Positions 1 through 64,000 of a stretch of DNA of 64,000 nt are shown here, piece by piece. Within the stretch, counting starts at the first letter, position 1. Each line of letters begins with the position of its first letter. The DNA is taken from contig NZ_BHVX01000012.1 in the NCBI RefSeq assembly GCF_003851545.1, positions 62,001-126,000 on the forward strand. Direction: 5' to 3'. The position numbers and the translations under genes were made by a program. This DNA is from Ralstonia sp. SET104 (GTDB lineage: Bacteria > Pseudomonadota > Gammaproteobacteria > Burkholderiales > Burkholderiaceae). The notes under the pieces were generated by a model. It was not told the DNA's origin. It did not search any database and saw only the letters and a program-made list of their open reading frames with translations.

Positions 1-76
1 GCGTCACCAGCATGCGCGCCGCATAACCGAGACGGCCAATGAGCGTGCGAACGAGGAAGCCGATGGTGGAGATCAC
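1..76 (-). CDS. mlaE: MlaE, phospholipid transport permease (N-terminal fragment)
   Basis: Only the first 25 codons are in the window; the gene continues past the left edge. It opens with GTG, and its first four bases overlap the TGA stop of mlaF (GTGA), so translation is probably coupled. The visible N-terminus (ISTIGFLVRTLIG, then GYAARM) resembles the amphipathic start of MlaE permeases. MlaE is the inner-membrane permease of the MlaFEDB complex, which moves phospholipids between the inner membrane and periplasmic MlaC. The identification leans on the adjacent mlaF and on this short stretch. Confidence 0.75.
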   Translation of the reverse strand, partial: MISTIGFLVRTLIGRLGYAARMLVT

Positions 77-906
77 CGCGCGCCTCCGTTCTTGTCCAGG
101 CCGAAGTCATCGGCCAGCGGCACGCCTGGGTAGTGGAACGGCACGGGGCCGTCCGCCTCGCCGTGCACGAACTGGCGCACAAACGGGTCAGTCGACACAG
201 TCAGTTCAGCCGGTGTGCCCTCGGCGGCGATGCCACCGTTGGCAATGAAGTAGACGTAGTCGGCAATACGGAACGTCTCTTGCACATCGTGCGAGACGAT
301 GATGCTGGTCGCGCCCAGGGCGTCGTTCAGCCTGCGGATGAGCGAGGCGGTCAGGCCCAGCGAGATCGGGTCCAGCCCCGCGAACGGTTCGTCGTAGAGG
401 ATGAGCGATGGGTCCAGCGCAATCGCTCGCGCCAGTGCCACGCGCCTGGCCATGCCGCCCGAAATCTCCGAGGGCATGAGGTCACGCGCACCGCGCAGGC
501 CGACGGCGTTGAGCTTCATCAACACCAGATCGCGGATGAGGGGCTCAGGCAACCCGGTGTGTTCGCGCAGTGGGAATGCCACATTGTCGAACACGGACAT
601 ATCGGTAAACAGCGCGCCGAACTGAAACAGCATGCCCATCTGGCGGCGTGCGGCGTACAGCGCGCGCTTGTCCATGGCACCGATGTCCTGGCCATGCACG
701 CGCACGGTGCCCGCAGCTGCGCCGACCTGGCCGCCAATCAGCCGCAGGATCGTCGTCTTGCCGCAGCCCGAACCGCCCATGACGGCCACCACCCTGCCCT
801 TGGGCACGCGCATGCACAGGCCGGACAGGATGCGCCGCGCGCCTGGCTGATAGGCGAAATCGACCTGATCGAGTTCGACAACGGCGGTGGAAGGCTGGGT
901 GGGCAC
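73..906 (-). CDS. mlaF: MlaF, ABC ATPase of the Mla phospholipid transport system
   Basis: ATPase of 277 residues powering the MlaFEDB lipid transporter that maintains outer-membrane asymmetry. Walker A (GGSGCGKT) is at about residues 44-51, the ABC signature ISGGM at 148-152 and Walker B LILYDEP at about 168-174, followed by the D-loop and a switch histidine in IIVSHD. The open frame begins at GTG 906; no strong ribosome-binding site is visible, and no better start follows before the conserved beta strand. It overlaps mlaE by 4 bases. The closest family is MlaF/Ttg2A; a generic organic-solvent-resistance ATPase is the same thing under another name. Confidence 0.93.
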   Translation of the reverse strand: MPTQPSTAVVELDQVDFAYQPGARRILSGLCMRVPKGRVVAVMGGSGCGKTTILRLIGGQVGAAAGTVRVHGQDIGAMDKRALYAARRQMGMLFQFGALFTDMSVFDNVAFPLREHTGLPEPLIRDLVLMKLNAVGLRGARDLMPSEISGGMARRVALARAIALDPSLILYDEPFAGLDPISLGLTASLIRRLNDALGATSIIVSHDVQETFRIADYVYFIANGGIAAEGTPAELTVSTDPFVRQFVHGEADGPVPFHYPGVPLADDFGLDKNGGAR

Positions 907-1015
907 GGTTGAGGTCGGTGCTGAGGGCTCGGCAGGTTGGCGGCTTCATGCTGCCGCATCTTGTTGTCTTGATTACCGCCGGCTCGCCAATTGAGGCGGC
1001 TTCGCGCGGCCCGCC

Positions 1016-1046
1016 ATTATAGGTGGAAACCCGCGTAGCCCGTCAG
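1016..1046 (-). promoter_or_regulatory. Possible promoter of mlaF
   Basis: On the minus strand a perfect TATAAT (1016-1021) lies about 110 bases upstream of the mlaF GTG. The only -35-like hexamer nearby is CTGACG (1041-1046), at a long 19-base spacing, so this is a candidate only. The rest of the space between mlaF and the Bug receptor holds no gene I can see. Confidence 0.35.
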
Positions 1047-1171
1047 TCACGCCACGCTTACCTACAGTTTGTGTGGCTTGTTCGCCGCGCTACGGGTTGT
1101 CGGGCCTTGCGGGGTTGTTGAAATGGTGCGCGCGGCGCTGAAAGTGATGGTGCAGCCGGCACAAAAGTGAC

Positions 1172-2215
1172 TTATTCGCCGCTATCGAGCCGCAAATCGG
1201 CTTGGCGAATTACCGCCTGCCAGTGGGTGGCATCGCGGCGAACTGCTTGGGCGAACGTGTCGGGGGCGTCCCATTCCGGCTCGAAGCCACCGGCGCGCAA
1301 GGTCGCTTGCACATCGCTTGAAGTGACGGCGCGGCGCAACTCGGCCGCTGCGCGCATCGAGAGAGGTCGAGGCGTGCGCGCCGGCATGAAGGTACCAATC
1401 CAGGCGCTGCGGTCAAATCCGGCAAGACCGCCTTCGCGCAACGTCGGTACGGCCGGCGCAAAACGCGAGCGCGCCCCGCCCGTCACGCCGAGCAGCCGCA
1501 GTTGGCCATTGGTCACCGCGGCCGCCACGCTCGGATAGCAGGCGAAGCACGCCGCCATGCGCCCCGCCAAAACCTGTTGCACGAGCCCCGCCTCACCCCG
1601 AACGGCCACATGCGGCGCATGGAAAGCGTAGTCACGCACGAACTGCTCTGCGACAAGGTGCGACCAGGTGCCAACGATGTCCGACCCGCAATTGACGGTG
1701 ACGGATTCACCGCGCGCCCGGGCGAGCAGCTCGGTGATGGAATGCATCGGCAAACGCGCATCGACGGCGAGGAATAACGGCAGCGTCGCGACCATCGCCA
1801 CGGGCTGGAAGTCGCGCAGCGGGTCATAAGACGCCGGCTCCAGCGCGGGCTGGGCGACGAACGTTGTCTGCTGGAGCAGCAAAGTGTGACCATCCGACGG
1901 CGCGCGGGCGACGGCTTCACCAGCGGCCATGCCATTGGCAGTGGGGCGATCTTCCACACCGACCTCACGGCCGACTTGCTGTTGCAGCTGCGTCGCCAGT
2001 GCCCGGGCGAGCGCATCAAACGCACTGCCCTCGGCAGCCGGCACAATCAAACGCAGCGATTGCGAGGGATACCCCTGCAACAATGCGTGCGCCGGCGATG
2101 CCAGCATTGCGGGCAACACCCCTAGCCAAGCCAGCGCGCGCCGCCGTAGCCAATCCGGCACGTCATCGGGCGCGTGGGGCACATCTACAGGCACATTGCG
2201 GGCACGAGGTCGCAT
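1172..2215 (-). CDS. Bug-family (TctC-like) periplasmic solute receptor
   Basis: Protein of 347 residues resembling the Bug/TctC extracytoplasmic receptors, a family greatly expanded in Burkholderiales. After a basic N-terminus there is a hydrophobic signal segment (about residues 27-45) ending in a likely ASPAHA cleavage site. The mature part begins with YPSQSLRLIVPAAEG, the usual first strand of the family, and includes the family's PSDGHTLL and LGVTGG stretches. These receptors bind small carboxylates such as citrate or nicotinate. No TctA/TctB membrane partners are present, so the ligand and partner are unknown. It is set between the gltBD and mla operons, 173 bases from gltD. Confidence 0.82.
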   Translation of the reverse strand: MRPRARNVPVDVPHAPDDVPDWLRRRALAWLGVLPAMLASPAHALLQGYPSQSLRLIVPAAEGSAFDALARALATQLQQQVGREVGVEDRPTANGMAAGEAVARAPSDGHTLLLQQTTFVAQPALEPASYDPLRDFQPVAMVATLPLFLAVDARLPMHSITELLARARGESVTVNCGSDIVGTWSHLVAEQFVRDYAFHAPHVAVRGEAGLVQQVLAGRMAACFACYPSVAAAVTNGQLRLLGVTGGARSRFAPAVPTLREGGLAGFDRSAWIGTFMPARTPRPLSMRAAAELRRAVTSSDVQATLRAGGFEPEWDAPDTFAQAVRRDATHWQAVIRQADLRLDSGE

Positions 2216-2336
2216 GAGACGGCAGGGATGACGGGGGATATCTCATTCTAGAAATCCACCTGCCCGCCCTGCACTCATGTAAACCATGTCGACGTAAACC
2301 ATGAGGCATAACGCGCGTGCCGCAACCCGCGCGGCG

Positions 2337-2366
2337 CAAAGAAAAAGGCCCGCCAAGGCGGGCCTG
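2337..2366 (-). terminator. Rho-independent terminator after gltD
   Basis: A 9-bp perfect GC-rich stem (AGGCCCGCC with GGCGGGCCT, loop of 2) is followed on the minus strand by TTTTTC. It lies about 22 bases past the gltD stop and should end the gltBD transcript before the Bug receptor gene. Confidence 0.85.
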
Positions 2367-2388
2367 AGTCAAACGGTCAACCGCGTGG

Positions 2389-3864
2389 TCAGCGCGGCAG
2401 TTCCGTATGGCCCATGAGAAACGCATCGACCGAGCGGGCCGCCTGACGGCCTTCGCGGATGGCCCACACGACCAGCGACTGGCCGCGGCGCACGTCACCA
2501 GCGGCAAACACCTTCGGCACGTTGGTGGCGTAGGCGTTGTCGCCTTCGGTGGAAGCGCGCGCGTTGTTGCGGGCATCCTTGGTCACACCAAAGGCATCCA
2601 GCACGCCGCCGACCGGGTTGGTAAAGCCCATCGCCAGCAGCACGAGATCGGCCTTGAGCGTGAACTCGCTGCCCGCGACCTCGGCCATCTTTCCGTCCTT
2701 CCATTCCAGGCGCACCGCCTTGAGGCCGGTTACACGACCGTTCTCGCCGATGAGCGCTTTGGTGGCGACCGACCAGTCGCGCTCGCAACCTTCATCATGC
2801 GACGACGACGTGCGCAGCTTGATCGGCCAGTACGGCCACACCAGCGGCTTGTTCTCTTCTTCGGGCGGACGCGGCAGCAGCTCAAACTGCGTGACCGATG
2901 CAGCGCCATGGCGGTTGGACGTGCCCACGCAGTCCGAACCCGTATCACCACCGCCGATCACGATGACGTGCTTGCCATCAGCGCGGATCGGGTTCGGTGC
3001 GTCGCCGGCCACTTCCTTGTTCTGCGGGATCAGGAACTCGAGCGCGTAGTGCACGCCATCCAGATCACGGCCCGGCACCGGCAGATCGCGCGGCACTTCC
3101 GAGCCGCCCGTCAGCACCACGGCGTCGAACTGCTTGAGGATGTCGTCAGCGGAGATGACTTCGCGTGCGTCGTTGACGATGCCGGCGGGCACGGCCCCAT
3201 CGTTACCTTTCGGACCGACCATCACGCCCGTACGGAACGTCACACCTTCGGCTTCCATCTGCTGCATGCGGCGGTCGATCTGCGCCTTCTCCAGCTTGAA
3301 GTCGGGAATGCCGTAACGCAGCAGGCCGCCGATGCGATCGTTCTTTTCGAACAGCGTCACGTCATGCCCGGCGCGTGCCAGTTGCTGCGCAGCGGCCATG
3401 CCAGCGGGGCCCGAGCCGACCACGGCCACTGTCTTGCCGGTCTTGTGCTTGGGCACCTGCGGTGCCACCCAGCCTTCTTCCCACGCCTTGTCGATGATGG
3501 CGTGCTCGATCGATTTGATGCCGACCGGCAGCTCATTGATGCCCAGCGTACAAGCCGCTTCGCACGGTGCCGGGCAGATGCGGCCCGTGAACTCGGGGAA
3601 GTTGTTGGTCGAGTGCAGCACCTCGATCGCGGCCTTCCAGTCCTGGCGATACACCAGGTCGTTGAAGTCCGGGATGATGTTGTTGACCGGGCAGCCGTTG
3701 TTGCAGAACGGAATGCCGCAGTCCATGCAACGTGCGCCCTGGATCTTGGCTTCGTTGTCCGCCAGCGCGAACACGAACTCCTTGTAATGCTTCACGCGCG
3801 CTTCGGGCGCTTCGTATGCCTCGCTCTGGCGGGGAAATTCGAGAAAACCGGTCGCCTTGCCCAT
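2389..3864 (-). CDS. gltD: Glutamate synthase [NADPH] small (beta) chain
   Basis: Flavoprotein of 491 residues that takes electrons from NADPH and passes them through FAD and Fe-S clusters to GltB for glutamate formation from glutamine and 2-oxoglutarate. The N-terminus carries cysteine clusters at C46, C49, C54, C58 and C97, C101, C105 for 4Fe-4S centres. A first dinucleotide-binding motif (VVGSGPAG) is at about 149-156, and a second, [11 protein letters not shown], lies mid-protein. Length and domain order are typical. The start ATG has an AGGA-type site upstream. It follows gltB in the same operon after about 110 bases containing a strong hairpin. Confidence 0.97.
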
Positions 3865-3929
3865 GGTGTCCTTCCTGACCCGATGCGCTCGCGCATCAAG
3901 CCGTCTTATCAGTTGCGTTGTTCAGTGGC

Positions 3930-3956
3930 GGCGGTTGGTTAGCCTAACCAACCGCC
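3930..3956 (-). other. Intercistronic hairpin between gltB and gltD
   Basis: A perfect 12-bp inverted repeat (ggcggttggtta / taaccaaccgcc) with a 3-base loop. There is no T-run on either strand, so it is not a standard terminator. It lies 18 bases past the gltB stop and would form a stable mRNA structure, perhaps protecting the gltB message or adjusting the GltB:GltD ratio. Confidence 0.7.
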
Positions 3957-3974
3957 AAGTCGCTTGGATTCCGC

Positions 3975-8687
<4,713 letters not shown>

Positions 8688-8799
8688 GGCGATCTTCCGA
8701 TGTTGTGGGTTCGGCGCGCCGCAGAAGGCCCTCGCGATGGTGCGGATGCGGTGGGCAAAAAAACAATGGCGCGCCGCACCATGAATGCGGGGTGGAACG

Positions 8800-8828
8800 A
8801 ATATAAAAGAGCGCTCCGGAACAGGCAA
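8800..8828 (-). promoter_or_regulatory. Probable sigma-70 promoter of gltBD
   Basis: On the minus strand TTGCCT (8823-8828) and TATATT (8800-8805) are separated by exactly 17 bases, about 110 bases before the gltB GTG. The RAYT-associated AT-rich motif begins only about 7 bases upstream of the -35, so that element forms the upstream border of this promoter. Confidence 0.55.
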
Positions 8829-8834
8829 AAGATT

Positions 8835-8864
8835 TTAAATGGGGTCGGAATAAATTAATAAATA
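8835..8864. repeat. AT-rich RAYT-associated motif (ggggtcggaataaatt type)
   Basis: A short AT-rich segment containing ggggtcggaataaatt, a word I recall often seeing near REP-associated transposase genes in proteobacteria. Only one copy is visible, left of the transposase gene. Its base composition differs sharply from the surrounding GC-rich DNA. Confidence 0.45.
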
Positions 8865-8886
8865 CGCGTCATCAACACGGCTTTAT

Positions 8887-9736
8887 AAGTGGGGACAGAT
8901 TACTTTGGTGCGCAATGATGTGCGTCGGCAGGCGCGCTAGACGAACGATTATTCGGCGATGGCGCCGTCCTCCGCCCCGGCTTCCGCTTGCGCCCTCGGC
9001 GGCCGCCCTTTGGGCAACGGCGCCACCCGACGGCCGCCCGCGCGTGCCAGCGTCGTCAGAAACGCTTCGCTTCCGAGTGGCCAGCCGCTGTGAACATGCT
9101 CCCGGATCTGCGCGAGCTGGTCCGAACCCAAACCTTCGTGCCAGAGCGCCCGATAGCGCGATTGGCGCTCAAACGGCGTGTTGCCGAGACGCCAATAGCA
9201 ATAGTGATCACTTACCCACGGAATGGATTGGATACCCGTGTGATGGCGGTACGTGCTCCATCGGTCCTCTTCCGGCGTGCTGACAAGCCCACCACGAACC
9301 GCGTTGGACTCCACGTACAGCAGCACTGGCATGACCCACTCGGCGGGGTCGAGCACGGTCGAGCGAAAGCGCCCTTCCCATAGCGTGCCGCTACGATTCG
9401 CGGCGGCATTGAAGTACCGCGTATAACGACGCCCCACGGCCTGCAGCGTGCGCGACAGGCTGTCCGCCACCTTGGGCGTGCCCACAAGGTGGACGTGATT
9501 CGGCATCAGCGAGAAACCGTGGATGGCGAAATCGTGTTCGCGGGCCGCCATGCGCAGCGTGTCAAGGTAGAACGCGTAGTCCTCATCGCCGCGAAACACG
9601 ACCTGGCGATTGTTGCCGCGCTGCAACACATGCACAGGAACATCGGTGGGGCTGAGGCGAGGCAGACGAGCCATGGGAAAAACGGGGCAGCGAAAAGCAT
9701 CATCGTAGCCTGAGCCCGGTTAATCTGTCCCCAATT
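8887..9736. mobile_element. RAYT transposase unit bounded by short inverted repeats
   Basis: The transposase gene is bracketed by aagtggggacagatta (8887-8902) and, inverted, taatctgtccccaatt (9721-9736). The two ends match at 15 of 16 positions when one is reverse-complemented. This fits a REP-type single-gene unit mobilised by an HUH transposase. No target-site duplication is obvious, as expected for this family. The unit separates gltB from ompW. Confidence 0.7.
8949..9674 (-). CDS. REP-associated tyrosine transposase (IS200-like Y1 family)
   Basis: Transposase of 241 residues of the TnpA_REP (RAYT) group, which cuts and joins single-stranded DNA at hairpin-forming REP sequences. The HUH metal-binding motif appears as PNHVHLVG (H60, H62), and a candidate catalytic tyrosine is Y84 or Y87 in GRRYTRYF. 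The LWEGRFRS stretch and the C-terminal GNTPFERQSRYRAL region are typical of this group. The N-terminus MARLPRLSPTDVPVHVLQRGNN is the usual one. The frame is intact. These genes are usually domesticated, single-copy passengers, and this one may be active only on REP hairpins elsewhere in the genome. Confidence 0.9.
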   Translation of the reverse strand: MARLPRLSPTDVPVHVLQRGNNRQVVFRGDEDYAFYLDTLRMAAREHDFAIHGFSLMPNHVHLVGTPKVADSLSRTLQAVGRRYTRYFNAAANRSGTLWEGRFRSTVLDPAEWVMPVLLYVESNAVRGGLVSTPEEDRWSTYRHHTGIQSIPWVSDHYCYWRLGNTPFERQSRYRALWHEGLGSDQLAQIREHVHSGWPLGSEAFLTTLARAGGRRVAPLPKGRPPRAQAEAGAEDGAIAE

Positions 9737-9923
9737 TTTGCGAGCAAACGCTTGCATGTCGTCTGTCGCCACGACGCAACGGCGGAATTTGCGTGCCGTC
9801 AAATCGGCCAGCCTACACACGCCCGACGACCGGTCGAACTTGATCCCAAACAAATCAGCAAAGCGGCTTCCCCGCGAGACTGGTCTTCATCACATCACGG
9901 GACGACACGAGGGGAAGCGATTC

Positions 9924-10607
9924 ATGGCTCTTTACCGCCTAGCCGCCGTAGCCGCAGCCACAGGCATGCTTGCCGCTGGCTTCAGCCAGACCGCCTTTGC
10001 GCAGAACGCGGACTTGCCGCCCGCCACCGGCAACTGGATGGTGCGTCTGCGCGCCGTCAATCTGACCGCCGCCAATAAATCGGACCCTGTGAACGCGTTG
10101 GCCACTCCCGCTGACGCCATTCAGATCAACAACAAAGTCCTGCCCGAGCTGGACATTTCGTACTTCTTTACGCCGCATCTGGCAGCCGAACTGATCCTGA
10201 CCTACCCACAACAGCAGGACGTGACGGTCATGCAGAGCGCGCTGGGCGGCCCGACCAAGATCGGCAATTTCCGCCATCTGCCGCCGATTCTGACGATGCA
10301 GTACCACTTCACGCCCCCAGCGGAACTTCCGCGCTTCAAGCCGTACGTGGGCGCGGGCATCAACTACACGCGCATCTCGAACGTGAACTTGCAGGTGCCG
10401 GGCGTCGGTTCGCTGGATCTCAGCAAGAACAGCTTCGGCCCCGCGCTGCAGGTCGGCTTCGACTATCGCCTGACCGAACGCCTCTATTTCAACGTCGACC
10501 TGAAGAAAACCTGGATCAGCGCCGACTTGAAGATGGCCGGCCAGACCATCAGCAAAGTCAAGGTCGACCCGTGGCTGCTGGGCGCGGGCCTGGGCTATCG
10601 CTTTTAA
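9924..10607 (+). CDS. ompW: OmpW family outer-membrane protein
   Basis: Protein of 227 residues that should form the small eight-stranded OmpW beta-barrel, a channel for small hydrophobic molecules. It has a clear Sec signal peptide (MALYRLAAVAAATGMLAAG..., cleavage after AFA). Barrel hallmarks include the YFFTPHLAAELI strand, the FKPYVGAGINYTRI strand and the terminal GAGLGYRF ending in phenylalanine. The frame is open further upstream, but ATG 9924 has a GAGGGGAAG site and places the signal peptide first. It is a single gene followed by its own terminator. Confidence 0.92.
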   Translation: MALYRLAAVAAATGMLAAGFSQTAFAQNADLPPATGNWMVRLRAVNLTAANKSDPVNALATPADAIQINNKVLPELDISYFFTPHLAAELILTYPQQQDVTVMQSALGGPTKIGNFRHLPPILTMQYHFTPPAELPRFKPYVGAGINYTRISNVNLQVPGVGSLDLSKNSFGPALQVGFDYRLTERLYFNVDLKKTWISADLKMAGQTISKVKVDPWLLGAGLGYRF

Positions 10608-10710
10608 GGGAGACGATCAGCGAACTGACACTGTCCTGATCGACTTTTACCGGCGTGCCGCAGGGGCCGTCGACGGCGGGGGCGCTCGTCGGCGGTGGTT
10701 GGCGCGTTCG

Positions 10711-10747
10711 GCCCGGCATGCGTTGGGGCGGCCGGGCATTTTTTTTG
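10711..10747 (+). terminator. Rho-independent terminator after ompW
   Basis: A 7-bp GC stem (GCCCGGC / GCCGGGC) followed after one base by a run of eight T on the plus strand, about 100 bases past the ompW stop. It also lies just beyond the 3' end of the convergent carbonic anhydrase gene. Confidence 0.85.
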
Positions 10748-10752
10748 GGCGC

Positions 10753-11481
10753 TTACTTTTTAAGCAACGCCGGATCGAACTGCGTCACGACCCGGCCTTC
10801 AAGCGGCTGGGGCTGGCGAAAGTTGTCCGCATAGAAACCGCGCAACGCATCGAGCTGTTCCGGCGACGCCGTGATCGGCTGCTTGAGCACATACCACTCG
10901 ACGTTTTCCGTGAGCGGCGGCGTAGTCAGCGAACCCAGGTAGTGGTAGTAGACGTCGCTTCGCGGCAGCAACTTGCCGGGGATGATCACGCCGGGCACCT
11001 CATGCGCTTCGCCCTTGCGCGCGGCTTTTAGCACCGAATCCAGCACTGGATTGGCATCGCCAGGCACCAGCATCACCCCGATCACGGCCATGCGGCCGTC
11101 CTTGGCGATGTGCACCAAATGCACCTCGGCCGGATACCACCGTCCGTCGATGGTGTGCTCGCTGTGCGCGTGAAAGTGGAACTGGCGCAACGTGAAATGC
11201 CGACCGCGGATCTTCACGTCACCGCCAGGCACATTCACCTGCAGCGCGTGGCCCGTGTCGACCGCCGTGGCCTTGACTTCACCGTATTGCGAGCGGATGA
11301 CATCCGGTTCATCGCCGTCGGGCGCAACGGTGTCGGCCGTGCGGATATCGACGGGCGATTGAAACGCGTCATGCACCGCATGCCATTCGGACTGGTGCTG
11401 ATAATCGAAATGGTCAGCCGGGCTGGCGGCGTGGGCATTGAAGGCCGAAACGGCCAGCAGGAGCGGCAACAGACGGTACAT
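10753..11481 (-). CDS. Alpha-class carbonic anhydrase, periplasmic
   Basis: Zinc enzyme interconverting CO2 and bicarbonate, exported to the periplasm (242 residues). The signal peptide is MYRLLPLLLAVSAFNAHA. Zinc ligands are H102 and H104 in FHFHAHSEH and H121 in AEVHLVH, and the family signature GSLTTPPLTENV follows. An ATG 13 codons further upstream (11520) is in frame, but starting there would put a second hydrophobic stretch before the signal peptide. Neither start has a strong ribosome-binding site. It converges on ompW and has no obvious operon partner. Confidence 0.93.
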   Translation of the reverse strand: MYRLLPLLLAVSAFNAHAASPADHFDYQHQSEWHAVHDAFQSPVDIRTADTVAPDGDEPDVIRSQYGEVKATAVDTGHALQVNVPGGDVKIRGRHFTLRQFHFHAHSEHTIDGRWYPAEVHLVHIAKDGRMAVIGVMLVPGDANPVLDSVLKAARKGEAHEVPGVIIPGKLLPRSDVYYHYLGSLTTPPLTENVEWYVLKQPITASPEQLDALRGFYADNFRQPQPLEGRVVTQFDPALLKK

Positions 11482-11565
11482 AAGGTTAACCCGCAGCAAT
11501 GGTGAGAACACCACGATCATAGGGTTCGCCTAACGCCCGGTCATTCAGATTAATCCGATAAGAAC

Positions 11566-12732
11566 TCAGACCGCATCGACCGCAAAGATGCGTCGATGCT
11601 CCTTGATGGCGTAGCGATCGGTCATGCCAGCGATGTAGTGCGCAATCCAGCGCGGCTGCTCTCCGGGATTCGTCTTGGCTTGATATTGCGGCGGTAGCAG
11701 GCGCGGATCATCCATAAACGCGCGAAACAGATCGTCGATGATGCGGTGCGCTTTCGCGGCCATGCGCATCACGAGGTAATGCCGATACAGGTTGTCGAAC
11801 AGAAAGCGCTTGAGCACGCGCGCCTCTTCGCGCATCGGTTCAGAAAATGCGACGAGCGCCGGCACGGCGCGCACATCGTCGATACATTGCGGCGCAATCT
11901 CGGCAATGCTGGCGTGCGTGGCACCGATCAAATCGACGATCAGCGCGTTGATGATGCGGCGGATGGTTTCATTGATAAGGCGCCGCCCGCCCGCGTTTGG
12001 GAATAGCGCTTCGGCCTCGCGGCGGTGGATGGCCCACAACGGCACATCTTCGAGTTGCTCGAGCGTGATCAGGCCGGAGCGCAGGCCATCGTCAATATCG
12101 TGGTTGTTGTACGCGACCTCGTCAGCAAGGTTGGCAAGCTGCGCCTCGAGTGAGGGCTGTTGCCCCTCGAGAAAGCGCCGCCCCAGGTCACCCAGTGTGG
12201 CCGCATTGTTGCGGGAGCAATGTTTGAGGATGCCCTCGCGCGTTTCGAACGTAAGGTTCAGCCCGTCGAAACCGCCATAGCGCTCTTCCAGCCGGTCGAC
12301 CACCAGCAGGCTCTGCAGGTTGTGCTCGAAGCCCCCGTAAGGCTTCATGCAGTCGTTAAGCGCATCTTGCCCCGCGTGGCCGAACGGCGTGTGACCCAGA
12401 TCGTGTGCCAGCGAAATCGCCTCGACGAGATCCTCATTCAGGCGCAGGCTGCGCGCGATCGAACGGGCAATCTGCGCGACTTCCAGGCTGTGCGTGAGGC
12501 GCGTGCGGAACAGGTCGCCCTCGTGGTTCACAAAGACTTGCGTCTTGTATTCGAGCCGGCGGAAGGCGGTGCTGTGGACGATGCGATCACGGTCGCGCTG
12601 GAACTCGGAGCGCGAGGTGGAAGGCGGCTCTGCGTGGACGCGGCCGCGCGTTTGCGCCGCATGCGCGGCGTAGGGTGCGAGATGGCCTTCGAGATCGAAC
12701 GGTGCGGGCGGCAAATCAAATCGGTCGTTCAT
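11566..12732 (-). CDS. dgt: Deoxyguanosinetriphosphate triphosphohydrolase (dGTPase)
   Basis: HD-domain enzyme of 388 residues that splits dNTPs into deoxynucleoside and triphosphate. Metal-binding HD residues are visible as H81 (LTHSLEVAQ) and H110-D111 ([11 protein letters not shown]). The N-terminal [20 protein letters not shown] block is typical of the Dgt-like subfamily. The start at 12732 is preceded by GGAAGAG and lies 19 bases after the aroB stop, so it is the last gene of aroK-aroB-dgt. An upstream in-frame start inside aroB is unlikely. Confidence 0.93.
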
Positions 12733-12751
12733 CGGGCCATCTCTTCCTGCT

Positions 12752-13858
12752 TCAGGCGACGGGCGCTTCGGTCGGCGGTCGCAGCACGGCGTGCTGCAAG
12801 GTGGAACGCAAGTCGGCATCGGGCACCGTGGTCACGAACGCCTGACCCAGTTTGCGCAGCAGCACAAATTTGATCTCACCGGCTTCGGCTTTTTTGTCGA
12901 CGCGCATCAGCTCAATGAAGCGATCAACGCCCAGGTCAGGCGCCACCGTCGGCAGGTTGGCCGCACGTGTGAGCCCGGTAATGCGGTTGCGCGTGTCGAT
13001 GTCGATAAAGCCCAACCGATGCGACAGGTCAGCCGCCATCACCATGCCGCAGCCGACGGCCTCGCCGTGCAACCATTCGCCGTAGCCCAGACCGGCCTCA
13101 ATGGCGTGGCCGAAGGTGTGCCCGAAATTGAGGGTGGCGCGCAGACCGGTCTCGCGCTCGTCTTGCGCCACCACAGCAGCCTTGATGCGCACCGAGCCGC
13201 GCACGGCTTCGGCCATCAGATCGGTATCGCAGTGGTTCAGGCCCTTGATGTTCTGCTCGATCCAGGCGAAGTAATCCGCATCGGCAATCGCGCCGTGCTT
13301 GATGACTTCGGCCATGCCGGCAGCCAACTCGCGCGCCGGCAAGGTGCGCAACGTATCGATATCGGCCAGCACCGCCTGCGGCTGGTGGAACGCGCCAATC
13401 ATGTTCTTGCCCAGCGGGTGATTGATGCCCGTCTTGCCACCCACCGAAGAATCGACTTGCGACAGCAGCGTTGTTGGCACCTGGACGAACGGTACGCCAC
13501 GCATGTAGCAGGCAGCGGCAAACCCGGTCATGTCGCCAATCACACCGCCGCCCAGGGCGACGAGCGTGGTCTTGCGGTCCGCGCCTGCCGTCAGCAGCGC
13601 ATCAAAAATGCGGTTGAGCGTATCCCACTTCTTGAACGACTCGCCATCGGGCAGCACAACCGTATTGACGGTCTTGCCAAGCGAGCGAATAGCCTCTTCG
13701 ACCTTGGCTGCGTACAGCGGCGCAACGGTCTCGTTGGTGACGATCACGGCACGCGCACCGCGAATGTGGGGGGCAAACAACTCGGCCTTGGACAGCAGCC
13801 CCGAGCCGATATGGATCGGATAGGCGCGATCGCCAAGGTCAACATCAACGGTAATCAT
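12752..13858 (-). CDS. aroB: 3-dehydroquinate synthase
   Basis: Second enzyme of the shikimate pathway (368 residues), converting DAHP to 3-dehydroquinate with NAD and a divalent metal in the cytoplasm. The glycine-rich NAD site [13 protein letters not shown] is at about residues 103-115. Metal-ligand segments are visible as [18 protein letters not shown] and WLHGEAV, and the [19 protein letters not shown] block is present. Its ATG overlaps the aroK stop (ATGA), which points to translational coupling. Confidence 0.97.
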
Positions 13859-14427
13859 GACTGGGAAGAGACTTGCGAGGAGGTGGTGGAACCTGCGGGC
13901 GGGGCCACAATGCCGGCCACTTCAAGTTGCATCAGCACCATATTAACAAGCTGGGCGACGGTGGGCTTGCCGGTTTCGATGACAAAGTGCGCCACGTCGC
14001 GGTACAGCGGATCACGGATCGCATGCAGCTCTTCGAGCTTGGCACGCGGATTTTCAGTCTGCAGCAGCGGCCGGTTCTTGTCATGGCGCGTGCGCAAATA
14101 CAGATCATGCGGATTGGCGCGCAGATAGATCACGGTGCCGCGCTCGCGCAGGAAAGCGCGGTTCTCGGCGCGCAATACGGCGCCGCCGCCGGTGGCCACG
14201 ACCACGCCATCGCGTGCGGTGAGTTCATCGATCATCTGGGTTTCTCGATCACGGAAGCCCACTTCGCCCTCGTGTTCGAAAATGATCGGCACACGCACGC
14301 CGCAGCGTGCTTCGATCTCATGGTCAGAATCGAAGAACGGCAGGTCGAGCCGACGCGCCACCGCCCGGCCGACCGTGGTCTTGCCCGCGCCCATCAAGCC
14401 GACGAAAAAAACGTTGGAAACAGACAA
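13855..14427 (-). CDS. aroK: Shikimate kinase
   Basis: P-loop kinase of 190 residues that phosphorylates shikimate at the 3-hydroxyl. The Walker A motif is GLMGAGKT (about 10-17), the shikimate-binding D-S-D-H-E-I is at about 33-38, and GGGAV and the RPLL lid follow. The only usable start in this frame is TTG 14427; a stop lies five codons upstream and no ATG precedes the P-loop. The ribosome-binding site is weak, which suggests low expression. It heads aroK-aroB-dgt and lies downstream of the pilQ terminator, so it needs its own promoter within 14428-14510. Confidence 0.95.
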
Positions 14428-14504
14428 AATCGCGTGAAATCAGGAATTTGAGCCTGATTGTAGTGGCATTTGCTCACCATCCTGCACAAACCTGACCGCA
14501 AGAC

Positions 14505-14543
14505 GCAAAAAAGCCCGGCACTCCCTGAAGGAGGCCGGGCTTT
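14505..14543 (-). terminator. Terminator between pilQ and aroK
   Basis: A 9-bp stem (AAGCCCGGC / GCCGGGCTT) with a 13-base loop, followed on the minus strand by a T-run. It lies about 24 bases after the pilQ stop and separates the pilMNOPQ transcript from aroK-aroB-dgt. Confidence 0.85.
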
Positions 14544-14566
14544 CAGAAATGCAATGCCGCTGCTGG

Positions 14567-16717
14567 TTACTTCAGCGACAGTTGATCGGACAGCACGCGC
14601 GGTGTCAGGAAGACCAGCAACTCCGTGCGCTTGTTCATCTTGGCGGTGCTCTTGAACAAGTTGCCCAACACCGGAATGTCACCCAGCAGCGGCACCTTGT
14701 TGATATCGGTCCGCTCGTTCTGCGTGTAGATACCGCCGATCACGACCGTGCCGCCGTTCTCGACCAGCACCTGCGTCTGCACGTGCTTGGTGTCGATGGC
14801 GAAACCGTTGGTGGTCTGGATACCCACGCTGTCCTTGTTGACGTCCACGTCCAGGAAGATGTTGCCATCCGGCGTGATCTTGGGCGTCACCTCGAGCTTC
14901 AGGTTGGCCTTCTTGAACTGCACCGAAGTCGCACCGGAAGACGTCGCCTGTTGGTACGGAATTTCCGTGCCCTGCTCAATCAGCGCCTTGATGTTGTCAG
15001 CGGTGACCACGCGCGGGCTGGAGACAATCTTGCCGCGGCCATCTGCCTCAAGCGCAGACAGCTCCAGCGCCAGGAATCGGCCGGCACCGGCGTTGAACAA
15101 GCTGACGGCCACGCTGGCTGCGTTCACGCCGTTGATGCCATTGGCGGGCAAGCTGATCGCCGGGCTGTTGTCCGATGTCGCACCCGGAAGCACGTTGGTG
15201 TATGTGTTGCCGTATCTCGCCCCATTGGTGTTGGACGCAAAACCCAACTTGGCTCCCAGGTTGCGGCTGAACCCATCGTCCGCTTCGACAATGCGCGCCT
15301 CGATCATCACCTGGCGAACCGGGATGTCGATCTTTTGGAGGAAGGCCTGCACTTCCTCCAGCTTGCTCGGGATGTCGGAGACAAACAGCTGATTCGTGCG
15401 CGTGTCTGCCGTGAGCGAGCCGCGCTTGGACAGAATCCGTGAAGTTGCGACACCGCCCGCAGCACCAGCACCAGCACCAGCACCGGCGCCCAGCAGCATG
15501 TTGCGCACGTCACCGGCGCTCTGATAGTTCAGACGGAACACTTGGCTGCGCAGCGGCTCCAACTCGGTCACTTGCTGCTGCGACTCGAGCTCGGCCTTTT
15601 CCTTCGTAGCCAGTTCACCGCGCGGGGCAACCCACAACACATTGCCGTTGCGACGCGATGCCAAGCCCTTCGAATCCAGCACGATCTGCAGAGCCTGGTC
15701 CCAAGGCACGTCTTTCAGACGCAGCGAGAGGGTGCCCGTCACGCTGTCGCTGGTGACGATGTTGAGGTTCGTGAAATCAGCAAAGACCTGCAGCAACGAA
15801 CGCACGTCGATGTTCTGGAAGTTCAGCGACAGGCGCTCCCCGCGGTAGCCCGGGCCAGAAATCAGCTTGTTCGGGTCTTCCTTGGTCGGACGCACTTCCA
15901 CCACAAACTGCGTGTCGGTCTGGTACGAGCTGTACTGCCAGTTGCCACGCGGCTCGATGATCAGGCGTGCGCCGGTACCGTTGTCGGTGGCGCGCATAGC
16001 CTGCACGGGCGTACCGAAATCGCTTACGTCGTAGCGGCGGCGCAGCGATTGCGGCAGCGTCGCGCCAACGAAGTCCACCACAAGGTTTTGACCTTGCTGC
16101 GCGATGTTGATCGCCGAATTGGCCGTCGACAGGTCAACCACCACGCGGCCGGCAAGATCCTCGCCGCGGCGGAAGTCGACATTGCGCACAGCCGGGCGCT
16201 CGGCACCGGCGACTGGGGCCGGAGCTGCGAAGGTCGGGGCGGGGGTGGCCGCCGCAACCGGCGCCGCTTCCAGCGTCAGCACATACTGGTTACCGCGCAC
16301 CTCCGACTTGTACTGCGTCTGGCGCGACAGATCGAGCACGACGCGGGTACGGTCGCCGATCTGCACGACGTTCGCAGAACGCAGCAGCTTGCCGCCGTAT
16401 TGGTAATTAGCACGGCCTTGTGCGAAGCCCGCGCCGAAGAAGTCGATGGCGATGCGCGCAGGCTGCTGCGTGCTGAACTCAACCGGCTTCTGCGTCGGCG
16501 CGCTCTTGAGCGTGACCGTTACCACGGTGGATTCGCCGGCCGTGGCCTGCTCCACCTTCTCGATCGTGTTGCCGGAAACGGCCGCCGCAGGCGCTGCCTG
16601 CTGAGCGACGGCTTGACCAGCCACCATGAACAGACACAGCGAAAGCCATGCCACCGCGCCCCCCCGGGCCACTCGGGTTGCCTGCGACAGGCCGCCCTTC
16701 ACAAGACGCATCGTCAT
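14567..16717 (-). CDS. pilQ: PilQ, type IV pilus outer-membrane secretin
   Basis: Secretin of 716 residues forming the outer-membrane channel through which the type IV pilus emerges. A signal peptide ends near AGQAVAQ. Two AMIN-type regions follow (for example RIAIDFFGAGFAQG), then an STN domain (NFQNIDVRSLLQVFADFTNLNIV), an N1-type domain and the C-terminal secretin pore with VPLLGDIPVLGNLFK and the ELLVFLTPRV end. ATG 16717 overlaps the pilP stop (ATGA) and has AGGAGAG upstream; the in-frame ATG further up lies inside pilP. A Gly-Ala repeat (15461-15490) interrupts the N1 region. Confidence 0.96.
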   Translation of the reverse strand: MTMRLVKGGLSQATRVARGGAVAWLSLCLFMVAGQAVAQQAAPAAAVSGNTIEKVEQATAGESTVVTVTLKSAPTQKPVEFSTQQPARIAIDFFGAGFAQGRANYQYGGKLLRSANVVQIGDRTRVVLDLSRQTQYKSEVRGNQYVLTLEAAPVAAATPAPTFAAPAPVAGAERPAVRNVDFRRGEDLAGRVVVDLSTANSAINIAQQGQNLVVDFVGATLPQSLRRRYDVSDFGTPVQAMRATDNGTGARLIIEPRGNWQYSSYQTDTQFVVEVRPTKEDPNKLISGPGYRGERLSLNFQNIDVRSLLQVFADFTNLNIVTSDSVTGTLSLRLKDVPWDQALQIVLDSKGLASRRNGNVLWVAPRGELATKEKAELESQQQVTELEPLRSQVFRLNYQSAGDVRNMLLGAGAGAGAGAAGGVATSRILSKRGSLTADTRTNQLFVSDIPSKLEEVQAFLQKIDIPVRQVMIEARIVEADDGFSRNLGAKLGFASNTNGARYGNTYTNVLPGATSDNSPAISLPANGINGVNAASVAVSLFNAGAGRFLALELSALEADGRGKIVSSPRVVTADNIKALIEQGTEIPYQQATSSGATSVQFKKANLKLEVTPKITPDGNIFLDVDVNKDSVGIQTTNGFAIDTKHVQTQVLVENGGTVVIGGIYTQNERTDINKVPLLGDIPVLGNLFKSTAKMNKRTELLVFLTPRVLSDQLSLK
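15461..15490. repeat. Hexanucleotide tandem repeat inside pilQ
   Basis: Four perfect copies of agcacc followed by a degenerate fifth (ggcgcc). On the coding strand they encode an alternating Gly-Ala tract. The 6-base unit keeps frame, so copy-number changes would lengthen or shorten a flexible linker rather than switch the gene off. Confidence 0.8.
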
Positions 16718-17259
16718 TGCGCGCTCTCCTGAACTTTCAGGGTCGTCATTTTTTCTTTCCATTCGGTCGTGCCTTCGCGCACCAGCTCACGCAGGGTGAG
16801 TTCCTGGTCTCCGATGCGGACGATGCGACCATAGTTTTGTCCGATGTACTGCCCCACATGCACATGCTGCGTCTTGTCCCCGACAGACACGACGGCTTCC
16901 GTCTCGCCATTGCGTTTCATCGTCCCGACCAGCTTGAAGGCTTCCAGCGGATAGTCTTCCAGCGGCTCGCGACGGCGATTCGGTTCCGGCGATTCGTTCT
17001 GCGCGCGCGAGAGTTCTGCCACCTTCTGCACACTGAACGGATCAGTCTGCTTGGTGGTCGTGTATTCACGCGGCGCGTAAGGCTTGGGCTCAGGCAGCGG
17101 CGGCACGGTCGTACTGACGCTCTGGCGCGCTTGCTGCATCCATTGCTGCAATTCATCGTCTTCGCTCGCACCGCAGGCCGTCAGCACGACGGCCAGGCAC
17201 AGCGGCGACAGACGCAGAACGAGCGACATGCGGCGACGGCTCACGGTGCGGCCTCTCAT
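16714..17259 (-). CDS. pilP: PilP, type IV pilus inner-membrane lipoprotein
   Basis: Lipoprotein of 181 residues linking the PilMNO inner-membrane platform to the PilQ secretin in the periplasm. The lipobox is LTAC, with the cysteine near residue 29. A proline-rich spacer follows, then the beta-sandwich domain with LEDYPLEAFKLVGTM and the VHVGQYIGQNYGRIVRI segment typical of PilP. It overlaps both neighbours by 4 bases (pilO stop and pilQ start). A second ATG (MSLVLRL, residue 11) could be the true start; the coupled first ATG is preferred. Confidence 0.94.
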   Translation of the reverse strand: MRGRTVSRRRMSLVLRLSPLCLAVVLTACGASEDDELQQWMQQARQSVSTTVPPLPEPKPYAPREYTTTKQTDPFSVQKVAELSRAQNESPEPNRRREPLEDYPLEAFKLVGTMKRNGETEAVVSVGDKTQHVHVGQYIGQNYGRIVRIGDQELTLRELVREGTTEWKEKMTTLKVQESAQ

Positions 17260-17915
17260 TTGGCGCCTCCCTTGGCGGCCGCATTCGCCTTGCGCTGGGC
17301 AGCCTGCTCATCGGCGTCGAGCGCACGGTAAGCCTCTGCGCGCGTTTCCATCACCATGCCGCCATCCTTGGTCCCCGTCAGCGAGATGTTCTGCAGCGTG
17401 ACGATCCGCGACAGCGCCGCCACGTCGGCTGCAAACAACGCCATGTCGTGATAACGGCCGTTCACCTTCACCGACACCGGGATCTCGGCGTAATAGGGCT
17501 TGATCACGGCACTGGAAGGACGGAACAGGTCGAAGGTCAAACCGCGCGCGATACCGGCATGGTTGACGTCAGCCAACAGCGCATCCATTTCGGTCTTGTT
17601 GGGCAGTTGCAGCTCGAGCTTGGCGACGCGCTGCTCCACCTCAGCCTTCTGTTTGCGCAGCGCCTCGAGGTTCACCACCTGCGCGAGCTTGCTCTGGTAG
17701 GCAGACTTGAGGTTGCTCTGTTCGGTGCGCTTGGCGTCGCGCTCGTCAAACTTGCCGCTCCAGTAAAACTGCCAGCCGAGTCCAATCACCAGGACGGCGG
17801 AGAGAATCATGAACAGAATGCGCGGCGCGATCGGCCACGTTTCCGGCTCGTTCAGGTTCAGCCCACGGAACTGGCTGACCAGATCTTCCAGCGAAATTTC
17901 GGTCGAGAGCGCCAT
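17256..17915 (-). CDS. pilO: PilO, type IV pilus inner-membrane platform protein
   Basis: Bitopic protein of 219 residues that pairs with PilN and contacts PilP. It has a short cytoplasmic N-terminus, one membrane segment (ILFMILSAVLVIGLGWQFYW), a coiled coil (KRTEQSNLKSAYQSKLAQ onward) and a C-terminal ferredoxin-like fold with the conserved IPVSVKVNGRYHDMALF strand. ATG 17915 has GGGGAAAT upstream and begins 2 bases after the pilN stop. The frame is open for 20 more codons upstream, but these lie within pilN. Confidence 0.95.
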   Translation of the reverse strand: MALSTEISLEDLVSQFRGLNLNEPETWPIAPRILFMILSAVLVIGLGWQFYWSGKFDERDAKRTEQSNLKSAYQSKLAQVVNLEALRKQKAEVEQRVAKLELQLPNKTEMDALLADVNHAGIARGLTFDLFRPSSAVIKPYYAEIPVSVKVNGRYHDMALFAADVAALSRIVTLQNISLTGTKDGGMVMETRAEAYRALDADEQAAQRKANAAAKGGAK

Positions 17916-17917
17916 GG

Positions 17918-18550
17918 TTATTTCCCCGCCGTGGCCGCGCCCGGCTTGGCCGGTGCTGCCTGCTCGGCCTTCCACTGGAAGCGGATGGTGAAGTTGAACA
18001 GGCGACGCTGTTCCTTCAGGTTGTTCGTCATGGTGGTGGCCACCGATTCGCCCAGCTCAGCATGATCAAGCCAGGACACGGCACCCAGGTTGCGCAGCAG
18101 ATCCGACACGCGTTCGTTGGACTGCGCCACACCCGATACGGTGTAACGCTCGCCATCCTGCTTGAGCGAGGTCAGATAGATGCCGTCCGGTACCTGACGC
18201 ACCAATTCCTCAAGCAACTGCACCGGGCGGTTACGCTGGTTCTGCAGGCTTTCCACCGCTTGCTGACGTTGCAGCAGGTCGTCGATGTCTTTCTTAAGGC
18301 TATTAACTTCGGCGATCTGCTTGTCCATCTCCGCGTTCTTCTGCGTGAGGATGTCGTTGATGCGTTGCGCCTCTTCGGTCTGGTGATCGATCACCATGCC
18401 GCCCAGGAACACCACCACCGCGCCTGCAACGGCGGCGCCGCCCAGGCTCATGAAGACTTTCTTGCGCTTACCGGCACGTCGCTCTGCGTGATACGGCAGC
18501 AGGTTGACGTTGGGGAGCGTATTCACAGCGTTCGCGCTTTCATTGGCCAT
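17918..18550 (-). CDS. pilN: PilN, type IV pilus inner-membrane platform protein
   Basis: Bitopic protein of 210 residues. The N-terminal cytoplasmic motif NVNLLPYH is the conserved PilM-binding peptide. A membrane segment at about residues 37-55 is followed by a coiled coil (TQKNAEMDKQIAEVNSLKKD) and a periplasmic ferredoxin-like domain with VPDGIYLTSL. ATG 18550 has a strong AAGGAG site and begins 10 bases after pilM; the longer frame would run back into pilM. PilN and PilO form a heterodimer coupling the cytoplasmic motor to the envelope channel. Confidence 0.95.
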   Translation of the reverse strand: MANESANAVNTLPNVNLLPYHAERRAGKRKKVFMSLGGAAVAGAVVVFLGGMVIDHQTEEAQRINDILTQKNAEMDKQIAEVNSLKKDIDDLLQRQQAVESLQNQRNRPVQLLEELVRQVPDGIYLTSLKQDGERYTVSGVAQSNERVSDLLRNLGAVSWLDHAELGESVATTMTNNLKEQRRLFNFTIRFQWKAEQAAPAKPGAATAGK

Positions 18551-18560
18551 CGTCCGCTCC

Positions 18561-19646
18561 TTATTGCAGCCCGCGCAGGGCAAGGCCCGCGCTGACGATG
18601 TAAGCCGGCAGATCGCGTTGCAGATAGCGCGCATTGACGTTCTTGGCCGCGCCCATGTTGGCGAACGGGTTGGCCAGCGTCGTGTTGATCTGCGTCTGCT
18701 GCTGGATGGCAGTCTGCACGCCCAGCAACGATGCGTGACCGCCCGAGAGCACGATCTCGTCGACGCGGCCGACGCTTGAGGTCGACAGGAAATTCTGGAT
18801 CGCCTGGCCGACTTCCATGGCCAGCGTCTCGAGCGAAGGCTTGAGCAACTGGCTGCGGTATTCGTCGGGCAGTGTGTTTTTGCGCTTCTTCACCTCGGCC
18901 TTTAGCAGGTCGAACGAGAACAGCCGAGAAATGCTTTGCGTGAGCTGATCACCCGAACCGGACATCGGCTGTTCGTACAGTTCCTTCCAGCCTTGGTAGA
19001 ACAGCGCATGCGAGCGCGCACCGCCGAGGTGGAACATCGCCACGACAGGCATGTCACGTGTCTCGATTTCAGTGGCGTCCGGCTTGACGGCCAGCATGTG
19101 CGTCATGGCGCGCTGGATGGCGTTCTCTTCCACGTCCATGACGATCGCTTTCAGACCGGCCATCTCGGCGGCGGTCACGCGTTCGGTCACGCGCTCCGAA
19201 ACAGTTGCCGTCACGCGCACGCCGATCCCGCCCTCGGTTTCGGACGGGCCGATCACAACGTAGTCGAAATTGACGTTCTGCGAGGGCGGATACAGCCGGT
19301 TGGCCTCGCTCTCGACCTGCACGAAGAGCTCGTCTTCGGTCAGGTTGTCGGGCAGGCTGACGGTTTGCGATTCCGTCAGGCTCGCAGGAATGGCGAGCAC
19401 GGCTTCCTTACCGCGAATGCCGGCCTTGGCGATGGCACGCTTGAGCGCATTGCCCACCGCGTCGATATTCACCAGATTGCCGTCAGCAACGGCACTGCGT
19501 TCAATCAGCTCGCTGGCGCATTTTTCGAGACGGAAATCCCCCTGCTTGCCGTTGGCGGATAACTCCACCACCTTGACGCTGGAAGACCCGATATCTATCC
19601 CGACGATATTGCGGCGCAGCAGGCCGGACAACAAACCCCGTCGCAC
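18561..19646 (-). CDS. pilM: PilM, actin-like type IV pilus assembly protein
   Basis: Cytoplasmic actin-like (ASKHA fold) ATPase of 361 residues that binds the PilN tail and anchors the pilus platform. The phosphate-binding loop is VGIDIGSSSVKVVEL near the N-terminus, and a second ATPase motif is EIVLSGGHASLLG. I chose GTG 19646 because it gives the family length and has GGGG upstream. An ATG at 19700 in the same frame would add 18 residues and cannot be excluded. It is the first gene of pilMNOPQ and diverges from the PBP1a gene, the arrangement usual in many Proteobacteria. Confidence 0.93.
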   Translation of the reverse strand: MRRGLLSGLLRRNIVGIDIGSSSVKVVELSANGKQGDFRLEKCASELIERSAVADGNLVNIDAVGNALKRAIAKAGIRGKEAVLAIPASLTESQTVSLPDNLTEDELFVQVESEANRLYPPSQNVNFDYVVIGPSETEGGIGVRVTATVSERVTERVTAAEMAGLKAIVMDVEENAIQRAMTHMLAVKPDATEIETRDMPVVAMFHLGGARSHALFYQGWKELYEQPMSGSGDQLTQSISRLFSFDLLKAEVKKRKNTLPDEYRSQLLKPSLETLAMEVGQAIQNFLSTSSVGRVDEIVLSGGHASLLGVQTAIQQQTQINTTLANPFANMGAAKNVNARYLQRDLPAYIVSAGLALRGLQ

Positions 19647-20081
19647 AGAGACACCCCACCGTTTATAGTTTTTGAACCCTGGCGCCCGCCGCAAATCCAA
19701 CGTGCGCCATAGCCTGCTTAGATTTGCTGCTGGATTCTCACAAAATCCTTTAGAACAGGCAAACGCTCCGGCGGACCGCGATGCATTTCGCTGGCGCCGA
19801 TTCGCAAAGCGTTGTCAAAACCCCACGGTCGGGGGATACCCCTTTCGTCTGACTTGATTTCCGCTCCGTCTACTTCTAACGGCGGATTCTTTGCCACCTT
19901 GAATCACGGTACGGCGGACGCACAATCCGCACGCGTCCCGCGCATGACGCGGCGCACAAGTGCGGCACGGCGCGCTGACGTGACAGTGGTTACGTGCTGT
20001 TACGTCCGATGCGGCCAGACCCCGGAAGCCTCGACGATATAATCGCCGCCACGCTGACTGACACCCCCGGTGCCCCCTGTA
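19647..20081. other. Divergent intergenic region pilM / mrcA (about 435 bp)
   Basis: No convincing gene lies here; the open frames on both strands lack ribosome-binding sites and recognisable content. It must hold the outward promoters of pilMNOPQ and of the PBP1a gene. A TATAAT for the plus direction is listed separately. I see no clear -35/-10 pair for pilM. No tandem repeat or long inverted repeat was noticed. Confidence 0.6.
20038..20043 (+). promoter_or_regulatory. Candidate -10 box of the PBP1a gene
   Basis: A perfect TATAAT lies 38 bases before the mrcA ATG on the plus strand. No good -35 hexamer is found at 16-18 bases, so activity is uncertain. Confidence 0.3.
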
Positions 20082-22496
20082 ATGGCTACTGCCCAAACCA
20101 CCCCAGCTTCGCCCAAGCCGCCAAAAGCCCGTCGCCCGTTGTGGACGCGACTGCTTCTCTGGATGCTCGGCCTGTTCGTTGCCATGGGAGTCGTCGGGGC
20201 GCTGCTGCTGGGCTATGCCCTGCTGGTGGCCGCGCCCAACCTGCCGTCGCTCGACGCCATCACCGATTACCGCCCGAAGATTCCGCTGCGCGTATACACC
20301 GCCGACAACGTCCTCATCGGCGAATTTGGTGAAGAGCGCCGCAGCTTCGTGCCGATCACGCAGATGCCCGACGTGATGAAGCGCGCGGTGCTTGCCATTG
20401 AGGATGACCGCTTCTACGAGCACGGCGGCGTCGACTTCATCGGCGTGCTGCGCGCGGGCCTGGCGAATCTGCACGGCGGCCTGTCACAAGGCGCGTCGAC
20501 CATCACCATGCAGGTGGCGCGCAACTTCTTCCTCTCGAGCGAGAAGACGTATACGCGGAAGATCTACGAGATGCTGCTCTCGTACAAGATCGAGGCGAGC
20601 CTCTCGAAGGATCAGATTCTTGAGTTGTATATGAATCAGATCTACCTCGGCCAGCGCGCTTACGGCTTTGCCAGCGCCGAGCAGATCTACTTCGGCAAGA
20701 ACATCAAAGACATCACCCTGGCCGAAGCCGCCATGCTGGCCGGCCTGCCGAAGGCGCCGTCGGCGTACAACCCGGTGGTGAATCCGAAGCGCGCCAAGGT
20801 CCGCCAGGAATACATCCTGCAGCGCATGCGCGACCTGCACTACATCACGCCGGAGCAGTACACCCAGGCCATCAACGAGCAGTTGCCGGTGCGCGGCGAG
20901 GGCCATGAGTTCGACGTGCATGCCGAGTACGTGGCCGAAATGGTGCGCCAGCTCATGTATGCGCAATATCGCGAAGAAACCTATACGCGCGGCCTGAACG
21001 TCTACACGACGCTGCGCAAGGCCGACCAGGACGTCGCCTATCAGTCGGTGCGACGCGGCATTCTCGACTACGAGCGCCGTCACGGCTACCGCGGCCCCGA
21101 AGCGTTCATCGATCTGCCCTCCGATGCGGATGACCGCGAACAGGCGATCGACGACGCGCTGCTCGAACACCCGAACAGCGACGATCTGCAATCCGCCGTG
21201 GTGGTGAGCGTGGCGCCCAAACTGGTGCGCGCGACCATGCTGACCGGCGAGACGATCGATCTGGCAGGCGACGGCCTGCGCTTTGCACAAGCCGCACTGT
21301 CGAACAATGCGCAGCCGAAGATCAAGCTGCGTCCGGGCGCGGTGATCCGCGTGATTCAGGACACCAAGACGCAGAAGTGGTCGATCACGCAACTGCCGGA
21401 AGTGGCCTCGGGCTTTATCTCGCTCGACCCGCAGACGGGCGCGATCTATTCGATGGTCGGCGGCTTCGACTTCAACCGCAGCAAGTTCAACCATGTCACG
21501 CAGGCCTGGCGCCAGCCGGGTTCGAGCTTCAAGCCGTTTATCTATTCGGCGGCGGTGGACAAGGGTTTCTCGCCGTCTACCGTCATCAACGATGCGCCGC
21601 TGTCGATCCCGACCGGTGACACCGGCGGCCAGGTGTGGGAACCGAAGAACTACGGCGGCGGCTATGACGGCCCGATGACGATGCGCCGCGCGCTGCAGAA
21701 GTCGAAGAACCTGGTGTCGGTGCGCATCCTGCGCTCGATCGGTACGCAATATGCGCAGCAATACATCACACGCTTCGGCTTTGATGCCGACCGGCATCCG
21801 GCCTATCTGCCGATGGCGCTGGGCGCGGGCTCAGTGACGATGCTGCAGATGGCCAGCGGGTATTCGGTATTCGCCAACGGCGGCTATCGGGTGAACCCGT
21901 ACATCATCGACCGCGTGGTAGATGCGCGCGGCACGGTGGTGCAGCAGAGCCATCCGATGACTGCGGGCAAAGACGCCGTGCGCGTGATTGATCCGCGCAA
22001 CGACTTCATCATGGATTCGCTGCTGCGCAGCGTGGTGTCGAACGGCACGGGCTATCAGGCCAAGGTCAAGCTGGGCCGCAACGACATGGCGGGCAAGACC
22101 GGCACCACCAACGACTCGTTCGATGCGTGGTTCTGCGGCTACACGCCCAAGCTGGTTGGCGTGGCCTGGATGGGCTACGACAACCCGCGCAGCCTGGGCG
22201 ATCGCGAAACCGGTGGCGGCCTGGCCTTGCCGATCTGGATCAACTACATGAGTTACGCGCTCAAGGGTGAACCTCAAACGGATCGCCAGCCGCCCGAAGG
22301 CGTCGTGCAAATGGCCGGCGACTGGGCTTACGAGGAATACGCCAACGGTCAGGGTGTCGCCTCGGTGGGCTTGGGCGATGCGATGCCGGGAGCAACGGCG
22401 CCGGCCGGCGAGCAACCGCAGCAGCCCGGCGTCAATCTGGCGCCGACGCAGGAACAGGAGAAGCAGAAAATTCTCGACATGTTCCGCGGCAACTGA
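20082..22496 (+). CDS. mrcA: Penicillin-binding protein 1A, bifunctional peptidoglycan synthase
   Basis: Class A PBP of 804 residues that polymerises glycan strands and cross-links peptides in the periplasm. A membrane anchor (about residues 22-50) precedes the GT51 transglycosylase with its catalytic glutamate in IEDDRFYEHGGVD (E107) and GASTITMQVARN. The long insert typical of PBP1a follows. The transpeptidase has SSFKPFIY (SxxK), SKN (KSKNLVSVRI) and KTGTT. The annotated ATG is weakly supported by a ribosome-binding site; a GTG four codons upstream is possible. It is divergent from pilM and ends in a shared terminator with cyaY. Confidence 0.95.
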   Translation: MATAQTTPASPKPPKARRPLWTRLLLWMLGLFVAMGVVGALLLGYALLVAAPNLPSLDAITDYRPKIPLRVYTADNVLIGEFGEERRSFVPITQMPDVMKRAVLAIEDDRFYEHGGVDFIGVLRAGLANLHGGLSQGASTITMQVARNFFLSSEKTYTRKIYEMLLSYKIEASLSKDQILELYMNQIYLGQRAYGFASAEQIYFGKNIKDITLAEAAMLAGLPKAPSAYNPVVNPKRAKVRQEYILQRMRDLHYITPEQYTQAINEQLPVRGEGHEFDVHAEYVAEMVRQLMYAQYREETYTRGLNVYTTLRKADQDVAYQSVRRGILDYERRHGYRGPEAFIDLPSDADDREQAIDDALLEHPNSDDLQSAVVVSVAPKLVRATMLTGETIDLAGDGLRFAQAALSNNAQPKIKLRPGAVIRVIQDTKTQKWSITQLPEVASGFISLDPQTGAIYSMVGGFDFNRSKFNHVTQAWRQPGSSFKPFIYSAAVDKGFSPSTVINDAPLSIPTGDTGGQVWEPKNYGGGYDGPMTMRRALQKSKNLVSVRILRSIGTQYAQQYITRFGFDADRHPAYLPMALGAGSVTMLQMASGYSVFANGGYRVNPYIIDRVVDARGTVVQQSHPMTAGKDAVRVIDPRNDFIMDSLLRSVVSNGTGYQAKVKLGRNDMAGKTGTTNDSFDAWFCGYTPKLVGVAWMGYDNPRSLGDRETGGGLALPIWINYMSYALKGEPQTDRQPPEGVVQMAGDWAYEEYANGQGVASVGLGDAMPGATAPAGEQPQQPGVNLAPTQEQEKQKILDMFRGN

Positions 22497-22511
22497 GCTT
22501 CGCCGCCAACG

Positions 22512-22538
22512 AAAAAGCCGCCCTTCCGGGCGGCTTTC
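22512..22538. terminator. Bidirectional terminator between mrcA and cyaY
   Basis: A perfect stem AAAGCCGCCC / GGGCGGCTTT with a 4-base TTCC loop, flanked by A-run and T-run, so it can act on both converging transcripts. It begins 16 bases after the mrcA stop and ends 29 bases from the cyaY stop. Confidence 0.85.
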
Positions 22539-22566
22539 CTATTGATGTTCGCCGAGAACGCTGCGC

Positions 22567-22911
22567 TCAATCGGCGGCCAGTGTCACATCCACATCGCTT
22601 TGCTGGCTGACATAGCGCGACAGTGCAACATACAGTTCCTCCTTGCTGCGCGTGTCGGTCCAGCGGCCATCGTCCCCACGGCGGAAGTGGAAGCCACCGG
22701 CACGTGCGGCCACCCACAACTCCTGCATGGGCGCCTGACTGTTGATGATGATCTTGGAGCCGTCGTCAAATTCGAGCGTCAGCACATTGCCGGTACGGTT
22801 GATCTCGATGTCGGCGTCAGCCTCGTCGGCGGCAGTCTCGACAATGCTTTCGATGCGGGTCAGTTCCGCGTCGGCCAGCGCCAGGAACTCCGATTCGCTC
22901 AGGGGGGGCAT
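22567..22911 (-). CDS. cyaY: CyaY, bacterial frataxin
   Basis: Small iron-binding protein of 114 residues that modulates IscS-dependent Fe-S cluster assembly. The acidic first helix (SESEFLALADAELTRIESIVETA) carries the iron-binding ridge. The sheet motifs LTLEFDDGSKIIINSQAPMQELWVAA and GGFHFR are classic frataxin. The ATG at 22911 has TGGAG upstream; the longer frame would run through the lptM promoter region. It is divergent from lptM-lysA, the same arrangement as cyaY/yifL in E. coli. Confidence 0.95.
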   Translation of the reverse strand: MPPLSESEFLALADAELTRIESIVETAADEADADIEINRTGNVLTLEFDDGSKIIINSQAPMQELWVAARAGGFHFRRGDDGRWTDTRSKEELYVALSRYVSQQSDVDVTLAAD

Positions 22912-23047
22912 GCTACACTCCAAAATCTTGCGCGGACGCTGCGTGGCCGCCATTTGCGGCCCGTCCTGACCAGCAGGCGCCTCGTCCCATATGACTCCGA
23001 TCACCGCAAGGGCCACGCCCTTGGGGCTCTTTCTGCACCATCATCCG

Positions 23048-23281
23048 ATGATACGAACCGCCGCCATTGTAGCCACTGTCGGCCTGACCCTGACGGTCGC
23101 AGGCCTATCCGGCTGCGGGATTCGCGGGCCGCTGTACATGCCCAAGGTGCCGCCGGCGCCAACCGCGCCCACCACCACCGACCCCGGCATCGCCGGCCCG
23201 AATGCCGTGCCGCAGCCGCCAGTGCCAGGCGCCAAACCTGCTGCCACTGGCGCCGCCAGCGCGGTACCCGCGAACCGCTGA
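23048..23281 (+). CDS. lptM: LptM (YifL)-type small lipoprotein
   Basis: Lipoprotein of 77 residues. The signal peptide ends in the lipobox LSGC (C23), and the mature start CGIRGPLYMP matches the CGxxGPLYxP signature of LptM/YifL. The rest is a Pro-Ala-rich tail. LptM assists oxidative maturation of the LptD lipopolysaccharide translocon in E. coli; that role here is by homology. The upstream in-frame ATG at 22991 would spoil the signal peptide. It sits 5' of lysA with about 60 bases between them and diverges from cyaY. Confidence 0.85.
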   Translation: MIRTAAIVATVGLTLTVAGLSGCGIRGPLYMPKVPPAPTAPTTTDPGIAGPNAVPQPPVPGAKPAATGAASAVPANR

Positions 23282-23351
23282 TCCCGCCCGTTTTTTGCTC
23301 AACCGGCGCCGCCCGCCCCCGTTTGATGCGGCGCCCTGAATGTTCCTACTC

Positions 23352-24611
23352 ATGTCCGAGTCCCTGATCCGCCAGGAAGGCGCGCTGATGATCGAAGGCG
23401 TCGCGCTTGATGCGATTGCCGCACAGTTCGGCACGCCTACTTACGTGTATTCGCGTGCTGCGCTCACAGCCAACTATCGCGCCTACGCCGCCGCGTGCGA
23501 CGGTCGCAACGCGCATGTGCAGTACGCGGTGAAAGCCAACTCGAACCTTGCCGTGCTGCAGGTGTTCGCGCAGTTGGGCGCGGGCTTTGACATCGTGTCC
23601 GCCGGTGAACTCAAGCGCGTGCTGGCTGCCGGTGCGCAGGCCGCGAAGGTGGTGTTCTCGGGCGTGGGCAAAAGCGCCGACGAAATGCGCTTCGCGCTGG
23701 AAGTCGGTGTGGCGTGCTTCAACGTGGAGTCGATTCCCGAGCTGCACCGCCTCAATGATGTGGCCGCTTCCCTGGGCAAGATCGCGCCCGTGTCGCTGCG
23801 CATCAACCCGGACGTGGACGCCAAGACGCACCCGTACATCTCGACGGGTCTGAAAGGGAACAAGTTCGGCGTGGCCTTTGACGAGGTGCTGCCAACTTAC
23901 CGCGCGGCGGCCGCGATGCCCAACCTGCGTGTGGTCGGCATTGATTGCCATATCGGCTCGCAGATCACCGAGGTGTCGCCGTATCTGGATGCGCTGGACA
24001 AGGTGCTCGACGTGGTGACCAAGCTGGATGCCGAGGGCATTCGCCTATCGCACATCGACGTGGGCGGCGGTCTGGGCATCACCTACACCGACGAGACGCC
24101 GCCGGACATCACCGCCTTCGCGCGCACGCTGCTTGACCGCGTTGAGCAGCGCGGCTTCGGCGATCGCACGGTGCTGTTCGAGCCGGGCCGCTCGCTGGTA
24201 GGCAACGCCGGCCTGCTGCTCACGCGCGTCGAATACCTCAAACCGGGTGCCAGCAAGAATTTCTGCATCGTCGATGCGGCCATGAATGACCTGGCCCGGC
24301 CGGCGATGTACGAGGCGTACCACCACATCGTGGCGGTGCGCGAGAGCCAGAGCGCGCCGGTCGTCTATGACGTGGTCGGCCCCGTGTGCGAATCGGGCGA
24401 TTGGCTTGGCCGCGACCGTTCACTGGCCGTGCAGCCGGGTGACGTGCTGGCGATCCTGTCGGCCGGCGCGTACGGCTTCACGATGAGCTCGAACTACAAC
24501 ACGCGCAATCGCGCGGCCGAGGTCATCGTCGATGGCGACAAGATCCATTTGGCACGCGAGCGTGAGTGCTTTGAAGACCTGATCCGCGGCGAGCATCTGT
24601 TCCCGGCGTAA
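23352..24611 (+). CDS. lysA: Diaminopimelate decarboxylase
   Basis: PLP enzyme of 419 residues catalysing the last step of lysine synthesis, meso-DAP to L-lysine. The Schiff-base lysine is K61 in YAVKANSN. The phosphate loop is HIDVGGGLGI, and the second-subunit motif is GPVCESGDWLG. An ATG four codons upstream (23340) is equally open; neither has a clear Shine-Dalgarno, so the start is uncertain by 4 residues. It follows lptM and ends with its own terminator. Confidence 0.95.
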   Translation: MSESLIRQEGALMIEGVALDAIAAQFGTPTYVYSRAALTANYRAYAAACDGRNAHVQYAVKANSNLAVLQVFAQLGAGFDIVSAGELKRVLAAGAQAAKVVFSGVGKSADEMRFALEVGVACFNVESIPELHRLNDVAASLGKIAPVSLRINPDVDAKTHPYISTGLKGNKFGVAFDEVLPTYRAAAAMPNLRVVGIDCHIGSQITEVSPYLDALDKVLDVVTKLDAEGIRLSHIDVGGGLGITYTDETPPDITAFARTLLDRVEQRGFGDRTVLFEPGRSLVGNAGLLLTRVEYLKPGASKNFCIVDAAMNDLARPAMYEAYHHIVAVRESQSAPVVYDVVGPVCESGDWLGRDRSLAVQPGDVLAILSAGAYGFTMSSNYNTRNRAAEVIVDGDKIHLARERECFEDLIRGEHLFPA

Positions 24612-24630
24612 GCCTGCGTCACCGCAAAGG

Positions 24631-24660
24631 AAAAGCCGACGTTTGTGCGTCGGCTTTTTT
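24631..24660 (+). terminator. Terminator after lysA
   Basis: A strong stem (AAAAGCCGACG / CGTCGGCTTTT) with a short loop and a run of T on the plus strand, 20 bases past the lysA stop. It also faces the convergent msrQ gene. Confidence 0.88.
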
Positions 24661-24677
24661 CGTGGGCGCGATCAACG

Positions 24678-25334
24678 TCAATCGCGGGCAGGCATCGCGC
24701 CTCCCGCCATCGCGCTGCGCGGCGAACGCCACGCCCACCACACGCGCAGCCCCAGCAGCACCGCCATCACCGCCGCGTAGATCGACACCTCGGCAAAATC
24801 ATGCTTGCCGGCCTTGTGCCACCAGTAGTGCAGGATGCCGAGCACGCCCGTCACATACACAAGCCTATGCAGCCATTGCCAGCGCTTGCCGCCCAGGCGC
24901 TTGACCATCGCGTTGGTGGATGTGGCTGCCAGCGGAATCATCAGCACGAAAGCCGCAAAACCCACGGTGATGAAAGGACGCTTGACGATGTCCTTGAGCA
25001 TCGACGCCGGATCGAGCCCGCGGTCGACCAGCAGCCAGATCAGGAAGTGGATGGCGCCATAGAAGAACGTGTACAGCCCCAGCATGCGGCGAAGGCGGAT
25101 AAGCCAGTTCATGCCCGTGAGCCTGCGCAGCGGCGTGACGGCCAGCGTACAGCACAGCAACACCAGCGTCCACGTGCCGGTCGAGCGTGTGACGAACTCC
25201 AGCGGATTCGGCCCGAACTGGTCGGTCGCGCCCAGGAAGACGATGCGCAGAAAGGGCACGAGCGCCAGCAGCCACACGGCGATCTTCACGACGCGCAGTT
25301 GTTTGGGTGGCAACATTGGCGGCAGCAATGTCAT
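24678..25334 (-). CDS. msrQ: MsrQ, haem-binding membrane subunit of the MsrPQ methionine sulfoxide reductase
   Basis: Integral membrane b-type cytochrome of 218 residues (formerly YedZ) that passes quinone-derived electrons to periplasmic MsrP. It shows six hydrophobic segments with likely haem-ligand histidines in YGAIHFLIW, WQWLHRLVYV and GILHYWWHKAG. ATG 25334 has TGAGGA upstream and lies 7 bases after the msrP stop, so the two are co-transcribed. An upstream in-frame start would overlap msrP and lacks a site. Confidence 0.95.
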   Translation of the reverse strand: MTLLPPMLPPKQLRVVKIAVWLLALVPFLRIVFLGATDQFGPNPLEFVTRSTGTWTLVLLCCTLAVTPLRRLTGMNWLIRLRRMLGLYTFFYGAIHFLIWLLVDRGLDPASMLKDIVKRPFITVGFAAFVLMIPLAATSTNAMVKRLGGKRWQWLHRLVYVTGVLGILHYWWHKAGKHDFAEVSIYAAVMAVLLGLRVWWAWRSPRSAMAGGAMPARD

Positions 25335-25341
25335 GAAGTCC

Positions 25342-26346
25342 TCAGAAGTTCTTGCGCAGATCCATGCCCGCGTAAAGCGGAGCAACCTGGTCGTAGCCGT
25401 TGAACATCAATGTCTTGCGCTTGGGTGCGAACAGCCCCCCGAAGCCTCCCTTGTCCTCGCCGATGCGGCGCTCGGACGCCTGGCTCCAGCGCGGGTGATC
25501 CACGGTCGGGTTCACATTGGAATAGAAGCCGTATTCGTTGGCCGCGGCAATGTTCCAGCTGGTGGGCGGCTGCTTGTCGACAAAGCGGATCTTGACGATG
25601 GACTTGGCGCTCTTGAAACCGTACTTCCACGGCACGATCACACGCACCGGCGCGCCGTTCTGGTTCGGCAGCACCTGACCGTAGAGGCCGAAAGTCAGCA
25701 GCGCCAGGGGGTGCATCGCCTCATCCAGGCGCAGGCCCTCGCTGTAAGGCCATTCCAGCACCGGGCTGCTGATGCCGGGCATCTGGCGCTTGTCGGCCAG
25801 CGAGATGAACTGGATGTACTTGGCACTGCCTTGGGGCTCCACGCGCTTGATCAGCTCGGCCAGCGGGAAGCCCACCCACGGAATCACCATCGACCAACCC
25901 TCGACGCAGCGCAGGCGGTAGACGCGCTCTTCCATCGGCGCGAGTTTCATCAGGTCGTCCAAATCATATGTCTTGGGCGTCTTCACCAGCCCTTCCACGC
26001 TGACCTGCCATGGGTGGGGCCGCAGCGTGCTGGCATAGCGGGCCGGATCAGCCTTGTCCGTACCAAACTCGTAGAAGTTGTTGTACGTGGTGACCTGGTC
26101 GTAGGGCGTGGCTTTCTCGACAGTCGTGTAAGCCGGATTGGGCTTGCCTGCCAGCTTGGCCAGCGGCGGGTTGGCGCCATTGGCAGCCCAGGCCTCGCGC
26201 GATGCCCACGGCATCAGCGTTGCGCCGGCGGCGCCCATGGCGGCAGCAGCCAAGAAGCGGCGGCGCTGCTCGAAGATGTGCTGTGGAGTGATCTCGCTGG
26301 CGGGGATGTCTTCACCACACAGCCAGCGGTCGGTCTTGATCAACAT
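25342..26346 (-). CDS. msrP: MsrP, periplasmic molybdopterin methionine sulfoxide reductase
   Basis: Catalytic subunit of 334 residues (formerly YedY) that repairs oxidised methionines in envelope proteins. A Tat signal ([10 protein letters not shown], twin Arg near residues 28-29) shows it is exported folded with its molybdenum cofactor. The Mo-ligand cysteine is C147 in [15 protein letters not shown]. Other family blocks are the [14 protein letters not shown] segment and [21 protein letters not shown] 26346 has GAGGACC upstream. It lies 96 bases downstream of an anti-sigma factor gene. Confidence 0.96.
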
Positions 26347-26420
26347 GATTCGTGGTCCTCGTTGTGCGGGAACGCTGCCCCGTGTGTGTTGGTCGTGCCC
26401 GCGCTGCCAACCTGACAGCA

Positions 26421-26449
26421 CGCGACAAAAAAATGTGTGTCGCTATTCC
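26421..26449 (-). promoter_or_regulatory. Possible ECF-sigma promoter upstream of msrP
   Basis: On the minus strand GGAATA (26444-26449, overlapping the anti-sigma stop codon) is followed after 17 bases by GTCGCG. A similar GGAATA with GTTT after 16 bases lies upstream of the lipoprotein gene at the head of the sigma operon. GGAA-type -35 boxes are typical of ECF sigma factors. The assignment is inference from two sites only. Confidence 0.35.
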
Positions 26450-27303
26450 TTCTTGGGCACCGGCCCCGTGAATTCGCTGTACTGCTGGTAGACCACCTGG
26501 GCCACTTCCAGCAGTTGGGGCCGCGCCAACGGGCCCGCTACCGCAAACCCAAGACCGTGATCGGCCCAGTAGAACGCCATCGGCGCCGGATGATCGACAG
26601 CCGGGTGGATTGCCTGCAGCACACGGTTGTCGGGGGACAGCGTCTCCAGCCGGAAACCGGTGTCGTGGTTGTTCGGCATGCGCCGCAACTGCACAGAGAT
26701 ACGCGCCCCGCCCGGCCCTTCATACATCAGCATGGCCGTGGGCATATCGGCCGAAACGGTCTGGCGCCCACCGATGAGCCGGTAGCCGAGCGATGTCAGG
26801 TCGGGAACACGCAATTGCGCATCCATGCGCCGCGACAGCCATGTGACGAGATGCGCCTCTTCGTCGGCCGGCACCTCCACCATGTGTTTCGACTCGGGAG
26901 AAAACACGACGTGCGATACGAGCGCGTCGCTGGCGAAACGCTGCATGGGCAGAGTGCGTTCAACGGCACCTCGACTGAGCCAACCGGCTCCCGAACCAAT
27001 GGCAAGACAGGCGATGCCCAGCGCCGCAATACTCCAGCCGCGCATTGCGCCAAAGCCGGTTGCCGGGGGGCGCTGCGCGGCCGCCAAGATCACAGCCGGA
27101 ATACGACGCTGCGGCACCGGCTCGTTGAGCAGCGGATCGAGCGCGCGATGCAATTCCGCGTCCGTTTTGCGCCAGCCGGCCACTTCGGCGGCGGCGCTGG
27201 GGTGCGCGGCAAGGTACGCCTCCACCGCGGCACGTCGTGCGGCAGGCAGACGACCGTCAGCGTAGGCGTGGAGTTCGTCGATATGGATGGAATGGGAGGA
27301 CAT
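26443..27303 (-). CDS. Anti-sigma factor, single-pass membrane type
   Basis: Protein of 286 residues partnered with the ECF sigma factor just upstream (8-base gap; GAGG site before ATG 27303). The N-terminal 80 residues (HIDELHAYADGRLP then an alpha-helical WRKTDAELHRAL) resemble the anti-sigma domain that clamps sigma, but the HxxxCxxC zinc motif is absent. One membrane segment (about 92-113) leads to a periplasmic domain of unknown fold ending in KKE. This topology suggests sensing of an envelope signal. The identity of the signal is not visible. Confidence 0.82.
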   Translation of the reverse strand: MSSHSIHIDELHAYADGRLPAARRAAVEAYLAAHPSAAAEVAGWRKTDAELHRALDPLLNEPVPQRRIPAVILAAAQRPPATGFGAMRGWSIAALGIACLAIGSGAGWLSRGAVERTLPMQRFASDALVSHVVFSPESKHMVEVPADEEAHLVTWLSRRMDAQLRVPDLTSLGYRLIGGRQTVSADMPTAMLMYEGPGGARISVQLRRMPNNHDTGFRLETLSPDNRVLQAIHPAVDHPAPMAFYWADHGLGFAVAGPLARPQLLEVAQVVYQQYSEFTGPVPKKE

Positions 27304-27311
27304 GGCGAGCC

Positions 27312-27866
27312 TCACTTCACACGGTGCAGCGCAGTGTTGCCGCCGCCGCCAGAGGTCGCGGATGCACTCGCCGCAGCGGGCGAACCGTCAAGCGCCACAC
27401 GCATCCGCTCACGCGCCCGCGACAGCCGCGACATCACGGTGCCCACTGGCACGCCGAGCACGTCAGCAGCTTCCTTGTAGGCAAACTGCTCCAGGCCGAC
27501 GAGCAGCAAGACTGCACGCTGGTCTTCCGGCAGCGTCGCCAGGGCACGCAGCAGGTCGCGGCGCAGGCCGGGGTCATCGTCGACGGGAATCTCGAGCGGC
27601 GCGTCGCTCAACTCGAGGCGATCGGGCCGGCGCACGGCGTTCAAATGCAGGCGATGCATGATGGTGAGCAGCCAGGCAAACAACCCGTCGCTCTCGCCCG
27701 CAGCGCCTAATCTGGGGCGCAACTGGAAGCGCCAGCGATAGCGCCAAGCGCGTTCCAGGGTGTCCTGGACGAGATCATCGGCGCGGCTGGCATCACGCAA
27801 GAGGCCGCGCGCGTGACGGCGCAGTCGTGGCGTGAGCGTGACCAGCCGGCTGGCCAGATCGGACAT
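27312..27866 (-). CDS. ECF-type RNA polymerase sigma factor
   Basis: Sigma factor of 184 residues with region 2 (ARGLLRDASRADDLVQDTLERAWRY) and region 4 (LATLPEDQRAVLLLVGLEQFAYKEAADVLGVPVGTVMSRLSRARERM). Region 3 and region 1.1 are missing, which defines the ECF group. The start MSDLASRL is the first in frame. It is followed directly by its anti-sigma factor and preceded by a lipoprotein gene on the same strand. The neighbouring msrPQ pair is a natural candidate target. Confidence 0.93.
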   Translation of the reverse strand: MSDLASRLVTLTPRLRRHARGLLRDASRADDLVQDTLERAWRYRWRFQLRPRLGAAGESDGLFAWLLTIMHRLHLNAVRRPDRLELSDAPLEIPVDDDPGLRRDLLRALATLPEDQRAVLLLVGLEQFAYKEAADVLGVPVGTVMSRLSRARERMRVALDGSPAAASASATSGGGGNTALHRVK

Positions 27867-27891
27867 ACAGGCGTGAGCGAGGGCGGCGTGC

Positions 27892-28326
27892 TTACGGTTT
27901 GGCGATGTGCCACAGGTTCATAAAGCCGTCACCGGTCTGGTCGCCGGGCATTTTGTCCTTCGTCCAGAGATAGAGCGGCTTGCCGTGGTAGGCCCACTGC
28001 TTCTTGCCGTCTTCGCGGGTGATGATGGTGTAGTCGCCGGACGGCTTGTCGGCATCATTGGCGGCCAGCGGCGGCCAGTTATCGGCGCACTTGCCATTGC
28101 AGGCGCTCTTGCCGGCCGTGGCGTCACGGTCGAACGTGTAGAGCGCCATGCCGTGCTGATCCGTGAGCGTGCCGTTGGTCACCTTAACGGCCGACGGCGT
28201 AGACGCCCCCATGCCCATGCTGCTGCAACCCGCCAAACCGAGTGCCGAAAGCGATACAAGCAGCGCAGCACCGGCCAATGCCATGCGCGGATTGAACATC
28301 TTGGGGGAAACTGCGGACTGGCTCAT
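27892..28326 (-). CDS. COG4315-type lipoprotein (secreted repeat of unknown function)
   Basis: Predicted lipoprotein of 144 residues with lipobox LAGC (C34). The mature part carries two copies of the short motif seen in the PF03640 family: one around MALYTFDRDATAGKSACNG with CADNWPPL, one around WAYHGKPLYLWTKDK. Function is unknown. The ATG has a good AAGGAG site. It heads the sigma/anti-sigma cluster with a 25-base gap to the sigma gene, so it may be co-regulated and may be a regulon member. Confidence 0.85.
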   Translation of the reverse strand: MSQSAVSPKMFNPRMALAGAALLVSLSALGLAGCSSMGMGASTPSAVKVTNGTLTDQHGMALYTFDRDATAGKSACNGKCADNWPPLAANDADKPSGDYTIITREDGKKQWAYHGKPLYLWTKDKMPGDQTGDGFMNLWHIAKP

Positions 28327-28390
28327 CTTGTTCTCCTTGGATGGAGGGGCGCGCAAAAAGGGGAAACACGGGGCGCCCTCACAGAGCAGT

Positions 28391-28416
28391 AAACACGCTG
28401 GGCGCGTCTTTATTCC
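28391..28416 (-). promoter_or_regulatory. Possible ECF-sigma promoter upstream of the lipoprotein gene
   Basis: On the minus strand GGAATA (28411-28416) is followed after 16 bases by GTTT (28391-28394), about 65 bases before the lipoprotein ATG. It matches the GGAATA site before msrP. If real, it would give sigma-factor autoregulation. Confidence 0.35.
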
Positions 28417-28446
28417 AGTCCGTCGAGGATTTTTGTGCCGTGCAGC

Positions 28447-29646
28447 TTACAGCTCGCCGTAGCTGTGCAGGCCCGAGAGGAACATGTTCACCCCCAGGAA
28501 GGCGAACGTCGTCACCAGCAGGCCAATCAGCGCCCACCAGGCCGCCATGCGCCCGCGCAACCCCTTCATCAGGCGCATGTGCAGCCAAGCAGCGTAGTTC
28601 AGCCAGACGATCAGCGCCCAGGTTTCCTTCGGGTCCCAGCTCCAGTAGCCGCCCCAGGCATCAGCCGCCCACAGCGCACCGAGAATCGTGGCGATGGTGA
28701 AGAACGCAAAGCCGACGGTGATGGCCTTGTACATCACATCGTCCAGCACCTCGAGCGAGGGCAGCCGGTCTACCAGGATGCCGTGCTCCTTGAGCAGGTA
28801 AGCTGCGCCGACCATGGCCGACAGCGCGAAGGTGCCGTAGCCGATGAAGTTGGCCGGCACGTGGATCTTCATCCACCAGCTCTGCAGCGCCGGTACCAGC
28901 GGCTGGATCTCCTGCGCGCCGCGCGACACCGTGTACCACAGCAGAAAGCCCACTGCGGCCGACACCACCAGCATCACGAACGGCCCCAGGGCGCGCGTCT
29001 TGTAACGCTGCTCGTAGTGCAGATAAAACAGCGAGGTGATCAGCGTGAAGAGAATGAACACCTCGTACAGATTCGAGATGGGGATGTGGCCGATATCCGC
29101 GCCTACCAGGTACGACTCGTACCAGCGCACCAGCATCCCCGTCAGGCCCAGCACCACGGCCGCCCAGCACAGCTTGCTGCCGATCGACCCGCCCGCTTCC
29201 CAGCGCAGCAGGAATCCCGTCCAGAAGAACAGCGTGGAGAGGAAGATCAGCGCACTCATCCACAGGATGGCCGACTGGCTGGCGAGGAAATATTTCAGGA
29301 AGAACGCGTGCTCGGCGCGAGCGAGGTCGGGGCCATTGGCGCCGGCATACTGCGAGATGCCGAACAGCGACAGCACCGCAATGCCGATCATCAGCGCACG
29401 CACCGGCTTCCACGTCCAGCCCAGCCATGCAAAGGCCGGCACGGCAGCAACGAGGATGCCGCGCTCGTAGCCGTCCATATAGGCGCCGTAGCGCGAGAAG
29501 GCATAACCGGCGCCGGCCGCCAGCATTGCGGCGAACAGCCAGTCAAACCAGCCCAGGCGACGGAAATACGATGGGCGCTGCAGCGCACCGAGATCAGCGG
29601 TCGCCCTGGACGCCACGGACGTTTGCGGAGGATTGGTCGCTTCCAT
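28447..29646 (-). CDS. ccsB: CcsB/ResC-type cytochrome c biogenesis protein (CcsA family)
   Basis: Polytopic membrane protein of 399 residues, the haem-handling half of the System II cytochrome c synthase. The tryptophan-rich WWD signature WGGYWSWDPKETWAL is near the C-terminus, with conserved histidines on either side (KIHVPANFIGYG and WLHMRLMKG). ATG 29646 follows the resB stop after 7 bases. With ResB it ligates haem to apocytochromes in the periplasm; cytochrome c4 encoded next door is one likely client. The name (ccsA, ccsB or resC) varies between databases. Confidence 0.93.
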   Translation of the reverse strand: MEATNPPQTSVASRATADLGALQRPSYFRRLGWFDWLFAAMLAAGAGYAFSRYGAYMDGYERGILVAAVPAFAWLGWTWKPVRALMIGIAVLSLFGISQYAGANGPDLARAEHAFFLKYFLASQSAILWMSALIFLSTLFFWTGFLLRWEAGGSIGSKLCWAAVVLGLTGMLVRWYESYLVGADIGHIPISNLYEVFILFTLITSLFYLHYEQRYKTRALGPFVMLVVSAAVGFLLWYTVSRGAQEIQPLVPALQSWWMKIHVPANFIGYGTFALSAMVGAAYLLKEHGILVDRLPSLEVLDDVMYKAITVGFAFFTIATILGALWAADAWGGYWSWDPKETWALIVWLNYAAWLHMRLMKGLRGRMAAWWALIGLLVTTFAFLGVNMFLSGLHSYGEL

Positions 29647-29653
29647 CACCTGC

Positions 29654-31849
29654 TCACTTCGTTGGGTTGGACTCGGCGCTCGCTGCACTGGCGGCGCCGC
29701 TTGTGTCCGTCATGCCAGTGACGGCGCGGACATCGTGCTTGAGACGCTCGAACTCGCGGTCGAAGTCGAGCGTGCGGCGCGTGGTCGACATGGCGGTCAG
29801 CACATGTGCGCCTGAAGTGGCATCCCCGGATTGCGGCTTGATCCACAGCCACCAGCGGCGCTCACGCACATAGAACATCGAGAATACGCCCAGCACCAGC
29901 AGCAACGACCCAAGATACACGATGTTTTTGCCCGGCGCACGCGTGAGCTGGAACACACTGGCCTGCACCTGCTGGAAGTCGGTGAGCTGCAAATACACCG
30001 GTGCGCCGTAGAAAACGTTGTCTGACAGCGCGTTGATCGCGCTCTGCAACCACCGGCTGCTGGCGGCATCCACGGTGGGGGCGGGCAGGCCATCCTGCGC
30101 GCGGGCCAGTTGCCACAGCTCCCACATCGAGCTGTTGATGATCTTCATCAGTACATCGGCGGCTTTCTCGCGCTCGCCCTCTGGCACCGACTTCTGCAGG
30201 AACGTGGCGACTGCGGCAAAGCCGCCTTGTGCATCAGCGGCACCGTCCTTCACGTCGGCGGCGCCAGCAAAGAGATCGAGCGCGCGACGGGCGCTTTCCG
30301 TCAACTGGTTGCGCAGTTCCGCACGCTGTTCACCGGGCATGGAGAGCAGCGCAAACCGTCGTGCCGCTTCGCCGCGCATCGCCGGGTTCTGCAGCGCGGC
30401 ACGCAGGCGCATCCAGTCGTTCACGGTGCCTTGTGCATCGGCCGGAATGCGCAGATAGCGGAACGGTTCGTCCGGCTGCGAGCGCATGCCAGCCAGGAAC
30501 ACCGATTGCCCATCCAGCGTAACCGGCAGCATGTAGTTGCTGAATTCGTGCGCCTGGCCGTTGGCGTCGCGCAGCTTGTACTGTACCGAGGGGCCGACGT
30601 TGCGCAGGTCGCGGTCGTGGGTCATCTTGGTGACGTTGCCAAGCTCCGCACTCAGGCCACTCTGCGCACCGCCCTTCTTGCCGACGCCGCGCGCGTCCTG
30701 CTTGCCCGAGGCGTCCGTGACCGTTTCGACGTTCATGAGGCGGAAGTCGGAGAACTCCACCGTGTAGTCGCCGCCCTTGCCGGTGAGCTTCGAGCTTTCG
30801 CCCACCACGCCCGACATGTCGAACGTCTTGGCGTTATCACCGTGCATCGGGAAGCCGGTCAGCTTGAGCTTCGAGCCGCCGTCTTCAAAGCTCGACTGGT
30901 AGATCGCCACGCCGTCATACACGAACGGCTTGTTCACCTCGACGCGCGCATCGGTCTGCTTGCCGGTACGGCGGTCTGTCACCACGATGTCGCTGGCGAA
31001 CAGCTTTGGCATGCCGGTCGAATAATGCTCAACGGTGAACTTCTTGAGCGTGATCATGAACGGCAAATCCTGGATCAGCGCCCCATCGGCAATGTTCAAG
31101 ATCGCCGTGCTGACGGTCGAACCTTCCGGCACGAACGCGTTACCGCGGAAGCCAGGGTTAGAGGCCGACAGCCGGTGCTCCGTCCCGATGTCGCTGATGA
31201 CTGCATTGCCCTTGATGGGCGACTTGCCGCCAAACCACATCTGCGCGCGGATCATCATGTCGCCGTCCAATAGGCCGCCGATACAGATCACGACGATGGC
31301 CGTATGCGCCAGGATGTAGCCGATCTTGTTGCCCGCGCCCGCCTTGGCCGCGATGAGCGTGGCGCCGCCGTCGCGCGCGAACGCCTTGATGCGAAAGCCG
31401 CGGTTCTGCGCGAGCGCAGCCAAACGCGCGGTCACGGTGGCCGTATCCGCCGGCGCATCGAACTCGTCTTTGTGATGGAACGCACGCAAGCTGCCTTCGC
31501 GCACGTTCTCGCGCCAGGCGCGCATGTCGGCCAGCATCTTCGGCGCATTGCGCACGATGCACAGCGAGGTCGACACCACCAGGAACGTCAGGATCAGCAG
31601 GAACCACCACGCGCTGTAGACCGTGGGCAGCGTCAGCGAGCGGAACACATCGGCCCAGAACGGCCCGAACTGATTGACGTAGTTCGGGTACGGCTCATTC
31701 TGCTTGAGCACCGTGCCGATGACGCTGGCAATGGCGATCACCGTCAGCAAGCTGATCGCAAAGCGCATCGACGACAGCAACTCAACCGTTTCGCGCAACG
31801 CGCGGCGGCGGGAGCGTATCTGCACGCCAGAAGTGGAGACCGAAGACAT
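29654..31849 (-). CDS. resB: ResB (Ccs1)-type cytochrome c biogenesis protein
   Basis: Protein of 731 residues forming the System II haem-ligation complex with CcsB. Membrane segments occur at about residues 29-50, 80-100 and 175-195 and again near the C-terminus (NIVYLGSLLLVLGVFSMFYV), with a large periplasmic domain in between. The N-terminal block LLSSMRFAISLLTVIAIASVIGTV and the end motif RERRWWLWI are characteristic. It is immediately upstream of ccsB and downstream of the cytochrome c4 gene, which has its own terminator. Confidence 0.95.
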   Translation of the reverse strand: MSSVSTSGVQIRSRRRALRETVELLSSMRFAISLLTVIAIASVIGTVLKQNEPYPNYVNQFGPFWADVFRSLTLPTVYSAWWFLLILTFLVVSTSLCIVRNAPKMLADMRAWRENVREGSLRAFHHKDEFDAPADTATVTARLAALAQNRGFRIKAFARDGGATLIAAKAGAGNKIGYILAHTAIVVICIGGLLDGDMMIRAQMWFGGKSPIKGNAVISDIGTEHRLSASNPGFRGNAFVPEGSTVSTAILNIADGALIQDLPFMITLKKFTVEHYSTGMPKLFASDIVVTDRRTGKQTDARVEVNKPFVYDGVAIYQSSFEDGGSKLKLTGFPMHGDNAKTFDMSGVVGESSKLTGKGGDYTVEFSDFRLMNVETVTDASGKQDARGVGKKGGAQSGLSAELGNVTKMTHDRDLRNVGPSVQYKLRDANGQAHEFSNYMLPVTLDGQSVFLAGMRSQPDEPFRYLRIPADAQGTVNDWMRLRAALQNPAMRGEAARRFALLSMPGEQRAELRNQLTESARRALDLFAGAADVKDGAADAQGGFAAVATFLQKSVPEGEREKAADVLMKIINSSMWELWQLARAQDGLPAPTVDAASSRWLQSAINALSDNVFYGAPVYLQLTDFQQVQASVFQLTRAPGKNIVYLGSLLLVLGVFSMFYVRERRWWLWIKPQSGDATSGAHVLTAMSTTRRTLDFDREFERLKHDVRAVTGMTDTSGAASAASAESNPTK

Positions 31850-31876
31850 GCGGGATAAAAACCTGTTCAGAAACGA

Positions 31877-31920
31877 AAACAGGGTGGCGATGCCAGGCGC
31901 ATTGCCACCCTGTTTTTCTT
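31877..31920 (-). terminator. Terminator after the cytochrome c4 gene
   Basis: A 13-bp perfect stem (AAAACAGGGTGGC / GCCACCCTGTTTT) with a loop of 14 bases and T-runs on both sides. It lies about 40 bases past the cytochrome c4 stop and just before the resB start, separating the two units. Confidence 0.88.
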
Positions 31921-31961
31921 ATTGATTGTGCGACCGTCACATGACGGCCGGGTGCGGCAGA

Positions 31962-32621
31962 TTAGCGCAGGCCCGCAATGTAGTCGGCCACCGCTTTGAT
32001 CTGCTGGGTCGTCATGCGTCCGGCCAAGTCGTGCATCTGTACGCTGTTCTTGCGGGTGCCATCCTGGAACGCCACCAGTTGAGCTTCGGTGTATTCAGAG
32101 AACTGACCCGCGATACGTGGATACTGCGCCGGGATACCGGCACCCGTCGGGCCGTGGCATCCAGCACATGCTGCAATACCGCGCTTGGCGTCGCCACCGC
32201 GATACAGCTTCTGACCCAGTTCGATGGTGTCCTTGCCCTTGGCCGAGCCCGGCTTCCAGGCAGCTTGCTTGCCCAGGTAGGCGCCGATGTCCTTCATATC
32301 CTGATCCGACAATGCGCCGGCGTACAGCGACATGACCGGCTGGTTGCGCTCGGTCTTGGCCTTGAAGTCCTTGAGCTGCTTCTCGATATATTCGGCGTGT
32401 TGGCCAGCAAGCTTCGGGTTGGCGTTCATGGCGCTGTTGCCGCCGGCGCCGTGACAACTGGTACACGCGGGCACGCCATTGGCGGGGACACCGGTGTTGA
32501 AGATTGTTTCGCCGCGCGCGGCGTCGGCCTTGGCGACTTTTTGCTCTTCGGCATGGGCCATGGAAAAGACCGATGCCAGGGACAGCGCTGCGACAGCAAA
32601 AACGTTCGCGATGCGGTTCAT
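31962..32621 (-). CDS. Cytochrome c4 (dihaem)
   Basis: Exported dihaem cytochrome of 219 residues. After a signal peptide ending SMAHA, the first haem site is CTSCH (C53-H57) with axial methionine likely M97 (QPVMSLYAG), and the second is CAGCH (C152-H156) with a late methionine (QMHDLAGRM). The two-fold internal repeat is typical of c4. It shuttles electrons from the bc1 complex to terminal oxidases in the periplasm. ATG 32621 has AAGGTG upstream; the longer frame runs into the divergent promoter region. It is divergent from engB, an arrangement common in betaproteobacteria. Confidence 0.94.
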   Translation of the reverse strand: MNRIANVFAVAALSLASVFSMAHAEEQKVAKADAARGETIFNTGVPANGVPACTSCHGAGGNSAMNANPKLAGQHAEYIEKQLKDFKAKTERNQPVMSLYAGALSDQDMKDIGAYLGKQAAWKPGSAKGKDTIELGQKLYRGGDAKRGIAACAGCHGPTGAGIPAQYPRIAGQFSEYTEAQLVAFQDGTRKNSVQMHDLAGRMTTQQIKAVADYIAGLR

Positions 32622-32879
32622 TCGCACACCTTGTTTAGATTGTTTTCGAATGCTGCGTGCGCCGCCCAATGTGGGATCCTGCGGCGCCGGGCATCCCCCT
32701 CTCCTCGTGCCAGATTCAGCGCATGAAAACGGACCGGCCCGGGCCTCGGGGCGGTCCTGCGACGGATCTGGTGGGGGACGTCCGTAAACCGGCGTATTGT
32801 ACAATAACACCTCTGCAATGCGACCTCGCGGCGCAGCAACCACGCAGTTCTGAACTGCAGTTTACAGGTACTGCCGCGC

Positions 32880-33581
32880 ATGTCGCTCCTGCATCAAGCC
32901 CGTTTCTTCATCACCGTCAATCATCTGCGCGATTTACCGGCGACCGCCGTGCCTGAAGTCGCGTTTGCGGGCCGCTCGAACGCAGGCAAGTCCACCGCGA
33001 TCAATATCCTGTGCAATCAGAAGCGGTTGGCGTTCTCCAGTAAGACGCCCGGCCGCACGCAGCACATCAACTATTTCTCGGTGATGCCCGCCAAGGCGGA
33101 AGACCCGCTCGGCTTCCTGGTCGATCTGCCCGGTTACGGCTATGCCGAAGCGCCGGGCGAGACCAAATCTCATTGGGTCCACCTGCTGGGCGATTACGTC
33201 AAGGCACGGCAGCAGCTCGCCGGCCTGGTCATCATGATGGACGCGCGCCGTCCCTTCACCGACCTCGATTGCCAGATGGTCGAGTGGTTCCTGCCGACCG
33301 GCAAACCGATCCACGTGCTGCTCACGAAGGCGGACAAGCTGACCAACAACGATGCCTCGCGCGCGCTTATGGCGGCACGCAAGGTGCTGGCCGATTACCG
33401 CGCACAGATCGACGGTGACGTGTCGCTCACGGTGCAGTTGTTCTCCAGCCTGAAGCGTCGCGGCATCGAAGAGGCGCAGCGAATTGTCGCAGGCTGGCTG
33501 TGCTTGCCCGAAGCGCTGGAGCCGGAGCCGCAGACCGAACAGGCAAAAAAAACCCCGTCGCCAAACGCGCAACGGGGGTAA
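32880..33581 (+). CDS. engB: EngB (YsxC/YihA) ribosome biogenesis GTPase
   Basis: Small GTPase of 233 residues needed for assembly of the 50S subunit. G1 is GRSNAGKS (31-38), the G2 threonine lies in KTPGRTQ, G3 is DLPGYGYA (82-89) and G4 is TKAD (149-152). The last 20 residues or so are not conserved and are encoded partly by a terminator-like sequence. The 258-base divergent region towards cytochrome c4 holds the promoter; a TACAAT box at 32800-32805 is possible but its -35 is poor. Translation starts at the ATG with no strong Shine-Dalgarno. Confidence 0.95.
33551..33579 (-). terminator. Terminator-like hairpin on the strand opposite engB
   Basis: A GC stem (ACCCCGT paired with ACGGGGGT, one G bulged) has a run of eight T on the minus strand and none on the plus strand. 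It lies within the last codons of engB. No minus-strand gene ends nearby, so it may stop read-through antisense transcripts from dsbD. Confidence 0.4.
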
Positions 33582-34727
<1,146 letters not shown>

Positions 34728-36560
34728 TCAGGCCGTTGGCTTGACCACCTGTGCCGTGCCGATCGTGCGGCGCAGGCTTTCCAGGAAGGTGTCGGCGCGC
34801 TCAAAACCGACCACGCGACCCTTCATTTCCCGGCCCTGCGTATCGAAGAAAATCGTGCTCGGCGGGCCGAACAGACCGAAGCGCTTGAGCAGTGCCTGGT
34901 CATCGGCATTGTTGGCCGTCACATCGGCCTGCAACAGCACAACCTCCGCAAGCACCTGGCGCACCCGCGCATCGGTAAAGGTCAGGCGCTCCATCTCCTT
35001 GCAGCTCACGCACCAGTCGGCATAAAAATCGAGCATCACCGCACGGCCCGATGTGCTCGCGTTACGCACTTCAGCATCGAGTTCGGCGATGCTCTTCACG
35101 CGCTTGAACGTCACGCCGTGTGTTTCGGCTTGCGCGGATGCGCCCGCCGACGCGCGAATCAATCCGGTCAGCGGTTGTAATGGGTCGCGGCCGCCTGCGG
35201 CGACACCGACAAGTTGCGCGGCGCCCGCCAGCGCGAGCACCACACCCGCGACCTTGCCCAAACGCTGCACGTTGCCAGCGCCGTCCGGCAGCGAATCGAA
35301 TGTCCGCAGGAACACAGCGGCGCCAATCAGCAACGCGCCCCACGCGACCATCGCCGCCCACGTCGGCAACACCGGCTGCAGAATCCACAGTGCCACGGCC
35401 AGCAGAACGAAACCAAACACCACCTTGGTGACGATCAGCCAGTGACCAGCGCGCGGCAGCAAATTGCCTGCGCCAATGCCCACGAGCACAAGCGGCACGC
35501 CCATGCCGATCGACATCGCAAACAACGCCATACCGCCGATTGCGGCATTGCCGGTCTGAGCAATGTAGGCCAGGGCGCCGGCCAACGCCGGTGTCACACA
35601 CGGCGACACAATCAGTGCCGAGAGCGCACCCATCACCGCCGCACCGGCAATCTGGCCACCGCTGCGCTTGCTCGAGGCCGCGGTCAAGCGATCTCGCCAA
35701 GCCGCCGGCAACTGCAGTTCGTATAACCCAAACATCGACAGCGACAGCACCACCATCAGCAAAGCAAACGCGCCCAGCACCCAGGCGTTCTGCAGCGCGG
35801 CTTGCAGGCCCTGTCCCGCCAACCCTGCCGCCACACCCACGGCGGTATAGACGAACGCCATGCCAAGCACGTAAGCAACCGACACGATCGCCGCGCGCGA
35901 GCGCGTTGCGTGCTCGCCGACCACAATGGCCGACAGAATCGGCAGCATCGGCAGCACGCACGGGGTGAAGGTCAGCAGCAACCCCAGCCCGAAGAACAGC
36001 ACCGCAATCGCGCCAAGATTGCCACTGCCGAGCGTGCTGGCGATACGTCCGAGCGCGTCACCAGAATTTGCCTCACCATTGCTTGCCGTCAACGGGGTCG
36101 ACGATGCCGTTGCAGGTTGCACTTGGAACCGGCTCTTCATCGGCGGATAGCACAACCCTTGGTCGGCGCACCCTTGCGATGTGACGATGAGCGTGAATGG
36201 CGCAGTGGCGCTCTGTGCCTTCACGCGGAATGCGACTTCATGCCGGTAGGTCTCGACATTCTTGTTAAAGGTCTCGTCAAACTTGACCTTACCCGCCGGC
36301 ATATCCGGTGGCGCCAGCGTGACGGTGCTCGGATCGGCCGTCACGGCAAAACGCTCGCGATACATGTAATAGCCGTCGGCGATGTCGAACTTGACCGCGA
36401 TCGTCTGGCCGTCGAGCTGCGTGGCGGAGAAGCGGAACGCCTGTTCGGGCGGCAGAAAATCATCAGCAGCACGGGCAGGGGCCCAAAGCATCGCCATAGC
36501 AACGAGCAGCATCAGCAACTGCAGCACGCGTCGCACCGACAAGAACGAAGAGAAGGTCAT
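34728..36560 (-). CDS. dsbD: DsbD, thiol:disulfide interchange protein
   Basis: Membrane protein of 610 residues that carries reducing power from cytoplasmic thioredoxin to the periplasm, keeping DsbC and cytochrome c maturation thiols reduced. The N-terminal periplasmic domain has its cysteine pair in QGCADQGLCYPP. The eight-segment central domain has TPCVLPM and VSPCVTPA. The C-terminal thioredoxin domain has DWCVSCKEM. A signal peptide ends at APARA. It lies downstream of cutA on the same strand with an 18-base gap, the cutA-dsbD arrangement known from many Proteobacteria. Confidence 0.96.
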   Translation of the reverse strand: MTFSSFLSVRRVLQLLMLLVAMAMLWAPARAADDFLPPEQAFRFSATQLDGQTIAVKFDIADGYYMYRERFAVTADPSTVTLAPPDMPAGKVKFDETFNKNVETYRHEVAFRVKAQSATAPFTLIVTSQGCADQGLCYPPMKSRFQVQPATASSTPLTASNGEANSGDALGRIASTLGSGNLGAIAVLFFGLGLLLTFTPCVLPMLPILSAIVVGEHATRSRAAIVSVAYVLGMAFVYTAVGVAAGLAGQGLQAALQNAWVLGAFALLMVVLSLSMFGLYELQLPAAWRDRLTAASSKRSGGQIAGAAVMGALSALIVSPCVTPALAGALAYIAQTGNAAIGGMALFAMSIGMGVPLVLVGIGAGNLLPRAGHWLIVTKVVFGFVLLAVALWILQPVLPTWAAMVAWGALLIGAAVFLRTFDSLPDGAGNVQRLGKVAGVVLALAGAAQLVGVAAGGRDPLQPLTGLIRASAGASAQAETHGVTFKRVKSIAELDAEVRNASTSGRAVMLDFYADWCVSCKEMERLTFTDARVRQVLAEVVLLQADVTANNADDQALLKRFGLFGPPSTIFFDTQGREMKGRVVGFERADTFLESLRRTIGTAQVVKPTA

Positions 36561-36578
36561 ATCACCAGCAATCGGACA

Positions 36579-36917
36579 TTAAACGGAAGGCTGACGCGTT
36601 TCGTCGGCCACCCACGCAAGATACGCCGGCAAACCTGCTGCCACCGGCACGGCGATGATCTCGGGCACCTCGTACGGATGTGCCTCGCGCAATGCAACTT
36701 CCAACGCAGGGTATGCATCGCGCGTGGTCTTGACCAGCAGCGTGATCTCGGTCGCATGCTCGATCACGCCATGCCACCGGTAAGTTGATGCACACGCCGG
36801 CAAGCGATTGACGCACGCCGCTGAGCGAGATTCCAGCACCGCTTTGGTCACGCGATCCGCGCTGTCAGCGTCGGGCAGGTTGGTCAGCACAAGCAGCACT
36901 TCGGTTTCGGCAGACAT
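36579..36917 (-). CDS. cutA: CutA, divalent-cation tolerance family protein
   Basis: Small trimeric PII-like protein of 112 residues linked to copper tolerance in E. coli, with function otherwise unclear. Typical motifs are VLTNLPDADSADRVTKAVLESRSAACVN, the YRWHGVIE strand, EITLLVKTT and HPYEVPEIIAVPV. The ATG at 36917 has GGAG upstream. It is followed closely by dsbD. The conserved cysteines (SAACVN and LPAC) are present. Confidence 0.94.
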   Translation of the reverse strand: MSAETEVLLVLTNLPDADSADRVTKAVLESRSAACVNRLPACASTYRWHGVIEHATEITLLVKTTRDAYPALEVALREAHPYEVPEIIAVPVAAGLPAYLAWVADETRQPSV

Positions 36918-36952
36918 AAGTACTCCAGGGCGCGAACGCCGAAAGCGGGCAA

Positions 36953-36985
36953 CAAAAAAGCCAGGATACAAATCCTGGCTTCATT
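36953..36985 (-). terminator. Terminator at the end of the ribosomal protein supercluster (after rplQ)
   Basis: A stem of about 9 bp (AGCCAGGAT / ATCCTGGCT) followed on the minus strand by TTTTTTG. It ends the rpsD-rpoA-rplQ transcript about 80 bases after rplQ and before cutA. Confidence 0.88.
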
Positions 36986-37061
36986 GTAATGCGCTCAGAA
37001 TCACGCATTCATCGGCTTGCTCGACGCGACACCATGTCGCACCAACAAACCTGGACTGACC

Positions 37062-37460
37062 TTATTCGGCAGCGCCGTCGACTTCCACAGCCTCGGCAAC
37101 TTCCGGACGATCGAGCAGCTCGACCAGTGCCATCGGCGCATTGTCGCCCTGACGGAAGCCGAACTTCAGAATACGGGTGTAGCCGCCCGGACGGGTGGCG
37201 AAACGCGGGCCCAGTTCGGTAAACAGCTTGGTGACCATATCGCGATCACGCAGGCGGGCGAACGCCAGACGGCGGTTGGCAACGGTGTCCTTCTTGGCCA
37301 ACGTGATCAGCGGCTCGACAACCTTGCGCAGCTCCTTCGCCTTAGGCACGGTGGTCTTGATCAGCTCGTGCTGCAGCAGCGAGTTAGACATGTTGCGCAG
37401 CATCGCGAGACGGTGCGACGAGGTGCGGTTCAGTTTCCGCAAACCATGACGGTGACGCAT
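37062..37460 (-). CDS. rplQ: 50S ribosomal protein L17
   Basis: Large-subunit protein of 132 residues located near the peptide exit tunnel. The N-terminus [20 protein letters not shown] is the conserved L17 signature, and [19 protein letters not shown] closes the core. A short acidic tail follows. It is the last gene of the alpha-operon block, 141 bases after rpoA. The spacer contains GC-rich hairpin potential but no T-run, so co-transcription with rpoA is expected. Confidence 0.98.
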
Positions 37461-37601
37461 GATGATTCCTTCTTAAGAGTGTTTGACCAGCTCTTCTATC
37501 ACCGCTTGCGCGGCGCGGGCCGGTAGCCTTAACAATAAGCCGTCCAGATAGGAACGGCGGGAAAACCGGCCGATGCACACGCACCGGCCGACAATTTCAA
37601 C

Positions 37602-38582
37602 TTACTTCTCGAGACCCGCCGGCGGCCAGTTCTCGAGCTTCATGCCGAGCGTCAGGCCACGCGATGCGAGAACTTCCTTGATCTCGTTGAGCGACTTGCG
37701 ACCCAGGTTCGGAGTCTTGAGCAGTTCGTTCTCGGTACGCTGGATCAGGTCGCCGATGTAGTAGATGTTTTCGGCCTTCAGACAATTGGCCGAACGCACC
37801 GTCAGCTCCAGGTCGTCGACCGGGCGCAGCAGGATCGGATCGATCTGCGGTGCGCGGGCAGCAGCAGCTTCAGCGGCGCTCTCGGTGCCTTCCAGCGCGG
37901 CGAACACCGACAGTTGGTCCACCAGGATGCGAGCCGACTGGCGGATCGCTTCCTCCGGCGAGATCACGCCGTTGGTCTCGATGTTCATCACCAGTTTGTC
38001 GAGGTCAGTGCGCTGCTCCACACGGGCAGATTCCACCGCGTACGACACGCGGCGCACCGGCGCGAACGAGGCGTCCAGCACAATGCGGCCGATGACCTTA
38101 CTCGACTCATCGCCGAACTTGCGCACGTTGCCCGGCACGTAGCCGCGGCCTTGTTCGACCTTCAGTTGCAGGTCCAGCTTGCCGCCAGCCGACAGGTTGG
38201 CGATCACGTGACCCGGGTTGATGATCTCGACATCGTGCGGCAGCTCGATATCGGCAGCGGTCACCACACCTTCGCCTTCCTTGCGCAGCGACACCGTGAC
38301 TTCATCACGGTTGTGCAGCTTGAACACCACGCCCTTCAGGTTCAGCAGCAGGTTGACGACGTCTTCCTGCACGCCATCGATGGTGGAATATTCGTGGACG
38401 ACCCCTGCGATCGTGACTTCGGTCGGGGCATAACCGACCATCGACGACAGCAGCACGCGGCGCAGCGCGTTACCGAGCGTGTGGCCGTAGCCGCGCTCGA
38501 ACGGTTCCATGACGACCTTCGCGTGATGATCGCCAAGCGGCTCAACCGCAATAATTTTGGGCTTCAGGAGTGCTGTTTGCAT
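37602..38582 (-). CDS. rpoA: RNA polymerase alpha subunit
   Basis: Alpha subunit of 326 residues. The N-terminal dimerisation domain has [34 protein letters not shown], and the C-terminal domain that binds UP elements and activators has [12 protein letters not shown]-like and [25 protein letters not shown] segments. Here the first reads [20 protein letters not shown]. Length is normal. It follows rpsD after a 239-base hairpin-rich spacer, unusually long for this operon. Confidence 0.98.
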
Positions 38583-38821
38583 TAGGTTGTCCTATTTCAA
38601 TACCCTCGGCTCGTTACACCGATAAGGCTGACGGATTGGACTGGAAAGGTCCCATCGCGAAACTCGCGACGGAAGACGCGCGTGCCGCAATCGCGTTGCG
38701 GCACGTAACGATTCGGATTGGATCGGCGCCGGAATATTGCCAGCGCACGAACTCAATGTCGTTGACGATGAGCATCCCCAAAAGGCGCACGAGCCCGCAC
38801 CTTGCGGCACGGGCGTCGTCA
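38583..38821 (-). other. Long structured spacer between rpsD and rpoA
   Basis: No gene is seen in these 239 bases. There is a perfect 9-bp inverted repeat (38682-38690 with 38696-38704, GTGCCGCAA / TTGCGGCAC), a smaller TCGCG/CGCGA hairpin just beside it and a GCCCG/CGGGC pair nearer rpsD. None has a T-run. The folded RNA may separate S4 and alpha expression or be processed. Confidence 0.6.
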
Positions 38822-39445
38822 TTAACGCGAATACAGTTCGACGATCAGGCTTTCGTTGATGTCGCCGGCGATATCCGCGCGATCCGGGGCTTGCTTGAAG
38901 GTGCCTTCCATCTTCTTGGCATCCACGGCAACCCAGATCGGGAAGCCAGTTTGCTCAGCCAGGGTCAGCGATTCAGCAATACGCACTTGCTTCTTCGACT
39001 TTTCGCGGATGGCGATCACGTCGCCCGACTTGACCTGGGCCGACGGCACGTTCAGAGCCTGACCGTTCACCAGGATCGCCTTGTGCGATACCAGCTGACG
39101 CGCTTCAGCGCGGGTCGAGCCGAAGCCCATGCGGTAGACGACGTTGTCCAGGCGCGATTCCAGCAGTTGCAACAGAGTCTCACCCGTGTTGCCCTTACGA
39201 CGGTCGGCTTCAGCAAAGTAGCGGCGGAATTGGCGCTCCAGCACACCGTAGATGCGCTTGACCTTCTGCTTTTCACGCAGTTGGTTACCGTAGTCGGAGG
39301 TGCGAGCGCCAGAGGTGCGGCCATGCTGACCAGGCTTGCTGTCCAGCTTGCACTTGTCGGCGAGCGAGCGGCGTGCGCTCTTCAGGAAAAGGTCAGTACC
39401 TTCGCGGCGAGACAGTTTCGCCTTGGGGCCGGTATAGCGTGCCAC
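38822..39445 (-). CDS. rpsD: 30S ribosomal protein S4
   Basis: Primary 16S rRNA-binding protein of 207 residues that starts 30S assembly. The N-terminus [42 protein letters not shown] is the conserved start. The S4 RNA-binding domain ([30 protein letters not shown]) follows. The protein carries no zinc-type cysteine cluster. It has its own extended -10 promoter upstream, separating it from rpsM-rpsK. In E. coli S4 is the autogenous repressor of this operon. Confidence 0.98.
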
Positions 39446-39593
39446 GTTGTGTTCCTTCGTTATCAGTCATCCGTGGCATAGGGCCTCGGATGGTCCGCCT
39501 GATCAGTCCCAACAACGAGACCGCAGCGAACAGTGGGCTTATGAAAAGACGAAACCCGCCTTCCGGGAAACCCGGAAGACAGGCAAGCGGGCA

Positions 39594-39602
39594 ATTATAG
39601 CA
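39594..39602 (-). promoter_or_regulatory. Extended -10 promoter of rpsD-rpoA-rplQ
   Basis: On the minus strand TGCTATAAT (39594-39602) is a perfect extended -10. The nearest -35 is TTGGTG at about 18 bases, which is poor, as extended -10 promoters allow. An 8-bp hairpin (39560-39578, CTTCCGGG / CCCGGAAG) would form about 10 bases into the transcript, and the rpsD leader is then about 140 bases long. Confidence 0.62.
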
Positions 39603-39648
39603 CCCGCAGACCGACCTCACCAATAACTGGCGCGGCCGGTCAACTTAC

Positions 39649-40050
39649 TTAGATACGACGACGCTTCGGCGGACGGCAGCCGTTATGCGGGACGGGCGTC
39701 ACATCTTCGATCAACTGGATCTTGATACCCAAGTTGTTCAGTGCACGCACGGCCGACTCGCGACCAGGGCCCGGGCCCTTGATACGGACTTCCAGGTTCT
39801 TGATGCCTTGGTCCTGCGCAACGCGGCCAGCACTTTCAGCAGCCACCTGAGCGGCGAACGGCGTCGATTTGCGCGAGCCCTTGAAGCCTTGGCCGCCCGA
39901 CGTCGCCCACGACAGAGCATTGCCCTGACGGTCGGTGATCGTGATGATCGTGTTGTTGAACGACGCGTGAACGTGCGCGATGCCGTCGGCGACGTTCTTG
40001 CGAACCTTCTTGCGCGCGCGCTGGGCGGCGGTATTCGCTGCTTTTGCCAT
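39649..40050 (-). CDS. rpsK: 30S ribosomal protein S11
   Basis: Small-subunit platform protein of 133 residues contacting the Shine-Dalgarno helix. It has a basic N-terminus ([30 protein letters not shown]) and the conserved end [26 protein letters not shown]. It follows rpsM by 24 bases and is the last gene before the separate rpsD promoter. Confidence 0.98.
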
Positions 40051-40074
40051 AGTTTCTATCCTTTACCCGACGGA

Positions 40075-40440
40075 TTACTTCTTGAGCGCAACGCCGGCCT
40101 TACGCGGACCCTTACGGGTACGGGCGTTGGTGCGGGTACGCTGACCACGCATCGGCAAGCCCTTGCGATGGCGCACGCCACGGTAGCAGCCCAGATCCAT
40201 CAGGCGCTTGATGTTCATCGTCGTTTCACGGCGCAGATCGCCTTCGACGAGGAACTTCTCGATTTCCTTACGCAGCGCGTCCTGGTCCGGATCCGTCAGG
40301 TCCTTGACCTTCTTGTCGGTCGGGATACCAGTAGCCTCGCAAATTTTCTGAGCGCGCGAGCGGCCGATACCGTAGATCGCCGTCAGGCCAATCACGGTAT
40401 GTTTGTGGTTGGGGATGTTGACCCCTGCGATACGTGCCAT
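40075..40440 (-). CDS. rpsM: 30S ribosomal protein S13
   Basis: Head protein of 121 residues that bridges to the 50S and contacts P-site tRNA. The N-terminus [30 protein letters not shown] and the tail [23 protein letters not shown] are diagnostic. It lies 21 bases after rpmJ in the spc/alpha junction, with no visible promoter of its own. Confidence 0.98.
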
Positions 40441-40461
40441 TCGTCAATCCTCTTTGCGAAA

Positions 40462-40578
40462 TTAGCCTTGGCGCTGCTTATGACGCGGGTCCGACGAGCA
40501 GATCACACGCACCACGCCCTTGCGCTTGATGATTTTGCAGTTGCGGCAAATGCGCTTAACAGAAGCCAGCACTTTCAT
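40462..40578 (-). CDS. rpmJ: 50S ribosomal protein L36 (zinc-binding form)
   Basis: A 38-residue protein read directly from the sequence: it starts [16 protein letters not shown] and ends [11 protein letters not shown]. It retains the zinc ligands C-x2-C, Cys and His (CRNC, VICSS, RHK), so it is the C+ form that needs zinc. It lies between infA and rpsM. Zinc-free L36 paralogues exist in many genomes; none is in this window. Confidence 0.96.
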
Positions 40579-40608
40579 GATTTTCCTCTTCCTTCAATTC
40601 CAGTCCGC

Positions 40609-40827
40609 TCACTTCGCCCGGAATACGATGCGCGCGCGGGACAGATCATACGGGGTCAATTCGACCGTCACCTTGTCCCCGGGCAGGATGCGGATGTAAT
40701 GCATACGCATCTTGCCGGAAATATGGCCTAACACTACGTGGCCGTTCTCTAGCTTGACGCGAAACGTTGCGTTGGGGAGGTTTTCCAGCACCTCGCCCTG
40801 CATCTGGATCACGTCATCTTTAGCCAT
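40609..40827 (-). CDS. infA: Translation initiation factor IF-1
   Basis: Single OB-fold protein of 72 residues that blocks the A site during initiation. Motifs are [40 protein letters not shown] and [17 protein letters not shown]. It sits between secY and rpmJ, the usual betaproteobacterial position within the spc operon. Burkholderiales often carry a second infA elsewhere, so this may be one of two copies. Confidence 0.97.
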
Positions 40828-40853
40828 GTCCCTTCAGGTTCGTGCGATCACTC

Positions 40854-42200
40854 CTAGCGGAGCGTCAGGTTTCCCTTGAAATTCGCCTTCTTCATCAAAG
40901 ACTCGTACTGCTGAGACATCACGTAGGACTGCACTTGCGCCATGAAGTCCATCGTAACAACCACGATGATCAACAGCGACGTCCCCCCGAAGTAGAACGG
41001 CACATTCCAGCGCAGCACCAAGAACTCCGGCAACAGACACACCAGCGTGATGTAGATCGCACCAGCCAACGTCAGCCGCACCAGAATCTTGTCGATATAC
41101 CGTGTGGTTTGCTCGCCCGGACGAATACCCGGAATGAACGCCCCACTCTTCTTCAGGTTATCCGCTACTTCGCGGCTGTTATAGACCAGCGCTGTGTAGA
41201 AGAAACAGAAGAAGATGATCGCCGCCGCATACAGCAGGATGTACACCGGCTGACCTGGAGACAGCGTTGCTGCCAAGTCCTTGACGACCCGTGCAACCGG
41301 ATTCGTCGAGTTGCCGGCTGTAAACCAGCCCGCGATCGTAGCCGGGAACAGAATGATCGACGATGCAAAGATCGGCGGAATCACCCCGGCCATATTCAAC
41401 TTCAGCGGCAAATGCGACGACTGACCGCCATAAATCTTGTTACCAACCTGCCGCTTGGCGTAGTTGACGAGGATCTTGCGCTGGCCGCGTTCGATGAACA
41501 CAACCACGAACGTCACCGCACCAATAATCGCCACCACCAGGATCGCGGAGAAAATCCCCATCGAACCCGTACGCACCAGCTCGAACAGACCACCAATTGC
41601 GTTGGGCAGACCTGCAGCGATCCCGCCGAAGATGATGATCGAGATCCCGTTGCCCAGCCCACGCTCGGTGATCTGCTCACCCAGCCACATCAGGAACATC
41701 GTACCTGTCACCAGCGTAATCACCGCGGTAGCTCGGAACATCAGGCCCGGGTCCAACACCAGACCCGGCTGTGCTTCGAGCGCCACTGCAATCCCCAGCG
41801 CCTGGAACGTTGCAAGGACGACCGTACCGTAGCGCGTGTACTGCGTAATCTTGCGCTGGCCGGCTTGGCCTTCCTTCTTCAACGACTCCAGCTGCGGCAG
41901 CACGATCGTCAGCAGTTGCATGATGATCGACGCCGAGATGTACGGCATGATCCCCAGCGCAAACACCGTAAAACGCGACAGCGCGCCGCCGGAAAACAGG
42001 TTGAACATCCCGAGGATGCCGCCTGATTGCCGTTGGAAAAGCTGCGCCAGTTGATCCGGATCGATGCCGGGCACAGGAATGTGCGCGCCGATCCGATACA
42101 CCAGCAGTGCCAGGACCAGGAACACAAGCCGACGGCGAAGATCGCCGTACTTGGCCGTGTTCTTGGCCTGGGCCATCACATTAGGTTTCGCCGTGGCCAA
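40854..42200 (-). CDS. secY: SecY, protein translocase channel subunit
   Basis: Core of the SecYEG channel (448 residues, ten membrane segments) that passes unfolded proteins through the inner membrane. Conserved blocks are [14 protein letters not shown] at TM1/plug, [15 protein letters not shown] at TM2, [12 protein letters not shown], and the cytoplasmic loop [15 protein letters not shown] that contacts ribosome and SecA. The [15 protein letters not shown] loop follows. It lies 33 bases after rplO, as in the E. coli spc operon. Confidence 0.98.
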
Positions 42201-42233
42201 ACGGATGCTCCGTCAGTGTGAAACAGCAGGCTA

Positions 42234-42665
42234 TTAGGCCAGCGAGCCACCAGCTGCTTCGATTGCGGCTTTCGCCCCAGCCGTCGCGCCGATACCCTTC
42301 AGAGTTACCTTCTTGTCGATTTCGCCCGACAGGATCACCTTGGCGCTCTTGACCATCTCGCCAATAAGGCCGGCTTGCTTGAGGGACAGCAGATCGACTT
42401 CTTCGATCGGCAGGCCCGCCAGGTCGCCCAGACGCACTTCAGCGGTGAATTCCTTGGTCAGCGAGGTAAAACCGCGCTTGGGCAGACGACGATGCAGGGG
42501 CATCTGACCGCCCTCGAAGCCGACCTTGTGGAAACCACCCGAACGCGACTTCTGACCCTTGTGACCACGGCCAGCTGTCTTACCCAGGCCCGAACCAATA
42601 CCGCGACCAACGCGGCGCTTGGCGTGCTTGGAGCCAGCTGCCGGCTTCAGGTTATTCAGTTGCAT
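42234..42665 (-). CDS. rplO: 50S ribosomal protein L15
   Basis: Late-assembly large-subunit protein of 143 residues. Its glycine-rich N-terminal extension ([24 protein letters not shown]) threads into 23S rRNA. The globular core ends [23 protein letters not shown]. It lies between rpmD and secY, 18 bases after rpmD. Confidence 0.98.
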
Positions 42666-42683
42666 GTTCTTCTCCGTCTTGCC

Positions 42684-42866
42684 TTAGCCGATGACCTTGA
42701 CTAGGTAGGACACCTTGTTGATCATGCCGCGCACTGCGGGCGTGTCCTGCAATTCGGACACCGAGTTCATGCGGCGCAGGCCCAGGCCGCGCACCGTGGC
42801 GCGGTGGTCTTCGCGCGTACCGATCAGGCTGCGCACGAGTTGGACTTTCACGGTTTTCTGCGACAT
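42684..42866 (-). CDS. rpmD: 50S ribosomal protein L30
   Basis: Protein of 60 residues with the ferredoxin-like fold of L30: [30 protein letters not shown] followed by [16 protein letters not shown]. The start MSQKTVK is preferred over an ATG three codons upstream because it matches the usual N-terminus. It follows rpsE after about 22 bases. Confidence 0.97.
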
Positions 42867-42888
42867 ATCGTTCACCTATCCCTTCGGC

Positions 42889-43407
42889 TTAGCCGAGGAT
42901 CTCTTCGACCGACTTGCCACGCTTGGCGGCAACTTCGGCCGGGGTGCTCATCTTGCGCAGGCCATCCAGCGTTGCGCGCACCATGTTGTAAGGATTGGTC
43001 GAACCGTGCGACTTGGTCACGATGTTCGTCACGCCCATCACTTCGAAGATGGCGCGCATCGGGCCGCCGGCGATCACGCCAGTACCGTCCTTCGCGGGCA
43101 TCATCTGCACCTTTGCGGCGCCATGCTTGCCAACCACTTCGTGTTGCAGCGTACCGTTCTTCAGCGGGACCTTGACCATCTTGCGACGGGCTTCGTCCAT
43201 TGCCTTCTGCACGGCCACAGGGACTTCCTTAGCCTTACCCTTGCCCATGCCGATACGGCCGTCGCCGTCGCCGACCACAGTCAGAGCAGCGAAACCGAGA
43301 ATCCGGCCGCCCTTGACCACCTTGGTCACACGGTTGACCGCGATCATCTTCTCGCGAAGACCGTCGTCGCGTTCGTCCCCTTGGACCTTAGGTTGAATTT
43401 TTGCCAT
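42889..43407 (-). CDS. rpsE: 30S ribosomal protein S5
   Basis: Protein of 172 residues at the mRNA entrance and decoding fidelity centre. It has the dsRBD-like N-domain ([38 protein letters not shown]) and the C-domain ([27 protein letters not shown]). The VVKGGR loop, where spectinomycin-resistance changes occur, is of wild-type form. It follows rplR after about 21 bases. Confidence 0.98.
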
Positions 43408-43428
43408 GACGATATCCTCTATGCCGGC

Positions 43429-43785
43429 TTAGAACTTCAGGCCAGCTTCGCGTGCCGCGTCGGCCAGAGCCTTCACGCGACCGTGATAACGGAAACCCGA
43501 GCGATCGAACGCCACGGCTTCGATGCCGGCAGCCTTCGCCTTCTCAGCGATGCGCTTACCCACCAAGGTGGCAGCAGCGGTGTTGCCACCGTTGCCGTTC
43601 AGTTCCTTGCGGATTTCGGCTTCCGCCGTCGAGGCCGAAGCCAGGACCTTGGTGCCGTCTTCCGAGAAGACCTGCGCATAAATGTGCAGGTTCGTACGGT
43701 GCACAGCCAGACGGGCGACGCTCAGTTCCGCAATCTTCAGGCGGGTCTGACGTGCACGGCGCAGACGCGAGTCATTTTTGTTCAT
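43429..43785 (-). CDS. rplR: 50S ribosomal protein L18
   Basis: 5S rRNA-binding protein of 118 residues. The basic N-terminus [18 protein letters not shown] and the core [26 protein letters not shown] are diagnostic. The in-frame ATG three codons upstream is less likely because MNKN is the common start. It lies 11 bases after rplF. Confidence 0.97.
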
Positions 43786-43796
43786 GATGTGCACCC

Positions 43797-44330
43797 TTAC
43801 TTCTTCTTGGTTTCCTTCAGGATCACACGCTCATCGGCGTAGCGCACACCCTTGCCCTTGTAGGGCTCAGGCGGACGATATGCACGCACTTCAGCGGCGA
43901 CCTGACCAACTTTCTGCTTGTCCGAACCCTTGATGATGATTTCGGTCTGCGTCGGCGTTTCCGCCTTCACGCCTTCCGGCATCTCATGGATCACGTCGTG
44001 CGAAAAACCGAGTTGCAGCTTCAGGGCGGAGCCTTGAAGCGAAGCACGGTAACCCACGCCGACCAGGTTCAGCTTGCGCTCGAAACCCGTCGTCACGCCC
44101 TTGACCATATTGGCCGTCAGGGCGCGCATCGTACCTTGCAGCGCATTGGCTTCACGCGACTCATCTGCCGGCGCGAACGTGATCGTGCCGTTGTCGGTGT
44201 TGACCTTGACCAGCGAGTGAATCGGCTGCGTCAGTGTGCCCAGCGGGCCCTTGACGGTCAGCAGACCACCAGCGAAATTGACTTCGGCGCCCTTGGGCAG
44301 CGCGATGGGAGCCTTACCTACGCGAGACAT
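43797..44330 (-). CDS. rplF: 50S ribosomal protein L6
   Basis: Protein of 177 residues near the factor-binding centre, built of two similar domains. It begins [17 protein letters not shown] and carries the conserved C-terminal [14 protein letters not shown], followed by a lysine-rich end. It lies 12 bases after rpsH in spc-operon order. Confidence 0.98.
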
Positions 44331-44342
44331 GGTTCCCCTCCC

Positions 44343-44738
44343 TTAGGCAACGTAACAAATGACTTCGCCACCGACACCGGTTGCGCGGGCGCGGCGGTCC
44401 GTCATCAGACCCTGAGGGGTCGAGATGATGGCAACACCCAGGCCGTTCATCACTTGCGGAATTTCATTGCGGCCCTTGTACACACGCAGACCAGGCTTCG
44501 AGACGCGCTCCAGGCGCTCGATGACCGGACGGCCAGCGTAGTACTTCAGACCAATCGTCAGCGTGGACTTACCACCCTGCTCGGTCACGGCGAATTCGTC
44601 GATGTAGCCTTCGTCCTTCAGGACTTTGGCGATTGCCACCTTCAGCTTCGACGACGGCATGACCACCGACGCTTTTTCCACCGCTTGCGCGTTGCGGATA
44701 CGCGTCAGCATATCGGCGATCGGATCGCTCATGCTCAT
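44343..44738 (-). CDS. rpsH: 30S ribosomal protein S8
   Basis: Central-domain 16S rRNA-binding protein of 131 residues; in E. coli it also represses the spc operon. It starts [20 protein letters not shown] and ends [22 protein letters not shown], both strongly conserved. A second ATG two codons later is the alternative start. It lies 27 bases after rpsN. Confidence 0.98.
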
Positions 44739-44765
44739 ACTGTTTCTCCTGTAGCCTGTGCGTGA

Positions 44766-45071
44766 TTACCAGCTGGCTTTCGTCAGACCCGGGATCTCGC
44801 CCTTGAAGGCGATTTCACGGAGCTTGTTACGCGCCAGGCCGAACTTACGGAACGTACCGCGGGGACGACCGGTGATCGAGCAGCGGTTGCGCTGACGAGT
44901 CGGATTCGCGTTGCGCGGCAGTGCCTGCAGCTTCAGGCGCGCTTCGTAACGCTCTTCTTCCGACTTGCTTTGGTCTGCCACGATGGCTTCGAGAGCGGCG
45001 CGCTTCTCAGCGTACTTGGCCACGAGCTTGGCACGCTTCTTCTCGCGTTCGATCAGAGACAATTTAGCCAC
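44766..45071 (-). CDS. rpsN: 30S ribosomal protein S14 (zinc-free form)
   Basis: Head protein of 101 residues. It is the long C-minus type: the C-x2-C zinc knuckle is absent and only one cysteine ([11 protein letters not shown]) remains. The end [25 protein letters not shown] is diagnostic. It lies 9 bases after rplE. Confidence 0.98.
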
Positions 45072-45080
45072 GGTAACCCC

Positions 45081-45623
45081 TTAATTACGGAACGGGAACT
45101 TGAACGCGTTGAGGAGCGCCTTCGCTTCCTCGTCGTTCTTCGCAGTCGTCGTGATGCTGATGTTCAGACCACGGAGTGCGTCGATCTTGTCGTACTCGAT
45201 TTCGGGGAAAATGATTTGCTCTTTCACACCGATGTTGTAGTTGCCACGACCATCGAAAGCCTTACCCGACACACCACGGAAATCGCGCACGCGGGGCAGC
45301 GACACAGTGATGAAGCGGTCCAGGAATTCGTACATGCGTTGGCCACGCAGCGTGACCATCGTGCCGATCGGGTAACCCTGGCGAATCTTGAAGCCGGCGA
45401 TAGCCTTGCGGGCTTTCGTCACGATGGGCTTCTGGCCAGCGATCTTGATCAGGTCACCAGTGGCGTGCTCAATGACTTTCTTGTCATTGATGGCTTCGCC
45501 AAGACCCATGTTCAGGGTGATCTTGGTGATGCGCGGCACTTCCATCACGGACTTGTAACCGAACTGTTTGATTAGTTCGGGCACAACCTTCTCTTTGTAA
45601 AACTCTTGCAGACGTGCAGTCAT
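45081..45623 (-). CDS. rplE: 50S ribosomal protein L5
   Basis: 5S rRNA-binding protein of 180 residues that forms a bridge to S13. It starts [23 protein letters not shown] and has [11 protein letters not shown], the [25 protein letters not shown] loop and the [15 protein letters not shown]-like end. An ATG ten codons upstream is open but lies in the rplX spacer. It follows rplX after 26 bases. Confidence 0.97.
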
Positions 45624-45649
45624 GCTCAACTCCTCTCTATTGCCCAGAA

Positions 45650-45958
45650 TCAAGCGCCGACGGCAGCACCGGTGGTCTTCAGCACGCGCGTCTTCACGCC
45701 GCCTTCAACCTTGATGCCGACGCGCGACGGCTTGCCATTGGCATCCACGAGCGCAACGTTTGAAATATGGATGGGCATGACCTTGTCGACCACACCACCC
45801 GTGGTACCCAGCATCGGGTTCGGGCGCACGTGCTTCTTGGCAACATTCACGCCCTCCACCGTCACGTGCTCAGCGAGCACAGCCAGCACGGTACCCTGCT
45901 TGCCCTTGTCTTTACCGGTGCGGACGATGACGCGATCGCCCTTGCGAATCTTGTTCAT
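45650..45958 (-). CDS. rplX: 50S ribosomal protein L24
   Basis: Early assembly protein of 102 residues with a KOW motif: [27 protein letters not shown]. The segment [15 protein letters not shown] and the [16 protein letters not shown] tail are typical of L24. It follows rplN after 11 bases. Confidence 0.98.
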
Positions 45959-45969
45959 GCGGCCTCCGA

Positions 45970-46338
45970 TTACAGCACTTCCGGCGCGAGCGACACGATC
46001 TTCATGAAGCGCTCGTTACGGAGTTCGCGAGTGACCGGCCCGAAGATACGGGTGCCGATCGGCTCAAGCTTGGTGTTCAGCAGCACGGCGGCATTGCCGT
46101 CGAACTTGATGAGCGAACCGTCAGGACGGCGCACGCCCTTGGCGGTACGCACCACCACGGCGTTATAGATATCGCCCTTCTTCACGCGACCACGCGGAGC
46201 AGCATCCTTGACGCTGACCTTGATGATGTCGCCGACGCTGGCGTAGCGGCGCTTCGAGCCGCCCAGCACCTTGATGCACATGACTTCACGTGCACCCGTG
46301 TTATCGGCCACTTCGAGCCGGCTTTCTGTCTGAATCAT
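45970..46338 (-). CDS. rplN: 50S ribosomal protein L14
   Basis: Protein of 122 residues at the 50S-30S interface that also binds the silencing factor RsfS. It starts [28 protein letters not shown] and ends [18 protein letters not shown]. It is the first gene of the spc block and has its own promoter about 215 bases upstream. The frame is open 29 codons further 5', but the conserved start is at 46338. Confidence 0.98.
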
Positions 46339-46554
46339 GGTGTTCTCGTCCCAACTTAATTCGCCAAACGCACAATGCGCAGAGGCGATCAGTCTTGGTC
46401 CCGCCGGCTGCTGGCATTGCGCCAACTGCGATTGGGTTGATCAACTTGAAGTCGGTAGCTGCCCGACGGCGATTGCCGCCTGGCCCATTCGCTTTTTCCT
46501 TTATCTGAGCCACCAGCATATCCGCCGGCAACCCTCACAAAGGGAAAGACCGAG
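46339..46554 (-). other. Long rplN leader region
   Basis: About 210 bases lie between the predicted rplN transcription start and the rplN ATG. The region has an open frame (ATG at 46519, running out of frame into rplN) that resembles no protein I know. A hairpin pairing AAGACCG with CGGTCTT spans the promoter itself. The leader is long enough for autogenous ribosomal-protein control, but I cannot recognise a known binding site. Confidence 0.5.
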
Positions 46555-46582
46555 ACTATATCACATAATCCCGGTCTTGCAA
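46555..46582 (-). promoter_or_regulatory. Sigma-70 promoter of the rplN (spc) block
   Basis: On the minus strand TTGCAA (46577-46582) and TATAGT (46555-46560) are 16 bases apart, inside the 267-base space between rpsQ and rplN. A small stem of 7 bp (AACAGCA / TGCTGTT) immediately upstream follows the rpsQ stop and may weaken read-through. Confidence 0.68.
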
Positions 46583-46605
46583 CAGCAAACTACTCTGCTG
46601 TTGTT

Positions 46606-46875
46606 TTAGATCACGCGCGCAGCTTCAAGCAGCCGCGACACCACCCACGACTTGGTGCGGGAGAGCGGACGCGATTCCGTGATCTCAACCTTGTCGCCTT
46701 CGTTGTACTGGTTGGCTTCGTCGTGCGCATGGTACTTCTTTGAGCGCACCACGTACTTGCCGTACAGCGGATGCTTGACGCGGTTTTCGATCAGGACCGT
46801 GACGGTCTTGTCCATCTTGTTGCTGACAACGCGACCGACGAGCGTGCGCTTCAGGGACGTTGCGGCTTCAGTCAT
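46606..46875 (-). CDS. rpsQ: 30S ribosomal protein S17
   Basis: OB-fold 16S-binding protein of 89 residues: [23 protein letters not shown] then [21 protein letters not shown] and [22 protein letters not shown]. Its start overlaps the rpmC stop by 4 bases (ATGA). It closes the S10 block, with a promoter for the next block just downstream. Confidence 0.98.
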
Positions 46876-47066
46876 TTCTGGTTCCCCTTCTGGCCCAGCA
46901 CAGTGCGGACGCGTGCGATGTCACGACGCACTTTCTTCAGCTGGCTGGTGTTCTGCAGCTGTTGCGTCGCTTTTTGCATGCGCAGGCCAAATTGAGCCTT
47001 CAGCAGCTCGGAGAGCTCCTGATTCAGCCCGGCGACATCTTTGTCGCGCAGTTCGGATGCTTTCAT
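46872..47066 (-). CDS. rpmC: 50S ribosomal protein L29
   Basis: Helical hairpin protein of 64 residues at the exit tunnel, near the SRP and trigger-factor docking site. It starts [31 protein letters not shown] and ends with [16 protein letters not shown]. It lies 12 bases after rplP and overlaps rpsQ by 4 bases. Confidence 0.98.
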
Positions 47067-47078
47067 GGTGTGTACTCC

Positions 47079-47495
47079 TTACGTTCCGACCTGACGCACC
47101 ACGAAGCTGGTCGCGATCGGCAGTTTGGCAGCTGCCAGGCGGAACGCCTCGCGTGCCAGTTCTTCGCCAACGCCGTCCATTTCGTACAGCATCTTGCCCG
47201 GCTGAATTTCAGCCACGTAGTATTCCGGGTTGCCCTTACCGTTACCCATACGGACTTCGGCAGGCTTCTTCGAGATCGGCTTGTCCGGGAAAATCCGGAT
47301 CCAAATGCGACCGCCACGCTTGATGTGACGGGTCATCGCACGACGGGCCGACTCGATCTGACGCGCGGTCAGACGGCCGCGGCCCATCGCCTTCAGGCCG
47401 AATTCGCCGAACGAGACTGCGTTGCCGCGCGTCGCGATACCGGTGTTACGGCCCTTCTGCTCCTTGCGGTACTTTCTGCGCTTAGGTTGCAGCAT
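47079..47495 (-). CDS. rplP: 50S ribosomal protein L16
   Basis: Protein of 138 residues close to the A-site tRNA elbow. It starts [17 protein letters not shown] and contains [45 protein letters not shown]. The conserved [21 protein letters not shown] follows. It begins 2 bases after rpsC, so the two are likely translationally coupled. Confidence 0.98.
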
Positions 47496-47497
47496 GT

Positions 47498-48289
47498 TTA
47501 TTCTCCAGTCTTGGCGTCGGCGCCACGACGGGCACCCGCGCCAGCACCGCGGCGCTGACCTGCCGGGCGACCTTCGCCTTCACGGCGACGGCCTTCCGGA
47601 CGGCCCGGACGGCGGCGGCGCTCATCTTCCTTCGGCTCTTCCACGACGGGCGCGTCATTGCGACCGAGGTGGTCGCCCTTGTACACCCACACCTTGACAC
47701 CGATGATGCCGTAGGTGGTTTCCGCTTCGGAGAAGCCGTAGTCGATATCGGCGCGCAGCGTGTGCAGGGGCACACGACCTTCGCGGTACCATTCGGTACG
47801 GGCGATTTCGATGCCGTTCAGACGGCCCGAGCTCATGATCTTGATGCCTTGGGCACCCAGACGCATCGCGTTCTGCATCGCGCGCTTCATTGCGCGGCGG
47901 AACATGATGCGGCGCTCAAGCTGCTGCGTGATCGAATCGGCGATCAGTTGTGCATCGACTTCCGGCTTGCGGATTTCTTCGATGTTCACGTGCACAGGCA
48001 CGCCCATGCGACGCTGCAGCTCAGCCTTCAGCAGTTCGATATCCTCGCCTTTCTTGCCGATCACCACGCCCGGACGCGAGCTGTAAATCGTGATACGTGC
48101 ATTCTTGGCCGGACGCTCGATGACCACGCGGCCCACCGAAGCGTTCTTCAGCTTCTTCTTCAGAAACTCGCGAACTTCGATGTCTTCCTTGAGCATGCCC
48201 GCAAACTGGGTGTTGCTGGCGTACCAGCGCGATGCCCAGTTACGGCTGACAGCCAGACGGAAGCCAGTCGGATGAATCTTCTGTCCCAT
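47498..48289 (-). CDS. rpsC: 30S ribosomal protein S3 with a basic C-terminal tail
   Basis: mRNA-entry-channel protein of 263 residues. It has the start [23 protein letters not shown], the KH domain [18 protein letters not shown] and the C-domain [31 protein letters not shown]. The last 45 residues are a low-complexity Arg/Gly/Glu/Ala tail, longer than E. coli S3 (233 residues), a feature seen in Burkholderiales. It lies 9 bases after rplV. Confidence 0.98.
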
Positions 48290-48298
48290 CGTGACCCC

Positions 48299-48628
48299 TT
48301 AGTTGCCCAGCGTCACAGTGATGTGACAGGTTTGTTTCTCGATGCGGTTGCCACGGCCCTTCGCACGCGCGGTGAAGCGCTTGAGCGAGGTGGCCTTGTC
48401 GATGCAGATCGCCTTGACCTTCAGTTCATCGATGTCGGCGCCTTCATTGTGCTCGGCGTTCGCGATGGCGGACTCAACCACCTTCTTCACGATGCCAGCC
48501 GCCTTCTTCGGGCTGAACGTCAGCACGTTGAGTGCACGCTCGATCGACAGGCCGCGGATCTGATCAGCAACCAGACGCGTCTTCTGTGCAGAGATACGGG
48601 CGCCGCGATGAATCGCTTTAACTTCCAT
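48299..48628 (-). CDS. rplV: 50S ribosomal protein L22
   Basis: Tunnel-lining protein of 109 residues whose beta hairpin approaches the macrolide site. It starts [27 protein letters not shown] and has the hairpin region [24 protein letters not shown], with no deletion visible in the hairpin. It lies 9 bases after rpsS. Confidence 0.98.
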
Positions 48629-48637
48629 GATTGCCCC

Positions 48638-48913
48638 TTATCGCTTCGCTTTCTTGTCGGCAGCGTGGCCCTTGAACGTACGCGTGAGCGCAAATTCGCC
48701 GAGCTTGTGGCCAACCATGTTTTCCGTGACATACACGGGCACGTGCTGACGGCCGTTGTGAACGGCGATCGTCAGGCCGATGAAGTCCGGCAGAATGGTC
48801 GAACGACGCGACCACGTCTTGATGGGCTTCTTGTCCTTCGTTTGCACTGCCGCCTCAACCTTCTTCAACAGGTGGGCGTCAATGAAAGGACCCTTTTTTA
48901 CGGAACGAGTCAT
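48638..48913 (-). CDS. rpsS: 30S ribosomal protein S19
   Basis: Head protein of 91 residues: [20 protein letters not shown], then [52 protein letters not shown]. It lies 21 bases after rplB and 9 before rplV, in standard S10-operon order. Confidence 0.98.
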
Positions 48914-48934
48914 ATCTAAGCTCCTACCTGCCGA

Positions 48935-49765
48935 TTAACGCTTGTGACGGCGCTGAACGATCATGCTGTCCGTGCGCTTGTTACGACGGGTGCGGTAACC
49001 CTTGGTCGGGGTACCCCACGGCGACACCGGATCGCGGCCAGCAGCGGTCTTACCTTCACCACCACCGTGCGGGTGATCCACCGGGTTCATCACCACACCG
49101 CGAACGGTCGGGCGAATACCGCGCCAACGGGTTGCACCGGCCTTGCCGATCTGGCGCAGGCTGTGCTCTTCGTTGCCGACTTCACCGATGGTCGCGCGGC
49201 ACTCGATATGCACGCGGCGCACTTCACCCGAGCGCAGGCGCACTTGAGCGTAGATGCCTTCGCGAGCCAGCAGCACGGCGGACGTACCAGCCGAACGGGC
49301 AACTTGAGCGCCCTTGCCCGGCAGGATTTCCACGCAGTGGATCGTCGTACCGACCGGAATGTTGCGAATCGGCAGGTTGTTACCGGCCTTGATCGGCGCT
49401 TCCGAGCCGTTGGCGATGGCTTGGCCAACCACAGCGCCCTTCGGGGCGATGATGTAGCGGCGCTCACCGTCAGCGAACAGCACGAGCGCGATGTTGGCGC
49501 TACGGTTCGGGTCGTATTCCAGGCGCTCGATCTTGGCCGGGATACCGTCCTTATCGTTACGCTTGAAATCGACGACGCGATAGTGATGCTTGTGACCACC
49601 GCCCTTGTGACGGGTGGTGATGTGGCCGTTGTTGTTACGACCCGACTTCTGGATTTGCTTTTCCAGCAGCGGAGCGTGCGGCGCACCCTTGTGAAGGTCG
49701 GGGTTGACGACCTTCACCATCGAGCGGCGGCCCGGCGATGTCGGTTTGGTTTTGACGAGTGCCAT
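48935..49765 (-). CDS. rplB: 50S ribosomal protein L2
   Basis: Essential 23S-binding protein of 276 residues near the peptidyl transferase centre. It starts with [19 protein letters not shown] and has [22 protein letters not shown]. The conserved C-terminal stretch runs from [21 protein letters not shown], with its catalysis-linked histidine, to [20 protein letters not shown]. It begins 2 bases after rplW. Confidence 0.98.
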
Positions 49766-49767
49766 GA

Positions 49768-50082
49768 TTACTTGGCCTCCGCTTCAAAATTGATTTCCTG
49801 GCCCGGCTTCAGCGAGACATAGGCCATCTTCACGTGGTTACGGCGACCCATGAAGCGACCGAAGCGCTTTTGCTTGCCCTTGCGGTTCAGGATCTGGACG
49901 GACGCGACTTCCACCTTGAACAGCAGTTCGACGGCGGCCTTCACTTCGATCTTGTTGGCGTCGGGAGCCACTTCGAACACGACCTGTTCGTTCTTCTCGG
50001 CCACGAGGGTTGCCTTTTCAGACACCACAGGCGCCAGCAGCACCTGCATCAGGCGATGGTCGTTCTTGGCAACTTGCGTCAT
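49768..50082 (-). CDS. rplW: 50S ribosomal protein L23
   Basis: Exit-tunnel protein of 104 residues that docks trigger factor and SRP. Motifs are [47 protein letters not shown] and [28 protein letters not shown]. Its ATG overlaps the rplD stop by 4 bases. Confidence 0.98.
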
Positions 50083-50699
50083 TTCAGCAACTCCTCGATC
50101 TGCGCGACGGCACCCTTCGTCACGAGCACCTTCTTGTAGTGCACGAGCGACAGGGGGTCGGCGTGACGCGGCTCAACCACGAGCACATGCGCCAGGTTGC
50201 GCGATGCCAGGAAGAGGTTTTCGTCCAGGTTATCGGTAATCACGAGCACCGAATCCAGGCCCATGGCGCGGAACTTGTCGGCCAGCAGCTTGGTCTTGGG
50301 CGCTTCGACGGACAGGCTGTCAACGACGTTGATGCGACCTTCACGGGCAAGCTGCGAATAAATCGAGCGCATGCCGGCGCGGTACATCTTCTTGTTGACC
50401 TTCTGCGAGAAGTTTTCTTCCGGGCTGTTCGGGAAGATACGACCACCCCCGCGCCACAGCGGGGAGGAGCTCATACCTGCACGGGCGCGGCCCGTACCCT
50501 TTTGACGCCACGGCTTCTTGGTCGTGTGCTTGACCTCTTCACGGTCCTTCTGCTTACGGTTACCGCTGCGAGCGTTGGCCTGGTAAGCGACGACGACTTG
50601 GTGAACGAGGGCTTCGTTGTAGTCACGGCCGAACACTTCCGGCGAAGCAGCAACGCTTGCGCCGAGTTGACCGTTGTCCTGGAGCAGCTTCAGTTCCAT
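50079..50699 (-). CDS. rplD: 50S ribosomal protein L4
   Basis: Protein of 206 residues with an extended loop ([30 protein letters not shown]) lining the exit tunnel. In E. coli L4 also represses the S10 operon by acting on its leader. The start is [16 protein letters not shown]. It lies 11 bases after rplC and overlaps rplW by 4 bases. Confidence 0.98.
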
Positions 50700-50710
50700 G
50701 CGTTTGCTCC

Positions 50711-51364
50711 TTATGCCTTCTTGGCGCGGGCCTTCACGGCCGGCGTGACGATGACTTGACCGCCCTTGGCGCCCGGAATCGCACCCTTGACCAGCAACAG
50801 CTTGCGTTCTGCATCGATCTTGGCGATTTCCAGGTTCTGGACGGTACGGGTGACGTCACCCATATGACCGGTCATGCGCTTACCCGGAAACACGCGGCCC
50901 GGATCCTGCGCCATACCGATCGAGCCCGGCACGTTGTGCGAGCGCGAGTTACCGTGCGAGGCGCGGCCCGACGAGAAGTTGTAACGCTTGATGGTACCGG
51001 CGTAGCCCTTACCAATCGTCACGCCCTGAACGTCAATCTTCTGACCGACTTCGAACAGGTCGACGCTGATGTTCGCGCCCGGCTGGAATTCAGCGGCACG
51101 AGCGGCATCCACTCGGAATTCTTTGATGACTTCGCCCGCTTCCACGCCGGCTTTGGCGAGATGACCCGCCAGCGGCTTGGTGACGCGGCTGGCGCGTCGG
51201 GTGCCGAAGGTGACTTGCACCGCGGTGTAACCGTCGGTCTCGTCCGTCTTGATTTGCGTCACGCGGTTGTCGCCGACCTCGAGCACGGTGACGGGAATCG
51301 AATCGCCGTCGTCCGTGAAAATACGGGTCATGCCAACCTTGCGACCTACAAGGCCAAGGCTCAT
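50711..51364 (-). CDS. rplC: 50S ribosomal protein L3
   Basis: Early assembly protein of 217 residues whose long finger reaches the peptidyl transferase centre. It starts [20 protein letters not shown] and has the finger region [36 protein letters not shown]. The target glutamine for PrmB methylation lies in MAQDP. An ATG four codons upstream is open but MSLGL is the usual start. It heads the S10 block, with its own promoter about 130 bases upstream. Confidence 0.98.
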
Positions 51365-51496
51365 GGTTTGCTCCATTCCCAGCTGCGATTGGCCGGGGCT
51401 GATTGATACTACGAATCTTGAACTGGACTGCGCCTAAAGAGACGGCGCGCGGCCAAATGGCCAGCCCACTCCCCTGACTAAAGGGGTAGCCCTACA

Positions 51497-51525
51497 CTAT
51501 ATCCCGGCTACGGGCTATGTGCAAG
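51497..51525 (-). promoter_or_regulatory. Sigma-70 promoter of the rplC (S10) block
   Basis: On the minus strand TTGCAC (51520-51525) and TATAGT (51497-51502) are exactly 17 bases apart, about 130 bases before rplC. It sits just downstream of the rpsJ terminator, so rplC onward should be transcribed separately from rpsJ. Confidence 0.75.
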
Positions 51526-51578
51526 CACGATTGGCGTCAAGCGCGTACCGATGTGGCACACGGCACGAAACGACAACC

Positions 51579-51613
51579 AAAAAGCGAAACGGCGAGCACT
51601 TGGCTCGCCGTTT
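51579..51613 (-). terminator. Terminator or attenuator after rpsJ
   Basis: A perfect 10-bp stem (AAACGGCGAG / CTCGCCGTTT) with a 7-base loop, followed on the minus strand by CGC and TTTTT. It begins about 36 bases past the rpsJ stop. It should stop or attenuate the str-rpsJ transcript before rplC. Confidence 0.72.
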
Positions 51614-51649
51614 GCACGTTGCCGGAATGACCCGACAGCGTTGAGGTGC

Positions 51650-51961
51650 TTACTGCAGCTTGATCTCGACGTCCACGCCGGCCGGCAGGTCCAGCTTCAT
51701 CAGCGCGTCAACGGTCTTGTCCGTCGGATCGACGATGTCCATCAAACGCTGATGCGTGCGAATTTCGAACTGATCGCGGCTGGTCTTGTTGACGTGCGGC
51801 GAACGCAGAACATCGAAACGCTGGATGCGAGTCGGCAGGGGCACCGGGCCCTTGACGATCGCGCCAGTGCGCTTCGCGGTTTCAACGATTTCAGCGGCCG
51901 ATTGATCGATCAGACGGTAGTCGAAAGCCTTGAGGCGGATACGGATCTTCTGGTTTTGCAT
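51650..51961 (-). CDS. rpsJ: 30S ribosomal protein S10 (NusE)
   Basis: Protein of 103 residues of the 30S head, also a partner of NusB in antitermination. It starts with [34 protein letters not shown] and contains [34 protein letters not shown], ending [12 protein letters not shown]. It follows tuf after 106 bases and is cut off from rplC by a terminator and a new promoter, unlike E. coli, where it heads the S10 operon. Confidence 0.98.
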
Positions 51962-52024
51962 GATGTTTCCTTAAAGAGCGTGGCGGCTGGGCCGCCGGTA
52001 GATTGAAAGAGCGATGCAACAGGC

Positions 52025-52056
52025 ATGCGCCGCGCCCCTTACGAGGAACGGCGCAT
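52025..52056 (-). other. Hairpin between tuf and rpsJ
   Basis: An 8-bp inverted repeat (ATGCGCCG / CGGCGCAT) with a 16-base loop, 11 bases past the tuf stop. No T-run follows, so it is probably an mRNA-stabilising or processing structure rather than a terminator. Confidence 0.5.
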
Positions 52057-52067
52057 CGGTCCGCCTT

Positions 52068-53276
<1,209 letters not shown>

Positions 53277-53359
53277 GTCAGCTCCTCAATTCGGAATGGG
53301 CTAATTGCTAGATTTAGATGGGGGCGGCACGCACGCGCGCGTCGCCCAAAACACGTTGA

Positions 53360-55486
<2,127 letters not shown>

Positions 55487-55600
55487 GGTTAATCCTCTGA
55501 TTCGTCAACGGGGCGCCACCACATGGCGAACGCCCCTAATACAAATGGGCGAGATGTGCGCACACAGCCCGCCCAGCAACCAACAACGTGCGTGAGTCGC

Positions 55601-56071
55601 TTAGAAGCGGAAGTGCGAGAACGCCTTGTTGGCTTCCGCCATACGGTGCACTTCGTCGCGCTTCTTCATGGCGCCGCCACGGCCTTCCGAGGCCTCGAGC
55701 AGTTCACCAGCCAGACGCAGGGCCATCGACTTCTCGCTGCGCTTCTTCGCAGCTTCCCGCAGCCAACGCATCGCCAATGCCAGACGACGCGACGGCCGGA
55801 CTTCGACCGGCACCTGATAGTTAGCACCACCAACGCGGCGGCTCTTCACTTCGACCACCGGCTTGATGTTGCCGATTGCCAGCGTGAACACCTCGATGGG
55901 CGCCTTGCCTGCTTTCTTCTCGATCTGGTCGAACGCACCGTAGACGATACGCTCAGCCACCGACTTCTTGCCGTCCAGCATCAGGACGTTCATGAACTTG
56001 GCGACTTCCACATTGCCGAACTTCGGGTCCGGCAGAATTTCCCGCTTGGGGACTTCACGACGACGTGGCAT
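55601..56071 (-). CDS. rpsG: 30S ribosomal protein S7
   Basis: Head-nucleating 16S-binding protein of 156 residues; in E. coli it also represses the str operon. It starts [20 protein letters not shown] and has the conserved [21 protein letters not shown] and [21 protein letters not shown]. The tail reads [14 protein letters not shown] 186-base spacer after rpsL is the place where E. coli S7 binds, but I do not recognise the structure here. Confidence 0.98.
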
Positions 56072-56257
56072 CTTCTTTCCTTCTCTGTTCAGTTGAGAAC
56101 CGTTTCGGTTCTCCGGCCACCAACTAGCTTGTTTTCCAACAATCTGAGCCGGGTGACCACTTACTCGACGGTGCCAGTGCGGTCAAAAAACGCACCGTTG
56201 TACCGCCTGCTCATGACAAGACCGTGACCGCAAACGCGGGCCGATCCCAGTGACGGC

Positions 56258-56635
56258 TTAGGCCGCCTTCGGACGCTTCGCGCCGTACTTCGAACGCGCT
56301 TGCTTACGGTCCTTGACGCCTTGCAGGTCAAGGGAGCCGCGCACGATGTGGTAACGCACACCCGGCAAGTCCTTCACACGGCCGCCGCGGATCAGCACGA
56401 CGCTGTGTTCTTGCAGGTTGTGGCCTTCACCGCCGATGTACGAAATGACTTCGAAACCGTTGGTCAGGCGCACCTTGGCGACCTTACGCAGTGCCGAGTT
56501 CGGCTTCTTCGGCGTCGTGGTGTACACGCGGGTGCACACGCCGCGACGCTGCGGGCAGTTCTCAAGTGCCGGGCTCTTGCTCTTCAGCTTTTCAGAGACG
56601 CGGGGCTTGCGAACCAGTTGATTGATGGTTGGCAT
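56258..56635 (-). CDS. rpsL: 30S ribosomal protein S12
   Basis: Decoding-centre protein of 125 residues. It starts [20 protein letters not shown] and has [22 protein letters not shown] and [17 protein letters not shown]. The residues whose changes give streptomycin resistance (K43 and K88) are wild-type lysines. It heads the str operon with a strong promoter about 235 bases upstream. Confidence 0.98.
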
Positions 56636-56870
56636 TGTTCAATCCAGCTTGGTTTTTGAAAAATCGCCGGCTCACATAACGTGAACGCCTCATTTGTGAG
56701 GCGGACGGCGCAATCGAGTTGATGGAAGTGGCGAGCAGAACGCTCTGGAGGGAGGATCTGCGGGAACAGATCAAGACCAAAGAGCGCGAGCCCGTCTGGT
56801 TCAGATGCCTTGCACAGCGCTTTGCCGGGCATGGACGTGCGAAGCCAGAAGCCAAAAACTCGAATCTGGC

Positions 56871-56899
56871 ACTATAGCGACCTGTCTGGCAAGCGTCAA
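56871..56899 (-). promoter_or_regulatory. Strong sigma-70 promoter of the str operon (rpsL)
   Basis: On the minus strand TTGACG (56894-56899) and TATAGT (56871-56876) are exactly 17 bases apart, the best promoter in the window. The leader to rpsL is about 230 bases and holds no recognisable gene. The -35 lies only 34 bases beyond the stop of the upstream MFS gene, which has no terminator. Confidence 0.8.
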
Positions 56900-56932
56900 G
56901 CGCGCCACCAGTCTGACGGCGCGCGATGCAGG

Positions 56933-58192
56933 TCAGCAGCGGCGCGGTGTGGTGCTAATGGCACGCGGCACACGTGCGGGCCACACGAATACGAGTGCGG
57001 CCGTCGCCACAAACCCAAGCGCCAGAACAGATACACCGACCCAGCCGGCTCGCGCCCAAGCCACTCCGGCTAAACCGCCGCCTGCGGCTGCGCCAAAGAA
57101 GAACGCCCCCGTGTACAGGCCATTCACGCGCCCGCGAATCTCCGGCGGCAGCGTGTTGACGATGTAGCGGCCGAGCGCCTGGTCGCCAATGGCGCCGAAA
57201 TCGAGCAGCAAAGCGGCGCCCACCAGCATCGCCAACAAGACGGGGACGCTCAGGCCGGGCACCAGCGCCGACGCCAACGCCAGCAGCAGCCCCATCGCTG
57301 CACTGCCATGCGCGAGCAGCGTACCCATGCGTACCAACCCGCGATCCGCCAGTCGCCCGGCAATGGGCGCCGCCACGACACCCGCCGCCCCGCACAGCGC
57401 GAAGATACCGATGCCGTTCTGCGACAGATGGAACGGCGCCGCTGCGAGCCGCAAAGCCACGGCCGTCCAGAACAGCGTAAACGCAGCCATCAGCAGGGCC
57501 TGGATGGTGGCGCGACGGCGCAACAATGGCTCGTTGCGCAGTAGTCGACCGTACGAACCCAGCAGTGCGCCGTACGACAGTGTGCGCGGCGGCACGAAGG
57601 TCGGCATCACGCGCGGCAGCAGGACGGCCAGCGCGGCAATCGCCACCGCCGACGCAGCATAAAACGCCCGCCAGCCCCACTGCGCCGCAATCAGGCTGGC
57701 GGCCGGGCGCGACAGCAGGATGCCCAGATTCAGGCCGATCATGATGTCGCCGAGCACGCGCCCGCGCCGGTGGTCGGCGGCCAGGCGCCCGGCCAGCGCA
57801 ATCAGCATCTGAATGACGGTTGACGTGAGACCGATGGCGAAGGCAGCCAGCATCAGCACCTGACCGCTGTGTGCGATGGTGGTCAGGGCCAGCGACGCTA
57901 CCGCGCCCCACAACGTGCGCGAGGCGAGCGCCCGATTGTCCAGCAGATCGGTCAGCGGCATCAGCAGCAAAAGGCCGATGCCGTAGCCGATGAGCGTGGC
58001 GGTCACCAGCAGCCCGGTGGCGGCGGTGCTCCAGCCGATGCTGGTGGCAATTTCGGCGACGAGCGGCTGGATGCCGAACAGGTTAATGACGATCAGCCCG
58101 ACGGCAGCGGCAAACAGTGGCGTGGCGCTGCGTGGCAGCCGGTCGATAGGCGGGGCGTTGGAAACGGCAACAGCAGGCGCTTCGGTCGTCAT
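56933..58192 (-). CDS. MFS transporter, YnfM/drug-efflux type
   Basis: Polytopic protein of 419 residues with 12 predicted membrane segments. The first half contains LLVTATLIGYGIGLLLLMPLTDLLDNR, a motif-A-like loop, and the second half GVVAAPIAGRLADRG. The substrate is unknown; such proteins export drugs or metabolites. ATG 58192 is the likely start, with a weak ribosome-binding site; the longer frame overlaps the divergent LysR gene. The divergent LysR regulator 99 bases away probably controls it. Confidence 0.86.
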   Translation of the reverse strand: MTTEAPAVAVSNAPPIDRLPRSATPLFAAAVGLIVINLFGIQPLVAEIATSIGWSTAATGLLVTATLIGYGIGLLLLMPLTDLLDNRALASRTLWGAVASLALTTIAHSGQVLMLAAFAIGLTSTVIQMLIALAGRLAADHRRGRVLGDIMIGLNLGILLSRPAASLIAAQWGWRAFYAASAVAIAALAVLLPRVMPTFVPPRTLSYGALLGSYGRLLRNEPLLRRRATIQALLMAAFTLFWTAVALRLAAAPFHLSQNGIGIFALCGAAGVVAAPIAGRLADRGLVRMGTLLAHGSAAMGLLLALASALVPGLSVPVLLAMLVGAALLLDFGAIGDQALGRYIVNTLPPEIRGRVNGLYTGAFFFGAAAGGGLAGVAWARAGWVGVSVLALGFVATAALVFVWPARVPRAISTTPRRC

Positions 58193-58291
58193 GATGTCGG
58201 GACGAGGAGTCAGAGCGCCCCATCGTAGCCAATCGATTCGCGCAGAATAAGGTAGCCTCTGGCGCCATATTGTTTCCATAAGCGAGCAAAT

Positions 58292-59202
58292 ATGGACCGG
58301 CTCTCCGATGTGGTGATCTTCGTGCAGGTGGTGGAGCGCGGCAGCCTGTCGGGTGCGTCCGATGCGATGGGTGTCTCGCGCGGCGTCATCAGCAAGGCGC
58401 TGGCGCGGCTGGAGGCGCGGCTGGAAACGCGCCTGCTGCAACGCACCACGCGGCGCCTATCGCTGACCGAAGCGGGCGCCGCGTTCTTCGAGAAAAGCCG
58501 CGAGGGCCTGGCACTGATCGACACGGCCGAGCAAACGGTCACCGCTTTGCGTGATGAGGCGCGCGGCACGCTACGGGTGTCGGCGCCAGCGTCGTTTGCG
58601 GTGACGCTGTTGGCACCGTTGCTGGGCGCATTCCAAGCGCGCTACCCCGCTGTCCAGATCGATCTGGACATGAACGACCGCTACGCCGATCTCGTAGCGG
58701 GCCGGATCGATGTGGCAATCCGCATCGGCATGCTGGAGGACTCCTCGCTCGTGGCACGGCGGCTGGCGAACTGCGCCCACGTCATTTACGGCGCGCCGAC
58801 GTACTTCCGTGAGCGGGGCATTCCGAAAACACCGGACGAGCTGCGCGACCACAACTGCCTCGTCTACGCCAACTACGATGGGCCGTACGATTGGGCGCTG
58901 ACGGACGCGGCCGGACAGCGGCACATTGCGCACGTGAGCGGTTCGATGCTGGCCAACAACAGCCTCGTGCTACGCGAGGCGGCGCGATCAGGATTGGGAG
59001 TATCGCTGGGGCCGGCGTATCTGGTGCGCGATGACATTGCGGCAGGACAGTTGCAGGCGGTGCTGACGGATTACGCGGCGCGCGAGGTGCCGCTGCATGC
59101 GGTGTTCACGCAGCGCGTGCATCTGCTGCCAAAGGTGCGGGCGTTCGTCGATTTCCTGGCGGAGCATCTGGCTCACACCGGGGTGATGGGGCCGCTGCCG
59201 GA

Positions 59203-59206
<4 letters not shown>
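58292..59206 (+). CDS. LysR-family transcriptional regulator
   Basis: Regulator of 304 residues. The N-terminal winged helix-turn-helix reads [41 protein letters not shown], and the C-terminal effector domain has [26 protein letters not shown] and [14 protein letters not shown]. It belongs to the CrgA/DmlR-like branch. It is divergent from the MFS gene, the typical regulator-target layout. Its TAG stop overlaps the TAG stop of convergent recQ within a single CTAG (59203-59206). Confidence 0.92.
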
Positions 59207-61116
<1,910 letters not shown>

Positions 61117-61219
61117 CGGGACGGCGGGTGCGCGCGATGTCACGCGCGGGCTGGGCGAAACCGCTATTGTGACAAACCCCGCCGAGGGGTGGTCAATCAG
61201 GGGAATCGGATGATGCCGC

Positions 61220-61810
61220 TCAAACCTTGCGCGCAACGATCCGATGGATCGTCCGCCCCGACGATTGGCTGACGGCCGCCTCGTCGAAAACGAGCTCGGT
61301 GCCGGCCAGCGCCTCACGCACAGGCGCCGCATCGAATGACGTGAACAGCCGGCCGCGCCCATCGCGCTGATCGGCATCGGGCGTCACGCGCCAGCTCAGA
61401 TACAGCGTACCGCCCGGGCGGAGCAACGACACCAGCCGCTGCACCGCCGTGCCGATCTGCTCGGGCGGCAGATGCATGATGACGGTCTCGCAGACAACGT
61501 TGTCGAACGCACCTTCGGCGATGCCCACCAGCTCCGGCAACTGCGCCTGCCGGAACGACAGCCCCGGATACTGCGTGCGCGCCGCTTCGAGCAGCCCTGC
61601 GGAGGCGTCGTAGCCGACGGCCGGATAGTCATTGGCATTGAGCCACGCTACCTCGCGCCCGCTGCCGCAACCGATATCGGCGGTGGCACCACCCACCGTG
61701 AACTCGCGTCGCAGCAGCGCGTACATGTCTTCCGGCACCGGCTGCTCGCGCCATTCCTGCGCGAAGGTCTCGGCGAGGGTGTCGTAGGTGGCAACGGTCT
61801 GCGTGTCCAT
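61220..61810 (-). CDS. SAM-dependent methyltransferase, class I
   Basis: Protein of 196 residues with a Rossmann-type methyltransferase fold. Motif I is [14 protein letters not shown], the acidic motif II residue is D in [10 protein letters not shown], motif III follows [18 protein letters not shown] and the later strand is [10 protein letters not shown]. It resembles the methyltransferase type 11/25 group; no substrate can be named. It sits between the DUF2135 genes (25-base gap) and recQ (about 100 bases), all on the minus strand. It may be a passenger of the putative macroglobulin operon or simply a neighbour. Confidence 0.87.
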
Positions 61811-61835
61811 GGCGGCGGCTCCTGTGCCTGGGTTC

Positions 61836-62675
61836 CTATTTCATCGTGAAACTGCGTAACAGCGTCAGATCACCGGCCTTGCGCATCGGCACAACAAAGG
61901 TCTGCTGGCGCTCGGACGGCGTGTTCTCGTCGGTGATGATGGTAACGGTGGCGGTGGTGATGGCGCTGCGATCATTGCCGCTGCCGTAGTAGTTCACGTA
62001 GACGAGGTACGTGCCGGGCACGGGCGCCGGGTTCGAATAGATCTCGGGGCCGTAGCCGGTGGTGACGTCCACGTCGAGCGCGCCGCCGTTTTCGACTACG
62101 CGGTTGCCGTACCAGGCGTGCTGGCCGTCGGGCGAGATGACGTGCAGGTCGAGGTCGGTGCCATCGGTGTCCCATGATAGAACCACGCGCAGGCGCGGAC
62201 GCTGTTTGCCAGCGTAGCTGTCGTAGAACTGCACGCGCTTGGCGTCGCCGCGCGCGCTGCGCACCTCGACGCTGTTGCTGCCGGCGCCAAATGCGTACGG
62301 GCGTGAGAACGCGCCATCGGCCTCGATGCGCTGCGGCATCGCCACGCCGTTGACGACCAGCGTGCCGACCGACGAACCGTCTGCACCACGGCGGCGGCGC
62401 GGCTTGCTGTCATCCGTTGCTGCGGCAGCCTTGGGCTGGTTGCGGATGCGCCCAGCGATCATGGAGGCGGTGCCTTGCCCCTGCGGCGTCGAGACCGACA
62501 CGGCTGGGTAATGCACATCCTGCGTGTAGCGTGAATCGTCGCCGGCCGAGTTGCGCCAGCCGTTGAGCGGCGCGGTGATCTCGACGTTGCCGGCATCGTT
62601 TTGCGCAAAAACGCTGCCCACACCAAGCGTGGCGAATGCGATGGCAACGGCGAGGCGGAAAGTGAAAAGCGTCAT
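61836..62675 (-). CDS. DUF2135 (YfaP-like) secreted protein, second copy
   Basis: Exported protein of 279 residues. A signal peptide ends at VFAQ. The second half matches the YfaP/DUF2135 family: LSWDTDGTDLDLHVISPDGQHAWYG, then GGALDVDVTTGYGPEIYS and the YVNYYG strand, ending VPMRKAGDLTLLRSF. The first half has a basic RRRR loop and a VVNGVAMPQRIEADGAF stretch. It is paralogous to the next gene upstream, from which it is separated by 5 bases. Function is unknown; related genes lie at the 3' end of bacterial alpha-2-macroglobulin operons. Confidence 0.85.
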   Translation of the reverse strand: MTLFTFRLAVAIAFATLGVGSVFAQNDAGNVEITAPLNGWRNSAGDDSRYTQDVHYPAVSVSTPQGQGTASMIAGRIRNQPKAAAATDDSKPRRRRGADGSSVGTLVVNGVAMPQRIEADGAFSRPYAFGAGSNSVEVRSARGDAKRVQFYDSYAGKQRPRLRVVLSWDTDGTDLDLHVISPDGQHAWYGNRVVENGGALDVDVTTGYGPEIYSNPAPVPGTYLVYVNYYGSGNDRSAITTATVTIITDENTPSERQQTFVVPMRKAGDLTLLRSFTMK

Positions 62676-62680
62676 GTGCG

Positions 62681-63484
62681 TCAGAAGCGGATCGATCTCA
62701 TCAGCGCCAGCTCGCCGATCTTGCGCAGCGGCACGCTGACGAACTCGCGCCGCTCGTTGGGCGTGTTCTCGTTATAGATCAGCGTCAGTTGCGCGGTGAT
62801 GAGATCGCGGTCGTGCGCTTTTTCATCGAAGTTGTAGCCGCCGGCGTTGAAGTTGCCCCAGTAGTTCACGTAGAACAGCCAGACGCCGGGGCGCGGGGCT
62901 GCGGTGGAGAAAATCTCGGGGCCGGCGCCATCGACGCTGTCAACGTCGAGCCCACCGCCGTCAGACAGCAACGGCTGCGCCCAGAACGCGTGATCGCCAA
63001 TCGGCGAGATGACGTGCATGTCGACTTCAGCGCGCGGGTCGTCCCAGGTGAGGATGGCGCGCAGCTTGGCCGACGTCTTGGTGGTGTCGGCCTCATAGAA
63101 CTGCAGGCGCTGGTGCGACTGGCCGTCGGGGCTGACGATCTCCACACTGTTCGAGCCAGGGCCGAATGCCCACGGGCGCGCGAAGCGGCCTTCGCCGTCG
63201 CCATACAGCGGCATGGCGTTGCCGTTGACGACCAGCACCGGCGGACGGCGCTGCTTGCCGGCGGCACGAATGCGCCCGGCGATGAGCGTGCGGTACTTCT
63301 GCGCGCCCCGATCCACCGGCGGTTTCGGGTACGCGGCGGTGTACTGCTCCAGCTCGTTGGTCAGCTTGCTGTTACGCCAGCCGCCGATCGGGCCCTCCAG
63401 ATCAGCCACCGGCTCAGCCAGCGCGGAGGCGCCAAGCAGCAAAGCGACAGCCCCCAGCCCCAGGCGCGTCATCCCACTTTTCAC
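62681..63484 (-). CDS. DUF2135 (YfaP-like) secreted protein, first copy
   Basis: Exported protein of 267 residues and paralogue of the gene that follows it. The signal peptide is LGLGAVALLLGASALAE. The DUF2135 core is LTWDDPRAEVDMHVISPIGDHAFW, then GGGLDVDSVDGAGPEIFS, YVNYWG and the end VPLRKIGELALMRSI. GTG 63484 is chosen because GGAGGG lies just upstream and its GTGA overlaps the stop of the DUF2300 gene; ATG 63472, four codons later, is the alternative. Compared with its paralogue, the core has an insert (NFNAGGYNFDEKAH) after the YVNYWG strand. Confidence 0.85.
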   Translation of the reverse strand: MKSGMTRLGLGAVALLLGASALAEPVADLEGPIGGWRNSKLTNELEQYTAAYPKPPVDRGAQKYRTLIAGRIRAAGKQRRPPVLVVNGNAMPLYGDGEGRFARPWAFGPGSNSVEIVSPDGQSHQRLQFYEADTTKTSAKLRAILTWDDPRAEVDMHVISPIGDHAFWAQPLLSDGGGLDVDSVDGAGPEIFSTAAPRPGVWLFYVNYWGNFNAGGYNFDEKAHDRDLITAQLTLIYNENTPNERREFVSVPLRKIGELALMRSIRF

Positions 63485-64000
63485 AGCAAACCCTCCCCTC
63501 GGATCAGGCGACGCGCCATCGCCTCGACAAACTGTTCGTCCTGGCCGCGCGGGTGTCGCGCAAAAGCCAGATGCAGATATTCGTGTGTCAGCGCGATGCG
63601 GTCCTCCTCGGTGGCAAACCGGTGGACATAGAGCCGGTTGCGGCGCGCATCGGCGTACGGCCGGCCTTCGTGCACGACGCATACAGCGGGCAATGGCGGC
63701 GCCTCGTAACCGGGCTCGGCGACCAAGCGCGCCGACCAACCCGGCGCGCGCGCCTGCAACCACCGCTGCGCGCCCGCCACCGCCGAGCAATCCCCCGCCA
63801 CCGGGCTCTGGAACGACGTAAGCGTTGCCTGCGGCCACCACTGGGCGAGGATGGCGTCGAAACTCTGGCCGCGCTGAGCGGCGGCACGCGCGGCGGTCCA
63901 ACTCATCTGGCCGCGTGCGCTGATGGTGCCGTGGTACTGCACGGCTTGGCCGGTCAACACCAGCGTGTCGGTAAATTCGGCCGCGTTGCGCGCGCTGGTC
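63481..64000 (-). CDS. DUF2300 (YfaQ-like) protein, C-terminal part
   Basis: The open frame runs off the right edge of the window; 172 C-terminal residues are visible. SWTAARAAAQRGQSFDAILAQWWPQA resembles the end of the SpoIID/LytB amidase-enhancer fold. The region near the C-terminus has HEYLHLAFARHPRGQDEQFVE, an HExxH metallopeptidase-like motif with a later glutamate. Several cysteines (GDCS, AVCVV) hint at disulfides in the periplasm. Its stop overlaps the next gene (GTGA). By position and motifs it is the YfaQ/MagE-type member of a bacterial macroglobulin operon. Catalytic function is inference. Confidence 0.75.
   Translation of the reverse strand, partial: TSARNAAEFTDTLVLTGQAVQYHGTISARGQMSWTAARAAAQRGQSFDAILAQWWPQATLTSFQSPVAGDCSAVAGAQRWLQARAPGWSARLVAEPGYEAPPLPAVCVVHEGRPYADARRNRLYVHRFATEEDRIALTHEYLHLAFARHPRGQDEQFVEAMARRLIRGEGLL

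What the first reader, a model, noticed from the sequence alone, without database searches (positions are those of the whole stretch)
61836..64000. 3' end of a putative bacterial alpha-2-macroglobulin (yfa/mag-type) operon with duplicated DUF2135
Seen: a DUF2300-like gene running off the right edge, overlapping (GTGA) one DUF2135 gene, and 5 bases later a second DUF2135 gene. Known: E. coli yfaA-T-S-Q-P and the Pseudomonas mag operon encode a periplasmic alpha-2-macroglobulin (YfaS/MagD) with these uncharacterised companions; the exact order of the small genes is from memory. Inference: DUF2138, DUF1175 and the macroglobulin gene lie just beyond 64000. The tandem DUF2135 pair is unusual compared with the single yfaP of E. 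coli.
Basis: partly seen in the sequence, partly recalled or inferred. Interest (0 to 1): 0.75.

Follow-up and report, generated by a model that had tools for sequence, protein, structure and literature searches.

The report
Protease-trap operon with intact thioester
The genes at the window's edge end a known type of bacterial operon that makes a cell-envelope protease trap related to our own alpha-2-macroglobulin, and in this lineage the trap still carries the reactive-bond motif that the best-studied versions of the operon have lost.

Summary
Two DUF2135 genes and the 3' end of a DUF2300 gene lie where stated, and the rest of the operon follows beyond 64000: an alpha-2-macroglobulin (A2M, 1630 codons), DUF1175 and DUF2138. 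This is the yfa/mag operon, in Ralstonia, just downstream of rpoC. Two corrections. First, the DUF2135 pair is no recent duplication: copy B groups with the first gene of Pseudomonas operons (MagA), copy A with the last (MagF/YfaP). It is the six-gene mag set with magA beside magF, the commonest order in the loci read. Second, mag-operon ("Type II") A2Ms are described in print as lacking the CXEQ thioester. This one has it (YPYGCAEQTASR), as do 97 of 110 mag-type A2M ORFs that cover the site (77 of 90 distinct; sample rich in Burkholderiaceae). They form one clade apart from other A2Ms, with three losses inside it and leftovers at the site. So the motif is most likely ancestral to mag operons, and the Ralstonia complex is probably a membrane-tethered trap that captures proteases covalently. 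MagE is predicted as transpeptidase-like plus lytic-transglycosylase-like, with an invariant C-terminal HExxH. Function was inferred, not measured. New variant of a known kind.

The parts
61836..62675 (-). magF/yfaP-class DUF2135 gene (copy A), 279 aa, N-terminus looks like a signal peptide (by eye); model: an Ig-like domain plus a second beta-sandwich domain
   Evidence: PF09906 E=2e-17; groups with the last gene of Pseudomonas, Methylobacter and Enterobacterales operons; pLDDT 78
62681..63484 (-). magA-class DUF2135 gene (copy B), 267 aa from GTG, start codon overlaps the DUF2300 stop (GTGA)
   Evidence: PF09906 E=8e-10; groups with the first gene of Pseudomonas and Methylobacter operons, 100/100
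63481..64000 (-). 3' part of magE/yfaQ (DUF2300 domain with HExxH); the ORF continues beyond the window (C12:125481 to at most 127337)
64000..64000 (-). Edge marker for operon parts outside the window (contig C12): A2M/magD 127210-132102 with thioester Cys codon at 128728-128730; DUF1175/magC 132021-132740; DUF2138/magB 132737-134575; then rpoC from 134801 upward
61220..61810 (-). neighbour, not assigned to the operon: methyltransferase gene, followed by a recQ-like gene (59203-61377; named by inspection, no domain search)

Best explanation
This is a complete six-gene mag (yfa-type) operon of a Ralstonia species: magB(DUF2138)-magC(DUF1175)-magD(A2M)-magE(DUF2300)-magA(DUF2135)-magF(DUF2135). 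Its A2M keeps the CXEQ thioester motif, most likely the ancestral state of mag operons. Most likely it works as a periplasmic trap tethered to the inner membrane by MagB. A protease entering the periplasm cuts the bait region, the A2M changes shape, and the exposed thioester bonds covalently to the protease, while MagA and MagF sit at separate sites on the A2M and MagC and MagE bind or act on peptidoglycan where the wall is breached. SHOWN here by sequence: gene set, order, class of each DUF2135, intact motif, one mag clade, three losses inside it, predicted MagE folds. TAKEN from P. aeruginosa papers: complex formation, membrane tether, non-covalent trapping by the thioester-less MagD, peptidoglycan interaction of MagC (paper title only), protection against some peptidoglycan-targeting type VI effectors. 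INFERRED: that the thioester forms and captures targets covalently here.
For: Gene set and Pfam calls, same order of five genes in E. coli K-12; MagC identity by PDB 7bk8, E=1e-106. YPYGCAEQTASR, Cys at residue 1125, aligned with YPYGCLEQTASG of E. coli YfhM. 97 of 110 mag-type A2M ORFs that cover the site have CxEQ, 77 of 90 once identical ones are collapsed; among them 12 of 12 rows of the window's genus from the genome search and 5 of 5 named Ralstonia. Mag A2Ms are one clade: SH-aLRT 100 with 10 outside rows (44 rows), 100/100 with 4 (26 rows, mixture model), 100 with all 15 (49 rows); motif columns were left out; three changes of the trait fall inside the clade each time. At the site Pseudomonas reads GGVEQ, CGVEQ or GSVEQ, Enterobacterales GGVVNT, GGVINT or GGAINT, L036 GSAEQ. 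In 13 of 16 genomes of the genus there is one A2M_BRD match only. Complex, tether and trapping: PMC5764988 (part 1, passages, sections 7 and 10); T6SS protection: PMC12663445 (passages).
Against: No experiment shows that the Ralstonia thioester forms. P. aeruginosa MagD traps a protease without it (PMC5764988), so covalent capture may add little. The Pfam thioester domain is hit only weakly (TED_complement E=0.0012, 18.5 bits, under its 22-bit cut-off). The 80 named loci are the best of 425 by similarity to the Ralstonia DUF1175, so Burkholderiaceae are over-represented and the counts are no frequency in nature. The branch between mag and other A2Ms is very long, with warnings of long branches meeting, and the deepest forks inside the mag clade are unresolved. 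One of 15 A2Ms outside the clade (L194) has also lost the Cys (DSLEQ), so loss is not peculiar to mag operons. P. aeruginosa's own MagA and MagF were not seen; the mapping rests on six other Pseudomonas loci and one Methylobacter (four and one of these in the tree).
Confidence: 0.75

Rival explanations
1. The motif is a relic: the Ralstonia A2M works exactly like P. aeruginosa MagD, trapping proteases non-covalently, and CAEQ is kept only because the buried site is structurally constrained.
For: MagD traps TEV protease without a thioester (PMC5764988). Pseudomonas keeps VEQ after losing or shifting the Cys, so nearby residues are constrained for other reasons too.
Against: The Cys itself is kept in every row of Burkholderiales, Rhodanobacter and Methylobacter that covers the site except L036, although it was lost three times elsewhere in the clade, L036 included.
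Confidence: 0.2
2. The tandem DUF2135 pair is a recent local duplication of yfaP.
For: The two genes are adjacent and in the same family.
Against: 41% identity between the copies; a deep split at 100/100 with copy B on the side of the 5' gene of Pseudomonas and Methylobacter operons; class profiles, built from rows of the same tree, separate the copies found, smallest margin 36 bits, for a fragment.
Confidence: 0.02
3. The complex mainly maintains peptidoglycan; the macroglobulin is a scaffold and protease trapping is secondary.
For: MagC is an NlpC/P60-like protein reported to interact with peptidoglycan (title of a 2021 FEBS Lett paper in the reference list of PMC10318531); MagE has transpeptidase-like and lytic-transglycosylase-like folds; an E. 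coli yfaQ deletion gives wider cells and its profile connects to mepS and mepK deletions (PMC12282094, passages); magD protects against VgrG3 and Tae1 (PMC12663445, passages).
Against: Retention of a bait-region domain and, here, of the thioester motif points to protease capture; two lineages (L036 with L040, and L140) have only the last part of MagE yet keep the A2M.
Confidence: 0.2

Closest known systems
P. aeruginosa mag operon (magABCDEF, PA4492-PA4487)
   Same: Same protein classes as far as seen; MagC is the DUF1175 protein of PDB 7bk8; six other Pseudomonas loci show DUF2135 as first and last genes
   Different: magA stands first there and sits next to magF here; its MagD is reported to lack the thioester (PMC5764988), this one has the motif
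E. coli yfaA-T-S-Q-P operon
   Same: Same order of five genes
   Different: No magA-class DUF2135 listed; the aligned site of yfaS reads GGVINT (a CTEQ in another reading frame beside a stop is chance); yfaS is annotated as a pseudogene in K-12; located by gyrA, not rpoC
Type I bacterial A2M (E. coli YfhM with pbpC)
   Same: Same thioester motif context YPYGCxEQTAS
   Different: Separate clade, no pbpC among the neighbours read here, different companions

Membership tests
mag/yfa operon | DUF2138, DUF1175, A2M, DUF2300 and DUF2135 genes in this order on one strand | tested here: met
mag/yfa operon | A2M belongs to the mag clade | tested here: met
mag operon, six-gene form | Both MagA-class and MagF-class DUF2135 present | tested here: met
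Type II A2M as published | No CXEQ thioester motif | tested here: not met
   CAEQ, Cys at residue 1125; definition from PMC5764988
Type II A2M as published | Periplasmic, membrane-associated complex with Mag partners | not testable with these tools
   shown in P. aeruginosa only (PMC5764988)
Type I A2M as published | CXEQ thioester motif | tested here: met
Type I A2M as published | Gene next to pbpC (PBP1c) | tested here: not met
   neighbours are DUF1175 and DUF2300 genes, further out rpoC and a methyltransferase
Type I A2M as published | Groups with YfhM | tested here: not met
NlpC/P60-like proteins (MagC) | Cys-His-His residues of the family | tested here: met
   C83, H180, H192 invariant in 9 of 9 rows; the two His are 12 apart as in MepS of E. 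coli. Activity not tested
Penicillin-binding/class D beta-lactamase fold (MagE N-terminus) | Fold and SxxK, KT motifs | tested here: met
Zincin metallopeptidase (MagE C-terminus) | HExxH in a zincin fold | tested here: inconclusive
   H543, E544, H547 and E563 invariant in 19 of 19; rows barely cover residues 470-576
TerD-like fold (DUF2135 C-terminal half) | Fold and sequence kinship | tested here: inconclusive

The most novel reading that the evidence does not exclude
The mag complex is a self-arming, complement-like device. MagE's invariant C-terminal HExxH domain is a built-in metalloprotease that clips the macroglobulin at sites of wall damage (as a convertase clips C3), firing the thioester onto whatever has entered the periplasm, including injected wall-degrading enzymes and not only proteases. 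Most Pseudomonas and the Enterobacterales would then carry disarmed versions. Against it: the P. aeruginosa authors report MagE as cytoplasmic and not stably in the complex, and read the magE deletion effect as signal-peptide processing (PMC5764988 section 7).
Probability: 0.08. Interest if true: 0.9.

Novelty: new variant of a known kind. Interest (0 to 1): 0.55.

Why it matters
Bacterial macroglobulins are split in print into Type I (thioester, often beside pbpC) and Type II (often in the mag operon, no thioester), and how Type II works without the bond was posed as unclear (PMC5764988). Thioester-bearing mag operons show that operon type and chemistry are separate traits, that the studied Pseudomonas and E. 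coli systems look like derived, disarmed forms, and they supply a natural with/without comparison inside one protein clade to test what the thioester adds. They also explain the two DUF2135 genes as MagA and MagF.

Tried and rejected
Recent duplication of DUF2135: rejected by the tree. Type I macroglobulin by its motif: rejected by clade and neighbourhood. Conserved bait region as a sign of one dedicated protease: residues 855-880 are well conserved in mag A2Ms (mean pairwise identity 0.77 against 0.53 for the whole), but Type I A2Ms also have a fairly conserved stretch there (0.45 against 0.36) before a short variable one, so dropped. DUF2135 fold: Foldseek gave only low matches (TM-scores 0.05 to 0.26 in the rows shown); the second look pointed to TerD, with weak sequence signal. 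For MagE no zincin is listed, but the C-terminal part was barely tested, so nothing follows. Published reading of DUF1175 as inactive (PMC10318531, passage): the C-H-H residues are all kept, so activity stays open.

Rows dropped: of 14 A2M loci outside the mag set fetched, nine went into the tree and three into that; the five left out include L194, which lacks the Cys. On review I put all 14 plus YfhM into one tree: mag stays one clade and L194 adds a fourth change outside it. The nine carry the label Type I by similarity to YfhM (29-40% identity); a rough motif pattern for PBP1 found none in their flanks, so pbpC neighbourhood is not shown for them. A2M ORFs under 400 aa were not counted. Partial loci such as L038, L042 and L043 stay in the 121.

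Literature: two key papers are not held (mBio 2013; Genome Biol 2004), so I cannot exclude that thioester-bearing mag A2Ms were noted there; the searches showed no such statement in their listings, most of whose papers I did not open. A 2026 review (PMC12939704, passages) and PMC12828279 (passages) added nothing.

Full report
What is there. On the minus strand the window ends with two DUF2135 genes (61836-62675 and 62681-63484, 5 bases apart) and the 3' part of a DUF2300 gene whose stop overlaps the second gene's GTG start. The contig goes on (window = C12:62001-126000). The next 16 kb give the whole operon, read 5' to 3': DUF2138 (612 aa), DUF1175 (239 aa), an alpha-2-macroglobulin ORF of 1630 codons with MG2, bait-region and A2M domains, DUF2300 with a SpoIID match, and the two DUF2135 genes. 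rpoC and rpoB lie just upstream on the same strand. rpoC was found beside the operon in every locus of the genus that reaches that flank, recQ on the other side in every one that reaches it (the methyltransferase in all of these but L069), and neither in the loci of other genera, within flanks of at most about 10 kb. The nearest named genomes by the DUF1175 protein are an unnamed Burkholderiaceae isolate, Ralstonia pickettii and other Ralstonia.

Known kind. The order equals E. coli yfaA-yfaT-yfaS-yfaQ-yfaP. The DUF1175 profile finds PDB 7bk8, MagC, at E=1e-106, which ties the operon to magABCDEF of P. aeruginosa (PMC5764988). The search for the DUF1175 protein in named genomes kept the best 80 of 425 loci. 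With 40 loci from unnamed relatives and the window's own, 121 loci were read: 71 carry MagA and MagF in tandem at the 3' end, 7 (six Pseudomonas, one Methylobacter) carry MagA first and MagF last, 30 carry MagF only as far as the locus reaches, and 13 are cut or partial. Twenty strains occur in both collections with identical A2M ORFs, so these are not independent counts. Within the family 40 of 299 genomes have DUF2135 at all, and 2 of 369 genomes across the class, the window's own among them, have DUF2138: the operon is patchy. All 16 genomes held of the genus have two DUF2135 matches.

The pair. A tree of 31 DUF2135 proteins splits at 100/100 into the 5'-gene class plus copy B, and the 3'-gene class plus copy A. 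Copy B is therefore MagA-class and copy A MagF/YfaP-class. In P. aeruginosa both MagA and MagF bind MagD 1:1, and MagB can join either complex, from which the authors conclude that the sites do not overlap (PMC5764988, passages). That the P. aeruginosa genes themselves are DUF2135 is inferred from their congeners; I did not see their sequences.

The thioester. PMC5764988 describes Type II macroglobulins, often in the six-gene operon, as lacking CXEQ. The Ralstonia protein has YPYGCAEQTASR at residues 1121-1132, aligned with YPYGCLEQTASG in YfhM. Of 116 A2M ORFs of 400 aa or more, 5 do not cover the site; of the other 111 one is YfhM and 110 are mag-type; 97 of these 110 have CxEQ, or 77 of 90 when identical ORFs are counted once. 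The 13 without it are 5 of 6 Pseudomonas, 6 of 6 named Enterobacterales, the K-12 piece, and L036 from an unnamed genus of the family. Pseudomonas sp. PIC25 (L149) keeps it. The remaining letters look like stages of decay: EQ kept with the Cys gone (or, in L146, one place earlier) in Pseudomonas and L036, all gone in Enterobacterales. On trees built without the motif columns the mag A2Ms are one clade against other A2Ms (44 rows, SH-aLRT 100, 26 rows, mixture model, 100/100, 49 rows, SH-aLRT 100). Three changes of the trait fall inside the clade each time (bootstrap range 3-3 for the rows without it). As 14 of the 15 outside A2Ms have the motif, three losses are the simplest account. Cautions: the branch to the outside rows is very long, the quick trees warn of long branches meeting, the deepest forks in the mag clade are open, and sampling leans to Burkholderiaceae because loci were ranked by similarity to the Ralstonia protein.

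How it probably works. Reported for P. aeruginosa: MagB holds MagD at the inner membrane; MagA, MagB and MagF bind it; bait cleavage traps the protease (PMC5764988); magD protects against the wall-targeting effectors VgrG3 and, to a limited extent, Tae1, but not TseH, and is dispensable against B. thailandensis (PMC12663445, passages). Inferred for Ralstonia: the same assembly with a live thioester, so that capture is covalent. In 13 of 16 genomes of the genus there is only one match to the bait-region domain, so this protein may have to cover the Type I role as well.

Verdict. The finding is a known operon type in a variant state that does not fit the published description of its macroglobulin and makes the role of the thioester directly testable by comparison within one clade.

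Noticed in passing
L149 (Pseudomonas sp. PIC25): The one of six Pseudomonas mag A2Ms that keeps the CxEQ motif; it branches off before the other four Pseudomonas in the tree.
   Followed up: partly
L036, L040, L140: In MagE's place stands a short ORF made of the HExxH (C-terminal DUF2300) part alone.
   Followed up: partly
   Followed up: partly
L137 (Deferribacteraceae MAG contig, 4795 bases): DUF1175 protein 70% identical to the Ralstonia one; possibly a misbinned Burkholderiaceae contig.
   Followed up: no
G004:C260, G011:C1, G013:C11 (genus of the window): Three of 16 genomes have a further A2M in an open frame of about 2006 codons.
   Followed up: no
L076 4799-9403 (E. coli K-12): yfaS is annotated as a pseudogene in MG1655, while 5314 of 5426 E. 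coli genomes hold at least 80% of the 4000 bases queried.
   Followed up: no
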